Shown here: piece by piece, positions 1 through 64,000 of the stretch
Position numbering within the stretch: position 1 is the stretch's first letter
How the letters are laid out: the number at the start of each line of letters is the position of its first letter
DNA from: Oceanispirochaeta crateris
GTDB lineage: Bacteria; Spirochaetota; Spirochaetia; DSM-2461
NCBI RefSeq assembly: GCF_008329965.1
Contig: NZ_CP036150.1
Span: 744,001-808,000, forward strand
DNA: 64,000 bases
Direction of reading: 5' to 3'
Translations under genes and position numbers: made by a program
The notes under the pieces: generated by a model
Database searches by the model: none
What the model was told of the DNA's origin: nothing
What the model saw: the letters and a program-made list of their open reading frames with translations, nothing else

Positions 1-980
1 ATCCTGCCTAGAGTAATATTTCTGTCGGGAACCAGGGCTGAAAGCACTGCTCCATCCTTACGATGGACAAACACTGCAACCGGATTTGAATCAAACTGTT
101 CAGAAATATAGTTCGCCACTTTTTTCAGAAGATCCCTGCGGGATAGGGAAGACAGGACGGCCTTGTCTATCCTGTTCATGGTTTGCATTGAGTCAAATCG
201 GTGTTTTAGATTTAGACTCATCTTATCCAAAGAACGGGCCAGGATGCCTATATCATCCAGGCGCTTGCTTTTGAAATGAACTTCCATATCCCCTTTTGAG
301 AAAAGGAGGGCCTGTTCGGCCAGTTTTTGAATGGGTCTTGAAAGAGATTTTGCAAAAAAGGCCCCCAGGATGAGAGAGAGGGTGAGAACGATGGTTGTAA
401 ATGAAATAAATGTCCTTTTTTCGCTTTCTAAAAATTTTAGGAGTCCTTCCCGCTCTAATGAGACATGCAGAATGTAATACATATTGTCATTTTCAGAGGT
501 AAGATCGAAAAAAAGTTCTTTTCTACCTTCCATTCCAATGAATATATCCGGATTATAAATGTGTTTTTTTCCTATGGCACTTTGAAGCTGGTTTTTCAGT
601 CCTGTTGGGATTGACTCCTCTGTTTGGGGAAATCCTTGGGAGAAGAGGTTTATCCATTCTGAATCATCAGGCTTATGACTGTAGAGACTCAAACCAATCT
701 TGTCTTTATGGTCCTGGGGTATGAGGTTGGACAGAACCCTCTTTAATTCATTTCCTACCTGAGGGGTATCAACGAAGGCTTTGTATAATAAATCCGGTTC
801 ATCCGAATCAAATAAATCCTGTAATCTTTCGGAAAACTCGCGTTTGAAGGTCTGATAAATCTCAAAAGAGCTTAAGGCTGTACTCGTCAAAAAAGACATA
901 TAACCGACAATCAGCCCAAAAAACACAAATAGGAGTGTGATTTTAAGGAATAGTAACTTGGAACCTAGACGATATTGCAT
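1..980 (-). CDS. Membrane-bound HAMP sensor protein, C-terminus outside window
   Basis: The reading frame opens at ATG 980 on the minus strand and stays open for 326 codons to the window edge, so only the N-terminal part is seen. A first membrane segment lies at about residues 7-33, followed by an extracytoplasmic region of about 150 residues. A second membrane segment follows at about 187-210, then a HAMP-like linker (about 210-260, with the PI-QKLAEQA start typical of HAMP). After residue 268 a region begins that looks like a GAF domain. This is the layout of a transmembrane signal receptor. The output domain (kinase, cyclase, phosphatase or GGDEF) lies beyond the edge and cannot be named. 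The gene is divergent from the activase gene at 1142. Confidence 0.7.
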   Translation of the reverse strand, partial: MQYRLGSKLLFLKITLLFVFFGLIVGYMSFLTSTALSSFEIYQTFKREFSERLQDLFDSDEPDLLYKAFVDTPQVGNELKRVLSNLIPQDHKDKIGLSLYSHKPDDSEWINLFSQGFPQTEESIPTGLKNQLQSAIGKKHIYNPDIFIGMEGRKELFFDLTSENDNMYYILHVSLEREGLLKFLESEKRTFISFTTIVLTLSLILGAFFAKSLSRPIQKLAEQALLFSKGDMEVHFKSKRLDDIGILARSLDKMSLNLKHRFDSMQTMNRIDKAVLSSLSRRDLLKKVANYISEQFDSNPVAVFVHRKDGAVLSALVPDRNITLGR

Positions 981-1141
981 CGGATCAATGTAATAATTTA
1001 TGTTTTGTCATTCAAGTGTATAAGGAGCTTCTTTGAATATAGTTCTTGTAATATTTAAAAGTCATAGAGGAATTGAAAGGTTTACATCATTATTGCATTC
1101 AAGGGCATAGATTCTTTTAACAAATTCCATAAAATGGAACT

Positions 1142-4100
1142 ATGAAAAACGAAAATAAAATTCCATTCTCTGCGAAGCTTAAGCAGAGTCAACAGATATA
1201 TCCCCTGGGTCTGGATGTGGGATCTACTACGGTGAAAGTAGTTCTCCTCAGCCCGGATCAGAAAACCGTCCTGTTTCAACAGTATGAACGACATAATGCC
1301 CGTCAGCGCGAAACGGCGCTCTCCATTCTTACAAAGGTTTCGAACCAGTTTCCCCATATCCAGGTCTGTCCCGTTCTTTGCGGTAGCGGTTCCAGAGAGC
1401 TGGCTGAGGAATTGGGAGCTTCCTACCTTCAGGAAGTCGTAGCCAACTCTCTGGCAGTGCGTGATCTGTATCCTCAAACCAGGGTGGCTGTAGAGCTGGG
1501 GGGACAGGATGCTAAAATCACATTCTTCTACATGGACGAACAAAGCGGTAAACTCACCGCTTCGGACATGAGGATGAACGGCACATGTGCCGGTGGAACA
1601 GGAGCTTTTCTGGATGAGACCGCTACCCTGTTAAAGCTGGATGTAGAGGAATTAAATGGGAGTGCCGAGAAGGGCACCACCCTCTATGATATCTCAGGAC
1701 GCTGCGGTGTTTTTGCCAAGACTGATATTCAGCCCCTATTGAACCAGGGAGTCTGCAAGGAAGATCTTGCTCTGTCCTGCTTTCACGCCGTAGCAAAACA
1801 GACCATCGGCGGGTTAGCACAGGGACTTGAGATTCATCCCCCTGTTATATTTGAAGGTGGGCCTCTCCATTTCAATCCTGAACTCATTCGTGTTTTTGCC
1901 ACGCGACTCAACCTCAAGGAAGAGGATGTTATTATCCCCGATAATCCAGAGGCCATGATTGCCCGGGGAGCCGCCATTTCAGCCCTATCAACCTTTGAGG
2001 ATGCTCCGGTTTTTGAGTTGGATTCACTCATATTGGATGAGGCCTTCACGCATGCAGATCATACAGAATTAAGCGCTGGTATTCAGCCTTATTTCAAGGA
2101 CCTTAAAGAACAGGCCGAGTTTCAGGAAAGGCACGCTCTTCCGTCTCTACCGGAACTCAGTTCTTATGAGGGGCGTAGCCTCGATGTTTATCTGGGGATT
2201 GATGCCGGTTCCACAACCTCTAAGTTTGTGCTCATCGATGAGTCTGATAGACTGATCTACCGGTTTTACAGTAAGAATGAGGGAGAGCCCATTCGAGTAC
2301 TGCAGAAAGGTTTATTGGATTTTAAAGACAAATGTGATCAACTTAATATTCAATTGAACATCCTTGGCGCGGGGACAACCGGGTACGGAGAGATGCTTTT
2401 TGCCAAGGCATTCAATGCAGACTACCATGTTGTAGAAACAGTGGCCCATGCCGAAGCTGCTTTGCTGTTTGAACCTGATGCTTCCTTCATTCTGGATATT
2501 GGTGGTCAGGATATGAAGGCTATCTTTTTAAATGACGGCATTGTCACCGGGATTACTCTCAACGAAGCCTGTAGTGCAGGTTGCGGCTCTTTTTTAGAGA
2601 ACTTTTCTGAAAACTTGAAAATTCCAGTGGAATTGATTGCCGAGAAAGCCTTTGCATCCAAATCCCCCTCCCATCTGGGATCCAGGTGTACTGTCTTTAT
2701 GAATTCATCCGTCATAACAGAGCAGAAAAATGGTAAGACACCCGATGATATCATAGCAGGACTCTGTTATTCCGTGATTGAGAATGTCTTTACTAAGGTC
2801 ATTCGACTGAGCAATATGAAGGCCCTGGGTTCCAAGATCATAGTCCAGGGGGGAACATTCAGAAATGACGCGGTTTTAAGAGCCCTTGAACTCTTCACCG
2901 AAGCTGAAGTGACAAGAGCACCCTGGCCTGGTGAGATGGGAGCCATAGGAATTGCTAGACTCACAAGAAAGCATTTGTCCGAAAGGGGAAACCCTGCCAG
3001 TGGATTTTTAGACTGGAATACTCTTGAGAATTTTACTTATACCCGGCAGAGCGGAATGGTCTGTCACTTCTGTACCAATAACTGCAGCCGAACCATCATC
3101 ACATTTGCTGGAGGCAACAGCTTTATAACCGGAAACCGCTGTGAGAAGGGTGAAGTTCTGGGAGACATGAAAGATCCTGATGTGAAAGAACGGATTAAAA
3201 AAATAAATTCAGAAACGAAAGACCGCCGGGATGTGTTCCGCTATAGAGAAGAGCTCTTATTTAGACCCTACGAGGGCCCCGTATTCTCACCGGCTAAGGA
3301 TATGACCATTGGAATACCCCGTATATTGGATTTCTGGGAGCATTATCCCTTCTGGAATGCTCTTTTTACATCCTTGGGCTTCAAAATAAAACTGTCCTCT
3401 TCCAGTACGGTGTCCCTTTATGAAAAGGGCCTGGCGTCCATTCCATCAGACACGGCCTGTTTTCCCTCCAAACTCTCCCATGGTCATATTCAGGATCTGA
3501 TCGCCGCTCAGGTCGACAGGATCTTTTTACCTTCCATGAGCCGGATGATCTCCGAAAACAAGGGAATCCATTCGGAACACTCCTGTGCCGTTCTCAAGGG
3601 CTATCCCATGGTCTTGAATATCAGTGATGAACCCCTTGAGAAGCATAACATCCCCATGGATATTCCAGTTTTTCACTGGACTGATGAAAAAGCCAGAGAA
3701 GACTCAATTATTGAATATGTGACCAGGACTTTTGCCCTGCCTGACAAACAAATCCGCCAGGCTATAGGGAAGGCTTTGGACTTTCAGGAAGCCTTCAGAC
3801 AGGACCTCTTCACTGCAGGAGAGAACCTGCTGAATTCATTGGCTGAGGGTGAGTACGCCATCGTCCTGGCCGGCCGCCCCTATCATTCAGACCCTCTGAT
3901 CAATCACGGTCTGTCAGACTATTTCACCCGGGATGGATTGGCTGTATTGCCCTTAGATGCCCTTCCGGGACTGCATGAAATGGACTTGAGTTCTGTGAGA
4001 GCAGAGCTCACTACCAATTATCATGTCAGAATGATGGCAGGGGCCCGTCTGGTAGCACAAAATCCCCAGCTTGAATATGTTCAGATCGTGAGTTTTGGCT

Positions 4101-5548
4101 GCGGTCATGATGCCATCCTCACCGATGAGATTACCAGGATACTAGGGCGTGAAGCGGATAAGAGTCCTCTGGTTCTGAAAATGGATGAGTCAGAAGTTTC
4201 CGGGCCGCTGAATATCAGGGTTAAATCTTTTATTGAGACTCTCCAACGGAAGAGAAATAAAGGTTTGAGTGCACCTAGGGAAACGGGAAAAGCCTATGAA
4301 GTAGTCTTTGAGAAGAAAGATAGAGAGAGGGTCATCCTCGTTCCCAATGTCTCCTGGGCCTTTACCCAGGTGGCAACGGCGTCCATCAGGCTTCAGGGAT
4401 ACAGGGTGGAAGCCATGCCTATTGCAGGAAAATTGGCTATTAGTCAGGGGAAAAAATATGTGCATAATGACATGTGTTTTCCTGCCCAGATTAATATTGG
4501 TGAGTTCCTAGCCGTGATGGAAGAGGGAAAATACCATCCCGATAATGTCGCTCTGGCCCTGGCCAAAGCACAATGTGACTGCCGTCTGGCACACTATGCC
4601 ATGATGGCTCGTCAAGCCCTGGATGATGCAGGATATCCCCAGGTTCCCATCGTCACGACCGATAAAGACACGAAGAATATGCATCCCGGTTTTACGATGA
4701 ATGCTTTTTTTGAACTTCGGATGCTCTGGGGCCTGATTATGACGGATATTCTGGAAGATCTCAGGCGTAAGATCAGACCCTATGAAGAAGTTCCGGGAAG
4801 TACCAATAAGCTGTTTGAAGAGTCTGTTATGAATATCTGCAATGGTTTCTCAAAAAGTATGAAAATGGCAAAAACCGCCTTCTTGAAAGCCCTTAAAGAC
4901 TTTGAAACCATTCCCTATGATAGAAGCAGGCGTAAACCACGAGTCTTTATGATTGGTGAATTTCTGCTGAACTTTCATCCCGGTTCCAACAACCATATTG
5001 AAGATTATCTTGAAAAAAACGGTATGGAAGTCATCATGCCAAACCTGTTCAATAACATGCACCGCGAATACCTGCTGGAACAGGACCAGAGACATCAGTA
5101 CCATGTTCGTTTCACTTTTCTACAGGGACTGATGACCGATATTTCTGAAAAATATATCCGTTCTGTTCTTAAATTTTGCGAGAAGGCTGTCTCCGGTCAT
5201 CCCCTTTGGGAACCCACAGTTCCGCTGCGGGTCATTGCCGATAGAGCCCAGCACATTGTGGATAGGACTTTTACCTCCGGCGAAGGATGGATGATTCCCG
5301 GAGAAATTCTTCACCATGCAGATCATGGAGTCCATTCGTTTTTGATTCTTCAGCCTTTCGGTTGTTTGCCCAATCATGTTACCGGACGAGGGCTTGTTAA
5401 GAAAATTAAGAAGGAACATCCCCATATTCAGGTACTGGCTCTGGATTATGAACCGGATACCAGTTTTGGAAATGTGGAAAACCGTCTTCAAATGCTGATA
5501 ATCAACGCCAGGGAAAGAGATAAGGGGCCCTATGAAATCAGCTCTTAA
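1142..5548 (+). CDS. Giant acyl-CoA dehydratase activase-like protein (double BcrA/BadF/HgdC ATPase + DUF2229)
   Basis: 1468 residues. Two tandem activase ATPase domains of the BcrA/BadF/BzdN/HgdC family are visible: domain 1 at about 19-285 (LGLDVGSTTVKVVLL) and domain 2 at about 347-610 (LGIDAGSTTSKFVLI). Each keeps the two cysteines that in HgdC-type activases hold the bridging [4Fe-4S] cluster (NGTCAGGTG and GRCGVFAK; ACSAGCGSF and SRCTVFMN). A Cys motif FCTNNC near 640 leads into a DUF2229-like and dehydratase-related C-terminal half. In the family, such activases feed electrons with ATP hydrolysis to 2-hydroxyacyl-CoA dehydratases or benzoyl-CoA reductases. Single-chain versions are widespread in anaerobes with unknown substrate. 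No separate dehydratase subunits lie nearby. The end overlaps the MATE gene by 17 bases, so the two are probably co-transcribed. There is no strong ribosome-binding site at ATG 1142. Confidence 0.85.
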   Translation: MKNENKIPFSAKLKQSQQIYPLGLDVGSTTVKVVLLSPDQKTVLFQQYERHNARQRETALSILTKVSNQFPHIQVCPVLCGSGSRELAEELGASYLQEVVANSLAVRDLYPQTRVAVELGGQDAKITFFYMDEQSGKLTASDMRMNGTCAGGTGAFLDETATLLKLDVEELNGSAEKGTTLYDISGRCGVFAKTDIQPLLNQGVCKEDLALSCFHAVAKQTIGGLAQGLEIHPPVIFEGGPLHFNPELIRVFATRLNLKEEDVIIPDNPEAMIARGAAISALSTFEDAPVFELDSLILDEAFTHADHTELSAGIQPYFKDLKEQAEFQERHALPSLPELSSYEGRSLDVYLGIDAGSTTSKFVLIDESDRLIYRFYSKNEGEPIRVLQKGLLDFKDKCDQLNIQLNILGAGTTGYGEMLFAKAFNADYHVVETVAHAEAALLFEPDASFILDIGGQDMKAIFLNDGIVTGITLNEACSAGCGSFLENFSENLKIPVELIAEKAFASKSPSHLGSRCTVFMNSSVITEQKNGKTPDDIIAGLCYSVIENVFTKVIRLSNMKALGSKIIVQGGTFRNDAVLRALELFTEAEVTRAPWPGEMGAIGIARLTRKHLSERGNPASGFLDWNTLENFTYTRQSGMVCHFCTNNCSRTIITFAGGNSFITGNRCEKGEVLGDMKDPDVKERIKKINSETKDRRDVFRYREELLFRPYEGPVFSPAKDMTIGIPRILDFWEHYPFWNALFTSLGFKIKLSSSSTVSLYEKGLASIPSDTACFPSKLSHGHIQDLIAAQVDRIFLPSMSRMISENKGIHSEHSCAVLKGYPMVLNISDEPLEKHNIPMDIPVFHWTDEKAREDSIIEYVTRTFALPDKQIRQAIGKALDFQEAFRQDLFTAGENLLNSLAEGEYAIVLAGRPYHSDPLINHGLSDYFTRDGLAVLPLDALPGLHEMDLSSVRAELTTNYHVRMMAGARLVAQNPQLEYVQIVSFGCGHDAILTDEITRILGREADKSPLVLKMDESEVSGPLNIRVKSFIETLQRKRNKGLSAPRETGKAYEVVFEKKDRERVILVPNVSWAFTQVATASIRLQGYRVEAMPIAGKLAISQGKKYVHNDMCFPAQINIGEFLAVMEEGKYHPDNVALALAKAQCDCRLAHYAMMARQALDDAGYPQVPIVTTDKDTKNMHPGFTMNAFFELRMLWGLIMTDILEDLRRKIRPYEEVPGSTNKLFEESVMNICNGFSKSMKMAKTAFLKALKDFETIPYDRSRRKPRVFMIGEFLLNFHPGSNNHIEDYLEKNGMEVIMPNLFNNMHREYLLEQDQRHQYHVRFTFLQGLMTDISEKYIRSVLKFCEKAVSGHPLWEPTVPLRVIADRAQHIVDRTFTSGEGWMIPGEILHHADHGVHSFLILQPFGCLPNHVTGRGLVKKIKKEHPHIQVLALDYEPDTSFGNVENRLQMLIINARERDKGPYEISS

Positions 5549-6896
5549 GAAGACTCTTCTTCTGGGAGTCCCTCTCTTATTTGGTCAGTTGACCCATTTT
5601 GTCCATCAGATTGCCGATTCTGTGATGCTCGGCCATTTCGGTGAAAACAGTCTCGAATTGGCCGCCATAGGAATTGCCGGATTATTTACCTGGATACTGA
5701 ATACATGCCTCTGGCCGCTGTCTTCTGGCGTGCAGGCTATTGCCTCCAGGCGCTATGGCAAGCAGGATCATAACAGTGAAGCGAGTCGCCATTTTACGGG
5801 AGAAGTTCTAGACAACGGCATTATTATCTCCCTCTATGCTTCTGCCCTGGCTCTAATGCTCAGCTTTTCCGCTCCCCTGATTCTCAATTATCTTATTGAG
5901 TCTGATGAGATCATAGAGCTCTCGCTTCAGTATATCCGAATCATGCGATTAGCCCTGATTCCCACAGGTCTCTTTTTCATTCTTCAGGGATTTTTCGGAG
6001 CTGTGAACCGTACCAGGTACATCATGATTTCAGGCTTGATCAGCAATCTTTTAAATCTTCTGCTCAACTGGATTTTTATTTTCGGTTTGCTGGGACTACC
6101 TGCCATGGGCATCAGAGGTGCGGCCCTGGGAACGGTATTATCCAATTTTGTTTCCTTCCTGTATTTGACAGGAATTATTCTTTTCAAGGGGTATAAAGAG
6201 GAATACAGGCTCCTCCATTTTGATCATTTCCTGCTTCAGATGCAAAAAGATATTGTCAATGTGGCACTCCCGCCGGGTATCCAGAATATTCTGGCTTTAT
6301 CTATTTTCATGGTATACCAGACCATCATAGAAAAATACTCGACAGTCTTTCTTGCGGCTACCCATAGTACCTTTGCATTTTTTAGGTTGAATAAGACTAT
6401 CATAGGCGGCTTTGCCCGCTCCTCAGCCATACTCGTTGGCAATGCTTTGGGACGCAAAGATCATGAGGATGCACAGATTCTTATGAAGGTGAATGGTCTC
6501 ATTGCCTTCTTTGTTGCCCTGATAGTAGCTGGATGCACCTTTTTCTTCAGAGACTTTATTGCTTCTATATTCACAAGTTCACCCGAAACCATCTCTGCGA
6601 TTTCCCAGGCGCTCCTCTTCTTTCTTCCTTTCTTTTTTGTGGAAGCTCTGGGTTACTGTTTTGAAATGGTTTTTATCAATAATGGATATGGTAGATGGGT
6701 TTTATACAGTGAGTCCTTTACAAATGTGATTTTTATACTGGGAACAACCTTATTGGCTCGGCATTTCTTTCCTCTGGATATCCGTTATGCATGGTTCAGT
6801 TTCGGGCTGTACCAAATCACCCATGCAGCACTGATCATAATAGGGTATTATAGAAAGAAATGGCTCACAATCGAAATTGACAGGACGGCTTCATGA
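5532..6896 (+). CDS. MATE family efflux transporter
   Basis: 454 residues, almost entirely hydrophobic, with about 12 predicted membrane segments in two six-helix halves. The start (residues 1-45, LLGVPLLFGQLTHFVHQIAD then SVMLGHFGENSLELAAIG) is the typical MATE N-terminus, and the second half begins around residue 235 with ALPPGIQNILALS. MATE proteins expel cationic drugs or metabolites using Na+ or H+ gradients; the substrate here is unknown. The start codon overlaps the upstream activase gene by 17 bases and the stop overlaps the RNase D-like gene by 4 bases (ATGA), so the three form one translationally coupled unit. The functional reason for this grouping is not evident. Confidence 0.9.
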   Translation: MKSALKKTLLLGVPLLFGQLTHFVHQIADSVMLGHFGENSLELAAIGIAGLFTWILNTCLWPLSSGVQAIASRRYGKQDHNSEASRHFTGEVLDNGIIISLYASALALMLSFSAPLILNYLIESDEIIELSLQYIRIMRLALIPTGLFFILQGFFGAVNRTRYIMISGLISNLLNLLLNWIFIFGLLGLPAMGIRGAALGTVLSNFVSFLYLTGIILFKGYKEEYRLLHFDHFLLQMQKDIVNVALPPGIQNILALSIFMVYQTIIEKYSTVFLAATHSTFAFFRLNKTIIGGFARSSAILVGNALGRKDHEDAQILMKVNGLIAFFVALIVAGCTFFFRDFIASIFTSSPETISAISQALLFFLPFFFVEALGYCFEMVFINNGYGRWVLYSESFTNVIFILGTTLLARHFFPLDIRYAWFSFGLYQITHAALIIIGYYRKKWLTIEIDRTAS

Positions 6897-7756
6897 TTCA
6901 TTACCACTATCTGGATACTGATAATAAACTCAAAGAATATATAAGTTCTCTTCATGAAAGGAAGATTGAGAGAATCGCAGTGGACTTGGAAGGAGAATTT
7001 AACCTTCATTGCTACGGTGAACATCTCTGCCTGGTGCAAATCTATGACGGACAGGAGTATGCTCTCATAGATCCATTCAAGGTCAGAATCAATCTGATAA
7101 GGGATCTGATGGAAGACCTAAATCTTCGTAAAATTATGTATGACTGCTCCGGGGACAGAACCCTTATGTTCCGAAAATACGGTATTGCCATCAATTCTAT
7201 AGAAGATCTTTTACCGGCGGCAGAGCTGCTGGATCTAGAAAAGCGGAATCTGGGGTTTGTATTAACCCATTTTTTAGGAATTCAGCCTAAGGCCAAGAAA
7301 AAGTTCCAGCAATATAACTGGATGAGAAGGCCGATTCAAAGGGAAGCCTTAGAGTATGCCCTGGACGATGTAAAGTATCTATTCGATCTGAAAATAGCCC
7401 TCCTCAAAGAGGTTGCTGCGGCCGGTTTGCTTGAAGAATATGAAAAGAAAAACCAGGAGGCTCAAAGTAGAGAGATTTCGATGAAGCCTCTACCGGGAGT
7501 TTTTAAGAAAAACAGATTTAAGAAGATGCCTTCCAAGAGCCGAGATCTTTTTAAACAACTTTTTGATCTCCGTGAAGGCTATGCTGAACAGCTGGATATG
7601 CCTCCCAACTCAGTTGTTTCAAATGAAAATATATTTGCCATATCCCAGTCACTTATGACCCCCGGTCAGATCCGTTTTTCGGGCAGAGTTCCCCGGGATA
7701 TCTCTGCCAAATTGCTTGAAGAGATCAAGACTCTGGTCAGAGCCGAGAAGGAGTGA
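6893..7756 (+). CDS. rnd: RNase D-like 3'-5' exonuclease with HRDC domain
   Basis: 287 residues. The DEDDy exonuclease core spans about 1-185. Acidic metal ligands are seen at D31/E33 (VDLEGEF), in MYDCSGDR (D84/D88), and in the final YALDD motif (Tyr plus Asp four residues on). An HRDC-type helical domain follows at about 200-280 (RDLFKQLFDLREGYAEQLD). E. coli RNase D is longer, with two HRDC domains, so this is a compact family member. The family trims tRNA and other small RNA 3' ends; the exact substrate is unproven. ATG overlaps the MATE stop by 4 bases. The next gene downstream on the same strand is an RNA helicase, so an RNA-processing neighbourhood is plausible. Confidence 0.85.
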   Translation: MIHYHYLDTDNKLKEYISSLHERKIERIAVDLEGEFNLHCYGEHLCLVQIYDGQEYALIDPFKVRINLIRDLMEDLNLRKIMYDCSGDRTLMFRKYGIAINSIEDLLPAAELLDLEKRNLGFVLTHFLGIQPKAKKKFQQYNWMRRPIQREALEYALDDVKYLFDLKIALLKEVAAAGLLEEYEKKNQEAQSREISMKPLPGVFKKNRFKKMPSKSRDLFKQLFDLREGYAEQLDMPPNSVVSNENIFAISQSLMTPGQIRFSGRVPRDISAKLLEEIKTLVRAEKE

Positions 7757-7814
7757 GTAGTCTTCTTTAAGGTCAAATTATTTTCTCATAAAGAGTTATA
7801 ATTTAAACCAAGCA

Positions 7815-7991
7815 ATGGCTCACGTGCTGATCTTTTTCACTTATGGGCTATCTTTGCCTGTACATTTCTTTCTCATGGTGGTATTGTCTGCACTCACATC
7901 AAATAAATTCTGGTCGGAAAAAAATTACAAATATATTTACATTGCCTGGACTGGAGCATTGAGATGCGGGCATGTTCAGGAGATACAATGA
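7815..7991 (+). CDS. Possible small membrane peptide upstream of helicase (weak)
   Basis: An open frame of 58 codons starts at ATG 7815 and ends in TGA overlapping the helicase ATG (ATGA at 7988-7991), an arrangement typical of translational coupling. Residues about 3-26 are hydrophobic (HVLIFFTYGLSLPVHFF and on) and could form one membrane helix. There is no convincing ribosome-binding site and no recognised family, so it may simply be an open stretch of leader. It occupies most of the 230-base gap between the RNase D-like and helicase genes, in which I see nothing else. Confidence 0.2.
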   Translation: MAHVLIFFTYGLSLPVHFFLMVVLSALTSNKFWSEKNYKYIYIAWTGALRCGHVQEIQ

Positions 7992-9277
7992 CATTTACTC
8001 AATTAGGGCTTAAAGAAGAAATTCTTAAAGCAGTTCAGGAAAAGGGATATAAAGAAACCACTCCCATTCAAGCCCAGGCCATACCGGCCATCATGAAATC
8101 ACGGGATGTACTCGGTGGAGCCCAGACGGGTACAGGCAAAACCGCTGCCTTTGCATTACCACTATTACATAGACTCTCTGAGTCAGAGAGAAAGGGAAAA
8201 CAACCCCGGGTACTCGTGCTTACGCCCACCAGAGAACTGGCGGAACAGGTCGGAGAGAGTTTTAGGAACTACGGAAAATACGTACAACTCAAAACAACCA
8301 CAGTTTACGGAGGGGTAAAAATCAACCCTCAGATTGGTACTCTTAGAAAAGGGGTCGATATACTCGTAGCAACACCGGGTAGACTATTGGATCATTTGAG
8401 TCAGAAAACGGTGAGTCTTTCTCAAATTGAGACTCTGGTTCTGGATGAAGCGGATAGGATGCTGGACATGGGTTTTATTCATGATATAAAAAGAATCATG
8501 AAACAGCTGCCCCAGCAGAGACAAAACCTGCTTTTTTCTGCCACTTACAGTAAGGACATCCGAAAATTATCCGACGGAATACTCAATAACCCCGTTTCTG
8601 TCGAAGTTGCCGCCAGGAACACCGCGGCTGAGATGGTGGACCAATCCATATACAAAATTGATAAAAGACAGAAGAGGTTCCTTCTATCCCACCTCATCAA
8701 AGAGGAAGCCTGGTTTCAGGTCCTTGTTTTTGTAAGGACAAAACACGGAGCTAACCGTCTGGCGAAGCAATTGGCCTCAGAGGGTATTTCAACGGCTGCT
8801 ATTCATGGTGACAAGAGTCAGAATGCTAGGATAAAGGCTCTGGAAAGTTTTAAGAAAGGTGATTTGCAGGCCCTTATAGCCACCGATGTTGCCGCCAGAG
8901 GTATTCACCTGGAAGGTCTGAGTCATGTTGTGAACTTCGATTTGCCCCAGCAGCCTGAGGACTATGTACACCGTATTGGCAGAACGGGCCGGGCCGGAAA
9001 ATCAGGATCGGCGATTTCCCTGGTCTCTTCCGATGAGAAGGGGATGCTCCAGAGGATAGAACTCCTCCTTAAAAAAAGTATACATGTGAAAACCTGTACC
9101 GATTTTGTTCCAGCTGAACTGGCTCCTGTTCACTCCTCACCAGCCAGATCATTTCGTGGACCGAGACAGGGAACAGGACGGAATTATTATCAGTCTGGAG
9201 ATCATTCTCGTGACGGAGCTCCCAGGCAAGGACGGAGCAGAGCCAGGAAAGCTGGCAGCAGTTCTTTCTCAAGATAA
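7988..9277 (+). CDS. rhlE: DEAD-box ATP-dependent RNA helicase, RhlE type
   Basis: 429 residues from ATG 7988, preceded at good spacing by AGGAGA; an in-frame earlier codon at 7964 lacks such a site. Motifs in order: Q-motif (FTQLGL...TPIQAQAIP), Walker A AQTGTGKT, PTRELAEQ, TPGRLLDH, the LDEAD box, FSATY (SAT), and HRIGRTGRAG in the second RecA domain. A basic, Gly/Ser/Arg-rich tail of about 50 residues follows, as is usual for RNA contact in RhlE/CsdA-like helicases. Expected role: unwinding of structured RNA in ribosome assembly or mRNA decay. The RNase D-like gene upstream points the same way. The symbol is a subfamily guess. Confidence 0.9.
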   Translation: MTFTQLGLKEEILKAVQEKGYKETTPIQAQAIPAIMKSRDVLGGAQTGTGKTAAFALPLLHRLSESERKGKQPRVLVLTPTRELAEQVGESFRNYGKYVQLKTTTVYGGVKINPQIGTLRKGVDILVATPGRLLDHLSQKTVSLSQIETLVLDEADRMLDMGFIHDIKRIMKQLPQQRQNLLFSATYSKDIRKLSDGILNNPVSVEVAARNTAAEMVDQSIYKIDKRQKRFLLSHLIKEEAWFQVLVFVRTKHGANRLAKQLASEGISTAAIHGDKSQNARIKALESFKKGDLQALIATDVAARGIHLEGLSHVVNFDLPQQPEDYVHRIGRTGRAGKSGSAISLVSSDEKGMLQRIELLLKKSIHVKTCTDFVPAELAPVHSSPARSFRGPRQGTGRNYYQSGDHSRDGAPRQGRSRARKAGSSSFSR

Positions 9278-9351
9278 TACAAAAAGATCATAATTTATCC
9301 CAATGAAGCAGGCTTTTGCAGTGGTATGATGTTGTCAATCAAGAGGATAGA

Positions 9352-12126
9352 ATGAGAACATATTGTATTGCCTGCGCTGTCTTTCGAAAGGATCTTGAAC
9401 AGATAATTCCCACTCTCCCGGATAAGCCATTTGTGCTTTATCTGGAGGGAGGGCTTCATACAGAACCCGATCTTCTCAGAAAAGAATTGCAGATAGCCAT
9501 AGATAATGTACCCGATGATTATGACAGAATCGTCCTCATGTACGGAGTCTGTGGTAAAGGGATTGTCGGTTTAAAGTCTTCTCGTCATACAATGGTCATA
9601 CCCCGGGTTCATGACTGTATCAGTCTCTTCCTCGGAGGAACGAAAGAGTACCGTAAACAGTTTTCACACAAACCGGGAACCTACTATATTTCTCCGGGCT
9701 GGTATGAAGAACAGGTTCAGCCCCGGGGTAAAGCCAAGAGAAATCCCGCTCAGATTCCCGGTGAATATGCAGATACTCTGGACAAAAATGTCTTAAAGGA
9801 ACGATTCGGAGAGGATAATTCTGAGGCTGTCTCTCATTTTTTTGACGCTTGGAAAAAAAACTATACCCGGGCTGTCTTCATAGACACAGGTTGTGGAGAT
9901 AAACAAAAGTATGCCGATTATGCCCGTTCCATGGCAAAGGAGAACGGCTGGGAGTATACCAAGCTGAAGGGGTCTCATAATCTGATCCTTCAATGCTTTT
10001 CTCCTCATCCTAACAAGGGTGAAGATGAAGTACTGGTTGTTCCTCCCGCTAGGGAAATTATCTTTGATTCCCCATCAGGATTAATACACTTTGCTTCACC
10101 CGAAGCGGATCGTCTTAAGGGCAGTCATAGAATCATTGTTAAGAATCATATAGAGGAATCAGCCTCAAAAAATCAAACTCCAGAATCAAAATCGAAGTTA
10201 GGCCTGGGGATCGATGCGGGTGGCACCTTTACAGATGCAGTCCTTTATGACTTCGATTCACAGAAAATCCTCGGCCGTTCAAAGGCTCTGACCACAAAAT
10301 GGAAATATTCAGAAGGTATCATGAACGCTGTCTGCCAGCTACCCGGAGAATATTTAAAAAAAGTGGATCTCGTTTCCTTATCTACGACCCTGGTTACAAA
10401 TGCCATTGTGGAGTCAAATACCTATCCTGTAGGGCTTTTTCTAATGCCTCTAGGGAATACTCTCCCCGATACATTGAGCCATACACCCACGGCGGTGATT
10501 AAGGGACGCATGACCATCGAAGGGACGATCACAGAAAATATTGATCCTGAAGAAATAGAAAGACTCTCTCACAAAATGATTGATGATCAGGGGGTCCAGG
10601 CCTTTGCTGTCTCGGGATATGGCGGGTCTATCAATCCCCATCTGGAGCTGCAGGTCAAATCCCTTTTGAGAAAGTGTACGGGGCTGGATGTCTGCTGCGG
10701 ACATGAACTCTCGGGAACTCTGAATTTCTATGTCAGGGCTCATACGGCCACACTAAATGCCGGTGTGATTCCCATCATGGTTGAATTTTTAGATGAGATG
10801 AAGACCGCCTTAGCCAGGGCCGGCGTACAGGCTCCCTGCCTTGTGGTAAAAGGGGATGGATCGGTGATGACCGGCTCTTATGCCAGTGAGTTTCCTGTTC
10901 AGACGGCTTTATCGGGCCCAGCCGCCAGTATGGCGGGAGCCAAATTTCTAACAGGTCTTAAAGATGCACTGGTTGTTGATGTGGGGGGTACGACATCGGA
11001 TATCGGCTTTCTCGAACAGGGAGAGGTCGCGGTCTGTGAGGAGGGGGCATCCATAGCTTCTAGAAGAACTCATATCAAAGCCGTGAATATGCTTACGACA
11101 GGTCTGGGCGGTGACAGTGCTCTTGTTTTTGAAAGACAGCAGTGGACCATTGGACCGGGAAGAATCACTCCCTTCTGCTGGCTGAGCGCCCAATTTGATT
11201 TGAGAGAGAGTCTTGACCGGGCTGAAAAGATTTCGGGGAGTGATGAGTCTTCCCTTCCTCTTCAATGGCTTTATAAAACAGAGAAGAAACCCGATTTCCC
11301 TCTGACCCGGCAGGAGCTATCCTTGATGGATCTTCTTGAGAAGGGACCGGCTCTGATTTCGGAAATCAGCAGAGAACTCTCACAGGGTGTATGGAAATTA
11401 TTGAAAACAGAGAGGCTGGAAAAGGCATATTGTATTCAAAGAGCCGGGCTGACACCTACTGACCTGTACCATCTTATGGGTTTGCTTAAACTCTGGCCTG
11501 CTGAGGAGATCGGGCGCTACTTTGGTCTGATTCTCAGATTGCAAAATGAGTCATCAGGGGCGGTGATTAAGATGCTGTTGCATCAAATCAGTCGTCAACT
11601 GGGATTTGCTATCTTAGAAAAAATTTTCCCAGAAGCATCGGTTTCTCCGGAAATTTACAATTTGATCCTGGAAAGAGGGAATGAGAGTCTGTCTCTCATT
11701 CCCGATCTGAAAACATCTGTTATTGGGCTAGGAGCACCTGCAGCTCTGATGCTGAATGAGGCTGTTGTTCTCCTGGGTGGCGAGCTTATCGTGCCTGAAA
11801 ATGGAGATGTTGCCAATGCACTGGGAGCGATCACAAGCGAAGTCAAGGTTAGCTCTTCGGCATCCATTTTACCCACATCGGAGGGAAACTTCCGTATTAT
11901 TGGATTAGAAAGTTTTGCTGACTTTGAGTCTCTGGAAGAAGCCGAAGAGCTTTGTCTAGAAAGTTTGGCTGATAAGACCAGAAGGATTGGACGGAAAGCA
12001 GGCACAAGCCAAAAGAGGGTTACGATTCACATTGATGATAAAACTGCATTGTCTTCCTCTGGAGACATTCTGTTCCTGGAAAGATCCTTTGTCTCATCAC
12101 TGAAGGGTGCCCCTGATTTAATTTGA
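9352..12126 (+). CDS. DUF1638 domain fused to hydantoinase/oxoprolinase (HyuA-like) ATPase
   Basis: 924 residues from ATG 9352, which has GAGG seven bases upstream; an in-frame TTG at 9316 is less likely. Residues about 1-250 match DUF1638 as I know it (MYGVCGKG, PRVHDCISLFLG, YYISPGWYEE, DTGCGD), with Cys/His pairs that could bind metal. From about 283 an ASKHA-type fold begins: LGIDAGGTFTDAVLY, then STTLVTNAIVE, VDVGGTTSDIGFLEQG and GLGGDSALVF, the signature of the hydantoinase A/oxoprolinase family. That family drives ATP-dependent ring opening or acts as an activator. No HyuB partner gene is present. DUF1638 is often seen near corrinoid methyltransferase genes, so an ATP-dependent activation role is conceivable but unproven. 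Confidence 0.85.
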   Translation: MRTYCIACAVFRKDLEQIIPTLPDKPFVLYLEGGLHTEPDLLRKELQIAIDNVPDDYDRIVLMYGVCGKGIVGLKSSRHTMVIPRVHDCISLFLGGTKEYRKQFSHKPGTYYISPGWYEEQVQPRGKAKRNPAQIPGEYADTLDKNVLKERFGEDNSEAVSHFFDAWKKNYTRAVFIDTGCGDKQKYADYARSMAKENGWEYTKLKGSHNLILQCFSPHPNKGEDEVLVVPPAREIIFDSPSGLIHFASPEADRLKGSHRIIVKNHIEESASKNQTPESKSKLGLGIDAGGTFTDAVLYDFDSQKILGRSKALTTKWKYSEGIMNAVCQLPGEYLKKVDLVSLSTTLVTNAIVESNTYPVGLFLMPLGNTLPDTLSHTPTAVIKGRMTIEGTITENIDPEEIERLSHKMIDDQGVQAFAVSGYGGSINPHLELQVKSLLRKCTGLDVCCGHELSGTLNFYVRAHTATLNAGVIPIMVEFLDEMKTALARAGVQAPCLVVKGDGSVMTGSYASEFPVQTALSGPAASMAGAKFLTGLKDALVVDVGGTTSDIGFLEQGEVAVCEEGASIASRRTHIKAVNMLTTGLGGDSALVFERQQWTIGPGRITPFCWLSAQFDLRESLDRAEKISGSDESSLPLQWLYKTEKKPDFPLTRQELSLMDLLEKGPALISEISRELSQGVWKLLKTERLEKAYCIQRAGLTPTDLYHLMGLLKLWPAEEIGRYFGLILRLQNESSGAVIKMLLHQISRQLGFAILEKIFPEASVSPEIYNLILERGNESLSLIPDLKTSVIGLGAPAALMLNEAVVLLGGELIVPENGDVANALGAITSEVKVSSSASILPTSEGNFRIIGLESFADFESLEEAEELCLESLADKTRRIGRKAGTSQKRVTIHIDDKTALSSSGDILFLERSFVSSLKGAPDLI

Positions 12127-12135
12127 TAACAAGAC

Positions 12136-12522
12136 TCATTCCTCAGCGTTCTCTTGATTTTCTCCAATGGTGCCAAGGTGGGTGTCTTTGAAACCACTGG
12201 GATGTTTTAGGCCGTATCCAAAAAATCTATCCATAGAAGAGTGGGCAAACAGGATTAAACCGGCCAGAGCCAGATAGGGACTGACCAGAAGAACTCCGCC
12301 TATGTAGAGAATGAGGGCAATTCCTCTGTGGTGAATGAAGTTATAAATATAGGAGCCTGTTACGGCATTGATCATATATCCCAGTATGCTGATATCAGGA
12401 ATAATCAGTAACAGAGGGTAAACCCACCAGGGAAAGGGGAGTAGAGAAAAGAGGTAGATCGTCAAAATAAAGAAACCTAGCTCTTCCAGTCTTAACAAAT
12501 GTTCCATAGATCTGTTTTTCAT
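12136..12522 (-). CDS. DUF4260 family integral membrane protein
   Basis: 128 residues from ATG 12522, which has GGAG at 8-12 bases upstream; in-frame codons further out lie before this site and are rejected. The family signature is clear: LLRLEELGFF at the N-terminus, two or three membrane helices including WWVYPLLLIIPD and ISILGYMINA, then YNFIHHRG, and near the C-terminus AHSSMDRFFGYGLKHP followed by FKDTHLG. Conserved His/Asp residues at membrane edges hint at a metal or catalytic site, but the family's function is unknown. It converges on the DUF1638-HyuA gene, with 9 bases between the stops. Confidence 0.8.
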   Translation of the reverse strand: MKNRSMEHLLRLEELGFFILTIYLFSLLPFPWWVYPLLLIIPDISILGYMINAVTGSYIYNFIHHRGIALILYIGGVLLVSPYLALAGLILFAHSSMDRFFGYGLKHPSGFKDTHLGTIGENQENAEE

Positions 12523-12684
12523 TTTGGACTCCTCAATCATTAGCAATCTTCTGATTCTTTAAGTTTAATGAATTTTTAGACCAAAAGGTTGATATTTGGA
12601 TAAAAAAGTCCTTGACCAATGGGCTCTCTCCTATTGAGAATGGTGAAGTGATTTTTAAAGTAAAATATTTAAGGTGAAACTCGA

Positions 12685-12906
12685 ATGGGTGAATGTGAAT
12701 TTATTGAATTTTGTCCCTTTTTCAATGATAAGCTTGAAAATAAACCGGATAAGATTGAAGAGATGAAAGAAAAATACTGCAAATCTAATAATTTGAACTG
12801 TGCCCGGTATATGGTTGCAAATGCTTTAGGAAAAGAGTTTATGCCCCTAGAGCTATTTCCCCATGAGAAACAGAGGGCCTACTTGGTTATTGCTGAAAAC
12901 GGCTGA
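12685..12906 (+). CDS. Small four-cysteine protein of unknown function
   Basis: 73 residues with AAGG about ten bases before the ATG. Cysteines occur at residues 4, 10, 32 and 39 in the pattern C-x5-C near the N-terminus (ECEFIEFCPFFN) and C-x6-C (YCKSNNLNCARYMV). This could bind zinc or an iron-sulfur cluster. It resembles short proteins with a CPFFN...KYC...CARY pattern seen across anaerobes, with no known function. The middle is rich in Lys/Glu. The 3' end overlaps the convergent MBL hydrolase gene by 20 bases. Confidence 0.65.
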   Translation: MGECEFIEFCPFFNDKLENKPDKIEEMKEKYCKSNNLNCARYMVANALGKEFMPLELFPHEKQRAYLVIAENG

Positions 12907-13597
12907 ACCTTTCCCGAAATTGGGGGGATGCTTCCTTTGGAATGCCTTTTCCATGGGAGAATAAAGCCATTGAAATATTCATGTTTCCCAGCATTTTTAA
13001 GGTTTGGATTCCCAGATTCAAGTCTTCAAACAGGAGGGGATATCCCGGTTTTTTTCCTCCCCAGGCCGCATCTCCTGTTATTAGTATGTTCTGTTCCTTT
13101 TGTAATAAAAAACTGACATGTCCAATTGTATGCCCAGGGCTGAACACCACTCTAATGCCGCCGCCGATGGCTAAGAAATCTCCATCACTGAGTCTTACAT
13201 CAACAGTCGTACCCATGATTCTTTTATCTTTGTTCATCTTGAGAATTAGGGGAACCGATATTTGACTCATCAGGCTGGGAGCCGGGACACAATCTCTTAA
13301 AATCTTACCCTCTTCTATGGCATTGGCTTCCAGATTATGGGCGTAAACCAGGGCCGATGTTTTTTCTTTTAGATCGTGGAGGCTGCCTGTATGATCGCTA
13401 TGGAGATGGGTGATTAGTATATGTTTGAGCCTGGAAGAATCTAGGGCCGCCTTGTCTATGGCACGAAGGATGGCTTCAGCCTTTCCCTTAATCCCCGTAT
13501 CTATAAGGACAAGATCCCTTCCATTATCAATGAGAAAGGCCTTTATCATACCCATTGATAATTCATACAGGTTTTCTGTACGCTGGATTAACTTCAT
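12887..13597 (-). CDS. MBL-fold metallo-hydrolase
   Basis: 236 residues from ATG 13597, which follows an AGAGGTG ribosome-binding site; this rules out the upstream in-frame codon at 13621. The metal-binding motif HLHSDHTG (HxHxDH) lies at about 64-71, followed by further ligands in the region FSPGHTIGH (about 158) and FSHGKG near the C-terminus. These are the expected ligands of a binuclear zinc or iron site. The family covers thioesterases, lactonases, glyoxalase II-like enzymes and others, so the substrate cannot be read. It faces, and overlaps by 20 bases, the small Cys protein gene. Confidence 0.85.
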   Translation of the reverse strand: MKLIQRTENLYELSMGMIKAFLIDNGRDLVLIDTGIKGKAEAILRAIDKAALDSSRLKHILITHLHSDHTGSLHDLKEKTSALVYAHNLEANAIEEGKILRDCVPAPSLMSQISVPLILKMNKDKRIMGTTVDVRLSDGDFLAIGGGIRVVFSPGHTIGHVSFLLQKEQNILITGDAAWGGKKPGYPLLFEDLNLGIQTLKMLGNMNISMALFSHGKGIPKEASPQFRERFSRFQQ

Positions 13598-13729
13598 GAT
13601 TTCACCTCTTTTTGAAACCAAAGAATAGTTCCTTTACTCTAGAATCACCAGAGAGAAAGGCACAATCAATGAGATAAATGGGTCCTTTTATTGACAGGGT
13701 ATCCTTCATCTTCTAACGTTGTGGATATT

Positions 13730-14674
13730 ATGAAACGAATACTGACAGTCACGCTCAACCCTGCCATTGATTACACTTTGGTCGTGCCGGATTTCGCCAG
13801 GAATGCTGTCAATCGGGCCAGGGCCGTGAGACGGGATCCCGGAGGGAAAGGCATCAATGTGGCGACAGCTCTTTCCCAGGGTGGATTTGAAACCCAGGTC
13901 ACCGGATTTTTGGGTAGGACCAATTCACTGATCTTTAATAATCATTTTAAAGACAATTCAATGAGGGATTCCTTCCTGTATCTTGAAGGTTCAACTCGGG
14001 AAGGCATCAAGGTCGTTGATCCCATACAAAGAGAAACGACAGATATCAACCTCGATGGTTTTTTCATTACAAACAGTGATATTGACAGACTGAAGAATCA
14101 ATTTCAGGATCTTCTGACTGGGGTAGATTATGTTGTGCTTTCCGGAAGTCTGCCTCCGGGAGTCTCTAAGGGGATATATGCAGATATGGCCTGTATGGCC
14201 TCTCAGGCGGGAGCGTTTGTAGCCGTTGATACCAGTGGTGAGGCCCTGCAGCTTGCCATTGAATCGGGATCTGTTCATTTAATCAAACCAAATATGGAGG
14301 AGCTTGGGGCTCTCTACAGCGAGCTGTCTGATGCTGAAGATATTATGGCAGGGGTGGAGATTCTGAGCCAAAGGCTTTTAAAAACTGTCCAGATGGTGGC
14401 TTTATCCCTGGGGCGAGAAGGAAGTCACCTCTATACCCGCCAGGCCAGGTATGAAGCCAATGCTCCCATTGTTGATGTGAAGAGTACTGTCGGAGCGGGA
14501 GACACATTCCTGGCGGGACTCATAGCCGGTTTGGCTTCTGGGAAAAATGATGCCCATTCTTTGGCTCAGGGGGTGTGCTGGGCCGCCTCAACATTAACGA
14601 TGATCGGTCCGGGCTTATCAAAAACAGAGCCGCCTGAATCTTTTTTAAACCATACGCTTGTTTCAAAACTATGA
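13730..14674 (+). CDS. fruK: 1-phosphofructokinase-type PfkB kinase
   Basis: 314 residues from ATG 13730; an in-frame TTG at 13691 would add 13 non-conserved residues. The N-terminus ILTVTLNPAIDYT is characteristic of the 1-phosphofructokinase/tagatose-6-phosphate kinase branch of PfkB kinases. It is followed by GGKGINVATALS, then LSGSLPPGV in the middle, and the catalytic-Asp motif STVGAGDTFLAG near 253. Expected reaction: fructose-1-phosphate plus ATP to fructose-1,6-bisphosphate. No fructose PTS genes are adjacent, so LacC-like tagatose-6-phosphate kinase activity remains an alternative. Confidence 0.85.
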   Translation: MKRILTVTLNPAIDYTLVVPDFARNAVNRARAVRRDPGGKGINVATALSQGGFETQVTGFLGRTNSLIFNNHFKDNSMRDSFLYLEGSTREGIKVVDPIQRETTDINLDGFFITNSDIDRLKNQFQDLLTGVDYVVLSGSLPPGVSKGIYADMACMASQAGAFVAVDTSGEALQLAIESGSVHLIKPNMEELGALYSELSDAEDIMAGVEILSQRLLKTVQMVALSLGREGSHLYTRQARYEANAPIVDVKSTVGAGDTFLAGLIAGLASGKNDAHSLAQGVCWAASTLTMIGPGLSKTEPPESFLNHTLVSKL

Positions 14675-14695
14675 ACATATGTTATATTGCCTCTG

Positions 14696-14914
14696 ATGGA
14701 AACAGATGAAAACATAGAATTCCTGAGAGAACTAGCCCAAACTAAAATGCCATTTGGAAAATACGCCGGCCGGTACCTGGTTGATCTTCCCGAAGCCTAT
14801 GTACTCTGGTTCAAGGCCAAGGGCTTCCCAAAAGGCAAATTGGGTTTGCAGCTGGAGTCCCTTCTGGAAATCAAGTTAAACGGCTTGGAAGGCTTGGTCC
14901 GAAAAATAAGATAG
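14696..14914 (+). CDS. DUF3820 family small protein
   Basis: 72 residues from ATG 14696. The core MPFGKYAGRYLVDLPEAYVL followed by WFKAKGFPKGKLG is the DUF3820 pattern (MPFGKYKG...LPxxYLxWF). Family members are small cytosolic proteins, some described as quorum-sensing-regulated virulence factors, with no established biochemical role. The gene follows the kinase gene by 21 bases and could be on its transcript. The translation start is uncertain because no ribosome-binding site is obvious; a TTG at 14687 is an alternative. Confidence 0.75.
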   Translation: METDENIEFLRELAQTKMPFGKYAGRYLVDLPEAYVLWFKAKGFPKGKLGLQLESLLEIKLNGLEGLVRKIR

Positions 14915-14930
14915 TCTCGGAATCGGGTAT

Positions 14931-16274
14931 TCAGTAGGGTAGTTTATCTCCCTCTCCGATGGCCTGCTGCCATTGAAAGTAACTGTCCAGATAATCGTAT
15001 ATGGCAGAATAGTAATTGAGCTGGGCACCCGACAGGTTTAATCGTGCATCCTTTAGATCAAGTTGGGTAGCTAGTCCGTTCAAAGAGGAAATCTCCATAA
15101 TATTATAGGCTTTAACAGCCGTTTCTAAAGTTGTTTCTGCTGAAATGATTCTGGATGAGGACTCATCCAGGAGCAGCTGGAGATTGTTAATCTGCGTCTG
15201 TATCTCATCCTGCTTTTTAATCAGGCTGACCTGTGATCTTTCTTTTTCAAGTCGTACCTGCTCCATTTTGGCAAAACGGCTTCCTCCATAATAGATTGGA
15301 ACGGTGAGGGATAAACCAGCCTGTAACAATCCTGTTCCATCATCGAATTCAAATGAATCACTAGACGCTGTCCATCCGTAACCCAAGCTGGCCGAAAGGG
15401 ATGGATAGAATTCTGCTCTTGTGGCACTTATGTTAATTTCTCTCAGAGTCAACTCTCCCCGCATGGCCTGATAATCCGGTCTTGAGCTCAAAATCTCACC
15501 CATTTGAATGTCCTTAACGGCTGATGGAGTCGTGGAAAGCGTATCGGTCAGTATCACTTCTTCTTCTGTGTTGATGCCGGCAAGAAATTTTAGATTTGAA
15601 AGGGCAATGTCTCTGTTTCTCTCTGCTTTGGTTTCTTCAGGGATGTTGATTTTCCAGTTCACCTCAGCCTGGAGGACATCCAGTTCTGAGGCCAGTTCAT
15701 TGTCATATTTTTTCTGAATCTCTAAATATGTGTCATGAGCATTCTGCTGGGTGGCCGCTTTTACCTTATATACCTCATCCAGAAGAACAGTCTGATAGTA
15801 TAGCTGTTTGGCTGCAGTCAGCACTCCTTGCCGGCTGGCTTCATAAATTGTCTCTGTCATCGCGCGATACTGCCGGCTGGCTTCAAGGGCCTTGAACACT
15901 TTCATATCAAATAAGAGCTGTTGCACCCCTATGCTGAGGGACACATCGTTTTTGCTGTTGTAGGGGACATCTGCATAATAGAGATCATACATACCCGTAT
16001 CGGCATTGATTGTGGGGATAGCTCCTGCCGCATAGGGAATTGTTATTTCATTAAAGTTCCTGTCATAAGTGGCGCCGGCGGCTATCATGGGTTTTGTCTG
16101 AGACCGGACCAGTTTGTCTTGTACATCTGCCAGTTCCTGGTCAATGTTGGCCAGGTACAAATCCTTGCTATTCTCTTCTACAAGTTTCATATACTCTTCC
16201 AAACTGAGGTCCAAGGCACTCAATTGTAGGATAGACAGGGTTATCATCATGAGAGGGATTAAGTATTTTTTCAT
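14931..16274 (-). CDS. TolC family outer-membrane efflux channel
   Basis: 447 residues with an N-terminal signal peptide (about 1-20, ending LSALD). Two repeats of long amphipathic helices with intervening strands give the TolC/OEP pattern; conserved pieces include LSIGVQQLLFD near 110 and the second-repeat barrel LSLTVPIYYGG near 325. It forms the outer-membrane exit duct of the tripartite pump encoded by the two preceding genes. Its ATG overlaps the RND pump stop by 4 bases, so the order adaptor-pump-channel forms a single operon read leftward. Confidence 0.9.
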   Translation of the reverse strand: MKKYLIPLMMITLSILQLSALDLSLEEYMKLVEENSKDLYLANIDQELADVQDKLVRSQTKPMIAAGATYDRNFNEITIPYAAGAIPTINADTGMYDLYYADVPYNSKNDVSLSIGVQQLLFDMKVFKALEASRQYRAMTETIYEASRQGVLTAAKQLYYQTVLLDEVYKVKAATQQNAHDTYLEIQKKYDNELASELDVLQAEVNWKINIPEETKAERNRDIALSNLKFLAGINTEEEVILTDTLSTTPSAVKDIQMGEILSSRPDYQAMRGELTLREINISATRAEFYPSLSASLGYGWTASSDSFEFDDGTGLLQAGLSLTVPIYYGGSRFAKMEQVRLEKERSQVSLIKKQDEIQTQINNLQLLLDESSSRIISAETTLETAVKAYNIMEISSLNGLATQLDLKDARLNLSGAQLNYYSAIYDYLDSYFQWQQAIGEGDKLPY

Positions 16275-19200
16275 TGTGGTTCTACCTTTTTAGATTTCTT
16301 CATGGCTTTTTTCAGTTTCTTCTCTTCTTTGCCGAATTCAAGTGCGTTTTCAATGGCAGGTATGACAAAGAGGGTCAAAAAGGTCGCTGCTACTAGTCCG
16401 CCGATGCTGACAAGTCCCATGGGTTGTCTCATTTCTGCACCGGAACTGCCAATTCCCAAAGCCATGGGCAGCATACCCAGGATCGTGGCAATATTGGCCA
16501 TAAGTATAGGTTGGAGTTTGGTGGGACAGGCTTCCAGAAGGGCCGTACGGACATCCTTGCCAGCTGCCCGTAACTGGTTGGTGTATTCTAGAATCAGGAT
16601 CGCATTATTCACAACCATACCGACGAGCATGACGACGGCCATCATGGAGATCATATTCATTGAAAAGCCTCCTAGGAGGAACAGTGCGACGACTCCAATC
16701 AGAGAGAGGGGAACCGTGGAGAGAATCAAGAGAGGCTGTCCCACCTTCTCAAGAACTCCGGCTAAGAGCATATAGGTCAATACTATGGCGATGATGAAGG
16801 CAAAACCCATTCGGCTTATGGTTTCATTCATCATGTCTGCGTCGCCACCCCATTTTATCTTGACCTTATTTTGAAGAACTTCATCGGCTATTTCATCAAT
16901 GCTTCCTGTAATTGTCCCTAAAACAGCACCGGGCAATAAGTTGGCCGTTATTTCCACTGAGCTTTGTTTGTCTATTCTTAGGAGTTTATTGACTCCTTCT
17001 TCAACTTGTATCTCCGTAAAATAGGAAAGAGGATAGGTGCCGTTCCTGGTGGAAACGGGTATATTTCTGATACTCTCATAGCTGGAGACTTCAGTGTCTG
17101 CCAGGGTGACACGGATATTGTATTCACGAGAATCCGCCTTCATTTGTGTCATGACGATGCCATCAATGGCACTCCTCATGCTCATGGCAAGATCTTGTAT
17201 CGTGACCCCCATCTCTGAGAGATTTTGTCTGTTTGGGAGGAGTGTTATCTCCGGTTTTCCTGATTTCAAACTGGAGTTTATTCCCGTTACTCCTGGTATT
17301 AAGGCCATTTTCTCTTTGATAAGAGTCGTATAATTTCTCAATTCATCCAGATCATTACCCTGTAGATAAAAGGCTACGGGAGCACTGCCGCTACCCATGC
17401 CGCTCGCAGCATTGGTTCTAATAACAGCCCCGGGAATATCGCTCAATTCTGCACCAATTTTTCCGGCAATTATGATATTGTTCTGCCTCAGATCCTTGCT
17501 GATAAGCTGTAAATCCTGTTTTGCCAGATTGGTTCCCGAATCCATGGTGGACAAACTTCCCAGGTTTGTGACGATCTGTTTCACTTCGGAGAACCGGGAA
17601 ATCCTGTCCTCTATCTTTTTCAGAGTTGCCCCAGTCTGTTCTAATGATGCATCTTCGGAAAGTTCAACTTCAACCGTGACAGAACCGCTGTCCATGGCGG
17701 GTGTAAACTCAAATGGAATGATTGTAAAAGCCGCCATGGAGGCTACAAAGAGCAGTAGGGTTGCCAAGATCAGCAGTGTGCTCCTCAGCCGGTTATGGAG
17801 GATCTTTTCAAGCAGAAAAGCATATCCTTTTTCTAGTGTGGTGAAAAAATCTTCAATTTTTTGAGAGATTTTGTTCTTCTTTTTCTCTGTTTCAGGAAGC
17901 AATAGGGAGGCGAGCATGGGTGTCAAAGTAAAGGATATGAGGAGGGAGAAGAGGGTGGCAATGACGACTGTGATTGCAAAGTCTCCGATGAATATCCCGA
18001 TGATTCCTCCCATGGTCCCAAGGGGTAGAAAAACGCAGACATTGGTTAGTGTCGAGGCAATGACAGCGACAGTGACTTCCGCAGTACCCGAAGAGGCCGC
18101 TTTTTTCCGGGAATGACCCATATCCTTATGCCTGAATATGTTCTCCAGAACAACAACAGAGTTCATGACAAGAACCCCGACGGAGGTGGATAGTCCCATA
18201 AGGGACATCAGATTCAGGCTAATCCCCATCTGGTCCATGACAATAAAGGTGGGAATGATGGATAGAGGCATGGATATGGCGACAATTAGTGTGGATCGAA
18301 AGTCATGGAGGAAAAAGAGCAGAATACCTGCGGTGAAGAGAATTCCCAAAAGAATATTATTGAGAGTATCGTTGACTGTGTCTTGAATATAAACAGAATC
18401 ATCCATGGTAATATTCAGATTCACACTCTCGGGAAGCAGATCCTGAAGTTCTCCCAGAATGGTTTTTACATCTTGTGCCACATTGACCGGATTTCCTTCA
18501 GGAGACTTGATAATGCTCAGAAGAACTGCATTTTCCTGTCTCAGTCCCTCTTGGGTGTTGAAGTAGGTTACTCTTTGGCGGATATCCTCGGAGGAAGGAT
18601 TTATGTTGGCCACTTGTCCCAGCATCCTCATCCCAGAAGCGGTGGGAATCATCATTGTTTCCAGCTCATCAGTACTGGATATCTCTCCTTTCATGTTGAC
18701 AGAATAATCCTGCCCCTGATTCTGAAAGTTACCACCAGGCATATCCATATTGGCATAAGCCAGTATCCCGGCAATTTGGGTTAGATTTAATGAATTTTCA
18801 TAGACGGTCTTATTATCAAATTCAACACGAATTTCGCGCTCAAAACCACCTAATACATCCACATTCCCCACTCCCTGAATCTGCGAGATCCTGTCCTTTA
18901 CGGTGGTATTGGCCAGGTAAAACAGTTCTGTGGGTTCAATGTCTCCACTTATGAGAAGCTCTATTACCGGAGACGCGGCAATATCAATCTTACTCATAAT
19001 CGGATCATCAGCGCTGTCTGGAAGCTTGTTTGTTATTGCATCTACCTTCTCTTTGACATCCTGAAGGGCAACATCTGTAGATTTCTCCAGTTCAAATTCA
19101 AGGATGATGATGGACACACTATTCAAACTGTAGGATTGAATTGACTTGAGTAGGCTGATGGAGCTGACTTCATCTTCAATTTTTTTCGTTATTAGATTTT

Positions 19201-19378
19201 CAATTTGTTCCGGAGCCGCACCGGCATAAACCGTCTGGATTGTAATATAGGGAATTTCGGCATCGGGCATGAGGTTCAAGGGTAGGTTCATAAATCCTAA
19301 GATTCCAAATAGGAGTAAGGCGACCATAACCATCGAAATGAGAACCGGTCTTTTAATGGATAAATCGGATAAAAACAC
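16271..19378 (-). CDS. RND efflux pump permease, AcrB/MdtC (HAE) type
   Basis: 1035 residues, normal length for an HAE-RND pump. The N-terminal helix begins LSIKRPVLISMVMVALLLFG. A porter domain follows (about 35-335), then a first helix bundle (about 336-540, with FLHDFRSTLIVAISMPLSI), a second porter domain, and a final bundle containing GMVVNNAILILEY and the GIGSSGAEMRQPMG segment. The pump uses proton influx to push substrate into the channel. It lies between adaptor and TolC genes, and the operon diverges from a two-component pair that probably controls it. The substrate (drug, bile-like compound, lipid) is unknown. Confidence 0.95.
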   Translation of the reverse strand: MFLSDLSIKRPVLISMVMVALLLFGILGFMNLPLNLMPDAEIPYITIQTVYAGAAPEQIENLITKKIEDEVSSISLLKSIQSYSLNSVSIIILEFELEKSTDVALQDVKEKVDAITNKLPDSADDPIMSKIDIAASPVIELLISGDIEPTELFYLANTTVKDRISQIQGVGNVDVLGGFEREIRVEFDNKTVYENSLNLTQIAGILAYANMDMPGGNFQNQGQDYSVNMKGEISSTDELETMMIPTASGMRMLGQVANINPSSEDIRQRVTYFNTQEGLRQENAVLLSIIKSPEGNPVNVAQDVKTILGELQDLLPESVNLNITMDDSVYIQDTVNDTLNNILLGILFTAGILLFFLHDFRSTLIVAISMPLSIIPTFIVMDQMGISLNLMSLMGLSTSVGVLVMNSVVVLENIFRHKDMGHSRKKAASSGTAEVTVAVIASTLTNVCVFLPLGTMGGIIGIFIGDFAITVVIATLFSLLISFTLTPMLASLLLPETEKKKNKISQKIEDFFTTLEKGYAFLLEKILHNRLRSTLLILATLLLFVASMAAFTIIPFEFTPAMDSGSVTVEVELSEDASLEQTGATLKKIEDRISRFSEVKQIVTNLGSLSTMDSGTNLAKQDLQLISKDLRQNNIIIAGKIGAELSDIPGAVIRTNAASGMGSGSAPVAFYLQGNDLDELRNYTTLIKEKMALIPGVTGINSSLKSGKPEITLLPNRQNLSEMGVTIQDLAMSMRSAIDGIVMTQMKADSREYNIRVTLADTEVSSYESIRNIPVSTRNGTYPLSYFTEIQVEEGVNKLLRIDKQSSVEITANLLPGAVLGTITGSIDEIADEVLQNKVKIKWGGDADMMNETISRMGFAFIIAIVLTYMLLAGVLEKVGQPLLILSTVPLSLIGVVALFLLGGFSMNMISMMAVVMLVGMVVNNAILILEYTNQLRAAGKDVRTALLEACPTKLQPILMANIATILGMLPMALGIGSSGAEMRQPMGLVSIGGLVAATFLTLFVIPAIENALEFGKEEKKLKKAMKKSKKVEPQ

Positions 19379-19425
19379 GAGTATTCCTCCTGTGTTGTTC
19401 TAAATTAAGAAATGGATCTGTCTGA

Positions 19426-20487
19426 CTATTCTTGGAGAACCACTTGTCCTGAGTTTTCTTCAACGACGAGGAGGAGTGATTCGTCTTTCACAAGATTTAC
19501 TCCCTGGCTAATAAGCTTGTCTTTAGGAGATAAACCGGAAAGGACTTCATAATACATCCCCTGTCTTAATCCTGTCTGGATGATCTGCTTCTTTGCATAA
19601 CCATCTTGATCCAGATAAACAAACCATTCATTCTGATTCTTAAGAATCTCATTTCTGTGAACAACAAGGGCATTGGGAATCAGCATCGTTTCAATATTGA
19701 CATTGGCAGTCACACCGCTGGGAACCGCGTGCTCAACATTGCTGAATTTTACATGCACGGCAAAGGCTTTCTGTTCACTATCCATAGCCAGATCTACCTG
19801 TGTCACTATGCCGCTCAGACTCAATCCTTCCCAGTTTGCAGTGGCTCTTTGTCCCTTGGCTATCTGTCTGATTTCGTGATCGGATACCCAGACAATTGTT
19901 GTCAATTCATCATAGTTGGAGACAGTAAAGAGTTGATCTCCGGCTCGTACATTATCAGAGGCTTTAATATTTAATCTGGTGATATAACCCGAAATAGGAG
20001 CCTTCACTTCCAGCATGTCGTTTACGGCAATCCAATTGGCTTTCTGAACCTCATACTGTGTTTTTGTATCATCATAGGTTTGTCTGGATATACCGTTACT
20101 ATTGTAAAGATTTTCAATCCTTTTAAATGCCTGTTCGGCAGCGTTATACCCGGCTTGGGCCTGATAGTAGTTCGAGGCAGGATTATTCTTGGGAAATCGA
20201 ATGATCGCCTGATCCTTATGAACATAGTCTCCCACACTGACAAGGATTTCTTCCACCGTATCGGATACCATGGATGAACCAGTAGACTCTTTGATACCCT
20301 TGAGAGAAGAGGTAAAACTCAAGTAAGTTGAAAAATCCTGGGGATTCACAACTCTTATGTTTACAGGTATTCCATTTTCTTTATGGATTTCTTCAATATT
20401 CTTAAGGACTTCCTGGTCCTGTTTCTGACAGGATACTATTGATAGGATCAATAACATGATCCCCGAAAAAGCGATACATTTTTTCAT
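19426..20487 (-). CDS. RND efflux periplasmic adaptor (membrane fusion) lipoprotein
   Basis: 353 residues. A lipoprotein signal ends at the lipobox IVSC (Cys about 20), anchoring it in the inner membrane facing the periplasm. A biotinyl/lipoyl-like half motif (VGDYVHKDQAIIRF), a short helical hairpin (about 105-155), the returning lipoyl half (VKAPISGYITRLN) and beta-barrel and membrane-proximal domains follow, as in HlyD/AcrA-type adaptors. It bridges the pump and TolC encoded downstream (47 bases to the pump gene). It is the first gene of the efflux operon. Confidence 0.92.
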   Translation of the reverse strand: MKKCIAFSGIMLLILSIVSCQKQDQEVLKNIEEIHKENGIPVNIRVVNPQDFSTYLSFTSSLKGIKESTGSSMVSDTVEEILVSVGDYVHKDQAIIRFPKNNPASNYYQAQAGYNAAEQAFKRIENLYNSNGISRQTYDDTKTQYEVQKANWIAVNDMLEVKAPISGYITRLNIKASDNVRAGDQLFTVSNYDELTTIVWVSDHEIRQIAKGQRATANWEGLSLSGIVTQVDLAMDSEQKAFAVHVKFSNVEHAVPSGVTANVNIETMLIPNALVVHRNEILKNQNEWFVYLDQDGYAKKQIIQTGLRQGMYYEVLSGLSPKDKLISQGVNLVKDESLLLVVEENSGQVVLQE

Positions 20488-20640
20488 TCAAAAACCTCTT
20501 TAACCTATAATTAAATGTGCTCCTCAGGGTAGATTTCCCGAGAAATCAGTCATTCGTGTATTCATTCAAGTAAGATCAAAAATCTTCACTTCTTTTAAAA
20601 TGTAATGATTTTGATGAGAACAGTATAGTTTATGGAACTA

Positions 20641-20673
20641 GAACAAATCTGAACAAGTTGTTCTTATTTGTTC
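20641..20673. promoter_or_regulatory. 33-bp near-perfect palindrome of GAACA/TGTTC units, likely operator
   Basis: The left arm carries GAACAA twice at a 10-base period and the right arm carries the mirror TTGTTC twice at a 10-base period, around a central G at 20657. Only two base pairs in the 16-base arms mismatch. Further related half-sites occur just outside (GAACAG near 20618, GAACTA at 20635, CTGTTC near 20685). It sits between the divergent efflux operon and the OmpR-type regulator gene. Tandem half-sites one helical turn apart are what OmpR/PhoB-type dimers bind, so autoregulation plus efflux control is inferred. Confidence 0.5.
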
Positions 20674-20771
20674 CCTTAGAGTTCCTGTTCATTTACTTTT
20701 TTTTATGGGAAAATATGAAAGAAAGTCATTAAAATCCCCAATTGTATAGAACATTATATGAGGGTAAGCCA

Positions 20772-21464
20772 TTGAAAGCTAGAATTCTGTTAATAGAAGA
20801 TGAAAAAGATATTGCCGACATCATTATGCTTTACTTGAGAAAGGATGGCATGGAGACCCTATGGAAAGACACGGGAGAATCAGGATTTGATTCTTTTATT
20901 GAAGGGAGTTTCGATCTCATAGTTCTGGATATAAACCTTCCAGGAATGGATGGATATGAAATCTTAAGGAAAATCCGTCAAAAAAGCCAAATCCCCGTCA
21001 TTATTGTTTCCGCCCGCCAGGAGGATGTAGATTTGATCCAGGGTTTTGGAACGGGGGCCGATGACTATGTAACAAAACCCTTCAGTCCCAGTGTGCTTGT
21101 GGCTCGAATCCGTGCTCATTTGAGACGGCATGAAGAGACTCATAGCGATGAGTCTCCTTTGTGCGAATTTGGTGATTTTAAATTGGATATAAACAGACAA
21201 ATTCTGACTCAAAATGAAAAGATCGTCAATCTCTCACCCCGCGAGATGGATCTCCTTGTTTTTTTAATCAAACAGCCTGGAGTCGCCGTCTCTCAGGAAG
21301 ATTTGTTTCATAGTGTGTGGGGGAACCATTTTGGCGATATGAGTACTGTTTCGGTCCATATAAGGAGGCTCCGTAATAAATTAGGTGAAGATTCCACTAA
21401 TCCACGGTATATAAGAACACGTTACGGTTATGGGTATTATTTTCAGGGAGATGGGATTCATTGA
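20772..21464 (+). CDS. OmpR/PhoB family response regulator
   Basis: 230 residues if started at TTG 20772, which has GAGGG seven bases upstream and begins the receiver domain properly (KARILLIEDEKDIADII); a TTG at 20742 is in frame but lacks support. The receiver domain spans about 1-120, with phospho-acceptor Asp53 (LDINLPGMDGY), conserved SAR and KPF. The winged-helix output domain spans about 130-228, ending RTRYGYGYYF. It overlaps its partner kinase by 4 bases and is divergent from the RND operon, its likely target. No ATG start is available in frame near the domain start. Confidence 0.92.
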   Translation: MKARILLIEDEKDIADIIMLYLRKDGMETLWKDTGESGFDSFIEGSFDLIVLDINLPGMDGYEILRKIRQKSQIPVIIVSARQEDVDLIQGFGTGADDYVTKPFSPSVLVARIRAHLRRHEETHSDESPLCEFGDFKLDINRQILTQNEKIVNLSPREMDLLVFLIKQPGVAVSQEDLFHSVWGNHFGDMSTVSVHIRRLRNKLGEDSTNPRYIRTRYGYGYYFQGDGIH

Positions 21465-22825
21465 AGAAGAAATGCAGAAAACTCATGAGCTGGAGAATGA
21501 TCATTTTGAATCTGATCCTTCCTATCAATCTGGTCATTCTCATCTTTATCCTATTTATTCAGATCTGGTACCTCCAATTTAACACGGATGAACGGGGTCT
21601 CCAGGCAAAAAGATTCCTGGCCAAACCCTTGCTCGAAATTGTCAGTGGGAATCAGGATGAAAGGAATATCCCGCTCTGGTTAACATCTGTCGTTCTTGAG
21701 GATGGTAGGGTCTTATACCCTTTTACAAATACGCATTTGATGGTTCCCGATTCCTTTCCAGAGGGATTTAAAATTCAGGATTATTTCATCACACTCATTA
21801 CAGCCATCGAGAGCGATATCAGTATTACCAGCTTCGTCTATAAGGGACAAAGAGGCATTTGCACCTTTGACATTGATCTTTTGCCTAGTCATTATAAAAT
21901 ACTTCAAAAGCCTAGGTATCTTTTCAATCTATTTCTGGTCTCTACTTTGATCTTCCTTTTGGGAGCAGGCATCATGTATAAGCTGAAAAAGGAAATCATG
22001 GAGCTTATAAAGGCCTCTAACCGATTGAAGAACATGGATTTTAACACTCCTCTTGTGGCTAAAAAAGAAAATGAACTCTTTTCTGTGTTCAATGCCTTTG
22101 AAGAGATGCGTCTGGAGCTAAACAACACTAGGCATCTGGGTATTAACTTCATGATGTCCGTAACACATGATTTAAAAACACCACTAACATCCATAAGAGG
22201 ATATCTTGAAGCCTTTAAGGATGGTCTTGTGGAAAATCCAGAAGATGCCGCAGATATCATCAATATTCTGTTAGGAAAAACCGGATTATTAGAAGAGAGG
22301 ATTGATGAGATGCTTGATTTCTCTCAGGTCATTACGGTCCAATCGGATGTTGTAAATGAAATATTCTCAGTCAAAGAATGGATTGATGGCCTCATTCAGT
22401 ACTTCAATGAAGAATCGATTCTGTACAATAAGAATTTATCTGTCTTAGAAGACTATCCCGAGGAATTGAAAATATCCGGTAGTTCAAAACAGCTGAACCG
22501 TGCCATCATCAACCTTTATGATAATGCCTGTAAGCATACGGCTGTAAATGACTCAATAAGGTTCAGTGTGGCTTATGAGGCCCCCCAGGGACTTATCAGA
22601 ATTCGAATGGAAGACAATGGTCCAGGGGTTTTAGAAGAGGATAGAAAACGGATTTTTGAACTATTCTATAAAAAAGATCATGGCCGTAATTCCCGGGGGA
22701 TGGGGATTGGTTTATCCTCAGTTAAATTTGTAGCTGAAGTGCATTATGGCTCTGTCGCTTGCCATGAATCCGATCTGGGTGGGGCCTGTTTCGAGGTTAT
22801 TTTACCGGTGTTTCAGGATTCATAA
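21461..22825 (+). CDS. Membrane sensor histidine kinase
   Basis: 454 residues from TTG 21461, which overlaps the regulator stop (TTGA); ATG 21485 is an alternative eight codons later. Two membrane segments (about 13-33 and 150-170) flank an extracytoplasmic sensor domain of about 110 residues. A HAMP-like linker follows, then a HisKA domain with VTHDLKTPLTSIRGYLEAF (phospho-His near 233), and a HATPase domain with N-box INLYDNACKHT, DNGPGV and the GMGIGLSSVK G-box. It should phosphorylate the regulator encoded immediately upstream. The sensed signal is unknown; envelope stress or a pump substrate fits the context. Confidence 0.92.
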   Translation: MKKKCRKLMSWRMIILNLILPINLVILIFILFIQIWYLQFNTDERGLQAKRFLAKPLLEIVSGNQDERNIPLWLTSVVLEDGRVLYPFTNTHLMVPDSFPEGFKIQDYFITLITAIESDISITSFVYKGQRGICTFDIDLLPSHYKILQKPRYLFNLFLVSTLIFLLGAGIMYKLKKEIMELIKASNRLKNMDFNTPLVAKKENELFSVFNAFEEMRLELNNTRHLGINFMMSVTHDLKTPLTSIRGYLEAFKDGLVENPEDAADIINILLGKTGLLEERIDEMLDFSQVITVQSDVVNEIFSVKEWIDGLIQYFNEESILYNKNLSVLEDYPEELKISGSSKQLNRAIINLYDNACKHTAVNDSIRFSVAYEAPQGLIRIRMEDNGPGVLEEDRKRIFELFYKKDHGRNSRGMGIGLSSVKFVAEVHYGSVACHESDLGGACFEVILPVFQDS

Positions 22826-22878
22826 AAGTAAGAATTTCCAATTTTCGATTCTAAATGGGGGAGGATCTATTCTTACTT
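22826..22878. terminator. Possible bidirectional terminator, 10-bp stem with long loop
   Basis: AAGTAAGAAT at 22826-22835 and its exact complement ATTCTTACTT at 22869-22878 flank 33 bases, with a short T-run just past it on the plus strand. It lies at the junction of the convergent kinase and MFS genes and overlaps the last codons of the MFS gene. The long loop makes this a weak call. Confidence 0.3.
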
Positions 22879-24072
22879 CTTTTTGAAATGCAGGGGCTCG
22901 GCTACGAGAAAACCCATGATTGCCGCACCGGCGAATCCAATTGTTCCAATCCCTAAAGCCGCGGCGCCCAGGCTCAGAGTTGCAGCCACGGCACTTACGA
23001 CAAAAGGGCCTCCTGTTGTACCCAAGTCCACAATAAAACGCCAGACTCCGATAAACTCTCCAGGATTTTTAGAGGGGGCAAAATCAGTGCTCAATGTCAT
23101 GTTTATTCCACTGCCAAGGCCGTTTCCTATTCCGGCAATTACAACAATCAGGATCATCCCCGCAAAAGAAGCAGCCATGGGAAAAAGCATTAAGCTGAGT
23201 GAGACTAAAACAAGGCTGGGAACAGCAGTCATTTTTCTTCCCCAGTGATCCATGATGATTCCCGCAGGATAAAAGAGGACGAGTTCTGCTGCATACATAA
23301 TTCCAACAGCAATCCCTATTTGAGAAACAGTGAGACCTATGGATTCACCAACAAGGGGTACAATGGCCTGTCGGGCAGTACGCAGCAATTGGAGGACAAT
23401 CACAGCCAGTCCTGCTGTTGAAAATATAAGGCGGTTCTCCTTGAGAATCACCGTAGTCCTTGAAAGTGCTCTCTCAGTACTTGAGAGAATACCAGAGCTT
23501 TCCGATTTGGGGAGCCAGATAAGGAGAAAAACAAGACTCAGGTAGATGGATAAGGCAAAGAGCCAGAAGGCAAAACTATACCCCCAGTTCTGGGCAATAA
23601 AACCGCCTATTATGGGTCCGATAAAGCTTCCCATACGATTTCCGCCACCAAGAAAGGCTAATGCCCGTCCTCGTGATGCGGAGGGGACCAGTGCCCGAAA
23701 ATAGGAGAGACGAGACACAAAAAATACAGTATGCACAGTTCCAAGGAGAAATATGAGAATTCCGAAACTCCATAGCTCTCTGCTGAATCCAAGTATCACA
23801 GCCAGGGTAGCTTCCAGGAAGGTTGATATCAGAATTACCTTCCGATTACCAAAACGAGTAATTAAAAATCCAGCCGGGATATTGAGTAAAAGATTGCCTA
23901 AACCAAATAAACCAATAATAAAACTTGTTATTGAAATAGATGCTCCCAAATTCCGTGCATAAAGGGCTAGGATGGGTAATACCATTCCGGAACCAATAAA
24001 CATAAAAGCCGATGGCACATAAAATGGAAGAATCAGACTCCTGAATTGGAATTCTCCCGAATTATTAGTCAA
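22873..24072 (-). CDS. MFS transporter (drug/metabolite exporter type)
   Basis: 399 residues with about 12 membrane helices. The MFS motif A-like sequence between helices 2 and 3 is visible (GFLITRFGNRKVILI, about 62-76), with a second-half counterpart (GIIMDHWGRKMTAVP). The N-terminus FYVPSAFMFIGSGMVLPILA fits the multidrug (DHA1-like) exporters. The substrate is unknown. It is transcribed toward the histidine kinase gene and stands alone, with about 150 bases before radC. Confidence 0.85.
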   Translation of the reverse strand: MTNNSGEFQFRSLILPFYVPSAFMFIGSGMVLPILALYARNLGASISITSFIIGLFGLGNLLLNIPAGFLITRFGNRKVILISTFLEATLAVILGFSRELWSFGILIFLLGTVHTVFFVSRLSYFRALVPSASRGRALAFLGGGNRMGSFIGPIIGGFIAQNWGYSFAFWLFALSIYLSLVFLLIWLPKSESSGILSSTERALSRTTVILKENRLIFSTAGLAVIVLQLLRTARQAIVPLVGESIGLTVSQIGIAVGIMYAAELVLFYPAGIIMDHWGRKMTAVPSLVLVSLSLMLFPMAASFAGMILIVVIAGIGNGLGSGINMTLSTDFAPSKNPGEFIGVWRFIVDLGTTGGPFVVSAVAATLSLGAAALGIGTIGFAGAAIMGFLVAEPLHFKKK

Positions 24073-24223
24073 AAGATTCTCCTTTGGATTCTATATAACC
24101 AGAGTCCAAAAATTCTAAAAAGGAATGATGAATCTTAACATGATTTCATAGTTTTATTGATTTTTTTGAAAAATAAGACTGTTTTCCAAGGCTTAAAGAG
24201 AATCTGAAAAATAACTACCTTTC

Positions 24224-24904
24224 TTAAATTTTGTTTTCTTCCAGAAAACTGTAGTATCCCTTATGGGAAAAGATGACATGATCAAGCAGTTCAATCCCCA
24301 GAAGTACACCCGCCTTTTGCAGTCTATAAGTAATATCCCGGTCTTCTTTGCTTGGTTCAAGATTCCCTGACGGGTGGTTATGGGCAACCACAAGACTGGC
24401 ACTCCGCAACTCGATTGCGGTGCTGAATATTTCACGGGGATGTATGATCGTACGATTTAAGATTCCCTTAGATACGGTTGTAATATCAATCACCTCATGG
24501 GCTCCATTGAGACAAATGCTGAAAAAATACTCCTGCTGTCTATCGCCATAATGTGACAGGAGTGGATAAATATCAGCAGGAGACATGATTTTTCTGTTCC
24601 GGGGACTGTAAATGCGTCGGGAGAGTTCCATGGAGGCTGCCAGTAGGGTTGCTTTTGCGGGTCCAATCCCTTCAATTGATAGGAAATCGTCGGCTTCCAG
24701 AACTATGTTTGACTCATCTGTTAACTTCAGAACCTGGGAAGCAATTTTTTCAACTGGATTTTTTTTACTTCCGCTGCCGATCAATATAGCCATGAGCTCT
24801 ATGTCTGAGAGTGACTCGGCACCTCTGTCCCTGAGTTTTTCCCGCGGTCTGTCAAATACAGACATGGCGGAAATTTTTGTCAGCCTATATGTTTTCATAC
24901 CCAT
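24224..24904 (-). CDS. radC: RadC family JAB-domain protein
   Basis: 226 residues. An N-terminal helix-hairpin-helix-type region (about 10-95, RPREKLRDRGAESLSDIELM, and FLSIEGIGPAKATLLAA) precedes a JAB1/MPN metalloprotease-like domain. The metal motif VVAHNHPSGNLEPSKED (HxHPSG...D) lies near 172-188. This is the full-length RadC architecture. The once-proposed repair role is not firmly supported; the fold suggests a metal-dependent isopeptidase or nuclease, and the biochemical activity is unsettled. Two ATG codons (MGM) begin the frame. About 120 bases separate it from the oxidoreductase gene upstream on the same strand. Confidence 0.9.
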   Translation of the reverse strand: MGMKTYRLTKISAMSVFDRPREKLRDRGAESLSDIELMAILIGSGSKKNPVEKIASQVLKLTDESNIVLEADDFLSIEGIGPAKATLLAASMELSRRIYSPRNRKIMSPADIYPLLSHYGDRQQEYFFSICLNGAHEVIDITTVSKGILNRTIIHPREIFSTAIELRSASLVVAHNHPSGNLEPSKEDRDITYRLQKAGVLLGIELLDHVIFSHKGYYSFLEENKI

Positions 24905-25025
24905 AACTACTGCTCTTAACCGATTGAAAATTCAAGTTTTTAAAAGCAGAATGGAAAAGTATATTCCTATATCTTCAGTAAAATTCCGGTAGCAGCTTTG
25001 ATTCGAGAATAATAGAAATTCTTTT

Positions 25026-26666
25026 TTACCCCCTGTAGGTTTTGAAAATTTTGTAATTTTTATAACCTCCTGAAATATTATAAACCTCATTAAATCTTGA
25101 ATTCAGCAGTAAATTCTGAGCTGTGTTGCCTGAAACACCCTTGTTGCAGTGTGTGATGGTTGGCCTGTTTTTTTCCAGACGATGGAGGTTCTCTCTCAGC
25201 TTTGCCAAGGGTATATTCTCTGCACCCTCAATAGAGCCTCTTTCAAAATCTTTGGATGAACGAACATCAATAATCTGATACTCACTTTCATGTCCCAGGA
25301 GTTGTTCAGGTGTCACGATTTTTCTGTTCCGGTAAATGGCATTGCTTAATATCATACCCGTATACATGACAGGATCTTTTGTTGACGACAGCGGAGGAGC
25401 ATAGGATAAATCCAGGTGAAATAAGTCATCCACAGTCGCCCCGAAAGTCATGGCTGTAACAAATACATCAAGCCTTTTATCGACCCCTTTTTCGCCAATG
25501 ATCTGAACACCAAGCAGTTTGCCCGTTTTTCTGTCGGCCAGGGCCTTGATAATCATTTCCCTTGACTCCGGTAGGTATTTGCTCTGGTTTTCTTTGATAT
25601 TGTGAATGATTTCTACATCCATACCTGTCTTTTCGGATTCAAAGTGGGTCAAACCCGTTAGGCCGATATATAGATCGAAAAATTTAACGATTCCAGTGCC
25701 TAGTACTCCTCTAAATGCGAGGTCTCCACCGCTCAAGCTGTCCCCAGCTATCCTGCCCATTTTGTTTGCTGTAGATCCCATGGGCCTAAACATGGGATTG
25801 CCAGTGGATACCGACCAGACTTCTGCACAATCACCAACAGCCTTGATATGCTTTATGGATGTGTTCATCTTTTCATCGATCTGAATAGCCCCTGATTTCC
25901 CTAAGGCAATTCCCGCCGAGAGGGCTAAGCTGGTCTCTGCCTTGACACCCGCTGCAATAATGACCAGATCAGCTGGATAAATATTCCCGGATTTTGTACT
26001 CACCCTGGTTTTTTCGATTCTTTCCACCAACTCACCAAGAGCGTATTGAAGCTTGTTTTTTACACAGTAGTCTTCTATCCATGGGCTCATGTCATCATCA
26101 ATCAAGGGCATTAAGCTTGTTTTAGCTTCCACCAGACGAGTTGAAATCCCCCTTTTTATAAGGTTTTCAAAAATTTCCAGCCCAATGAAGCCCGCACCTA
26201 TGACAAGAGCATTAGAGACCGTCGTTTTTTCTAGATACTTTTCAAGAGACAGGGTGTCTTCCATTGTTTTAACAGTAAAAACATGTTCCTGATCTATCCC
26301 TTTTATGGGTGGAATCACAGCCTGGCTGCCTGTGGCAAGGACCAGTTCGTCGTAGTGATCCGTAAAAGTCGCTCCCTTATCAAGATTTTTGACTTCAATG
26401 GATCTAGATTCAGCTGAGAGACTGATGACCTCATGCCCTGTTTTGATATCAATCTGGAAGCGTTTTGCAAACCATTTGGGATCTCTTGGAACAAGGTCTT
26501 GTGCACTTATCTCATCCCGACCTATAAGATAGGGCATGCCACAAGTTGAATAGGATATGAACTGTCCCTTTTCATAGATGATGATTTCACATTTTTCATC
26601 GTTTCTTCTGAGTTTTGCGGCAACAGATGTTCCCGCAGCAACTCCACCGATTATGATGATTCTCAT
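25026..26666 (-). CDS. CoA-disulfide reductase-like flavoenzyme fused to rhodanese domain
   Basis: 546 residues. FAD-binding GGVAAGTSVAAKLRR is at the very N-terminus. The single redox cysteine of this class is Cys42 in SYSTCGMPYL, and an NAD(P)H-binding motif VIGAGFIGLEIFE lies near 153. AVGDCAE and the C-terminal dimer motif YAPPLSSTKDPV follow. A rhodanese domain occupies about 455-546 with catalytic Cys507 (HCNKGVSG). Enzymes of this design reduce CoA disulfide, CoA persulfide or polysulfide with NAD(P)H. The start overlaps the ACR3 stop by 4 bases, so it is co-transcribed with arsenite export. That couples thiol or persulfide redox to arsenic handling, which is inference. Confidence 0.88.
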   Translation of the reverse strand: MRIIIIGGVAAGTSVAAKLRRNDEKCEIIIYEKGQFISYSTCGMPYLIGRDEISAQDLVPRDPKWFAKRFQIDIKTGHEVISLSAESRSIEVKNLDKGATFTDHYDELVLATGSQAVIPPIKGIDQEHVFTVKTMEDTLSLEKYLEKTTVSNALVIGAGFIGLEIFENLIKRGISTRLVEAKTSLMPLIDDDMSPWIEDYCVKNKLQYALGELVERIEKTRVSTKSGNIYPADLVIIAAGVKAETSLALSAGIALGKSGAIQIDEKMNTSIKHIKAVGDCAEVWSVSTGNPMFRPMGSTANKMGRIAGDSLSGGDLAFRGVLGTGIVKFFDLYIGLTGLTHFESEKTGMDVEIIHNIKENQSKYLPESREMIIKALADRKTGKLLGVQIIGEKGVDKRLDVFVTAMTFGATVDDLFHLDLSYAPPLSSTKDPVMYTGMILSNAIYRNRKIVTPEQLLGHESEYQIIDVRSSKDFERGSIEGAENIPLAKLRENLHRLEKNRPTITHCNKGVSGNTAQNLLLNSRFNEVYNISGGYKNYKIFKTYRG

Positions 26667-27718
26667 GCTGTTTTCGTCTTTTCCTGCGGGAATTTGGTCT
26701 TCATGGATTTGGCAATTCTGACAAGACTCAGCATCACAGGAACTTCAACCAGAACACCAACTACTGTTGTTAAGGTGGCACCAGAAGATAATCCAAAAAG
26801 GCTGATGGCAACGGCAACGGCCAGCTCAAAGAAATTGGAAGCGCCTATCATTCCAGAGGGAGCAGCAACTTGATAGGGGACTTTCCAGAGTTTAGACCAG
26901 CCGAATCCTAAGAAAAAGATGAAGTAGGTTTGAATGATCAAGGGTATGGCAATCAATACAATTGCCACGGGATTTGCAAGTATGGTTTCACCCTGAAATG
27001 AAAAGATGATGACCAGGGTCAGGAGCAATCCTGCCTCGGTGATGCCTTCAAACTTTTTGCAAAAGACATTCTCAAACCAATCCATATTGTGCTTTTTCAG
27101 GAGTATTGTACGGGTAATGAAACCGGCAGATAATGGAATGACAACAAAAAGGATGACAGAGAGGAAGAGGGTATCCATGGGAACCTGAACATTGCTTACA
27201 CCCAAGAGAAGAGCGACAATGGGAGCAAATGCAAAAAGGATAATCAGGTCATTCACGGCAACCTGAACGACTGTATATCCGGGATCCCCATCGGAGAGAT
27301 AACTCCAGACAAACACCATGGCGGTACAGGGTGCGGCACCCAGTAGTACGGCTCCGGCGATATAATCAGTTCCCAGAGACTCTGGGATGAAGCTTCTAAA
27401 CACGACTTTGATGAAGAACCAGGAAATAAGGTACATTGTAAATGGTTTTATAAGCCAATTGATCACAAGGGTGATGACAAGGCCCTTAGGTTTTTTACCT
27501 GCATTGACAATGCTCTTAAAATCTACTTTCAGCATCATGGGGTAGATCATCAACCATATCAGAATGGCTACGGGAATGGAAACGCGGGCATATTCCATTT
27601 TTCCGAGGATTTCCGGTACCCGGGGAAACAAGACGCCCAAGGCGACACCTAAAACAATACATACACCTACCCACAGGGTCAGGTATTTAGCAAAAAAGCC
27701 TATTTTTTTCTCAATCAT
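26663..27718 (-). CDS. acr3: ACR3 family arsenite efflux permease
   Basis: 351 residues with about ten membrane helices. The family sequence MEYARVSIPVAILIWLMIYP and the conserved cysteine in helix 4 (Cys131 in LLGAAPCTAMVFVWSYL) are present; that cysteine is essential in characterised ACR3 proteins. The segment PSGMIGASNFFELAVAVAIS lies near 290. It exports As(III) as a proton antiporter. The gene has GGAG before the ATG. It is divergent from an ArsR gene at 27820, with an inverted-repeat operator overlapping its predicted promoter, and is followed by the flavoenzyme-rhodanese gene. ACR3 proteins are sometimes annotated as arsB. Confidence 0.93.
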   Translation of the reverse strand: MIEKKIGFFAKYLTLWVGVCIVLGVALGVLFPRVPEILGKMEYARVSIPVAILIWLMIYPMMLKVDFKSIVNAGKKPKGLVITLVINWLIKPFTMYLISWFFIKVVFRSFIPESLGTDYIAGAVLLGAAPCTAMVFVWSYLSDGDPGYTVVQVAVNDLIILFAFAPIVALLLGVSNVQVPMDTLFLSVILFVVIPLSAGFITRTILLKKHNMDWFENVFCKKFEGITEAGLLLTLVIIFSFQGETILANPVAIVLIAIPLIIQTYFIFFLGFGWSKLWKVPYQVAAPSGMIGASNFFELAVAVAISLFGLSSGATLTTVVGVLVEVPVMLSLVRIAKSMKTKFPQEKTKTA

Positions 27719-27749
27719 TTAGTTCTCCAATGAACGATTTATATTGGTA

Positions 27750-27777
27750 ATTTGGCAAAAGAACCAAATAGAGTCAA
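27750..27777 (-). promoter_or_regulatory. ACR3 promoter with embedded ArsR-type inverted repeat
   Basis: On the minus strand TTGACT (27777-27772) forms a -35, and 17 bases on, CAAATT serves as a weak -10. Between them lies the inverted repeat ATTTGG-N8-CCAAAT (27750-27769). A repressor bound there would block RNA polymerase. It lies between acr3 and the divergent ArsR gene, so ArsR control of both is the simple reading. Confidence 0.45.
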
Positions 27778-27819
27778 GTAGATATTGACGAATTCGAGAA
27801 AAATCATCACATTCATCTT

Positions 27820-28167
27820 ATGAATTATGAACAACAAAAAAATCTGGCAGCCTCAAGAGCAAGGGTCATTAAGGCTCTTGCCCATCCAACCCGGATATTC
27901 ATGGTGGAGCTCCTGACAAAAGAGAATCTTTCTGTGGGAGATCTGACTCAGGCTGTAGGAGCCGATGTGTCAACAGTCTCCAAGCACCTGTCACTCTTGA
28001 AGCAGGCGGGTATTCTGATTGATAATAAAGAAGGGAATCGGGTTCTTTACTCCTTGTTCTGCCCCTGCATCATGGAATTTATACACTGTATCGACGATGT
28101 TATATATCAGGATGCAGAAAAAGGCCTGTCTTGTGTGCTTCCGGGAAAAAACAATTCAAAAAGATAA
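27820..28167 (+). CDS. arsR: ArsR/SmtB family regulator with C-terminal cysteine site
   Basis: 115 residues. The winged-helix core includes RVIKALAHPTRIFMVELL and the recognition helix VSTVSKHLSLLKQAG. The usual CxC of E. coli-type ArsR in the third helix is absent (SVGDL at that place). Instead cysteines sit at 81, 83 and 90 (FCPC...HC), plus Cys105, so arsenite or another soft metalloid may be sensed by a C-terminal trio. It is divergent from acr3 and converges on the second ArsR gene with a single base between the stops. Confidence 0.88.
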   Translation: MNYEQQKNLAASRARVIKALAHPTRIFMVELLTKENLSVGDLTQAVGADVSTVSKHLSLLKQAGILIDNKEGNRVLYSLFCPCIMEFIHCIDDVIYQDAEKGLSCVLPGKNNSKR

Positions 28168-28168
28168 A

Positions 28169-28486
28169 TTACAATCCCAGCTGTTTTTTTCTATTGTTTA
28201 AAACAGTTCCTTCTGCACAGGAGGCCAGTTCCAGAACACAGGGAGCTGTTAGAGTGTACTCTACTTGAGTCCCTGTTTTTATATCATCCACTAAACCGGC
28301 ATCTTTGAGTTGAGAAAGATGTTTGGATGCAGCAGATTTCTGAATTCCTGCTTCGGCAGCCAATTCACAGACACACCATGATCTTTCTTTTAATTTTTCC
28401 AGAAAGAAAATCCGCATAGGATGTGCCAAAGCCTTGAACATGTGTGCCCGTCTGTTAATCCGTATCTTATCCTCTTCATTTAACAT
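28169..28486 (-). CDS. Second ArsR/SmtB family regulator with CxC site
   Basis: 105 residues. RAHMFKALAHPMRIFFLEKL is followed by SWCVCELA (Cys38, Cys40), the classical CVC arsenite site beside the DNA-binding helix, and by KSAASKHLSQLKDAG. Cys83 and Cys90 in the C-terminal helix align with the sites of the first ArsR. It diverges from the thioredoxin-permease operon at 28588 with about 100 bases between, and probably controls that operon and itself. Inverted repeats in that gap are candidate operators. Confidence 0.88.
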   Translation of the reverse strand: MLNEEDKIRINRRAHMFKALAHPMRIFFLEKLKERSWCVCELAAEAGIQKSAASKHLSQLKDAGLVDDIKTGTQVEYTLTAPCVLELASCAEGTVLNNRKKQLGL

Positions 28487-28495
28487 ACATATAAT

Positions 28496-28568
28496 GTTTC
28501 AAAAAATGGAAACTTTGTCAAGAAAGACTTGACTCTTTTGTTTCATAGTTTCAAAATACAGAAACAAA
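28496..28568. promoter_or_regulatory. Divergent promoter region with two inverted repeats, candidate ArsR operators
   Basis: Two inverted repeats share the same half-site. GTTTC-N8-GAAAC is at 28496-28513, and TTTGTTTC at 28537-28544 pairs with GAAACAAA at 28561-28568. A plus-strand -35 TTGACT (28529-28534) with a weak -10 (CAAAAT, 28552-28557) lies inside the second repeat, so repressor binding would block the thioredoxin-permease operon. The half-site differs from ATTTGG at acr3, suggesting separate regulons. Confidence 0.4.
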
Positions 28569-28587
28569 GAATATATAGGAGTTTACC

Positions 28588-28827
28588 ATGATAGTACAGA
28601 TTTTAGGTTCCGGATGTCCAAAATGCAAATTGCTCGAAGCTAAAGCCAGAGAGGCCATTGCCACTATGGGGATAGATGCTGAGGTTGTTAAAATATCCGA
28701 AATGGAAGAAATCATGAATATGGGTGTGATGATGACCCCCGCTTTGGCCATTGATGGTGATGTTAAATCAACTGGCAAAGTCCTGTCTGCTGAGCAGATC
28801 ATTGAGAAAATCAAGGAGTCTGTATAA
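28588..28827 (+). CDS. Small thioredoxin-like redox protein
   Basis: 79 residues with AGGAG well placed before the ATG. It has a minimal thioredoxin/glutaredoxin fold with the active-site motif GSGCPKC (Cys10, Cys13) at the end of the first strand and the cis-Pro region MMTPALAIDG near 50. It has no signal peptide, so it is cytosolic. Proteins of this kind are common next to DUF318 permeases and ArsR genes in anaerobes. It probably carries electrons or the bound metalloid to the permease; this is inferred from position. The stop codon shares a base with the next small gene (TAATG). Confidence 0.88.
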   Translation: MIVQILGSGCPKCKLLEAKAREAIATMGIDAEVVKISEMEEIMNMGVMMTPALAIDGDVKSTGKVLSAEQIIEKIKESV

Positions 28828-28967
28828 TGGCCTGCTACTGTGGTTGTGATAAAAAGGTCAAGCTCCTTTATTCATGCCACGGTTCAAGCAATACAGAAGT
28901 ATCACAACATAGAGTTGACCGGGTCGCCTGGGAGATTCTGGATAAAGACGAGGTTTATAATGGCTAA
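28827..28967 (+). CDS. 46-residue Cys-rich peptide resembling the start of a DGC-type zinc-binding protein
   Basis: The frame begins at ATG 28827, sharing a base with the thioredoxin stop, and ends at TAA 28965-28967, overlapping the permease start by 8 bases. It has cysteines at 3, 5, 7 and 17 (MACYCGCDKK and LLYSCHGSSNTE). CGC followed by L-Y-S-C-H-G-S is the beginning of the putative zinc-binding DGC family as I recall it (CGC...CSG), but the usual length is over 100 residues. No frame downstream continues the domain, because the permease gene takes over. It is either a shortened but functional metal-binding peptide or a decayed remnant; the tight coupling to both neighbours favours translation. 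Confidence 0.5.
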   Translation: MACYCGCDKKVKLLYSCHGSSNTEVSQHRVDRVAWEILDKDEVYNG

Positions 28968-30147
28968 AAAAGAGATGTCTCCAAACAAGGCGCTGGGAAT
29001 AACAGCCTTGATTTTTCTGGGAGCTTATTTTATTCCCTTTGCTTCTCCTGAGATTGCCAGGGCCATACAGGAAGCATTTCTAATGCTCTCAGATTATGCC
29101 AGGCAGCATGTACTACTCTGCCTTGTTCCAGCTATGTTTATAGCCGGTGCTATCACTATCTTTCTGAATCAGCAGGCCGTCATCAGGTATCTTGGCCCCA
29201 AAGCTCCCAAGCTTGTTTCCTATGGTGTTGCTTCTGTTTCAGGTGCCATACTGGCCGTCTGCTCCTGCACAGTCCTGCCTCTGTTTAAAGGAATTTATAA
29301 AAAAGGTGCCGGACTGGGGCCGGCAGTTAGTTTTTTGTATTCAGGACCGGCTATTAATATTCTGGCTATTGTTCTTTCCTATAAAATATTTGGATGGAAG
29401 CTGGGCCTTGCCCGTATGATCGGAGCCATATTATTTGCCATCGTCATAGGTCTTTTTATGCACCTGATTTTCAAAAAAGAAGATGAAGAGCGCTTATCCG
29501 ATGAAAGAATGTTCAAATATCAGGAGTCGGGAGATGAAAAATCTTTGGGAAAGATGGCTCTGTATATGTTTTCAATGATAGGAATCCTGGTTTTCATCAA
29601 CTGGGCAAACTCTGACGGAGGAAGCCCTGTATGGGATGCTATCTATCGGAGTAAGTACTGGATTACCGGATTCTTTGCTATTTTACTTCTTTTTTCACTG
29701 CTTAAATGGTTTTCTAAAGATGAAATGAAAATGTGGGTCACTGAGACAAGGGACTTCTCCCTGCAGATTTTCCCCTATCTGTTTTTTGGAGTTCTCATTG
29801 CAGGATTTCTGTTAGGAAGACCGGGACATGACGCCCTTATTCCTACAAAATGGGTTGCTTCTCTGGTGGGCGGGAACTCTATTATATCGAATTTCATTGC
29901 AGCAATTTCCGGGGCATTCATGTATTTTGCCACACTTACGGAAGTTCCCATACTTCAGGGGCTCATCGGAGCCGGAATGGGGCAGGGGCCGGCTCTGGCT
30001 CTCCTTCTGGCCGGACCTTCTTTATCATTACCCTCCATGCTCGTTATTGGAAGTGAACTGGGTCTTAAAAAGACCGCCGTCTACGTCACCCTTGTGGTTA
30101 TTCTATCCACTGTTGCTGGCTTGCTCTTCGGTGGTATCATAGGATGA
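28960..30147 (+). CDS. DUF318/ArsP-type permease
   Basis: 395 residues from ATG 28960, with GAGG eight bases upstream; an in-frame codon at 28840 would read through the small Cys peptide in another frame. There are about 8-10 membrane helices. The family motif VCSCTVLPLFKGIYKKGAGL holds Cys101 and Cys103 in the membrane, and SGPAINILAIVLSYKIFG follows. The second half repeats the pattern with TEVPILQGLIGAGMGQGPAL. Related ArsP proteins export trivalent organoarsenicals; others have unknown substrates. It lies in the ArsR-linked redox operon and overlaps the lipoprotein gene by 4 bases. Confidence 0.85.
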   Translation: MAKKEMSPNKALGITALIFLGAYFIPFASPEIARAIQEAFLMLSDYARQHVLLCLVPAMFIAGAITIFLNQQAVIRYLGPKAPKLVSYGVASVSGAILAVCSCTVLPLFKGIYKKGAGLGPAVSFLYSGPAINILAIVLSYKIFGWKLGLARMIGAILFAIVIGLFMHLIFKKEDEERLSDERMFKYQESGDEKSLGKMALYMFSMIGILVFINWANSDGGSPVWDAIYRSKYWITGFFAILLLFSLLKWFSKDEMKMWVTETRDFSLQIFPYLFFGVLIAGFLLGRPGHDALIPTKWVASLVGGNSIISNFIAAISGAFMYFATLTEVPILQGLIGAGMGQGPALALLLAGPSLSLPSMLVIGSELGLKKTAVYVTLVVILSTVAGLLFGGIIG

Positions 30148-30539
30148 AAAGACTGATTTTCCTTCCTTTTATCCTTTTGATGATTCTTGTGTCATGCACA
30201 GAGAAGAGCTCTTCTGAATCTTCTACAACGCTTAAGCCATCAAGTGAGAGTGAAAAGGTTACTTTTATTGAACTGGGCTCTGTTAACTGCATTCCCTGTC
30301 AGGCTATGGTTCCAATAATGGAGCAAATGGAAGAAGAGCTTGGGAATCAGGTGGAGGTCCTTTTTTATGATGTTTGGACAGAGGAAGGAAAACCGTATGC
30401 CCAGCAGTATGGTATAAGAGTGATTCCAACTCAAATTTTCCTTGATAAAAGTGGTAATGAATATTTCAGGCATGAGGGGTTCTTTGCCATTGAAGAAGTT
30501 TATCCTGTTCTTGAAAAGGGCGGTGTGACTCTGCCATGA
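30144..30539 (+). CDS. Thioredoxin-fold lipoprotein
   Basis: 131 residues. A lipoprotein signal peptide ends at LVSC (Cys18), followed by a Ser/Thr/Glu linker and a thioredoxin domain with active-site motif NCIPCQAM and the cis-Pro segment RVIPTQIFLD. It is therefore a membrane-anchored disulfide protein facing the periplasm. The next gene encodes a CcdA-like electron carrier, the natural source of its electrons. It overlaps both neighbours by 4 bases (ATGA). Its target may be the permease, its metalloid cargo or an exported protein. Confidence 0.88.
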   Translation: MKRLIFLPFILLMILVSCTEKSSSESSTTLKPSSESEKVTFIELGSVNCIPCQAMVPIMEQMEEELGNQVEVLFYDVWTEEGKPYAQQYGIRVIPTQIFLDKSGNEYFRHEGFFAIEEVYPVLEKGGVTLP

Positions 30540-31240
30540 ATGAAATTGTTCAGTATCTAAATCAGAGTTTTTATACATTTTCAGTGGTTTCGATAGGGGC
30601 TAGTCTGGTTTGGGGTATTCTGAGTGTGTTTCTCAGCCCCTGCCATGTGGCTTCAATCCCGCTGGTTATCGGTTATATAAATAACAGTAAGAAACCGGAC
30701 CTCAAAGGGGCATTCAAACTCTCCTTATTATTTGGTTTAGGAATTTTGCTGATGATACTTCTTATGGGTATTATTACTGGTTTTCTAGGAAGAATCCTGG
30801 GAGATGTAGGGACTCCTCTCATGGTCCTTGTGTATATATTTCTGACTCTCTGTGGAATTTGGCTTTTAGACCTTCCTTTTGGGAGATCTCTGAATCTACC
30901 ATTTCTTCAGAAAGGCCTGAAGGCCGAAGGGATGGGAGCTTTTTCTCTGGGCTTTTTATATGGACTCGTATTAGGGCCGTGTAGTTTTGCATTTTTAGCT
31001 CCTATGATCGGGTTTGTCTTTTCTCAATCCATGAGTCAACTCTGGTTTGGAATTGCCCTATTCTTTTTTTATGGCATTGGCCATACCCTGGCCATTGTCG
31101 TCGCAGGAACTTTTGGAAATAAAATTGTCAACAGACTTGAATCGGGAAATTTTAGAAATGCATCTTTGTGGATTAAACGAATATGCGGGATTTTTATTAT
31201 CGTATATTCTATATTTAAGATCATTGAGTTAAATATTTAA
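30536..31240 (+). CDS. CcdA/DsbD-like transmembrane electron carrier
   Basis: 234 residues with six membrane helices. The two conserved membrane cysteines are present: Cys36 in VFLSPCHVASIP and Cys149 in LVLGPCSFAFL. The prolines beside them are partly replaced (SPCH rather than SPCV-LP), as in the short CcdA homologues found in redox and arsenic clusters. It moves electrons from cytosolic thioredoxin to the outside thioredoxin, here the lipoprotein encoded just upstream. It overlaps that gene by 4 bases. No cytochrome c maturation genes are nearby, so it is not obviously a haem-pathway protein. Confidence 0.87.
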   Translation: MNEIVQYLNQSFYTFSVVSIGASLVWGILSVFLSPCHVASIPLVIGYINNSKKPDLKGAFKLSLLFGLGILLMILLMGIITGFLGRILGDVGTPLMVLVYIFLTLCGIWLLDLPFGRSLNLPFLQKGLKAEGMGAFSLGFLYGLVLGPCSFAFLAPMIGFVFSQSMSQLWFGIALFFFYGIGHTLAIVVAGTFGNKIVNRLESGNFRNASLWIKRICGIFIIVYSIFKIIELNI

Positions 31241-31249
31241 AAGGAAATT

Positions 31250-32425
31250 ATGAAAGATAAAAGAAATAAAATGCTTCTAACCTTGGGGATGTTGGCATTT
31301 CTGACAAATGGGGATAACTACGCGGCAGCTCCTCTGTTATTGAGGATTTCACAGGATTTAGGGCTTGAATTACAACAGGCAGCCTTGTCTGTGACGGCGT
31401 ATATGCTTTCATTTGGTTTATTCACACTATTTTTTGGACCTTTATCTGATAGATTTGGGAAAGTTAAAATCATACGTATCGCGGCTCTGGGGACGGCCCT
31501 TTTCAGTATTTTCGGAGGTTTTGCTTATAATCTGCCTACTTTGATTGTATTCCGAGCCTTTAATGGTGCATTCGGTGCCGGCATATTTCCAGTAACCCTG
31601 GCCTTGGTGGGCCAATCCTATGGAGATGAGGAGCGCCAGGGAGCCATTGGTAAGGTCATGGGACTCATGTTTCTAGGGGGAGCCACGGCAACGGCCCTGG
31701 GTGGAATTATCTCCTTTTTTGGTTCCTGGAGAATGGTCTATATCATCTATGGCATCGGAGAGCTGATTATTGCGGCTGTCATCTTTAAAACCCTGGAAGT
31801 TGACGAAAAAGTTGTGAATAAACTGAGTTTCCTGAAAGCTTATAAGGCCCCATTATCAAATTACCGCTTTATGAGAATTGTCATTGTTATGTTTTTTGTA
31901 GGTTTTACTGTATTTGGCAGTTTTACCTATTCGGGAAAACTCCTCCAAAATCTCACAGGATTTACGGTTCTTCAAGTGGGCATGATCCTTTCGTTCTTTG
32001 GATTGGGCACCGTTTTGGGAGGCCGTATTGCGCCAAAAGCCAAGAGTCTTCTTAAACACGGTTTTCTTGTGACCGCGGGGATTCTTGGATTTTCGGCTCT
32101 CCATATTCTATCTGCCATGAGCAATGTATACCTTCTTTGTATCGCCCTTTTCGGTTTTGGAATGGCCTTTATTTTCCTCCAGTCTACTCTAATCTCTACC
32201 GCTCAGGCAAAATTGCCTAAAATGCGAGGTACGGCCATGTCCCTGGCATCATTCAACATGTTTGTTGGAGGTGCTATTGGTACGGCCGTAAATGGAAAGA
32301 TTCTGGCAGTCAGCGGAATCAATTCTATTTTCTTTTATGCATCTTTTATCATTCTTGTCGTTGGTCTTGTTGCAGCTGTGTTTATTGCCCGTTTTGAGAT
32401 GAGGAAAAAATTGGCAAGATCCTAG
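31250..32425 (+). CDS. MFS transporter at end of the redox/permease operon
   Basis: 391 residues with about 12 helices, starting nine bases after the CcdA-like gene. MFS motif A is clear (GPLSDRFGKVKIIRIAALG), and the fourth helix region FRAFNGAFGAGIFPVTLA matches DHA1-type drug exporters. Its position in an ArsR-linked operon raises the possibility of metalloid or organoarsenical export, but the sequence alone does not show this, and it could be an unrelated gene carried on the transcript. About 120 bases without a clear gene follow. Confidence 0.85.
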   Translation: MKDKRNKMLLTLGMLAFLTNGDNYAAAPLLLRISQDLGLELQQAALSVTAYMLSFGLFTLFFGPLSDRFGKVKIIRIAALGTALFSIFGGFAYNLPTLIVFRAFNGAFGAGIFPVTLALVGQSYGDEERQGAIGKVMGLMFLGGATATALGGIISFFGSWRMVYIIYGIGELIIAAVIFKTLEVDEKVVNKLSFLKAYKAPLSNYRFMRIVIVMFFVGFTVFGSFTYSGKLLQNLTGFTVLQVGMILSFFGLGTVLGGRIAPKAKSLLKHGFLVTAGILGFSALHILSAMSNVYLLCIALFGFGMAFIFLQSTLISTAQAKLPKMRGTAMSLASFNMFVGGAIGTAVNGKILAVSGINSIFFYASFIILVVGLVAAVFIARFEMRKKLARS

Positions 32426-32546
32426 TCTTTTCGAGGGCTTGGTCAGTCCTAAAGGCTGGTTGAGCTCATGATTCAATGTTAAAACCAAAGTAGAACTGAC
32501 TTTTCCTTTTTAGTGAGCTATACTAATAAGTAGAGGTAAGTACTGG

Positions 32547-34832
32547 TTGAATAATATTATGCAGGGATCGTCTCTTTTCACATTTATTACACCTCTGGCT
32601 TATTGGGCATTGGTGTTTGCCTGGCTGTATATATTTACTTTTTATCTGAGAAGGGTCAGGAAAAAAGCCCATCATTTTGACCGATTACTGCGAACCCTAT
32701 TTATCATACTTAGCATAGATGCCTTCCGAACTTTATTTGAAAGCATATATTTTGGTATACGCTCAACTTCCGAATTAGGTTTGATCGACAGTAAATTTTA
32801 TAATTTTTTAATACGCCCTGAAATTGTTTTTATTCCCAAGAGTATCAATCTCGTCGCCGCCATCACTGTTATCGTCATTTTGATACGGAAATGGATTCCC
32901 CAGGAAAGTAGAAGACTAAACCGCATCATAAATAAGATGAGTAACAGCGAATTGATCATTGATCAGATTCCAATTTCCATCGTAATTACAGATCTTGATG
33001 GCAATATTGAGTTTGCTAATGATAAATTTGTTACTCTCACAGGGTATACACTGGATGAAGTCATGGGTGAGAATCCCCGTATTCTCAAGGGTTCAGAAGC
33101 AACCATCACTGATTATGAAGAGCTATGGACAACCGTTGTAAATGGTGATAAATGGACTGGTGTCTTTTATAATAAAAAGAAGAATGGTGAATACTATTGG
33201 GAAGACGCCATTATTACACCCCTGTCTGATGAAGACGGTAATATTGTTAATTATCTTGCAATAAAAGAAGATATTACAGAAAAGGTTCTACAGGATAATG
33301 AGATAGAAATGCTTCTTTCTGCCATAGAGCAATCCAGTGATTCAGTAGAAATCCTGGACATAGAGGGTAATCTTCAGTATGTCAATAATACCTTTACCAA
33401 GAGAACCGGGTACACAAAAGAAGAAGTCATTGGCAAAAACCCATTGGATCTTTTCTCAAGTGATAAAACTGATAATAGAGCCGTATATGATGAGTTGTGG
33501 GATACCCTTCATTCCGGGAATGCCTGGATTGGCAGGTTCACAAACAAAAACAAAGATGGCAGTTTTATTGTGGAAGAAGTCAGCGTCTCTCCCGTGTTGG
33601 ATCAGTTTGGAAAAGTAAGGAGTTATTCTTCAGTTAAGAGGAATATAACTAAACAAATTCAATTAGAAGAGGAGCATCGTCAGATCAAAGATCAGCTTTA
33701 TCATTCTCAAAAACTGGAAGCTGTCGGACAGCTTGCTGGAGGTGTTGCCCATGACTTTAACAACATCCTTAACGGAGTTATTTCGGCGGTGACCCTTCTT
33801 GAGAATAAAGAAACTGACCTAGATGCCCAAAGTCAGAGTTATTTAAATATGATCATGACTTCCACAAAGAGAGCTTCTGTTTTGGCATCCAATTTATTGA
33901 CTGTGAGCAGAAGGGGCAGGTCTGAATGTGTCTACTTTCATATCAAGGATATCCTTCTTGAAACAACCAGTATTCTCGAAATATCCGTCAATAATAAGAT
34001 TAGAATTACGACACGGTTTAATGCTCATAACGACATGGTCCATGCCGATCAATCGGGATTTCAAAACGTCCTGCTCAACCTGGGACTCAATGCCAGCCAT
34101 GCCATAAATTCTCAGTATGGAACTATCGATTTTATTGTAAGCAATATTTTCCTTGATGAGGTTTACTGCAGTACCAGTTCTTTTGTAATCGAACCAGGGG
34201 AGTATTGTAAGATCATTGTCAAAGATTCGGGCACTGGCATTGATGATGATATCCTTCCTAATATTTTTGATGCTTTTTTCACAACAAAGATTGATGGTAA
34301 GGGAACTGGATTAGGGCTTTCATCTACCATGCGGTATATCCAAGATCATGGTGGTGAAATAACTGTGACAAGCCGAATTGGCCATGGTACTGAGTTTTGT
34401 ATTTTACTACCCTGTAGCGACGATACAAAGGATCTAGAAACTAAGGCTGATCGTTCTGTTCCCTCTGGTTCTGAAACCATCCTTCTGGTGGATGATGAAG
34501 ATTTTAACAGGGACTTAGGAAGGGATATTCTGGAATCTATCGGTTACCAGGTCATAGTTGCGGCAGATGGGATGGAAGCTGTTCAAATATTCTCTGAAAA
34601 TCAGGATCGAATTGATCTGGTAGTGCTGGATATGGTCATGCCGGGAATGGATGGCAGTGCTGCCTTTATGAAAATAAAAGAAATTGATTCAGAAGCTAAG
34701 ATAATCATTACATCCGGATATTTAGAAGCTGAAAAGATTGAAAATTTGAGAGCTCATGGTTTGGAATTCATGATTTCTAAGCCCTATGAGATTGCCGAAT
34801 TCAGCCAATTAATCCGAAATATATTGAAGTAG
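32547..34832 (+). CDS. Hybrid sensor histidine kinase with two PAS domains and receiver
   Basis: 761 residues from TTG 32547 (AGAGG ten bases upstream); ATG 32559 is an alternative. Three hydrophobic helices fill about 10-115. PAS domain 1 is at about 140-250 (IVITDLDGNIEFANDKF...GENPRILKG) and PAS domain 2 at about 262-372. HisKA follows with LAGGVAHDFNNILNGV, then HATPase (DSGTGID, GKGTGLGLSS), and a receiver domain at about 645-761 with VLDMVMPGMDG as phospho-acceptor. This class of HDFNN kinase is common where no partner regulator lies nearby. The signal may be redox or ligand sensed by PAS; none can be read. Confidence 0.9.
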   Translation: MNNIMQGSSLFTFITPLAYWALVFAWLYIFTFYLRRVRKKAHHFDRLLRTLFIILSIDAFRTLFESIYFGIRSTSELGLIDSKFYNFLIRPEIVFIPKSINLVAAITVIVILIRKWIPQESRRLNRIINKMSNSELIIDQIPISIVITDLDGNIEFANDKFVTLTGYTLDEVMGENPRILKGSEATITDYEELWTTVVNGDKWTGVFYNKKKNGEYYWEDAIITPLSDEDGNIVNYLAIKEDITEKVLQDNEIEMLLSAIEQSSDSVEILDIEGNLQYVNNTFTKRTGYTKEEVIGKNPLDLFSSDKTDNRAVYDELWDTLHSGNAWIGRFTNKNKDGSFIVEEVSVSPVLDQFGKVRSYSSVKRNITKQIQLEEEHRQIKDQLYHSQKLEAVGQLAGGVAHDFNNILNGVISAVTLLENKETDLDAQSQSYLNMIMTSTKRASVLASNLLTVSRRGRSECVYFHIKDILLETTSILEISVNNKIRITTRFNAHNDMVHADQSGFQNVLLNLGLNASHAINSQYGTIDFIVSNIFLDEVYCSTSSFVIEPGEYCKIIVKDSGTGIDDDILPNIFDAFFTTKIDGKGTGLGLSSTMRYIQDHGGEITVTSRIGHGTEFCILLPCSDDTKDLETKADRSVPSGSETILLVDDEDFNRDLGRDILESIGYQVIVAADGMEAVQIFSENQDRIDLVVLDMVMPGMDGSAAFMKIKEIDSEAKIIITSGYLEAEKIENLRAHGLEFMISKPYEIAEFSQLIRNILK

Positions 34833-34840
34833 AGTAGGAC

Positions 34841-35299
34841 TTAAAGACTGGAGCTCTGTTTTTCAACGGCGGCCTTTATATCCGTCAAATCTTCTTTAAA
34901 GGCTTTTTTAGTTGCTCCTGCAAATAAGAAAAACATTATAGACAATAACTTTGCCCCAAGAGTGATAGATTCTGAGAAAAAGTTCATGCTTAGTTCTGTC
35001 ATACCATCCTTCTCATTGAGCACGAAATTGCTGATGTAGATGGCACCGTGGCTTTCGGCTCTGGTGGAATAAGATTCGTACTCTTTTACATCCGTTATCC
35101 ACATGGTTTCTACCGCTGATTTACCATATAAAATCCTCGTCTCTTTCCATTTTAGCCCCTTTAAGGAATTTTCTGTTTGGTCCAATATTTCAACTTTTTC
35201 AATGCCCCTGATAAAATTAGAAGAGTTCTTTATGTCAGAAATGACATTCCAAACATTTTCTTTTGTTCCATTTATAATTATTTTCTCTTGGATTTTCAT
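34841..35299 (-). CDS. SRPBCC (START-like) domain protein
   Basis: 152 residues. The opening EKIIINGTKENVWNVISDIK and the later alternation of strands with a long C-terminal helix (ATKKAFKEDLTDIKAAVE) are the layout of SRPBCC/polyketide cyclase-like ligand-binding proteins. The segment LLSIMFFLFAG before the last helix is unusually hydrophobic and could contact the membrane. It has no signal peptide, and its ligand is unknown. It converges on the hybrid kinase gene with eight bases between stops. Confidence 0.75.
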   Translation of the reverse strand: MKIQEKIIINGTKENVWNVISDIKNSSNFIRGIEKVEILDQTENSLKGLKWKETRILYGKSAVETMWITDVKEYESYSTRAESHGAIYISNFVLNEKDGMTELSMNFFSESITLGAKLLSIMFFLFAGATKKAFKEDLTDIKAAVEKQSSSL

Positions 35300-35441
35300 T
35301 TATTAGTCTCTCCTAATTCAAAGGATAGTATATTCTTATGGAAATTTCATGTTTAAAACCAAAATATGCAACCTCCGTATTAACAGATATCTCATCAAAG
35401 TATATTGGAATACTCGTGAATTATCGATTAAGTTTTGAATT

Positions 35442-37637
35442 ATGAAATCATCGATCTACCTCCTGATCATAGGACTTTTGACCTTGGCTTTCTTCTTTTT
35501 CTCACCTCAACAGAAGTCTGGAGTGGGGGAGGTTTATGCGGAAAAAGATGGGGAAATCATGGTTCCCCAGAAAAATGTAGCCATAGTCACTCTGGAGCTT
35601 TCAAAGTCTGGTTTGAACTTTATAAATCCAAAAGATATTCTTCGATTGGGTGGCTTGCAAAAAGATTTTTCATCCATGAAAAATGTTGCTAAGATTGAGT
35701 CCATTCTCAATGCTTCAAGGGTTATCTCTGAAAGGGATGATATCCTCGTGTCCAGAGCTATTCCAACAGATCCCCAGCTTATCAGTGAGTCTTATCTTAA
35801 GAAATTGAGTCAGGAAATTCCGGAGTATCCGGAGCTTACACCCTTTATCAGTAAAGATCTGAGTACCATCCTCTTTTATATCTACTACAGCAATGCTGCG
35901 GATCCAAGAGAGATCCATTTGGAACTGCAACAATTGCAGCAGAAATGGAAAAATGATATTTCCTTTGATTTTACTGGACAATCTCCCATTATTGCTGAAA
36001 CCGAGTTGCTACTCACAAAGGATATTGCCCTGTTCCTGCCGATTCTTTTCGTCATGATTATCCTGATCCTTTCATTATTTAGAAGTGTTGGGGCCGTTTT
36101 ATCTTCTTTGCTCATGATTTTGGTTTCCATGATATTTGCCTATGGATTTGTCAAGTTTATAGGTATTCAGGACAGTCCTCTTGTACTGTTGATACCCGTA
36201 TTTAGCATCGGACTACTCAGTGATTATTTTATTCACTATTTTTATCACCGGTTTCATACCCCTCAGGGACAATTGCATAAGAGTTTACGTAGAGTTCTTC
36301 TTTTCCCACTTAGCCTCACGGCACTTTCTACGATCACAGGGTTTCTGTCTCTCAGTCTGATTAATGGATCGGGACATCTGCAGCTCGGGTTAATCATGGC
36401 CGTAGCCGTGATTATCACATGGACTTCGGTTTTCCTGTGGATCGATTCATTAAAATTTACCAGGGTTAAAAACAATGTTTTTTCAGGGTTTCAAAAGGCT
36501 CAGGGGCGTCTTTTCGTTCTCATTGCAAAGTACAGAATCCTACTTTTTCTTATTATCTTTTGCGGTGTCATCTGGGGGGGTAGCCAACTTTTTAATCTGT
36601 CAATTGAACCTTATCCCATTGAGCAACTTCCGGCAAACAGTACGATAAAAAAAGCGGATCGAATAATCAATCAGGATTTTTATGGAACACTTCCTTTCTT
36701 TCTTGAAGTGGATACAGGGGAGATCAATGGACTCCTTAAAAAGGAAACCCTTTTAAAGCTCAATGATATACACCGTGAGATGGAGGATAACAATGTAGGT
36801 TATGCTTTTTCATTGCTATCAGTTCTCAAACGCATGAACTATTATTTTATGGGCTCGGAAGAATCTTTTTTGAGCAGCACTGAATTTGATGATGTGTATG
36901 ATGCCTTGATTGAACAATACCTATTGTACTATTCATCCAGTGTTGATCCCCTGGAATATGAATCACTCCTTGATAATTCATATCGGTATTTCTCTATAAA
37001 AGGTCTTATGTACTATCATGACCATGAAGACTTGACCCGCTTTATGACCCTTATGGAGGATATAAGATCAAATCTTCCTGATGGATGGACCCTGGCCAAT
37101 CACGGGATGGCCGCTCAGTTAGAAGTAGAACAGACTCATTTGAGAAACAATTGGGTCCTTTCGTTTTTGAGTGGAAGTCTTCTTATTTTCTTAACAGTAT
37201 TGATTTATTACCGAAAAATTGGACTGGCTGTTTTGAGTCTCCTTCCCGGGGTGGTGAGTATGATTTTTTCTTTCGGACTTATCAGTATATCAGGAATCAG
37301 CATTGATGCCTTTTCGATTATCTTTGTGGCTATAATCAGCGGTTTGGTCATCGATTACAGTATCCATACTCTAATCGCTCTGGATCAGATTCAGGAGATA
37401 CAGAGCCTGTCTCAGGGATTTTCAAAGGTCATAGGATACAGTGGTATACCCATTTTTCTGAGTTTTATAACATCTGTTTTGTCCTTTTCTGTTTTATTTC
37501 TTTCTTCATTCAGTGGTGCAAGAATTCTTGGTTTTTTACTTCTGAGTTCTTTGATTCTTTCTTTCACAATGAGCCTTTACTTGATTCCCTTGATAATTTT
37601 GCCTTTACGATTAAAAAAGGAGATAAGAAATGCGTAG
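35442..37637 (+). CDS. RND superfamily exporter, MMPL type
   Basis: 731 residues, about 12 membrane helices in the one-plus-five, one-plus-five pattern. Helix 1 is at about 5-22. A periplasmic loop follows to about 190, then helices about 190-345 (FIGIQDSPLVLLIPVFSIGL, then SDYFIHYFYHRF). The second half repeats this from 360, ending with FIVAIISGLVIDYSIHT-like residues near 630-645. The paired Asp residues in the fourth and tenth helices (SDYFIHY, IDYSIHT) suit proton coupling. Size and layout match MMPL/HpnN lipid exporters rather than tripartite drug pumps. It overlaps the LolA-like gene by 8 bases. Confidence 0.85.
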   Translation: MKSSIYLLIIGLLTLAFFFFSPQQKSGVGEVYAEKDGEIMVPQKNVAIVTLELSKSGLNFINPKDILRLGGLQKDFSSMKNVAKIESILNASRVISERDDILVSRAIPTDPQLISESYLKKLSQEIPEYPELTPFISKDLSTILFYIYYSNAADPREIHLELQQLQQKWKNDISFDFTGQSPIIAETELLLTKDIALFLPILFVMIILILSLFRSVGAVLSSLLMILVSMIFAYGFVKFIGIQDSPLVLLIPVFSIGLLSDYFIHYFYHRFHTPQGQLHKSLRRVLLFPLSLTALSTITGFLSLSLINGSGHLQLGLIMAVAVIITWTSVFLWIDSLKFTRVKNNVFSGFQKAQGRLFVLIAKYRILLFLIIFCGVIWGGSQLFNLSIEPYPIEQLPANSTIKKADRIINQDFYGTLPFFLEVDTGEINGLLKKETLLKLNDIHREMEDNNVGYAFSLLSVLKRMNYYFMGSEESFLSSTEFDDVYDALIEQYLLYYSSSVDPLEYESLLDNSYRYFSIKGLMYYHDHEDLTRFMTLMEDIRSNLPDGWTLANHGMAAQLEVEQTHLRNNWVLSFLSGSLLIFLTVLIYYRKIGLAVLSLLPGVVSMIFSFGLISISGISIDAFSIIFVAIISGLVIDYSIHTLIALDQIQEIQSLSQGFSKVIGYSGIPIFLSFITSVLSFSVLFLSSFSGARILGFLLLSSLILSFTMSLYLIPLIILPLRLKKEIRNA

Positions 37638-38406
37638 AGTTTTTATTTTGTTTTTATTCATAACCATGACTGCTCTGTCTGTTCAGGCACAGAGCGCGCA
37701 GGAAATTTTGGATAGCTTTTCAAAATCATTAGCCATTCCTACCATTCAGGGGGCTTTTCAGGTTCAATTGATCGCTAAAAATGGCGATACCCGGGAAATT
37801 CAGGCCCGTGTGTACCAGCACAGCGTTGATGAGTTTCAAAGTGACCGGCTGTTTCTCTTTGATTTTCCTCCCACTGTCCGGGGAACAGGACTCCTGATGA
37901 ATGCTTTTTTTGATGGAAGAGATAACAATATGTGGATCTATCTTCCAGCAGTTAAGAGAATTAAGCGTATATCCCTCAATGATTCAGGAGGGGGGTATTT
38001 TATGGGAAGCGACTTTACCTATAACGATCTTATTAGTAACTCCTATGACAAATTGGAATTTGAAAGGTTAGAGGACAAGGTTCTCAATGGACAGGATTGT
38101 TATGTAATAAAGGCCTGGGGATCTTCTCTCCAAGACCGTCAGGAACATGGGTACGGCTACACTCTTTCATATCATCGTAAAGATAATTACCTCATGATTA
38201 AGAGGGAATACTTTGACTTTGAGGGTCAATTATTAAAGGTGTATGCCACAGGCCAGTTTCTTGATATGAGTCCCTATATCTATCCCACTGAGATCTCAAT
38301 GGAAAATGTTCAAACTGGACATAAATCAATATTAACTGTCACAGATATCAGCACAGAGGACATTCCTCAGCGATATTTTACTCCACGATTTCTGCAGAAT
38401 AATTAG
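37630..38406 (+). CDS. LolA-like outer-membrane lipoprotein-sorting family protein
   Basis: 258 residues with AGGAGAT before the ATG and a signal peptide of about 20 residues (cleavage near VQAQS). The core pattern FLFDFPPTVRGTGLLM, then MWIYLPAVKRIKRIS and GSDFTYNDL, is the signature of the LolA-like family that accompanies RND/MMPL exporters. The fold is an open beta-barrel half that holds an acyl chain. It probably accepts a lipid from the RND protein and carries it across the periplasm to the barrel encoded next. True LolA for lipoprotein sorting is a different branch. Confidence 0.85.
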   Translation: MRRVFILFLFITMTALSVQAQSAQEILDSFSKSLAIPTIQGAFQVQLIAKNGDTREIQARVYQHSVDEFQSDRLFLFDFPPTVRGTGLLMNAFFDGRDNNMWIYLPAVKRIKRISLNDSGGGYFMGSDFTYNDLISNSYDKLEFERLEDKVLNGQDCYVIKAWGSSLQDRQEHGYGYTLSYHRKDNYLMIKREYFDFEGQLLKVYATGQFLDMSPYIYPTEISMENVQTGHKSILTVTDISTEDIPQRYFTPRFLQNN

Positions 38407-38415
38407 GGTTATATC

Positions 38416-39693
38416 ATGATACGGCGATTCTTAGTTCTTCTTGTTTTTTGTTTCAACATGACGATTCCTGTATTTTCACTGGATTTCCAGTTTGTGTCGT
38501 TCATGGACTACTACGGAGGAATAGAACCCAGTGAGGGGTATGATCATCTGCGTAATAGGATTTTTATCAGTCCAAAAGTCACAGGTTTCAGTAACGATGG
38601 ACATCTGGAATGGCAGGTTTCAGGCCAATTCTGGTATCAGACAATGGAAGACCCCGAATGGATAGATCCTTGGGATATTCTTGGAGAATCATTTCTATTT
38701 CTTCAAAGTGATAATTTTGATGTGACTGTAGGACAAAAGGTCATTAGCTATGGTTTCTCCGATCTCTACGGCCCTTTGAATGTCTTGCATAGCACGCACA
38801 GAACGACCTTGAGTGTTGATGATCCCTATGATAGCCGGCGTCCAGATCCTTTGATCCAGATACGGTATTTTCCAGACTATACCAGTAGTTTTGAATTGAC
38901 ATATATCCCAGTGACACGGCCTGATATAGAGAATCAGAATACTATTGCCCTGACAGAAACAAATGACCTGGTTCAGTGGAGTGATGAACCATTCCTGTTG
39001 GAGAATCTTCACTCAGTATTTCTAAACTATAGCCGCTATGGGGAACTCTTTGATCTACAGCTTTTCTATGGTTTCTATACAGAACATACCCCCGATTTTA
39101 ATATTCTAGAGGTGAATTCTGAGGTTTCAACGGTCATACGTCCGGTCTATCATAAAAAGCATACCCTGGGAGCGGCCTATTCTACAGGAATAGGGCATTC
39201 AACACTCTCTCAGGATTTAGCTCTAAACCTGGCTCATGATCTTGATGGCAGTGATCTGGGAGGGCAGAACTCGGATATTACCCTCAATTCCCAGCTTCTC
39301 ATGAATCTTCCCGGTAATATTCTTAGTCAGTTTTCTTTTGTCTATTCTTATATAATCAATTATGAGGAAGATCCTTCTGGTGTTGATGCAGATGCTGCAG
39401 AATATCTGTCTGAGGAGATTCAGTCATTTCATAATCAACCCTATGAGCATTTAGCCTTTATGGTGGGGCATTTTGAAAGATCTTTTTTAAGAGAGAAACT
39501 CAAGTCCCAGATCAACATTGCTTTTTTCTTTTCACCGGATATTCTTTTAACACCCCGTCTCAGCTATGCATTGAACGACTACTGGAATCTTGATACTGGA
39601 GCAGATATTACACTGGGTGAGCCCTCAGATTTGGATCTTCGACGCAATCCAGGGAATGACAACTTTTATATACGATTGGTTTGGCGCTACTAA
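38416..39693 (+). CDS. Outer-membrane beta-barrel protein (DUF1302-like)
   Basis: 425 residues with a signal peptide (about 1-23, ending VFSLDFQF). The chain alternates polar and aromatic residues with repeated strand-like stretches and ends in FYIRLVWRY, a C-terminal aromatic typical of outer-membrane barrels. A motif VTVGQKVISYGFSDLYGPLNVL near 110 resembles DUF1302 proteins, which also occur beside RND and LolA-like genes. Probable role: outer-membrane acceptor or exit for the lipid carried by the partner proteins. It follows the LolA-like gene by nine bases. Confidence 0.75.
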   Translation: MIRRFLVLLVFCFNMTIPVFSLDFQFVSFMDYYGGIEPSEGYDHLRNRIFISPKVTGFSNDGHLEWQVSGQFWYQTMEDPEWIDPWDILGESFLFLQSDNFDVTVGQKVISYGFSDLYGPLNVLHSTHRTTLSVDDPYDSRRPDPLIQIRYFPDYTSSFELTYIPVTRPDIENQNTIALTETNDLVQWSDEPFLLENLHSVFLNYSRYGELFDLQLFYGFYTEHTPDFNILEVNSEVSTVIRPVYHKKHTLGAAYSTGIGHSTLSQDLALNLAHDLDGSDLGGQNSDITLNSQLLMNLPGNILSQFSFVYSYIINYEEDPSGVDADAAEYLSEEIQSFHNQPYEHLAFMVGHFERSFLREKLKSQINIAFFFSPDILLTPRLSYALNDYWNLDTGADITLGEPSDLDLRRNPGNDNFYIRLVWRY

Positions 39694-39733
39694 AGATCGT
39701 TTTGAGTTCAAAAAAAGAAAATAGTCTTCCAAT

Positions 39734-40834
39734 TCAGGAACATTCATGATTGAAGGAGGTTGTCCGGTTCCGTCCATTTTTTTTAGATTCATAGAGTGCT
39801 TCATCCGCTTTTTTTAAGAGACTGTTTTCGTTTTCATCTTCTAAGAAATTATACGTGGCAACACCCAGGCTTATGGTAATCTTGAGGACGTCTTCCTGAT
39901 AAGGGGTCTCCATCTGTTCTATCGCTTTTCGAATCCTTTCTGAAGCTTCCCAACCTTCTTGACAATCTGCATAAGGCAAAAGGATGGTGAACTCTTCACC
40001 GCCAAACCGTGAGAGTATGTCTCCTTCTCTAATGGACTTCTTCAAGATTTTGGATACTTGGAGGATGACTTCATCTCCCGCAAGGTGTCCATAGCTGTCA
40101 TTGAAATATTTAAAATTATCAATATCTATAACAAGGATAGAAAAATGCCTTTTTATACGCTTAGCCCGGGCAATCTGTTCATTGACCCGATGGATGAAAA
40201 AATTATGATTATAGAGTCCTGTTTTTGGATCTTTTACAGAATGCTCATAGTGAATAGTATTCTGAATTCCAATGGACGTAAAATTCATGAGCCTGTCAAT
40301 ATAGGATATTTCCTGTGGTTTATAATCTTCTCCCAAAACTTTTGCACTAAATAGAATCATGCCATACAGACCGGAAATACCCAGTACAGGAACAACAATC
40401 TCGGGTTTATAGGACAAGAAGGGATCTAGATAATTGGTCTCGGCAAATTCATTTTCAAGCAAATCGAATCTGATTGTCTGCTGATTCGTTCTGAAAAATC
40501 GTTCAAATGGTTCAAGGGAATATATCTCTATGGTTTCGTTGGTAATCTTCATATTCCGACAGATGATCGTTTTTATTTTGTTGACCATTATTCCTTCATT
40601 CAGAATAAAAACCATATTCGAGGGAATAAACTTTTCTGCCAGGTAATGAATGATCAGTTCTATGAGTTCATCGACTGATTCCTGACGGAATATTTCCTTT
40701 GCCTCCTGCAGGAGTTCTTCAAGGGCTTTGTTCATATCTCGGGTTTCTTCTATATAATCCAGAACACCCGAATCCTTAAAGAGCTCATAATGGCTCAGAA
40801 TCTTTGGATCCTTTGATAAATTTTCCCATCGCAT
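39734..40834 (-). CDS. Diguanylate cyclase (GAF-like sensor + GGDEF)
   Basis: 366 residues. A GAF-like sensory region spans about 40-200. The GGDEF domain spans about 205-362, with substrate and metal residues in DIDNFKYFNDSYGHLAGDE, the active-site motif GGEEF, and an RxxD inhibitory site (REGD) five residues before it. So it should make c-di-GMP and be subject to product inhibition. No membrane helix is seen, so the signal is intracellular. It is divergent from a second cyclase gene, with 147 bases between. Confidence 0.92.
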   Translation of the reverse strand: MRWENLSKDPKILSHYELFKDSGVLDYIEETRDMNKALEELLQEAKEIFRQESVDELIELIIHYLAEKFIPSNMVFILNEGIMVNKIKTIICRNMKITNETIEIYSLEPFERFFRTNQQTIRFDLLENEFAETNYLDPFLSYKPEIVVPVLGISGLYGMILFSAKVLGEDYKPQEISYIDRLMNFTSIGIQNTIHYEHSVKDPKTGLYNHNFFIHRVNEQIARAKRIKRHFSILVIDIDNFKYFNDSYGHLAGDEVILQVSKILKKSIREGDILSRFGGEEFTILLPYADCQEGWEASERIRKAIEQMETPYQEDVLKITISLGVATYNFLEDENENSLLKKADEALYESKKNGRNRTTSFNHECS

Positions 40835-40981
40835 AGAAAGTAAGTATAAGAGATTATCAAATTTTTAATGATACCTTTACGGTATAAAAGCTGTTTTTTC
40901 TTTTGAAATTTTCTTTATCTTCGATCAATACAGATAAATTTTTCCAATAACTCGCAAATATTTTCCAAGTATGATAATTTA

Positions 40982-42436
40982 ATGTTCGGTGAAATCAAAT
41001 TCTCATATATAAGCAAGGATTTAAACATGCCATTGGGTCCCTCCGGAGAAATTCCCATACGGGTCTTTCGTAAATCATTGAGAAAGCTAGGCGTTTTCCT
41101 TCATAACTATTTAACCGGAGAGTCATTTCCCAATGAGCTGTGGTCGTCCTGGGGATACAGTGATGAGGAGCTGGCTAAGAATCATTGGATTCAGATCCTT
41201 CATCCCGATGATGCCGTGCGTATCAAAGAAGCTATGAGATTGGTTCACGAAGGAAAGGAATATCTTTATGATGAGATATACAGGGTCAGGACAAAGTCTG
41301 GTGATTACCGATGGATTTCAAGTACAGGAAATTTTATCTCCAGAAACGAAAAGGGTGAAGGCGAATTATATCTAGGTGCAGACAGAGATATAACAGAGTT
41401 AAAACTAACTGAAGAGCGCTTGTCTGAAGCCTTGCATCTGGCACAGTCTAGGAGCTGCATGATCGAATCTCTAATGGAAGCCTGTGCAGCAGTGACCTCT
41501 GTATTAGAGTACAAGGATTCTATCGAAATGATCCTTAAAAAATCCCAACAGGTCATCCCCTATGACTGTGCAACAGTTCAGCTCCTACAGGATAATCGCC
41601 TGATTGTTGTTGGCGCCAGGGGATGGGAGAATGAAGAGTCCATTATTGGATTGGAGCTTCCCCTCAGCGCTAATTTTCCGAATTCAAAGGTCATTCAGGA
41701 ACAGCAGGGCATGATTCTTCATGATTTTTCAAGCTTTGATGAACCTGATATTCCCATTTTCAATAAAAATCATAGTTCCTGGATTGGTGTTCCCCTCGTT
41801 TTTAATGAAAAAGTCCTTGGTTTGTTATCTTGTAACCGTATGAACTCAAAGCATTTTGATGCTGATCATCTGGAAATGACCAGAGTTTTTGGTGGATTCA
41901 TCGCTATTGCACTCAATAATGCGCAACTTCATGAAGAAATGAAACAACTTGCCAATACGGATTCTCTTACGGGTCTTCATACAAGAAGATGGTTTTATGA
42001 GAGCGGTCAACGATTGTTGAATCAGTCTCACCGGCATCATTGGCCCCTGGCGGTGATTATGATGGATCTGGATGACTTTAAGAGTATTAATGATGTTTAT
42101 GGTCATCAGATGGGAGATGATGTTCTAGTGGAAGTCTCACGCATAATAAAGGCTGTAACCAGAAAAAGTGATCTTCTCTGTCGCTATGGGGGGGAGGAAT
42201 TTTCAATAATACTTCCTGAAACAGATCTTGATGTTGCCAAAATTCTTGCAGAGCGGATTCTCGTTAGCATTGAATCTTTAAAATTTGAGGGGCTGGATCA
42301 AGAGGTCACCATTTCTATAGGCATATCTGTAAAAATTCAAGGCAAAAAAAATGTCATAGATGACCTGATGTCCGCTGCTGATGAAGCTTTGTATCTGGCT
42401 AAAAGACGAGGTAAAAATAGATGGGCCAGTCTCTAG
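40982..42436 (+). CDS. Diguanylate cyclase (PAS-GAF-GGDEF)
   Basis: 484 residues. The PAS domain (about 45-140, ILHPDDAVRIKEAM...YRWISSTGNF, GADRDITELK) is followed by a GAF domain (about 165-315) and a GGDEF domain (about 320-480, MDLDDFKSINDVYGHQMGDD). The active motif is GGEEF and the inhibitory RxxD (RKSD) sits five residues upstream. Cytosolic; it makes c-di-GMP in response to signals at PAS and GAF. The start is uncertain because no ribosome-binding site precedes ATG 40982. It converges on the HlyIII gene with four bases between the stops. Confidence 0.92.
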   Translation: MFGEIKFSYISKDLNMPLGPSGEIPIRVFRKSLRKLGVFLHNYLTGESFPNELWSSWGYSDEELAKNHWIQILHPDDAVRIKEAMRLVHEGKEYLYDEIYRVRTKSGDYRWISSTGNFISRNEKGEGELYLGADRDITELKLTEERLSEALHLAQSRSCMIESLMEACAAVTSVLEYKDSIEMILKKSQQVIPYDCATVQLLQDNRLIVVGARGWENEESIIGLELPLSANFPNSKVIQEQQGMILHDFSSFDEPDIPIFNKNHSSWIGVPLVFNEKVLGLLSCNRMNSKHFDADHLEMTRVFGGFIAIALNNAQLHEEMKQLANTDSLTGLHTRRWFYESGQRLLNQSHRHHWPLAVIMMDLDDFKSINDVYGHQMGDDVLVEVSRIIKAVTRKSDLLCRYGGEEFSIILPETDLDVAKILAERILVSIESLKFEGLDQEVTISIGISVKIQGKKNVIDDLMSAADEALYLAKRRGKNRWASL

Positions 42437-42440
42437 TCCA

Positions 42441-43085
42441 TTAAAGATATAAGATGAACCCTATGAAAAAACTAATTCCTCCTGAGAGCACAAAGAGGTG
42501 CCAGACGACATGACTCAATGGAATTTTTTTTGTCAGATAAAAGAAAATCCCTATTGTATAGGAAAAAGCGCCAATTATAAGCCACAGGATGAGACCTGAG
42601 GGAAAATGCTGAATGATGGGTTTGACGGCCAAAATGAGTAGCCATCCCATGGGAAGGTAGAGAAGATCCGAAAGGAGATGTTTTTCCCTGATAAAGATTG
42701 TTTTCATTAATATTCCAAGAAGAGCCAGTCCCCAAATTGTTCCAAACAAAACCCAACCTAAAGTTCCTCCAAGTCCCAGAAGCACAAAGGGGGTGTAGGT
42801 TCCCGCTATAAGGAGATAGATCGCGGCTTGGTCAATGATTCTGAAGACCTTACTGGCCTTTGGCATGTCCGAGAATTGATGTGTTAAAGCAGAAGATAGG
42901 TATAGAAGGATTTGAAAAGAGCCATAAATACTAAAAGAAACATAGGCCAGAGTTGAACCACCACTACTGCCGGTATGCACCAGGAGGATGACCAGTCCGG
43001 CAATACTCAGTCCCGCTCCTATTGCGTGTGTGAGTGAATTCAGCTTTTCTTCTACGCTGTGATTTTCGATTGTCATTGTTTTCAT
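42441..43085 (-). CDS. Hemolysin III (HlyIII/YqfA) family membrane protein
   Basis: 214 residues with seven membrane helices. The opening HSVEEKLNSLTHAIGAGLSI is the family hallmark (NxxTHxxG), with conserved SALTHQF near 65 and DQAAIYLLIAGTYTPF near 85. The last helix contains HVVWHLFVLSGG, whose histidines with those earlier form the metal site of the PAQR/HlyIII superfamily. Bacterial members are linked to membrane lipid homeostasis or are unassigned. A second ATG three codons on (MTIENHS) could be the true start. Confidence 0.88.
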   Translation of the reverse strand: MKTMTIENHSVEEKLNSLTHAIGAGLSIAGLVILLVHTGSSGGSTLAYVSFSIYGSFQILLYLSSALTHQFSDMPKASKVFRIIDQAAIYLLIAGTYTPFVLLGLGGTLGWVLFGTIWGLALLGILMKTIFIREKHLLSDLLYLPMGWLLILAVKPIIQHFPSGLILWLIIGAFSYTIGIFFYLTKKIPLSHVVWHLFVLSGGISFFIGFILYL

Positions 43086-43164
43086 ATCTCTAGATCATAG
43101 TCAGGAATAGAGTTTCCTGACAATGGTGCTCATGTACTAATTTGTACTGTCAGTGAACGATGTT

Positions 43165-44226
43165 TTAATCGGATTCTCTATGGATGGGGTGGAACTTTTC
43201 ATAAAAACTAACGGGAACAAGGAATTGAAGCGCCTGGGAGGCTACCTCTATGTTGACCGGGCCATCAGTGCGTTTTAACTCTCCATCAATATGGAACACT
43301 CTTTCTTTTAGGGGCTGCAGGTGCATTTCCTTGATTTTATAGTGTTCAATCAATGGTAGTCCGCGCTTTGCATTCCAGCTGTTTATTCGATCGTACTGGC
43401 CGTTCCATAAATAAAAGAGCTGAAAGGGTATGGCCAAGGGGCTTGTCATATTGAAAAGATAAACATCAAAGAGTCCGTCATTACAAACAACATCAGGACA
43501 TATTTTATAATACCATCCAAAATAGGGTCTGACTCCTAATTCAATAAGGGACGCTCTCGTCTTTACAGTATATCTCTCAAAGGGAAACTCTGCGTTGGTT
43601 CTGGTTCCACGAAAGGCAAATCGGCCGTTTTTCATATTAAGGGTTTGGGTTTCAGAGAGGAGCCGGGTTTCTTTCCAGACGATCCGGATGGCCGGAAGAA
43701 GGTAGGGAAGAAATCCAGGACGGGGTGCTTTGTCTCCCCCTGTTCGCCTATTAAGATTTCTGGCCTGCAGTATTCTGGCATCCAAACCCGTTCCGAAGAG
43801 CTGACCGTATATGGTTTTTCCACTATAGGAAACCTTGAGGAGGTCCACCTTCTGTATCAGATTTCTATCCATACTCTTCAGATAAGTCTTCACCTGTTTT
43901 GCCAGTATTTTGGGGACTTCGTAACTGTCCTGAATTCCATTGCCACTCCCGCCTCTTAAGAAACCAACAGCGATCTGGTTCCGTCTTCCCTCATCTGCTT
44001 CTTTCATAAGTATATTGAGTACCAGATTGGCTGTTCCGTCACCGCCCCATATGAGAAGGTAGGAATCCCTGGATTTTATAAACTCAATAATCAACTCTTT
44101 GAAATGATCCCGGCTGGTACTCTCTTTGATGGTTCCGCCTTCTATATACCTCATCAATCGTTTCAGTTTTTTTGAGAATCCAGGATATCGTCCCGGATTA
44201 ATGATCAAATGAAATTTTCTATCCAT
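43165..44226 (-). CDS. Diacylglycerol kinase-family lipid kinase
   Basis: 353 residues. The nucleotide-binding motif LIWGGDGTANLVLNIL (GGDGT) lies near 77, with the following FLRGGSGNGIQDSY. The C-terminal region ends in HIDGELKRTDGPVNIEV, matching the DAGK catalytic-family tail (DGE). The family phosphorylates diacylglycerol, sphingosine-like lipids or other alcohols. The exact substrate is unknown. The gene has 79 bases of spacing from the HlyIII gene on the same strand and may share its envelope-lipid theme. Confidence 0.85.
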   Translation of the reverse strand: MDRKFHLIINPGRYPGFSKKLKRLMRYIEGGTIKESTSRDHFKELIIEFIKSRDSYLLIWGGDGTANLVLNILMKEADEGRRNQIAVGFLRGGSGNGIQDSYEVPKILAKQVKTYLKSMDRNLIQKVDLLKVSYSGKTIYGQLFGTGLDARILQARNLNRRTGGDKAPRPGFLPYLLPAIRIVWKETRLLSETQTLNMKNGRFAFRGTRTNAEFPFERYTVKTRASLIELGVRPYFGWYYKICPDVVCNDGLFDVYLFNMTSPLAIPFQLFYLWNGQYDRINSWNAKRGLPLIEHYKIKEMHLQPLKERVFHIDGELKRTDGPVNIEVASQALQFLVPVSFYEKFHPIHRESD

Positions 44227-44368
44227 AAATCAAGGTCTCCTATAAGCCAAGTATAGTACAAGAAATCCATGGGAGGGGAGGGTCAAGATTCTGGGTGGAG
44301 AGGTTCAAAACATGGGGTATGTGTGGATTGTTATTGATCATTAGAATCGCGCAGCCCTCCATTGTCAC

Positions 44369-44902
44369 TCAGGATGTAAACAGTTTTTTTTGAAGACTGT
44401 TGGAAGCTTCCAAGGCTAACAGTTTTTCCTTTGCGGAGAGACCTCCGGCATAGCCGACTAATTCTCCCCGGGCTCCGATAATTCTGTGGCAAGGGACAAT
44501 GATAGAGATGGCATTGGCTCCATTTGCTCCTGCTACGGCCCGGATTGCCTTTGTATTTCCAAGGCATTCTGCTTGTTTTGCATAAGTGGATGTGATTCCG
44601 TAGGGAATGTTCAATAGCTCCTTCCAGACAGCTCTTTGGAAATCTGTACCCAATGGAAGAAGAGGCAGATCAAATATTTTCCGATCGCCCTTAAAATATT
44701 CTTCCAGCTGCCCGATGGCTTCTTGGATGATATCAGATCCCTTAGTACTCCACTCTGCTTTCAGCGTACGTTTAATCCGTCGATCTATTGTAGATCTCAT
44801 TTTTCTATATTTCCAATCACAAAGGCAGATTTTGCCTTCATAACTCCCCATGATGAGAATACCCAAAGGGGAGTTATATTCAGCTGTGTGCACTTGATTC
44901 AT
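44369..44902 (-). CDS. ogt: Methylated-DNA-protein cysteine methyltransferase
   Basis: 177 residues. The active-site motif VPCHRIIGARGELVGYAGG, holding the acceptor cysteine, is at about 135-153, preceded by the helix-turn-helix region ITSTYAKQAECLGNTKA and the arginine finger segment IRAVAGANGAN. The N-terminal beta domain (about 1-80) makes this the Ogt/AGT full form. It removes O6-alkyl groups from guanine in a suicide reaction. It stands alone, divergent from the desaturase gene. Confidence 0.93.
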   Translation of the reverse strand: MNQVHTAEYNSPLGILIMGSYEGKICLCDWKYRKMRSTIDRRIKRTLKAEWSTKGSDIIQEAIGQLEEYFKGDRKIFDLPLLPLGTDFQRAVWKELLNIPYGITSTYAKQAECLGNTKAIRAVAGANGANAISIIVPCHRIIGARGELVGYAGGLSAKEKLLALEASNSLQKKLFTS

Positions 44903-45105
44903 CTTTGCTTGTCCTTTTTACGGCGTTATAATCCATTTTAGTATAATTCATAAAAGGAATGCTGGCTCAGAGAGTTTTAAAATGCTTCTCTCTGGAGGGT
45001 CTTAGAGAGAATCGGCAGCAATAAAATACAATAATTCACAGCTAATTCCCTATACGGTTCAAATCTTTGAAGAATAATATGAATTATAATTGTACAGGAG
45101 GCATT

Positions 45106-46128
45106 ATGGTCCGGAATATTCAGTTTTATAGAACTCCCATTGATCGGGAGGCACTCAGGACTCTTACTCAAAGAAAAGACCTACCCGGTTTGATCCAATG
45201 TCTGAGCCTGTTAACGGTCTATCTCTTCACCACCTGGGTGAGTTTTTATTTTTTCAGACACGAATTATGGATTCCCATGGTCATGGCCTGTTATATCCAT
45301 GCTATGCTTAGTAGTTTTTTGGGAATGGAAGCAACAGTTCATGAGCTCAGTCATAAAACTCCCTTTAAATCAAAGTCATTGAATGAGATCTTTTACGGAC
45401 TTTTTTCCTTTCTAAGTTGGAATAATCCTATTCACTTCAGGGAAAGTCATAAAAGGCATCATCAAGTGACAGTCTTTAAGGGTCTGGATAAAGAGGTTGT
45501 TCTTTCTCCCGCACCATTTCATATGAGGCATATCCTCAGCTGGTTCTTATTCGATTATCAGAAATTTAAAAATATTATGAGAGGGAATCTCTCCTATGCT
45601 TTGGGAAGAGATATTCCAGATACTTTTTATTGGGACCCACTTTTTGAAAAAGATGATCCCCAAAGACAAAGCATGTTTCTTTGGTCCCGGTTTCTCATCC
45701 TGGGACATCTGATCTTTTTGGGACTGTTTATCTATTTTCAACTATGGGTTTTCATCTTTACTTTTACCTGTAGTTACTTTTTCGTTACTTTCCTGGGCCG
45801 GTTTACGGGAATTGTTCAGCACATCGGTTTAAAACCGAGTGTTCCCGATTGGCGCATGACCTGTCACACCATGGTCTTTGGGCCGGTGATCAGCTTTTTT
45901 TATTGGAGAATGAATTATCATATCGAGCATCATATGTTTGCGGCGGTTCCATTTTATAACCTTCCGAAACTTCATGCATTGATGGCTGCAGATACTCCTC
46001 TTCCGGTAAAAGGATTTATAAGAGGAGTCAAAAAAATCATGAGTCTCATGAAAGAACAAAGGAAAAATCCGGAGTGGGTGTACATTCCAGACCTACCAGC
46101 CGGTGCCGGGCCGGCAAAGATGACATAA
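45106..46128 (+). CDS. Membrane fatty acid desaturase
   Basis: 340 residues from ATG 45106, preceded by a strong AGGAGG; an upstream TTG at 45067 is therefore rejected. The three diiron histidine boxes are present: HELSH (about 85), HKRHH (about 120) and HIEHH (about 270), set among four to six membrane helices. The enzyme introduces a double bond into acyl chains using O2 and a redox partner, so the organism meets oxygen at least at times. The 200-base gap upstream to ogt contains a 7-bp hairpin (44968-44994) of unknown meaning. Confidence 0.9.
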   Translation: MVRNIQFYRTPIDREALRTLTQRKDLPGLIQCLSLLTVYLFTTWVSFYFFRHELWIPMVMACYIHAMLSSFLGMEATVHELSHKTPFKSKSLNEIFYGLFSFLSWNNPIHFRESHKRHHQVTVFKGLDKEVVLSPAPFHMRHILSWFLFDYQKFKNIMRGNLSYALGRDIPDTFYWDPLFEKDDPQRQSMFLWSRFLILGHLIFLGLFIYFQLWVFIFTFTCSYFFVTFLGRFTGIVQHIGLKPSVPDWRMTCHTMVFGPVISFFYWRMNYHIEHHMFAAVPFYNLPKLHALMAADTPLPVKGFIRGVKKIMSLMKEQRKNPEWVYIPDLPAGAGPAKMT

Positions 46129-46136
46129 AGGATCGC

Positions 46137-46601
46137 TTAAAAATCCTTTGGACAGAGTATTAAAGAATCCACCAGCTTCCACTCACATCCGGAATCTATT
46201 AGGTCTATGACCACCACACAGCTGGTGGGCATATCAACGTTGTGGCCCAGTATCTGCTGGGCAGCTAGTGAGATTCCCGGGTTGTGGCCTACGATGAAAA
46301 GAGACTCTTCCTCTTCCATGGATGTCATTGCCGTTTCTAATATGATTTGGGATGATGCCAGATATAGCTCTTTTTTTTCTTCTATGACAGGACATTCCAA
46401 TACTTCCGACATTATACGAGCGGTTGTCAGGGCTCGAAGTGCGGGGCTGGATATAATTCTTGTAGGAATAATCCCTCTCTTTTTTAATATCTCCGCCATA
46501 AATGGAGCATCTTTAAGACCTTGACTATTTAAGGACCGGTCAAAATCATCTGCTCCTGAATCCCAACCAGATTTTCCATGACGAATCAAAACAAGCTTCA
46601 T
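46137..46601 (-). CDS. sixA: SixA-type phosphohistidine phosphatase
   Basis: 154 residues. It has the histidine phosphatase superfamily signature LIRHGKSGWDSG at the N-terminus, with catalytic His in RHG, and the second site VGHNPGIS near 104. The short length with no extra insertions matches SixA, which removes phosphate from histidine on phosphotransfer proteins such as HPr/NPr. It converges on the desaturase gene with eight bases between the stops. A general small-molecule phosphatase remains possible. Confidence 0.85.
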   Translation of the reverse strand: MKLVLIRHGKSGWDSGADDFDRSLNSQGLKDAPFMAEILKKRGIIPTRIISSPALRALTTARIMSEVLECPVIEEKKELYLASSQIILETAMTSMEEEESLFIVGHNPGISLAAQQILGHNVDMPTSCVVVIDLIDSGCEWKLVDSLILCPKDF

Positions 46602-46688
46602 CCATTACTCCCATATTTCTTTATCAGAAGAAATTATATTGTATAAAGGCATCTTTTGAAAATATGCTTTTCATTATATTCGTATATA

Positions 46689-46717
46689 TTGACTCATCGC
46701 TGTGAACAATATATTAT
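46689..46717 (+). promoter_or_regulatory. rpsD promoter
   Basis: TTGACT (46689-46694), a spacer of exactly 17 bases and TATTAT (46712-46717) form a strong sigma-70-type promoter. A 6-bp hairpin (ACGCTC, loop TGTGA, GGGCGT, 46724-46740) starts near the expected transcript 5' end, before the AGGAG site of rpsD. Confidence 0.7.
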
Positions 46718-46766
46718 GTCGGGACGCTCTGTGAGGGCGTAAATATATATCAGGAGATATGAAGTA

Positions 46767-47384
46767 ATGGCAAGAAATTCCAAAGCTAAGGGAAAAATTG
46801 TCCGCCGCTTAGGTGTCAACATTTACGGTAACAGTAAATATGATAAATTACTTAAGAAAAAACCGCACGGACCAGGAATCGAAAAAGGTAAACGGATCCG
46901 AAAAAAAGAAAGCGATTTTGGTAGACAGTTAGTAGAGAAACAGAAAATCAGATTTGCCTATGGTCTGAGCGAAAAACAGTTTTACAATTTGTTTGTTAAA
47001 GCCAAGAGACTCTCTGGTCTTTCCGGTGATAACATGATGATCCTTCTTGAGAAGAGACTGGACAACGTTGTATACAGACTGGGTCTCGCAACAACCAGAA
47101 CTCAGGCAAGACAGCTTGTCAGCCACGGACATATTTATGTGAATGGCCGCCGCTGTAATATTCCTTCAAGAAGCCTTGTTGAGGGTGATGAAGTAACAAT
47201 CAAAGATAGCGAAAAGAGTAAAAAGCTTGTTCGGGAAAGTTTGGCTAGAAATAACCAGTCTGTTCCTGTATGGCTCACTTTTTCTGAAGACAGCCTGAAT
47301 GGCCGGGTAGAAAGAAGTCCTTACAGGACCGATATTGTCTCCGTTGCCAACGAACAGATGGTTGTTGAGTTCTATTCTAGATAA
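46767..47384 (+). CDS. rpsD: 30S ribosomal protein S4
   Basis: 205 residues. The S4 RNA-binding domain is at about 95-160 ([20 protein letters not shown], then [12 protein letters not shown]), with the long basic N-terminal S4 region before it. The N-terminal zinc-binding cysteine cluster found in some S4 proteins is absent, making this a zinc-free version. It binds 16S rRNA early in 30S assembly. It is a single-gene unit with its own promoter and a classical terminator rather than part of the alpha operon. A mini frame ATG-AAG-TAA ends at the rpsD start codon. Confidence 0.97.
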
Positions 47385-47403
47385 TTCTAGATTATTTGAA
47401 ACA

Positions 47404-47430
47404 AAACCCGGTTTTTGCCGGGTTTTTTTT
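47404..47430 (+). terminator. Rho-independent terminator after rpsD
   Basis: AAACCCGG, a six-base loop, and CCGGGTTT form an 8-bp GC-rich stem directly followed by a run of T to 47430. It lies 20 bases past the rpsD stop. Confidence 0.92.
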
Positions 47431-47512
47431 ATTATAAATGTTTGTTAGTGCATTCTCCTTTATCTACTGAACAGGGTAGTATAAAGATCCTTTATCAAAA
47501 TTGGAGGTCCTC

Positions 47513-47878
47513 TTGAATCTTACTGTAACCCATAATGATACAGTTGTTTTCACTCACGATGGTCACTGGCTTCATCCTTTATTTGCCTTGGAGGATTTTT
47601 TGAAGGAGTCCGAATGGGACTGTTCGGAACTTTTTCTCAAGGATAAATTGATTGGAAGAGCTGCGGCTGTTCTTATTCATCGAATGGGTTTTCGCCGCTG
47701 TCATGGTTCTACTCTCAGTTCCCGTGGCTTATCCCTTTTTGAAGACTTGGGTATCCAATGCAGTTATGATCTTCTGGTTGATAAACTAGACTGTCAGACT
47801 GAACTCATTCTTACGGATGATCTATCTCTGGAAGAGGCGTACCAGGAATTGAGCCGCCGTGCAGGAAGAGCCAATTAA
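47513..47878 (+). CDS. DUF1893 domain protein
   Basis: 121 residues from TTG 47513, which follows GGAGG at 5-6 bases; an in-frame TTG at 47501 precedes that site. The family pattern KDKLIGRAAAVLIHRMGFRR lies near 44-63, preceded by VFTHDGHWLHPLFAL and followed by LFEDLGIQCSYDLLVDKL. DUF1893 proteins have a deaminase-like fold and unknown function. The gene leads an operon with a metal ABC importer (one base to the next start), so a role in metal homeostasis or signalling is possible. A cysteine near the end (DCQTE) aligns with the family's C-terminal Cys-x-x-E region. Confidence 0.8.
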   Translation: MNLTVTHNDTVVFTHDGHWLHPLFALEDFLKESEWDCSELFLKDKLIGRAAAVLIHRMGFRRCHGSTLSSRGLSLFEDLGIQCSYDLLVDKLDCQTELILTDDLSLEEAYQELSRRAGRAN

Positions 47879-47879
47879 A

Positions 47880-48545
47880 ATGTCTGTTCCGGCTTTAGAG
47901 CTGTCAAATCTCATTGTTTCCAGACAGGGACGCCTTGTTCTCAAGGGTATTAATTTTTCCCTGGAAAAGGGATCGGCCGCCGTCCTTAGTGGATCTAATG
48001 GATGCGGTAAGACAACACTGTTGCGCTGTATCGCCGGTCTCCTTCCTTATGACCAGGGGAAAATCCAAATCATGGGATATGATAAATCCTCAGTCCACTG
48101 GCAGAAAAGGCGCCATTCTCTTGCCTATGTTTCACAGGAACAGCCTCATAAAGCATTTCCTGTGACAGTCATGGAAATGACTGCAACGGGGCTGGCCGGC
48201 ATCAAGAAAAGCCGATCCGAAAGAGAGCGGATAATCGATAGCTCCCTTGAGGCCTGTGGATGTCTGGACTTAAAACAACGTTCATATTTCACATTGTCCG
48301 GAGGTGAGAGGCAGAGAGTCGCCTTGGCCCGCTGCCTTGCTCAGGGTGCAGATGTGCTGCTTTTAGATGAACCTATGACCTATCTGGATAAAGAGGGACG
48401 TATTCTGTTCAGCACCCTTCTGGATCATATAAGAATGAGCTTTGGGATTTCGATATTGCTCGTGACTCATACTCAAGATGATTTTACTTCTGAAGAATGG
48501 CAGAGAATCTCATTGAAAGATGGGGTTTTGGAGCTTCAAGAATGA
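47880..48545 (+). CDS. znuC: Metal (Zn/Mn-type) ABC transporter ATPase
   Basis: 221 residues from ATG 47880; a GTG at 47859 is in frame but less likely. Walker A is GSNGCGKTTLL, the Q-loop is in AYVSQEQPHKAFP, the signature is LSGGERQRVALARCL, Walker B is DVLLLDEPM, and the H-loop is LVTH. It energises uptake by the permease encoded next, which overlaps by 4 bases. The cluster-9 importer family takes up Zn(II), Mn(II) or Fe(II); the symbol denotes family resemblance rather than proven zinc specificity. Confidence 0.9.
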   Translation: MSVPALELSNLIVSRQGRLVLKGINFSLEKGSAAVLSGSNGCGKTTLLRCIAGLLPYDQGKIQIMGYDKSSVHWQKRRHSLAYVSQEQPHKAFPVTVMEMTATGLAGIKKSRSERERIIDSSLEACGCLDLKQRSYFTLSGGERQRVALARCLAQGADVLLLDEPMTYLDKEGRILFSTLLDHIRMSFGISILLVTHTQDDFTSEEWQRISLKDGVLELQE

Positions 48546-49354
48546 TAGAACTTCTTTCTTTTCCACCCGTATTCAGAGGCTTTGTATCACTCTTGGCCGC
48601 TGGCCTCTGTTTTCCCCTCTCGGGAATCTTTATCCTCAGATTAAATCTCTTGAATTTACGCTTTATGCTGATGCATGGAGTCATGCTGGCCGGCGCCATA
48701 GCCCTGTCCGCCTCTCTTGATCCTCTGCTGTGCGCTTTGGGAATTAATCTTTTCCTTGTTTTGCTCATAACATCTATGTCCAGACGTTCAGATATCCCTA
48801 CGGGTGGACTGACGACCTTTTTTATGGTCATTTCTGTAGGGGTGGCCATGGCTCTGATTTATAAAAATCAAATTCCAGTGCAGGACACGATGAATCTGCT
48901 CTGGGGAAGTATCTTTGCCCTAAGCCAAAGAGATTTATTCCTCCTCCTTTTTTTCTGTTTAGTGATTCTTCTCTTTGTCCTTTTTAAGTACAGACAGATC
49001 AGTGCTGTCCTTATCGATCCTGAAACGGCTCGTACTGCCGGTGTGAATGAAACATTGATTTTCTATCTCATCATGATTTTCACCGGGATCACCATTGCCT
49101 TCGCCATGCGTCTGGTGGGAGCCCTTCTATTAGATGCCCTGGTTCTGTTACCGGCAATGACTGCTGTTTCTTTTTCCAGATCTCTTAAGTCCATGTTTAT
49201 TACGGCTTCTCTCTCGGGATTCCTTTATAGCTTGGGCGGTTTTTTATTGGCTTTGAAAGTGGACTTACCCGTTAGCTCCGGGGTTATACTCGTGGCGGGC
49301 GTCTGCTTTGGAATAACATATATAGTGAGGTTAATTTATGAAAAGCATAACTAA
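48542..49354 (+). CDS. znuB: Metal ABC transporter permease
   Basis: 270 residues from ATG 48542 (ATGA overlap with the ATPase stop, GGAG upstream). About eight membrane helices with the ABC-3 family pattern: FPLSGIFILRLNLLNLRFML, GVMLAGAIALS, and late AFAMRLVGALLLDALVLLPA. It forms the channel of the Zn/Mn-type importer. The neighbouring binding-protein gene overlaps its end by 17 bases. Confidence 0.9.
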   Translation: MIELLSFPPVFRGFVSLLAAGLCFPLSGIFILRLNLLNLRFMLMHGVMLAGAIALSASLDPLLCALGINLFLVLLITSMSRRSDIPTGGLTTFFMVISVGVAMALIYKNQIPVQDTMNLLWGSIFALSQRDLFLLLFFCLVILLFVLFKYRQISAVLIDPETARTAGVNETLIFYLIMIFTGITIAFAMRLVGALLLDALVLLPAMTAVSFSRSLKSMFITASLSGFLYSLGGFLLALKVDLPVSSGVILVAGVCFGITYIVRLIYEKHN

Positions 49355-50087
49355 ATGGACCCTTCTTGTCCTTTTTATTTCTTTCGGTCTGAATTTATCT
49401 GCTCAATCTGTGGTAGCTACCAATGGGTGGACAGCTTCCTTTGCTCAGTTGGCAGGAGCAGATGATGTGCTGATTCTTGCCCCTTCGGATATGAAGCATC
49501 CCCCTGAGTATGAAATATCGCTCAAGGAGATGCAGATTGTTGCCCAGGCAGATTATCTGGTGTTTGCAGGATATGAAGCCATGATGGGCAGAATCAGGGA
49601 ATCATTGGGAGATGAAAGTCAGCTCAAAATGATTCAGATTACCACTGTGAACAGTCAGCAGATGATTCATGAGTCTGTAATGAAGATCGCGGAAGTTCTG
49701 GGGACTCAATCTGTGGCGGCTGAGAACCTGAAGAACTTGGATGATTTTTTTGATCTCTGGAGAAAAGATTTGTCCTGGCATCAGGAAATGCTCTCATCTG
49801 TTATTGTTCATTTCCATCAGAATGGACCGGCAGGGAGCCTGGGAATTAAACCTCTTATGGTCTTTGGACCTGCCCCCCCAACTCTGGGAGAAAATGCCGA
49901 GGTTCTTAAAATCAAACCGGCTTTGATTATAGATAATTATCATAACCCGGTTGCCGATCCTTTTCTGGAAATGGATGAGGAACCAGCCATCGTCCGTTGG
50001 ATAAACTTCCCCGGCACTGAGGGAACAACGACCCTGATGGATGTTCTGGAGTATAACAGGAAGCAGTTGAATCAGGTTCTTGACTAG
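49338..50087 (+). CDS. Metal ABC transporter substrate-binding protein, short form
   Basis: 249 residues with a signal peptide of about 22 residues (ending LSAQS). The cluster-9 metal site is visible as SDMKHPPEYEISLKEM (His54), with possible later ligands in VIVHFHQN and IIDNYHNPVADPF. The usual His-rich loop of ZnuA is absent and the protein is shorter than the usual 290-310 residues, with a compact first lobe. It should deliver a divalent metal to the permease. Metal identity is open. Confidence 0.82.
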   Translation: MKSITKWTLLVLFISFGLNLSAQSVVATNGWTASFAQLAGADDVLILAPSDMKHPPEYEISLKEMQIVAQADYLVFAGYEAMMGRIRESLGDESQLKMIQITTVNSQQMIHESVMKIAEVLGTQSVAAENLKNLDDFFDLWRKDLSWHQEMLSSVIVHFHQNGPAGSLGIKPLMVFGPAPPTLGENAEVLKIKPALIIDNYHNPVADPFLEMDEEPAIVRWINFPGTEGTTTLMDVLEYNRKQLNQVLD

Positions 50088-50098
50088 AGGGTGGAATG

Positions 50099-50120
50099 AG
50101 CCCCTCCCCTAAGAGGGGCT
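50099..50120 (+). terminator. GC-rich hairpin after the metal ABC operon
   Basis: AGCCCCTC at 50099-50106 pairs perfectly with GAGGGGCT at 50113-50120 across a six-base loop, 12 bases after the operon stop. There is no good T-run after it, so it may end transcription weakly or protect the 3' end. Confidence 0.5.
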
Positions 50121-50136
50121 TCAAGTCCTAAATTTG

Positions 50137-50167
50137 CAACAGTGCCGATTATCCACCGGCACTGTTG
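50137..50167. terminator. Perfect 11-bp hairpin between convergent operons
   Basis: CAACAGTGCCG (50137-50147) and CGGCACTGTTG (50157-50167) flank a nine-base loop. It lies 22 bases past the trpA stop (read leftward) and about 50 bases past the metal ABC operon, so it could stop transcription from both sides. T-runs are weak on both strands. Confidence 0.5.
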
Positions 50168-50188
50168 ATATGGAATTTGAAATATTCT

Positions 50189-50932
50189 TTATTGGAGAAG
50201 CATCTCCATTGTAGATAGGGCCGCATCTTTCAAGGATGATCCTTTTTGAAGAGCCTGTGTCACAGCATTGACAAATACGGACCCCGCTACCACAGCATCA
50301 CAGCGTGGAGCCAGTGTTTTAACCTGTTGAGCCGTCCGAATCCCGAATCCCGCCATAACCTTAGAATCAGATGTCTTTAACTGATCCAAAAGAGATAAAT
50401 TGCTCTCATCCAGCGTAGTGGCACTGCCTGTAATACCGCTTCTTAAAGCTGTGTAGATCCACTCCTGCTTGAGAGCCAAAATATCGCCGAGTCTTTCCTT
50501 TGAGATGGATGGTGTTATGACTGGAAGGATAGGCATGTCATACTTCTTACCCAGAGCATATAGGCCTTCATCTCTTCCCAAAACCAGATCGGGTATGATT
50601 AGACCAGCGGCACCGACTTTTTTCGAATGAACTACAAAATCTTCCATACCCCTAGTGAAGACAATATTTCCATAACTCATCAGGAATATGGGGATTTTTA
50701 ACTCTTCATTCAGATTTTTCAATTGCTCCAGGGCCTGGTCTACGGTAAAGTTTTTTTCCAGGGCCTGGCGGCAAGAGTTTTCTATGGCAGGACCATCGGC
50801 GCTAGGATCTGAAAAGGGGATCTGCATCTCCAGATAGGAAGCGCCTCCTTCAGCCAAACCTCTGGCCACCTCCATGGACCCCGCTGCATCCGGGAATCCC
50901 GCAATAAAGTGAGCTACAATTTTAGTCGACAT
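50189..50932 (-). CDS. trpA: Tryptophan synthase alpha subunit
   Basis: 247 residues from ATG 50932 with AGGAG at good spacing; longer in-frame starts lie before this site. Catalytic Glu35 and Asp46 sit in YLEMQIPFSDPSADGP. IFLMSYGNIVFTRGMEDF and GFGIRTAQQV near the C-terminus match the TIM-barrel alpha subunit. It cleaves indole-3-glycerol phosphate to indole and glyceraldehyde-3-phosphate, passing indole to TrpB. The N-terminus is about 15 residues shorter than in E. coli. Last gene of the trp operon, overlapping trpB by 11 bases. Confidence 0.95.
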   Translation of the reverse strand: MSTKIVAHFIAGFPDAAGSMEVARGLAEGGASYLEMQIPFSDPSADGPAIENSCRQALEKNFTVDQALEQLKNLNEELKIPIFLMSYGNIVFTRGMEDFVVHSKKVGAAGLIIPDLVLGRDEGLYALGKKYDMPILPVITPSISKERLGDILALKQEWIYTALRSGITGSATTLDESNLSLLDQLKTSDSKVMAGFGIRTAQQVKTLAPRCDAVVAGSVFVNAVTQALQKGSSLKDAALSTMEMLLQ

Positions 50933-52142
50933 ACTTTCTCCTGCTTTCCTTTTGAAGGAACCTTTTCCAGTTTTCTCCATCCAATGCGGCTGCGGATATA
51001 AAAATATCCTTATCACCTCTACCGGACATATTGATGATGAGGTTTTGATCTGGTCTCATTTCTTTGGCCAGTTTCATGGCCGCTGCACCGGCATGAGCCG
51101 ATTCCATGGCAAATATCAACCCTTCATGGCGGGCAAAGAACTTCAGTGCTTCCAGCGCTTCATCATCTTTAGCCTGTGTAAACTCTAGACGTCCCTGTTC
51201 TCCAAGGCTGGCCAATTGGGGACCGATCCCCGGATAATCCAACCCGGCAGATATGGAATGAGTCTTCAGGACCTGACCATCGCTGTTATGTAAAAAAAGA
51301 CTCTTATATCCCTGAATAATGCCGGGACGGCCCGTGTCAGCCATTCTAACGGCGTTATTTCCCTCTCCATCACCCCGTCCTCCTGCTTCTACCCCCACCA
51401 TCCTTATGGACGTATCTTCTAGGAAAGGGGATAGAAAACCAATGGCGTTGGAACCTCCGCCCACACAGGCAACCATGGTGTGTATGGGAAAGGTCGCCTG
51501 TTCCTGTATTTCCCGTCCTATAACAGATTGAAATTCTCTGACCATGTCAGGGTAGGGGGACGGCCCCAATGCGGAACCCAGGAGGTAATGAGTCTTATCG
51601 CTGTTTGCCGTCCAGTCTCTAAAGGCTTCGTTTACCGCATCCTTGAGGGTTCTGGAGCCGGATGTGACCGACCGGACTTCCGCACCATACATTTCCATCC
51701 AATAGACATTGGGATGTTGACGGCGTATGTCTTCTTCGCCCATATAGATAACACAGGGTAGACCCAGCCTGGCACAGGCTGCCGCTGTGGCTACTCCATG
51801 TTGTCCGGCCCCGGTTTCGGCTATGATCCTTGTTTTTCCCATACGTCTGGCCAGTAATGCCTGACCCGCCGCATTGTTTATTTTATGGGCTCCCGTGTTG
51901 GCCAGTCCTTCCAGTTTGATGTAAATCTGAGCTCCACCCAGAGCTTTAGAGGCATTCTTTGCCGGAAGTAACGGGGTGGGTCGGCCGATAAAATCCCGGC
52001 AGAATTCATCGAATTCTCCGATGAATTCAGGATCATCCAAGGCGTCCTGAAATCCTTGTTCCAACTCTTTGAGCGGGGCTTGCAGTACTTCTGGAACATA
52101 CCGTCCCCCATAGGGGCCGAAATAATCATTGTATCGAGGCAT
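50922..52142 (-). CDS. trpB: Tryptophan synthase beta subunit
   Basis: 406 residues from ATG 52142 (MPRYNDYFGPYGG), with AAGGAG about ten bases upstream. The PLP-binding lysine is Lys87 in TGAHKINNAAGQ. AETGAGQHGVATAAA, the phosphate site GGGSNAIG and GRGDKD near the end match TrpB1. It joins indole and serine to give tryptophan in the alpha2-beta2 complex. It overlaps trpCF by 17 bases and trpA by 11, so it is fully embedded in the operon. Confidence 0.96.
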   Translation of the reverse strand: MPRYNDYFGPYGGRYVPEVLQAPLKELEQGFQDALDDPEFIGEFDEFCRDFIGRPTPLLPAKNASKALGGAQIYIKLEGLANTGAHKINNAAGQALLARRMGKTRIIAETGAGQHGVATAAACARLGLPCVIYMGEEDIRRQHPNVYWMEMYGAEVRSVTSGSRTLKDAVNEAFRDWTANSDKTHYLLGSALGPSPYPDMVREFQSVIGREIQEQATFPIHTMVACVGGGSNAIGFLSPFLEDTSIRMVGVEAGGRGDGEGNNAVRMADTGRPGIIQGYKSLFLHNSDGQVLKTHSISAGLDYPGIGPQLASLGEQGRLEFTQAKDDEALEALKFFARHEGLIFAMESAHAGAAAMKLAKEMRPDQNLIINMSGRGDKDIFISAAALDGENWKRFLQKESRRKYVD

Positions 52143-53577
52143 AAGAATTGATCTCCTTGAAAAATGCATTCATCTTGGATGGATCTTTTATTCCGGGACT
52201 GGATTCCAGTCCGCTGGATAGATCAACCAGGTTAGGATTAAAATCCTTGAGGATACTGGCGATATTCTCTGGATTCAAGCCACCTGCCAACCAGAGTTCT
52301 CCCCTATCTCTGGCAATCTCCACCAGAGATCTCTCAATTTGTTTCCCCGTCCCTCCGGCTTTTCCCTTGCTGAAAGCGTCCAGAAGACAGGGGAGGGGAT
52401 TGTAGTCAGTGATTCTATCCAATGAGTCTGTGTCTTTGACACGGAGAGCCTTGTATCCCTGACCGTTCCATACTTGGTTTGGATTTTCACTCCCATGGTA
52501 CTGTATCATATCTAAAAAGCCCTCATCCAGAAGGTTCTGAATCTCATCCGGCAGCGGCTCTCCATCGGAAAGCACAACGACAGCTACTTTTAAGGCTTTA
52601 GCCGTTGGGAGACTGCGCAGGAATTCTGCATTCGTCTGTCTTGGAGAGGGTGCTAATATAAAACCGCAAAGATCTGCACCCAAATCAACGGCCATATCAA
52701 AGTCTTTTCGATTGGTAAGCCCGCAGATCTTAACCAGAGGGCGTCCCTGAACCGTCATTCCGGCGATTCTACTCCATATATCATTGGAAGGTTGAGAGGC
52801 TTGAGATTCCATCTTCGTTTTTAATTGGACAATGAGTTCGGGGTTCCTCACAACTCCCTCGCCGACGAGGAGACCGTTAAATCCCGACTGGAGGGCAAAT
52901 TCCCCGTCCTGGGCCTTGAGTATTCCTGATTCATAGACCACCCGGCAGTCCCATGTTACATAGCTTCGGATTCTGAGAGGTTGCAGGGGATAAATTCTGA
53001 AAGTTTTTAAATCCCTGCAATTGATTCCAACCAGCTGAGGCTTTAAGGGTTCGGCTTTTGCTGCATCTTCTCTAGAATGAAGCTCCACCAGAGCCGTCAT
53101 TCCCAGCTCTTCACACCTTCTATACATGACTTCTAGGACGGGTGCTTCCAGCAAAGAGGCGATGAGCAGGCAGGCATCTGCTCCGGCTCTGAAGGAAACG
53201 TCTATATCCTCAGGAGTTAAAAGGAAATCTTTTCTTAAAACTGAAAGTTCAGGACAGGATGTTTTCACATCCATCAAATCCTGAAGAGAGCCTCCAAAGT
53301 AATCGGGCTCTGTGAGGACACTCACATGAGTGGCCCCTTTGGTTCTGTACAATTTGGCCTGGGTATCGGCCCGGGGAATCTCGTCTATTTTCCCTTTGGA
53401 AGGACTTTTGCGCTTCACTTCGCAAATCAGCATTTTTTCTCTGCAGAAGGGTGTCAGAGGCATCTGACGTGTGGCTGGGATCGCAAAGCCTTCTTCTGCT
53501 CCGAGGGCCTTCACTCTTGAGGCTCTCTTCATGGCAATTTCAAGCCGTATATCCTGGCTTTCTTTCCTCTGATTCAT
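52126..53577 (-). CDS. trpCF: Bifunctional indole-3-glycerol phosphate synthase / phosphoribosylanthranilate isomerase
   Basis: 483 residues. The TrpC domain spans about 1-255, with ICEVKRKSPSKGKIDEI, VLRKDFLLTPEDI and GINCRDLKTFRI. The TrpF domain spans about 265-480, beginning LVKICGLTNRKDFDMAVDLG with the catalytic cysteine, then GFILAPSPRQ and LLDAFSKGKAGGTGK. It performs steps three and four of tryptophan synthesis from anthranilate. The domain order C-F matches the enterobacterial fusion. It overlaps trpGD by 4 bases and trpB by 17. Confidence 0.95.
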   Translation of the reverse strand: MNQRKESQDIRLEIAMKRASRVKALGAEEGFAIPATRQMPLTPFCREKMLICEVKRKSPSKGKIDEIPRADTQAKLYRTKGATHVSVLTEPDYFGGSLQDLMDVKTSCPELSVLRKDFLLTPEDIDVSFRAGADACLLIASLLEAPVLEVMYRRCEELGMTALVELHSREDAAKAEPLKPQLVGINCRDLKTFRIYPLQPLRIRSYVTWDCRVVYESGILKAQDGEFALQSGFNGLLVGEGVVRNPELIVQLKTKMESQASQPSNDIWSRIAGMTVQGRPLVKICGLTNRKDFDMAVDLGADLCGFILAPSPRQTNAEFLRSLPTAKALKVAVVVLSDGEPLPDEIQNLLDEGFLDMIQYHGSENPNQVWNGQGYKALRVKDTDSLDRITDYNPLPCLLDAFSKGKAGGTGKQIERSLVEIARDRGELWLAGGLNPENIASILKDFNPNLVDLSSGLESSPGIKDPSKMNAFFKEINSYASIQ

Positions 53578-55175
53578 GAAAATCTGACCTTGTTGATTTG
53601 CCGGAGGTTCTTAACCAGGTTTAAGACCTTACCCTCGGTAAGGGTCTTTTTGGCCAGCGAGTATCCTTCTTCGATTGAGCTTGATTGTCCATAGACAAAT
53701 GAAGCCGCTCCTGCATTAAGGCAGCAGGCCTCTATACAGGCCTTGTTTCCCTGTCCTTTTAGGATCGCTACAGCCATTTTGGCATTATGATCGGCAGAAC
53801 CTCCGTTTAGATCATCTGTTGTATAACCCTTGATGCCCACAGAGGCCGGGTCAAAGAGGGAATCTGTTTCTATTCCATCCTGATCTATGAAAAAGACCCT
53901 TGTGGGAGCCGCGGGTGATATCTCATCTAGACCATCCTGACTATGGACTGTCATGACTCTTCTCACACCCAGGAGTCTTGCTGCTCTAGCCATGATGGGA
54001 CAAAGATCCGAGTCGTAAACTCCAATGAGTTGGCATTCCGATTCTGCAGGATTCACGAGAGGCCCCAGCAAATTCATAATCGTCTTTATACCCATTTCCC
54101 TTCTAACTGGGGCGGCATGGCGCATGGCTCCATGAAAAATTGGGGCAAATAGGAAGGCAAATCCATTTTCTTTGATCATGCGGACAGCCTCTTTGGGAGA
54201 GCTTTCAACGGGTATGCTGAGACCTCTGTAAAAGTCGGCGCTTCCGCTTTTGGAGCTGACTGCTTTGTTTCCGTGTTTTGCCACGGGTATTCCCATGGCT
54301 GCAGTAATGAGGGCCGAGAAAGAGGAAATATTGAATGTTCCCCGTCCATCACCGCCTGTACCGCAGGTGTCTATTGTCTTCTCAGCAACTTGAACGAATT
54401 GTTTCTTTCTTTGCAGAACCCGTGCACATCCTGCCACTTCGTGGGCCTTGATGCCCTTGGCGTTTAAGGCGGTCAGAATGGAGGCTATAAAGGCCTCTGA
54501 AAGGTTTCCCTCAGTGAGTTCATCCATGAAATCTTCTGCTTCTTTTTCATCTAGATCCTGTTTCTCAAGGAGTTTTTTGAGCAGTCCAGTCTTGTTGAGG
54601 GGATCTCTTTTGTATTTTAGAAAATTCTTTAACAATGTCTTTCCGTCTTCACTTCCAATGGATTCAGGATGAAACTGTACACCTTCTAGAATATGAGACT
54701 TATGACGTATTCCCATGATTTCGTTATCTTTAGAACGGGCACTGATTTCAAGGCATTCTGGCAGTGATTCCTGTTCAGCAGCCAGAGAATGATATCTGGT
54801 AAACCTGGATTCGGAAGGCATATTTCTGAACAGACCTTTGCCATCGTGATCGATGACTTCTACCTTACCATGAACTATCCTGGCCGCGGAAACTATATTT
54901 CCTCCCAAGGCTTGAACAATGGTCTGATGACCCAGACAAATGCCGAGGATGGGAACCTTTCCTATAAAATGCTTAACAACTTCCAATGAAATACCGGCGT
55001 CTTCAGGACGACCAGGACCGGGGGATAAGATGATCCTGGAGGGGTGCAAATTGGCAAGATCAGACAGGGTTATTTTATCATTTCTATGCACTTGAATCTC
55101 TTCATCGCTTAACTCTTTCAAGTACTGGTACACATTGAATGTAAAAGAATCATAATTATCAATCAGGGCTATCAT
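53574..55175 (-). CDS. trpGD: Bifunctional anthranilate synthase glutaminase / anthranilate phosphoribosyltransferase
   Basis: 533 residues. The TrpG domain is at about 1-195: IDNYDSFTFNVYQYL, the nucleophile Cys80 in LGICLGHQTIVQALGG, and the His/Glu pair in GVQFHPES. The TrpD domain spans about 198-533: DTCGTGGDGRGTFNISSFSA, the AKHGNKAVSSKSGSADF phosphate site, and NLLGPLVNPA. The first domain supplies ammonia to TrpE and the second attaches phosphoribose to anthranilate. The stop of trpE lies two bases upstream of its start, suggesting coupled translation. Confidence 0.96.
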   Translation of the reverse strand: MIALIDNYDSFTFNVYQYLKELSDEEIQVHRNDKITLSDLANLHPSRIILSPGPGRPEDAGISLEVVKHFIGKVPILGICLGHQTIVQALGGNIVSAARIVHGKVEVIDHDGKGLFRNMPSESRFTRYHSLAAEQESLPECLEISARSKDNEIMGIRHKSHILEGVQFHPESIGSEDGKTLLKNFLKYKRDPLNKTGLLKKLLEKQDLDEKEAEDFMDELTEGNLSEAFIASILTALNAKGIKAHEVAGCARVLQRKKQFVQVAEKTIDTCGTGGDGRGTFNISSFSALITAAMGIPVAKHGNKAVSSKSGSADFYRGLSIPVESSPKEAVRMIKENGFAFLFAPIFHGAMRHAAPVRREMGIKTIMNLLGPLVNPAESECQLIGVYDSDLCPIMARAARLLGVRRVMTVHSQDGLDEISPAAPTRVFFIDQDGIETDSLFDPASVGIKGYTTDDLNGGSADHNAKMAVAILKGQGNKACIEACCLNAGAASFVYGQSSSIEEGYSLAKKTLTEGKVLNLVKNLRQINKVRFS

Positions 55176-55177
55176 AT

Positions 55178-56584
55178 TTATACCTCTACTCCTGCTGCCA
55201 GGGCCATGGCCCTCATCTTTTCTTTTGTTTCTTCCAATTCCCGCTCAGCCGTCGAATCATAGACAATTCCGCCACCTGCCTGGAGGTAAAGGAAATCATC
55301 CTTTTTAAGAGCACTTCGAATGGTAATACAGCTGTCGAGGCTCCCGTTGGCATCAAAATATCCTACAAGTCCTGCATAAAACCCTCTGTTGATCTTTTCA
55401 AGACGAGAGATGGTTTTAATGGCCTGGATTTTAGGCGCACCGGAAACGGTTCCTGCCGGAAATGTCGCGCGAATGACATCCGCAGCATTTACATCATCTT
55501 TTAATTTACCTTTGACCTCAGACACAATATGCATCACCTTTGAATACCGTTCAATGATCATTTTTTCAGTAATTTCGATACTGCCGGGAGTGCAGACTCT
55601 TCCCAGATCATTCCTAGCTAAGTCGACCAGCATGAGGTGTTCTGCAATTTCCTTTTCATCAGAAAGAAGTTCTTTTTCCAGAGCTCGATCCTCTTTTTCA
55701 TTCTTGCCGCGTCGTCTGGTTCCCGCAATAGGGCGGATAATCACTTCGCCGTGGATCACTTTGACATGGACTTCAGGAGAGGCCCCTAACAGCTGATAGC
55801 CGTCAAAATCAAGGTAGAACTGATAGGGAGAGGGATTCTTGGACCGAAGGTTCCTATAGGCGTCCATCGCCGTCTGTTGTGTATGTACAGTTAATCTTCT
55901 GGAGGGAACAGCTTGTAGTAGATTACCCTTGATGATTTCATCTTTTAAAACATTAACCATCTTGACATATTCTTTTTCACTTTCCGGGTCAGGTAAAAGT
56001 GTGCCTTTTATGCTCTGGCTGTTCTCTGTCATATAATTGAAATTAAAGTCTAAAATACGTTTTTTCACAGCTTCTACTGCGTCTTCGAGATTGACTTCGA
56101 AATCTGGATAGTTGAGACCAATCAGATTGATTTCATCGGTGTAATGATCAAACACGAGGACAACATGACCAAAGATGAACTCTGCCAGGGGTAAACCCAG
56201 TGAATCTTCTCTCTCAACAAACGTTATATCATCACAATAGGCTGCAAATTCAAAGGATAAGAAACCCATGCCGCCGGCAGGAATTGGAAATTCTTCCTTT
56301 ATATCCTGGTGCCAGGATGCCATTTTCTGAAGTACGGGGAGTATATCCTCATCTTTGTGGCTGATCCTGTCCTTTCCCTTTTCTGAGATTCTATAGACAA
56401 CATCATTCTCCTGTACTATGCGGAAAGCCTCATCCACCAATAGAAGGGAATACCTGGAATGTCCTCCAGATAAGGATGATGATTCCAGTAGGCATTTGGC
56501 ATTGAGTTTTATGGCCAGTGCACAGGGTGTGAATTTATCACCCGGAACCTTGATGCTGTAGTATCTTTTATTTTTATCAGGCAT
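55178..56584 (-). CDS. trpE: Anthranilate synthase component I
   Basis: 468 residues, first gene of the operon, with GGAG nine bases before the ATG. The feedback-inhibition motif near the N-terminus is recognisable (LLESSSLSGGHSRYSLL). The chorismate-binding domain contains QAVPSRRL, PIAGTRRRGKN, LSDEKEIAEHLMLVDLARND, and FPAGTVSGAPKIQA, with the final GGGIVYDSTAERELEET. It makes anthranilate from chorismate with TrpG-supplied ammonia. Enzyme inhibition by tryptophan is likely from the LLES motif. Confidence 0.96.
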   Translation of the reverse strand: MPDKNKRYYSIKVPGDKFTPCALAIKLNAKCLLESSSLSGGHSRYSLLLVDEAFRIVQENDVVYRISEKGKDRISHKDEDILPVLQKMASWHQDIKEEFPIPAGGMGFLSFEFAAYCDDITFVEREDSLGLPLAEFIFGHVVLVFDHYTDEINLIGLNYPDFEVNLEDAVEAVKKRILDFNFNYMTENSQSIKGTLLPDPESEKEYVKMVNVLKDEIIKGNLLQAVPSRRLTVHTQQTAMDAYRNLRSKNPSPYQFYLDFDGYQLLGASPEVHVKVIHGEVIIRPIAGTRRRGKNEKEDRALEKELLSDEKEIAEHLMLVDLARNDLGRVCTPGSIEITEKMIIERYSKVMHIVSEVKGKLKDDVNAADVIRATFPAGTVSGAPKIQAIKTISRLEKINRGFYAGLVGYFDANGSLDSCITIRSALKKDDFLYLQAGGGIVYDSTAERELEETKEKMRAMALAAGVEV

Positions 56585-56600
56585 GTTTCATCTCTCCATT

Positions 56601-56662
56601 GTTTCTTTGAGTAGAAACGTTCTTATGTATAGAAACATAAAGAAATGGTATAATCCTGTCAA
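56601..56662 (-). promoter_or_regulatory. trp operon promoter with repeated GTTTCTA elements
   Basis: Read leftward: TTGACA at 56662-56657, a 17-base spacer, and TATGTT at 56639-56634 make a good promoter. The expected leader is only about 45 bases, too short for a leader peptide and attenuator. Just past the -10 the sequence GTTTCTA occurs twice, and an inverted repeat GTTCT-like hairpin (GTTTCT, loop, AGAAAC; 56601-56618) precedes the ribosome-binding site. These may bind a repressor, but no trpR is in view. Confidence 0.6.
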
Positions 56663-56687
56663 TACTAAATTGAATAAAAATAGGGGA

Positions 56688-57323
56688 TTACTGAATGATC
56701 GTTTCTTTAGCGGAACTATTTGGAGATGCTGTAGGAGTGGGTGAAATATTCCTTTTGGGTGCACTGCTGAAAAAATTCAGAAAGAGACCATAAACGGCAC
56801 CGCAAATTCCCCCCACTATATGTGATATTTGAGACACATCGTCGTTTTTAAAGACATTGAGAAATTCTTTGACAAGATAAACGCCCAGGATTGCCAGGAA
56901 GGAAACGGGAATCTCTTTTTTCTGTGAACCCGCAAAGGATGTGAGCAGGATCATCATGAAGGCAATGCCGCTGGCACCCAGTAGTTCTGTCGGAAAGAAA
57001 AGAGCATTGAGAAGTCCGTTGATCAGTGTGGTGATGATCATCATGAATGCCAACTTGCCAGACCCGTATTTTTCTTCTAAAACAGGACCCAAAAGAAGAA
57101 TGAATGTTAGATTCTGAAGCAGATGATCCCAGTTGGCATGACCGAATCCGTGGGTCAGGAGGCGTATGTAGGCAGGAAAGTCATCCAGCTGAAAAGTCAA
57201 GGCACCCTCTGCGGTAAACACACCTTGAACCAATCCGGGAACAAGGTATTGGTCGCAAACCAGAATAAAGGTGCAAATCAGCCCGAAGGATAGGGTAACG
57301 GGAGCGTTATACTTCAATCTCAT
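56688..57323 (-). CDS. Rhomboid family intramembrane serine protease
   Basis: 211 residues with about six membrane helices. The catalytic serine is Ser118 in LLGASGIAF (GxSG) and the paired histidine is His168 in SQISHIVGGICGA. The family HxxxxHxxxN segment in helix 2 is present as HANWDHLLQN. It cuts single-pass membrane proteins within the bilayer. A soluble tail of about 25 residues rich in Ser/Pro follows the last helix. The substrate is unknown. AGGAG lies 12 bases before the start. It is separate from the trp operon, whose promoter lies just beyond its stop. Confidence 0.88.
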   Translation of the reverse strand: MRLKYNAPVTLSFGLICTFILVCDQYLVPGLVQGVFTAEGALTFQLDDFPAYIRLLTHGFGHANWDHLLQNLTFILLLGPVLEEKYGSGKLAFMMIITTLINGLLNALFFPTELLGASGIAFMMILLTSFAGSQKKEIPVSFLAILGVYLVKEFLNVFKNDDVSQISHIVGGICGAVYGLFLNFFSSAPKRNISPTPTASPNSSAKETIIQ

Positions 57324-57418
57324 TCTTCTATATTCTCCTTTTCCAATTGTCGGCTTTTTGCGATAAATGGTTAATCCTCAGATCATAGAAGATACGATTT
57401 TTGATGAGATTGAAATAT

Positions 57419-58180
57419 TCAGTCCAGTATGAGTTCTATGGGACAATGATCGCTTCCCATGACTTCCTGATGTATCAGGCTGTCTTTTACCCGGGGCAAG
57501 AAACTGTCATTCACACAAAAGTAGTCCAGTCGCCACCCTACGTTCCGCTCTCGGGCCTTCATCCTGTAGGACCACCAGCTATACTGTTCGGGTTCTTTAT
57601 GAAATACCCTAAACGTATCTGTATAGCCATTTTCGGTAAAATCATCCATCCAGGCTCGTTCTTCCGGTAGGTAACCGGGGTTCTTTTCATTATTTTTAGG
57701 ATGTGTCAGGTCTATGGGTTTATGGGCTACATTCAAGTCTCCGCAAATTACGATGTTCTTACCCTCAGAGACCAGTGTATCCAGTTTCGATTTTATGGCC
57801 TGATTGAAGCGGATTTTGTAATCCAGCCGTTTTCCCTCTGATTGTGAATTGGGGAAGTAGCAGTTGATGAGTGTGAAATCCTGGTATTCGGCAATGAGTG
57901 TTCTTCCTTCCACATCGAACTCTTCAATTCCAAGGGGAGTGACGCTCCGAGGCTGGACCTTTGTATACAAAGCGGTTCCACTATACCCTTTTTTTTCGGC
58001 ACTGATAAAGAAACTGCTGTAACCGTCTCTGTTCATAAAATGCGGTTTTAATTGTTCTGGCTGAGCCTTTGTCTCTTGAAGACATAGAATATCCGGCTGA
58101 AAATCATCCATCCATTCAAAGAGTCCTTTACCCTCTACAGCCCGTATTCCATTTACATTCCAGGACACAATCTTTGTCAT
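57419..58180 (-). CDS. xth: Exodeoxyribonuclease III
   Basis: 253 residues from ATG 58180 with GAGGTG just upstream; the preceding in-frame GTG lies inside that site. Endonuclease/exonuclease/phosphatase fold motifs in order: KIVSWNVNGIRA, DILCLQETKA, SGTALYTK, CGDLNVAHKPID, YSWWSYRMKARERNVGWRLD, and the final GSDHCPI. These give the metal-binding and catalytic Asn/Asp/His residues. It acts as AP endonuclease and 3'-5' exonuclease in base-excision repair. It stands alone and diverges from the phosphatase gene. Confidence 0.95.
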   Translation of the reverse strand: MTKIVSWNVNGIRAVEGKGLFEWMDDFQPDILCLQETKAQPEQLKPHFMNRDGYSSFFISAEKKGYSGTALYTKVQPRSVTPLGIEEFDVEGRTLIAEYQDFTLINCYFPNSQSEGKRLDYKIRFNQAIKSKLDTLVSEGKNIVICGDLNVAHKPIDLTHPKNNEKNPGYLPEERAWMDDFTENGYTDTFRVFHKEPEQYSWWSYRMKARERNVGWRLDYFCVNDSFLPRVKDSLIHQEVMGSDHCPIELILD

Positions 58181-58347
58181 AATCACCTCGCAAATCTAAT
58201 ATTCTAGGTCAAGGCCTGATTATGAGTCAATACATCTTTGAATTCAATGAAGAGATATCAGCAAATATCTAATTATAATGAATGCAGCAGCGTGAGCTTT
58301 CTCTGTCATGCTTTACCCTGTGCAGTGACTCTTTGTATAATATTAAA

Positions 58348-58821
58348 ATGTCTGATTTTAAAGTGATGTTTGTCTGTCTTGGAAATATATGTCGTTCACC
58401 CCTGGCCCATGCGGTTTTTCAGCAAAGGGCAGAAGAAGAAGGATTGAATGTATTTGTTGAATCCTGCGGAACGGGAGCCTGGCATATTGGAGAACCTGCC
58501 GATTCAAGGATGCGCAGGACGGCGCAGGATCATGGTGTGGTGATCAACCATTTGGCTAGGAAATTTCAACCGTCTGACCTGGATGAATATGATCTGATCA
58601 TTCCCATGGACAGATCAAATCGTAAGGATTTATTGACTCATGCCCGGCCTGTTCATCAGGAAAAGATTCATCTCATGAGAGAATGGGACCCCCAGGGAGG
58701 GCAGGATGTACCTGATCCATGGTATGGAGGACCCGAAGGGTTTGAGACCGTGTATGACATTGTGGACAGAAGCTGCCGGGTCCTGATAGATCAATTGAAG
58801 AAGGATGAAAAGCTTTCATGA
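58348..58821 (+). CDS. Low-molecular-weight protein-tyrosine-phosphatase family protein
   Basis: 157 residues from ATG 58348, where the domain begins; an in-frame start at 58282 is unlikely. The P-loop VCLGNICRSPLA contains Cys10, Arg16 and Ser17, and the general acid is in VPDPWYGG near 123. These keep the phosphatase rather than the arsenate-reductase pattern. It overlaps the following fructosamine kinase-like gene by 4 bases. Pairing with that kinase fits a role in removing sugar phosphates from damaged proteins or free sugar phosphates, as proposed for related LMW phosphatases beside FN3K genes. Confidence 0.9.
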   Translation: MSDFKVMFVCLGNICRSPLAHAVFQQRAEEEGLNVFVESCGTGAWHIGEPADSRMRRTAQDHGVVINHLARKFQPSDLDEYDLIIPMDRSNRKDLLTHARPVHQEKIHLMREWDPQGGQDVPDPWYGGPEGFETVYDIVDRSCRVLIDQLKKDEKLS

Positions 58822-59714
58822 AGGAATTGCCCCTGTTTTCTTCTCTATCAAAGGCGTTAAGCTCGCTGGAAGGGGAGGATAAGCCCTGTGTCAGTGAACA
58901 TTCTGTCAGTGGGGGATGTATCAGTAGCACCTCTGTGCTGACTCTTTCCAGCGGACGGCGTATCCTCATGAAAAAGAACAAGGCCGATGTACTGGGGATG
59001 TTCCAGGCAGAAGCATCCGGGTTGAAAGAGCTGGCTCAAACAGAAGAAGGCCCAAGAGTTCCGGCCGTTTTGGCCTGTGGGATAGATGAGTCCGAGTCAT
59101 TTCTCCTCCTGGAGTACATTGAACCAGGTGAAAAAGGGGAGAATTTCTGGGAAGATTTCGGATGCTCCCTGGCAAAACTTCATAGGAATGTTCGTAGCAA
59201 ATACTGCGGTCTTGCTTACGATAATTTTATTGGAGCCAGTCGGCAGGTCAATTCCATCACCACCGGCTGGATCGAGTTTTTTAGAGACTGCCGCTTGGGA
59301 TTTCAAATCAAGATGGCACGGGAAAATGGACTCATCGATAAGAAGATGCAAACTCTGTTAAATCGGGTCATGGACCGATTGGACCAGATCCTTATCCCCT
59401 GTGATGATGAAGAGGCCAGTTTGCTTCATGGGGACTTATGGTCGGGTAATTACATGTGCGGTCATGACGGGAAGGCCTGGATTTTTGATCCGGCAGTTTC
59501 TTTTGGTCATAGAGAAGCAGACCTGGCCATGACAGAACTCTTTGGTGGGTTTTCTTCCTCGTTTTACCGGGGATATCAGAAGGAATGGCCCCTGCATCCG
59601 GGATATCATGAAAGAAAGGATCTCTATAATCTTTATCATATGCTCAATCACTTAAATCTTTTTGGTGGGAGTTATGCAGGCTCTGTTCTGTCATTAGCCC
59701 GTCAATACTCTTGA
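58818..59714 (+). CDS. Fructosamine/ketosamine-3-kinase family protein
   Basis: 298 residues with a kinase-like fold. The nucleotide-binding N-lobe includes SGGCISSTSVLTLSSGRRIL and MKKNKADVLGMFQAEASGL. The catalytic region is LLHGDLWSGNYMCG near 200, followed by the metal motif IFDPAVSFGHREADLAM. Bacterial members characterised so far phosphorylate ribulosamines or erythrulosamines on proteins, causing their removal. The ATGA overlap with the LMW phosphatase gene supports a two-step deglycation pathway. Confidence 0.9.
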   Translation: MKELPLFSSLSKALSSLEGEDKPCVSEHSVSGGCISSTSVLTLSSGRRILMKKNKADVLGMFQAEASGLKELAQTEEGPRVPAVLACGIDESESFLLLEYIEPGEKGENFWEDFGCSLAKLHRNVRSKYCGLAYDNFIGASRQVNSITTGWIEFFRDCRLGFQIKMARENGLIDKKMQTLLNRVMDRLDQILIPCDDEEASLLHGDLWSGNYMCGHDGKAWIFDPAVSFGHREADLAMTELFGGFSSSFYRGYQKEWPLHPGYHERKDLYNLYHMLNHLNLFGGSYAGSVLSLARQYS

Positions 59715-59717
59715 AGG

Positions 59718-60476
59718 ATGTACTCATTGTTAAGCGAAATACTTTCCTGGCAGGATTGGATTATCCTGTCTCTCTGTGCTCTCACCATCGGCGGGAATAA
59801 AGCCGGCCTTAGAGGGATAAATATCATTGTTATACCTATTTTTGCTTCCTATTTCGGAGGTAAAGCGTCTTCATCCACAGTACTGCCCCTGCTCATTTTG
59901 GGGGACATATTCTCGGTGATCATTTATAGAAAGAATATCAAGTGGTCCTATCTGAAACAGCTTCTACCCTCAACCCTCGCCGGTTTGGCAGGGGGGATGC
60001 TTCTAGGACAGCTGTTCTCAGACAGATCATTCATATATGTTATGAGCTTTTTTATTTTGTTCTGTCTGATTCTCATGGTATATAAGGAGTTTTCAAGCAA
60101 AACTCTGATTCTTCCCGATCATTGGGCTGCTCATAGCATTGCTGGATTCACCGGGGGATTTTCATCCATGGTCGGAAATGCGGCAGGACCCATTATGTCC
60201 CTGTATCTCTTGTCCATGAATCTGCCTAAAATGGTGTTTATCGGTACGGGAGCGGTCTTCTTTTTTATCGTTAATCTACTAAAAATTCCGGTTCACCTTT
60301 TCATCTGGAAGTCCATGAGCTTAGAAACACTGAAAATTTCCCTCATATTGTCTCCCTTTATTTTATTGGGATTGTTTTTGGGGCTGAAGCTCGTTCGGAT
60401 CATACCGGAAAAGCCTTTTCGATTGTTCATCATTCTGGGAACACTGCTTGGAACGGTCAAACTATTTTTGGGATAA
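59718..60476 (+). CDS. TauE/SafE (TSUP) family anion exporter
   Basis: 252 residues with about eight membrane helices. The family start ALTIGGNKAGLRGINIIVIP, the mid-repeat GFTGGFSSMVGNAAGPIMSL, and the final hydrophobic helix are the TSUP pattern. The family moves sulfite, sulfoacetate or other organosulfur anions. It begins three bases after the kinase gene. The AAGGA site overlaps ATG 59718 and is better spaced for TTG 59727, so the start may be three codons later. The link to the upstream pair is unclear. Confidence 0.85.
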   Translation: MYSLLSEILSWQDWIILSLCALTIGGNKAGLRGINIIVIPIFASYFGGKASSSTVLPLLILGDIFSVIIYRKNIKWSYLKQLLPSTLAGLAGGMLLGQLFSDRSFIYVMSFFILFCLILMVYKEFSSKTLILPDHWAAHSIAGFTGGFSSMVGNAAGPIMSLYLLSMNLPKMVFIGTGAVFFFIVNLLKIPVHLFIWKSMSLETLKISLILSPFILLGLFLGLKLVRIIPEKPFRLFIILGTLLGTVKLFLG

Positions 60477-60497
60477 TCTTGGTACGGCACCAATCCT

Positions 60498-61955
60498 CTA
60501 CAGCTTTCTCCAAAAATGAGGAATAAAAAGAACCATCACAGTATATATTTCCAAACGGCCCATCATCATTGCCAAACTGAGGAACCATTTGATTCCCGGT
60601 TGAAAGAAGGAAAAGTTCATTGTCGGTCCTACCAGATTAAAACCGGGACCGATGTTTCCTACAGTAACCAGAGCTGTCGAAAAAGAGCTGAGGATATCAT
60701 ATCCTCCTCCGGCAACAACTACAGTTGTCACAAGGAGGGTGAATACATAAAGAAATACAAAACCGGTAATCACAGAGATGATATCCTTTCTTAGGACCAT
60801 TTTATTTAGTCTGAGATGGAATACACCACGAGGGTAGATCAGTCTCTTCAGCTCCCTGAAAGCCAATTTAAAGAGGGTTACGATTCTGACAACCTTAATC
60901 CCACCTCCGGTAGATCCGGCACATCCCCCTACAAACATCATTAAGAATAAAATTGTTTTACTGAATTCCGGCCAGAGATCATAATTGGTCGTGGCAAATC
61001 CTGTGGTCGTGAGGATGGAAGCAACCTGAAAGGCAGCATACCGGAGGCTTTCAAAGAAACCATGAAACACATGATTTTTCATGAGTGAAAAAGTAATGGC
61101 CAATGATGCTATCAGGAAAATTCCAAGATAGGCTTTCATTTCAGAATCGATGAGAAATCCCTTGATTCTGCCTGTTAACAGTTTGAAATACAGGGCAAAG
61201 TTCAATCCTGCCATCACCATGAATATGGTGATCACCCAGTGAATAAAAGGGGAATCATAATAGCCCACACTTGTGTTTTTCGTGCTGAATCCCCCGGTTG
61301 CCATGGTACCGAATGTATGAGTCAAAGAATCAAAGAGATTCATGCCTCCCAACAAGAGTAAAAGAGTCTCTATGACAGTCATACCGAGGTAGATAAACCA
61401 TAGAAGTTTTGCCGTATGGGCAATCTTTGGTGTTATTTTATCGACTGACGGGCCGGGAGCTTCCGCTTTAAGAAGCTGAAGTCCTCCAATTCCCAAGAGG
61501 GGAAAAACAGCCACCGTTAAGACAACGATTCCCATACCGCCCAGCCAATGCGTCAGGCTCCTCCAAAAGAGAATCGAGAAGGGTAAGCCTTCAATGGCCG
61601 TTAATATGGAGGCACCTGTTGTGGTAAAGCCGCTCATTGTTTCAAAATAGGCATCTGTAAAGGAAGGTATGGTTCCAGATAGATAAAAAGGCATGGCTCC
61701 CAATGCGGATGCACTGATCCATGCAAGACTGACAAGCATGAAACCATCTCTGGGACTCATGACCTTGTCCCTGTTTTTTCGGGTAATTACATAGAGTCCA
61801 ATGGCAAGAGGTAAGAGGACAATGATGGGAAGAAGGAAGGCTCTTAAGCATTCAGTTTCCCCATAAAACAGGGCAATTCCAGCGGGAATGAGCATAAACA
61901 ATGATATGATGGCCAGCAGGATCACCAGAACATGAAGAATCAGTTTCATTTTCAT
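60498..61955 (-). CDS. trkH: Trk-type potassium uptake channel subunit TrkH
   Basis: 485 residues with four two-helix pore repeats. Selectivity-filter-like segments are visible at SGFTTTGASI (about 110), TMATGGFSTKNTS (about 218), ILTTTGFATTNYD (about 313) and the last repeat ALVTVGNIGPGF (about 433). The third-repeat gating loop region FVGGCAGSTGGGIKVVRI follows the usual TrkH pattern. It takes up K+ in complex with TrkA encoded just upstream (five bases between them). It converges on the TSUP gene. Confidence 0.95.
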   Translation of the reverse strand: MKMKLILHVLVILLAIISLFMLIPAGIALFYGETECLRAFLLPIIVLLPLAIGLYVITRKNRDKVMSPRDGFMLVSLAWISASALGAMPFYLSGTIPSFTDAYFETMSGFTTTGASILTAIEGLPFSILFWRSLTHWLGGMGIVVLTVAVFPLLGIGGLQLLKAEAPGPSVDKITPKIAHTAKLLWFIYLGMTVIETLLLLLGGMNLFDSLTHTFGTMATGGFSTKNTSVGYYDSPFIHWVITIFMVMAGLNFALYFKLLTGRIKGFLIDSEMKAYLGIFLIASLAITFSLMKNHVFHGFFESLRYAAFQVASILTTTGFATTNYDLWPEFSKTILFLMMFVGGCAGSTGGGIKVVRIVTLFKLAFRELKRLIYPRGVFHLRLNKMVLRKDIISVITGFVFLYVFTLLVTTVVVAGGGYDILSSFSTALVTVGNIGPGFNLVGPTMNFSFFQPGIKWFLSLAMMMGRLEIYTVMVLFIPHFWRKL

Positions 61956-61960
61956 AATAT

Positions 61961-63367
61961 TTATCCGGATATGATCTTTTCAATGCGTGAGACAGATTCT
62001 CTTTCCAGGATCAGAACCACATAATCATTGCGTCCAATTATGGTGTCGCCTGTTGGAATAATATCCTGTCCTTCATGAGAGAGAAAAATAACAAGAGATT
62101 TTTCAGGAAGTTTTAATTCACTGATTTTTTTACCGGCAATGGGAGAGTTTTCTTCTATCTGAAACTCTACAACCTCTAGTTTACCCCCCGACAGGGCATG
62201 GACATTTTTGATATTCCCCTTTCGTATGACCTTTAGGATGGAGTTGACGACTGTGTCATTTAGACAAACCGTGACATCTACATTTAAATTGTGAGCCATG
62301 TTGCGGTAACTGTTTCTTATAACAAGAGCCATGGCCTTGTCCACACCAAGTGTTTTGGCATAAATCCCTGTAATTATATTGAGTTCCTGATTATTGGTGG
62401 CAGTTATAATGAGGTCTGTTCCAGCTAAAAATTCTTCTTCATTAAAGCTGTCATCTGTTACATCCGCATGTGTCACAAGGACTTGAGGAAATCGTTCCGC
62501 CAATTCTTTGCAGCGATCGTAGTCTTTTTCGATAATCTGGAGAGACCGTTTGTGTTTTCTATTGAATAAACGACCAATCTTGGATTTGCCCACACGTGAA
62601 AAGTTGTTGTGATCCTGATTCAGGAGTTCTTCCACAACATAGGCGCTGATATGCCCCCCTCCAATCAAAGTTATCTGGTTTAATTCAGATTTTTTAAGGT
62701 CTTCAAGCTTAAAAATCAGTTCAAAACCCTTTTCAGAAGAGATAATATACAGCTGATCGCCTTCCTGGATAATTGTTTCACCCGATGGAATTATATAATG
62801 TTCATCCCTGAGGATGGCGGCTATCAAAAAGGCAAAGTCCATATTTTGTCGTACCGATTTTAGGCTTTGACCGACAAAGGCAGATTCTTTACGTATGTTC
62901 AGGTTCCGCATCTGAAGACTTGTGTTTTCAAAAAGCATGATATCACTGCGTGCCCCATGACTGATGGCATAGCTGATGATTCGTGCGGCTTCAATCTCCG
63001 GATTAATCACATAATCGATTCCCAAAAAGGAGTTTGAAATCATTTTGGTACGTGAGTAATCCAGGTTTCTGACCCGAGCAATTGTCTTTACTTTGTCATA
63101 TTCGGCAGATACCAGACCGCAGGCAATGAGGTTTGTTTCATCACTATCGGTCACGCTAACAAAAATATCAGCCTTTTGAATACCTGCCTTAGTCAGCCCT
63201 TCCAGACTATTTCCTTCATCATTGATGATAAGGCAGTCCAGTCTGTTGGCCGCATCTCTGGCTTTTTCAGAGTCTCTCTCTATGAGAGCCACATCCTTTT
63301 TTTCCAGTACCAATTGCCTGGCCAGCTGTGTTCCCACGCGTCCGGCACCTAATATTACTATATACAT
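61961..63367 (-). CDS. trkA: Trk potassium system regulatory subunit TrkA
   Basis: 468 residues from ATG 63367 (MYIVILGAGRVGTQLARQL). Two nucleotide-binding RCK domains, each followed by a TrkA-C domain, give the full-length TrkA. The first half has GAGRVG and the typical VSVTDSDETNLIACGL (about 72-87); the second half begins ITLIGGGHISAYVVEEL near 234. It binds NAD(H) or ATP and gates TrkH. A possible promoter (TTGACA 63407-63402, 18 bases, TATTCT 63383-63378) would give an almost leaderless transcript, so the true promoter may be further upstream. Confidence 0.94.
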   Translation of the reverse strand: MYIVILGAGRVGTQLARQLVLEKKDVALIERDSEKARDAANRLDCLIINDEGNSLEGLTKAGIQKADIFVSVTDSDETNLIACGLVSAEYDKVKTIARVRNLDYSRTKMISNSFLGIDYVINPEIEAARIISYAISHGARSDIMLFENTSLQMRNLNIRKESAFVGQSLKSVRQNMDFAFLIAAILRDEHYIIPSGETIIQEGDQLYIISSEKGFELIFKLEDLKKSELNQITLIGGGHISAYVVEELLNQDHNNFSRVGKSKIGRLFNRKHKRSLQIIEKDYDRCKELAERFPQVLVTHADVTDDSFNEEEFLAGTDLIITATNNQELNIITGIYAKTLGVDKAMALVIRNSYRNMAHNLNVDVTVCLNDTVVNSILKVIRKGNIKNVHALSGGKLEVVEFQIEENSPIAGKKISELKLPEKSLVIFLSHEGQDIIPTGDTIIGRNDYVVLILERESVSRIEKIISG

Positions 63368-63523
63368 AACTTCCAAGAGAATACTCGCATTTTTCTCTTC
63401 TTGTCAATTTGTAGGGTCTTTTAAAAGGGCTTAATAGTGGTATTGATGTTTACAAATGGTCTGTGTTTTAAAAATATTCAATGTTTAAAGTCGGTTCAAA
63501 AAATCAATAAAGAGGAAAAACGA

Positions 63524-63552
63524 TTGCTTCAGATCCGGAATAAATCTATAAT
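63524..63552 (+). promoter_or_regulatory. Promoter of the PIN/PhoH-family gene
   Basis: TTGCTT (63524-63529), 17 bases and the consensus -10 TATAAT (63547-63552) place transcription start near 63559, about 20 bases before the coding start. The rest of the 210-base gap back to trkA shows no gene. Confidence 0.65.
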
Positions 63553-63579
63553 TAGGAGTATTTTCCGGGAGTTTCATCC

Positions 63580-64000
63580 ATGAAAGACAAGAAGAAGACC
63601 TTCGTAATAGACACCAATGTACTGATCCATAGGCCCGATGCAATTTTGTCTTTCAAAGACAGTGATATCGTGATTCCCATCTGGGTGCTGGAAGAATTGG
63701 ATAAGTTAAAGAGCGAACATGAAGGCCGCGGCAGAAGCGCCCGTGCTGCTATTCGTTTTCTGAATGAGATCAGTCATCACGGTAATTTGCAAAATGGTGT
63801 TAAACTTGAAAATGGAGGCACCCTCAGGGTCAGCCTTGATTTTGATCGCTCCGTCGAAGAGTCTTTAACATCAGCGAAAATGGACAATAAAATCATACTT
63901 TGTGCCAAGTTTTTACAGCATAAAAATCCAGATGTCTTCTTTGTTTCCAAAGATATCAATGCCAGAATCAAGGCTACCTCCATCGGCATACATGCCGTTG
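63580..64000 (+). CDS. PIN-domain protein, probable PhoH/YlaK family, cut by window end
   Basis: The frame opens at ATG 63580 with GGGAG about nine bases upstream and is still open at the edge, giving 140 residues. The PIN nuclease domain is complete or nearly so: FVIDTNVLIHRPDAI (first Asp), WVLEELDKLKSEHEGRG, and SAKMDNKIILCAKFL followed by VFFVSKDINARIKA. PIN domains with this IDTNVLIHRP pattern usually head PhoH-like ATPases (PhoH2/YlaK type) that act as RNA helicase/ribonucleases. The ATPase half would lie outside the window. Confidence 0.85.
   Translation, partial: MKDKKKTFVIDTNVLIHRPDAILSFKDSDIVIPIWVLEELDKLKSEHEGRGRSARAAIRFLNEISHHGNLQNGVKLENGGTLRVSLDFDRSVEESLTSAKMDNKIILCAKFLQHKNPDVFFVSKDINARIKATSIGIHAV

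Follow-up and report, generated by a model that had tools for sequence, protein, structure and literature searches.

The DUF1638-HyuA fusion protein of Oceanispirochaeta crateris, a candidate corrinoid maintenance factor

What could be the function of a protein that joins a DUF1638 module to a HyuA-type ASKHA ATPase and stands without HyuB? The question is raised by a gene of Oceanispirochaeta crateris located in a 64,000-nucleotide stretch of DNA, which was analysed as a whole and is called the window hereafter. In Phaeobacter inhibens, a standalone DUF1638 protein and a RamA-like ASKHA protein are both needed for B12-dependent methionine synthesis, and Price et al. 2018, who described this, write that they can make no specific proposal for the function of DUF1638 (PMC5764234). 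The accessible part of another report describes a DUF1638 protein as more abundant on N-osmolytes and predicts that it aids cobalamin recharging (PMC12478193). We hold, with moderate confidence, that the fusion is an ATP-driven maintenance or reactivation factor for corrinoid methyl-transfer proteins, working beside RACo.

Domain architecture and conserved residues

The first-pass annotation of the window had described DUF1638 fused to a HyuA-like ATPase. This was borne out, as Pfam profiles place both in one intact frame of 924 aa (Table 1). A complete DUF1638 comes first (PF07796; E=4.9e-41, residues 31-214, 140.7 bits against a curated cut-off of 27), which confirms the identity given to the N-terminal region, and the HyuA-type ASKHA ATPase comes second, matched above cut-off by Hydant_A_N (PF05378; E=4.1e-26, residues 285-441) and Hydantoinase_A (PF01968; E=6.3e-27, residues 462-603). 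An alternative TTG start is possible 36 bases 5' of the ATG; aligned relatives begin at or near the ATG. Measured against a 74%-identical relative, the gene has a dN of 0.18 and a dS of ~2.2, the latter near-saturated, and by this sequence comparison the fusion reading frame is under purifying selection. Neither RACo_C_ter (PF14574, DUF4445) nor a ferredoxin (Fer) domain was matched in the fusion protein at E<=0.1, and the GlmL and MutL profile matches were weak and below cut-off. The fusion was rejected as a defence system, with no PADLOC match, and no viral relatives were confirmed in the search.

Table 1. Features of the DUF1638-HyuA fusion gene, in window coordinates
Feature	Position	Strand	Basis or remark
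Probable ribosome-binding site AGAGGA	9342..9347	+	4 nt 5' of ATG; predicted from sequence
DUF1638-HyuA fusion gene	9352..12126	+	intact ORF, ATG 9352, stop 12124-12126, 924 aa
DUF1638 module, residues 1-245	9352..10086	+	Pfam; alternating beta/alpha in predicted model
Cys8, invariant in 25/25 fused and standalone DUF1638	9373..9375	+	alignment
His36, invariant in 25/25	9457..9459	+	alignment
Cys67, YGxC motif, invariant in 25/25	9550..9552	+	alignment
Asp88-Cys89, HDC motif, invariant in 25/25	9613..9618	+	alignment
Variable linker after DUF1638	10087..10194	+	alignment; low model confidence
Hydant_A_N half of ASKHA ATPase	10204..10674	+	Pfam
Phosphate-1 loop GIDAGGTFTD	10207-10236	+	alignment
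Hydantoinase_A half	10735..11160	+	Pfam
Phosphate-2 loop DVGGTTSD	10978-11001	+	alignment
C-terminal half of HyuA-type fold, without PGPxxYxxGG	11161..12123	+	tree alignment, model, fold match
Possible winged-helix-like insert ending in conserved G-L-T-x-T-D	11296..11469	+	suggested reading
Adenosine-side GLGAP	11725-11739	+	within C-terminal half of HyuA-type fold

The DUF1638 module had also been called Cys/His-rich, a wording that is only partly apt: what the alignment holds is four invariant Cys/His residues (C8, H36, C67 and C89) together with D88. The 25 aligned sequences comprise 18 fused and 7 standalone proteins, the P. inhibens protein lying outside the alignment, and the same five residues are invariant across 70 fusions, three rows being gapped at C8. 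An AlphaFold2 model of the fusion built from 70 sequences (mean pLDDT 86.8) replaced an earlier one built from 12 (pLDDT 69.1). In the secondary structure of the model, strands 1 to 4 of the alternating beta/alpha fold each precede one of the four Cys/His residues, so these may converge on one site. Profile searches for weak relatives of DUF1638 in Pfam and the PDB found none that was credible. The aligned ranges returned by VIA-align for both full-length models all fell within the ATPase half and none in the DUF1638 half; the Foldseek match lists for the same two models carry no aligned ranges, which leaves room for a known fold in DUF1638.

In the ATPase half, the nucleotide loops are invariant in 70/70 fusions (D288, G291, T292, D295, D543, G545-T548, D550 and G794). 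Residues 282-922 were matched to acetophenone carboxylase alpha (5l9w_b; Z 29.6, rmsd 3.0, 494 residues aligned), with caprolactamase, acetone carboxylase and N-methylhydantoinase as further fold matches and acyl-CoA dehydratase activators next (Z ~15); the RACo structures 3zyy and 4c1n were among the Foldseek matches, with low TM-scores. Proteins with an ASKHA fold have diverse functions, and structural matches therefore do not discriminate between these. A tree of ATPase domains, for which the program warns of long branches, joins the fusions to the HyuA of an MttB operon (98/95 support). HyuB-linked HyuA stands elsewhere in it, and so does the short (~520 aa) HyuA that pairs with S-Me-THD; since these short proteins form another clade, a like pairing of the fusion with S-Me-THD was rejected. 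In a profile search, the possible winged-helix-like insert matched an ArsR protein weakly (E=0.72), and Pfam gave no match for 11290-11480.

Distribution and gene context

The DUF1638-HyuA fusion is widely conserved across several phyla. Searching other genomes for the architecture, as the first-pass annotation had proposed, recovered both domains in one ORF in 12 of 61 genomes (the own genome and others of the same genus, family and class, Spirochaetia by record labels), besides HyuA-only ORFs in G005, G023 and G035 and contig-edge fragments in G019 and G024. A scan of GTDB contigs found 286 relatives. At 75 of the best 80 of these 286 loci the two domains share an ORF, whereas 2 have HyuA only and 3 were not resolved by ORF picking; the record labels of the 80 cover spirochaetes, deltaproteobacteria (Desulfobacterota), planctomycetes, Omnitrophota, Kiritimatiellae, Lentisphaerae, Sumerlaeota and others.

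DUF1638, fused or unfused, is associated with corrinoid proteins, corrinoid methyltransferases and RACo. For the unfused domain, the corrinoid company that the earlier annotation had mentioned was found again: a corrinoid-protein domain (B12-binding_2) or RACo is no more than 2.5 kb away from 10 of the 16 unfused copies in the 61 genomes, one B12 match among these ten (in G017) being below the Pfam cut-off. The six copies beyond that distance (G003, G005, G035, G048, G052 and G060), some of them on short contigs, count against a corrinoid role. Two loci, L210 and L211, have the order RACo, a further gene (an MtmB-type methyltransferase in L210), corrinoid protein and DUF1638, and in two others, L212 and L213, DUF1638 immediately precedes RACo beside a divergent URO-D methyltransferase. 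The annotation of a haloarchaeal plasmid places a corrinoid protein, an ASKHA protein, DUF1638 and MtrH in a row.

No corrinoid gene is adjacent to the fusion in the window, where its neighbours are MatE, an RNase D-like protein (DNA_pol_A_exo1+HRDC), a DEAD helicase, DUF4260, a metallo-beta-lactamase fold and PfkB. At 30 of the best 80 of 286 loci, the flanks contain MttB (16 loci), URO-D (9), a pterin methyltransferase (6), a corrinoid protein (3) or RACo (3), as judged with profiles that draw partly on these same loci and, for RACo and the corrinoid protein, on few sequences. At the other 50 of these 80 loci, many of which are cut by contig ends, the flanks present lack all five families, and this counts against a corrinoid role. 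Among 133 co-directional neighbours, MTTB is the commonest family (13), followed by DAO (12), the names of gene clusters being based on Pfam scans of single members or of a few. FAD oxidoreductases, AFOR, MFS and others also occur as neighbours, which speaks against such a role. In a set of 30 loci hand-picked from the 80, 12 have MttB nearby, where its genome-wide density predicts 0.92; this set is richer in MttB neighbours (12/30) than the whole (16/80).

The most telling row is that of G009, in which a corrinoid protein, a URO-D-thioredoxin methyltransferase, CobW and the fusion follow one another on a single strand; the gaps between the last three are short, and the contig ends inside the fusion gene. 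The G009 methyltransferase is 55-57% identical to the URO-D methyltransferases of L212 and L213; the same methyltransferase type thus occurs either with the fusion or with separate DUF1638 and RACo. In G035, the HyuA-only relative shares its gene row with a corrinoid protein, a Met_synt_B12-like protein and three MttB genes. Among five annotated plasmid surroundings of HyuA-only relatives, an MttB-family gene lies within 9 kb in two (Azoarcus and M. amorphae); none was found within that distance in the other three, which counts against a corrinoid role.

At the level of whole genomes, 30 hand-picked fusion genomes have a fused-length frame with DUF1638 in 30/30, RACo in 29/30 and MttB in 28/30. 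Among the same-class genomes, RACo is present in 11 of 12 with the fusion against 18 of 49 others (Fisher test, p=0.0007), where the fused class comprises the genomes with both domains in one ORF, fragments and HyuA-only genomes are placed outside it, and related genomes are treated as independent. MttB is rare in this set, with 8 of 61 genomes and 3 of the 12 fused ones (G004, G030 and G060), which again counts against a corrinoid reading. The own genome, too, gave no MttB match. It does have a corrinoid protein near 2.12 Mb, adjoining RACo and a PocR-type regulator (L083), and a split MetH near 3.84 Mb (L084), in which S-methyl_trans is a protein of its own and a second protein combines pterin and B12 domains with a partial activation domain. 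Either the RACo-linked corrinoid protein or the split MetH would be the likely client of the fusion here.

Proposed role and rival readings

Of the two functions that had first been suggested, an activator is supported by the corrinoid and RACo gene context. In the mechanism that we propose, the DUF1638 module would recognise an inactivated corrinoid protein, or the inactive state of its cobalt, through a predicted site formed by C8, H36, C67, D88 and C89, which could be a metal or Fe-S site or a point of contact through an axial ligand or a thiol. The HyuA-type ASKHA domain, by binding or hydrolysing ATP, would drive a change, most likely one that brings the cofactor back to Co(I), and the fusion would act alongside RACo, not in its place. 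Replacement of RACo was rejected as a general rule on the RACo counts in both genome sets. G021, G041 and G048 combine the fusion with a full activation-domain match, and on this ground a general replacement of the MetH activation domain was rejected too. As most carriers already have RACo, a second reductive activator could be redundant, which counts against the explanation that we favour, as does the lack of a ferredoxin or RACo domain match that would indicate a route for electrons. The presence of RACo in nearly all carriers checked makes a complementary step, or another client, more likely for the fusion than the replacement of RACo. A broader claim is one that we put forward only tentatively and regard as doubtful: that these proteins form a second class of ATP-driven corrinoid reactivase, spread across anaerobes and hidden under the 'hydantoinase/oxoprolinase' label, in which a HyuA-type ASKHA engine stands instead of DUF4445 and DUF1638 is a corrinoid-facing or electron-relay head with a Cys3-His metal site.

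The step taken beside RACo could instead be non-redox, the fusion being a chaperone for corrinoid loading, exchange or repair that, like the diol and glycerol dehydratase reactivases, expels damaged corrinoid or supplies a new one with no transfer of electrons. RACo in 29 of the 30 carriers checked leaves room for such a step, no electron-transfer domain was matched in the fusion protein, and a CobW-type GTPase lies directly upstream of the fusion in G009, although this adjacency was observed once. The B12-dehydratase reactivases are indeed among the fold matches (1nbw, Z 12.2; 2d0o, Z 12.9), but the fold is ASKHA-wide and such matches are common to ASKHA proteins generally. The P. inhibens data also stand against the chaperone: the fitness of the DUF1638 gene is correlated with that of the RamA-like gene, and methionine rescues either mutant (PMC5764234). 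We consider this alternative unlikely.

The first-pass annotation had also suggested a new ring-opening enzyme. In a related reading, the fusion would be an ATP-dependent small-molecule enzyme in which HyuA transfers phosphate to a carbonyl or amide group and DUF1638 takes the place of HyuB as hydrolytic or acceptor half, for example in the breakdown of methylamine, betaine or sarcosine. The six best PDB sequence matches do act on small molecules (a caprolactamase, deposited as '5-oxoprolinase', an N-methylhydantoinase, and acetophenone and acetone carboxylases), and a cluster of 401-aa FAD proteins of the DAO family, found in the flanks of 11 loci and mostly directly upstream, would fit sarcosine chemistry. 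However, the lack of HyuB that had been pointed out extends well beyond the gene. Hydantoinase_B (PF02538) has no match at E<=0.001 in the own genome, a single 4.01-Mb contig with one DUF1638 and one Hydantoinase_A match (each E<=0.001), and none among ORFs of 90 aa or longer at the best 80 of 286 loci, where positive controls matched. HyuB occurs in 4 of the 61 same-class genomes and, among the 12 fused ones, only in G060, on other contigs; homologues of the fusion are not universally accompanied by it (0/80 loci). The PGPxxYxxGG segment, present in three HyuB-linked rows of the tree alignment, is likewise absent from four fusion rows, S-Me-THD-type rows also being without it, and standalone DUF1638 accompanies RACo and corrinoid proteins, where an amidase would be unexpected. 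A ring-opening activity is unsupported, and we rate the small-molecule reading as rather improbable.

An unrelated role, for example as a regulator or sensor of corrinoid or ATP status whose proximity to methyltransferases arose by chance, would suit the possible winged-helix-like insert and the 50 of the best 80 loci, and the window locus, that are without the corrinoid genes sought, but MttB near far more loci than expected, the G009 gene row and the auxotrophy described for the DUF1638 mutant in the available P. inhibens text make it very improbable.

Relation to known systems

The fusion is probably a form of ASKHA-powered corrinoid maintenance, a kind of system already known, but one that has another engine and carries DUF1638 in the same chain. 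Like RACo/RamA, the DUF4445 (PF14574) proteins that reductively activate corrinoid proteins, it has an ASKHA ATPase, and the genes of both occur near those of corrinoid proteins, methyltransferases and DUF1638; unlike them, it belongs to the HyuA-type ASKHA branch, is without a DUF4445 or ferredoxin match and has DUF1638 in cis. The standalone DUF1638 of P. inhibens (PGA1_c13340) is the same domain and works with a separate ASKHA protein. With the HyuA of HyuA/HyuB hydantoinases, oxoprolinases, caprolactamase and acetone and acetophenone carboxylases, the fusion has in common the whole-length fold and the nucleotide loops, whereas it differs from these enzymes in lacking HyuB and PGPxxYxxGG, in forming a separate clade and in its corrinoid gene company.

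The fusion of DUF1638 to an ATPase, its invariant candidate ligands and the occurrence of one methyltransferase type with either the fusion or DUF1638 plus RACo make DUF1638 function directly testable. If the proposed role is right, a branch now labelled hydantoinase/oxoprolinase would need re-annotation as corrinoid maintenance factors, which would matter wherever methylamine, betaine and methoxy metabolism of anaerobes is predicted from genomes.

A literature search, with preprints and most subscription journals outside its scope, found no description of a DUF1638-HyuA fusion in the texts available. Similar by description are the 'HydA/hydantoinase' genes of glycine-betaine MttB clusters in strain DCMF and others, HyuA-type genes within corrinoid methyltransferase clusters like that of G035, which the accessible text describes without DUF1638 or a function (PMC9768040). 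The same accessible text, citing Price et al. 2018, presents MecG and MecH of the mec (dichloromethane) cassette as likely corrinoid reactivation proteins; these are two separate proteins, unlike the fusion. Predicted hydantoinases are also described near the methanol genes of Methanosarcina in the part of a further report that was available (PMC11619418).

A second ASKHA gene upstream of the fusion

Upstream of the DUF1638-HyuA fusion gene, and separated from it by ~4 kb, lies a gene whose product carries a BadF/BcrA-type ATPase domain in two stretches, together with DUF2229 ('CoA enzyme activase'). From its domains, this protein is predicted to be a second ASKHA activator near the fusion. 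A homologue is similarly placed at locus L067.

Features discussed in this section
Feature	Location	Strand	Basis or context
BadF/BcrA-type ATPase + DUF2229 protein, 1468 aa	window 1142-5548	+	domain matches
Row of genes for RACo, a PocR-AraC regulator and a corrinoid protein	L083, same genome as the window, near 2.12 Mb
Split methionine synthase	L084 7558-10928, same genome, near 3.84 Mb
Corrinoid protein, ASKHA protein, DUF1638, MtrH-like methyltransferase, in this order	L221 (NZ_CP100467.1) 3941-8647		row of genes on a haloarchaeal plasmid
Row of MttB genes that also holds an unfused HyuA, a corrinoid protein and a small partial-Met_synt_B12 protein	L079 (G035 contig)

Corrinoid genes in the same genome and on a haloarchaeal plasmid

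At L083, no methyltransferase was found among the subset of neighbours scanned with Pfam. At L084, the homocysteine domain protein is apart from the pterin/B12 protein, in which the activation domain match covers only positions 49-257 of 273. In the haloarchaeal row, where DUF1638 is a standalone protein, FAD oxidoreductases are encoded upstream.

Other HyuA-type proteins and MttB frames

The short (~520-aa) HyuA-like ASKHA proteins of four loci (L203, L205, L207 and L208) are another HyuA branch; each adjoins a 361-365-aa protein, S-Me-THD-like in both members scanned (L205 and L207).

Many MttB frames of fusion-carrying genomes (e.g., G061, G070 and G080) hold a single in-frame TAG, which suggests that several of these genomes may use pyrrolysine.
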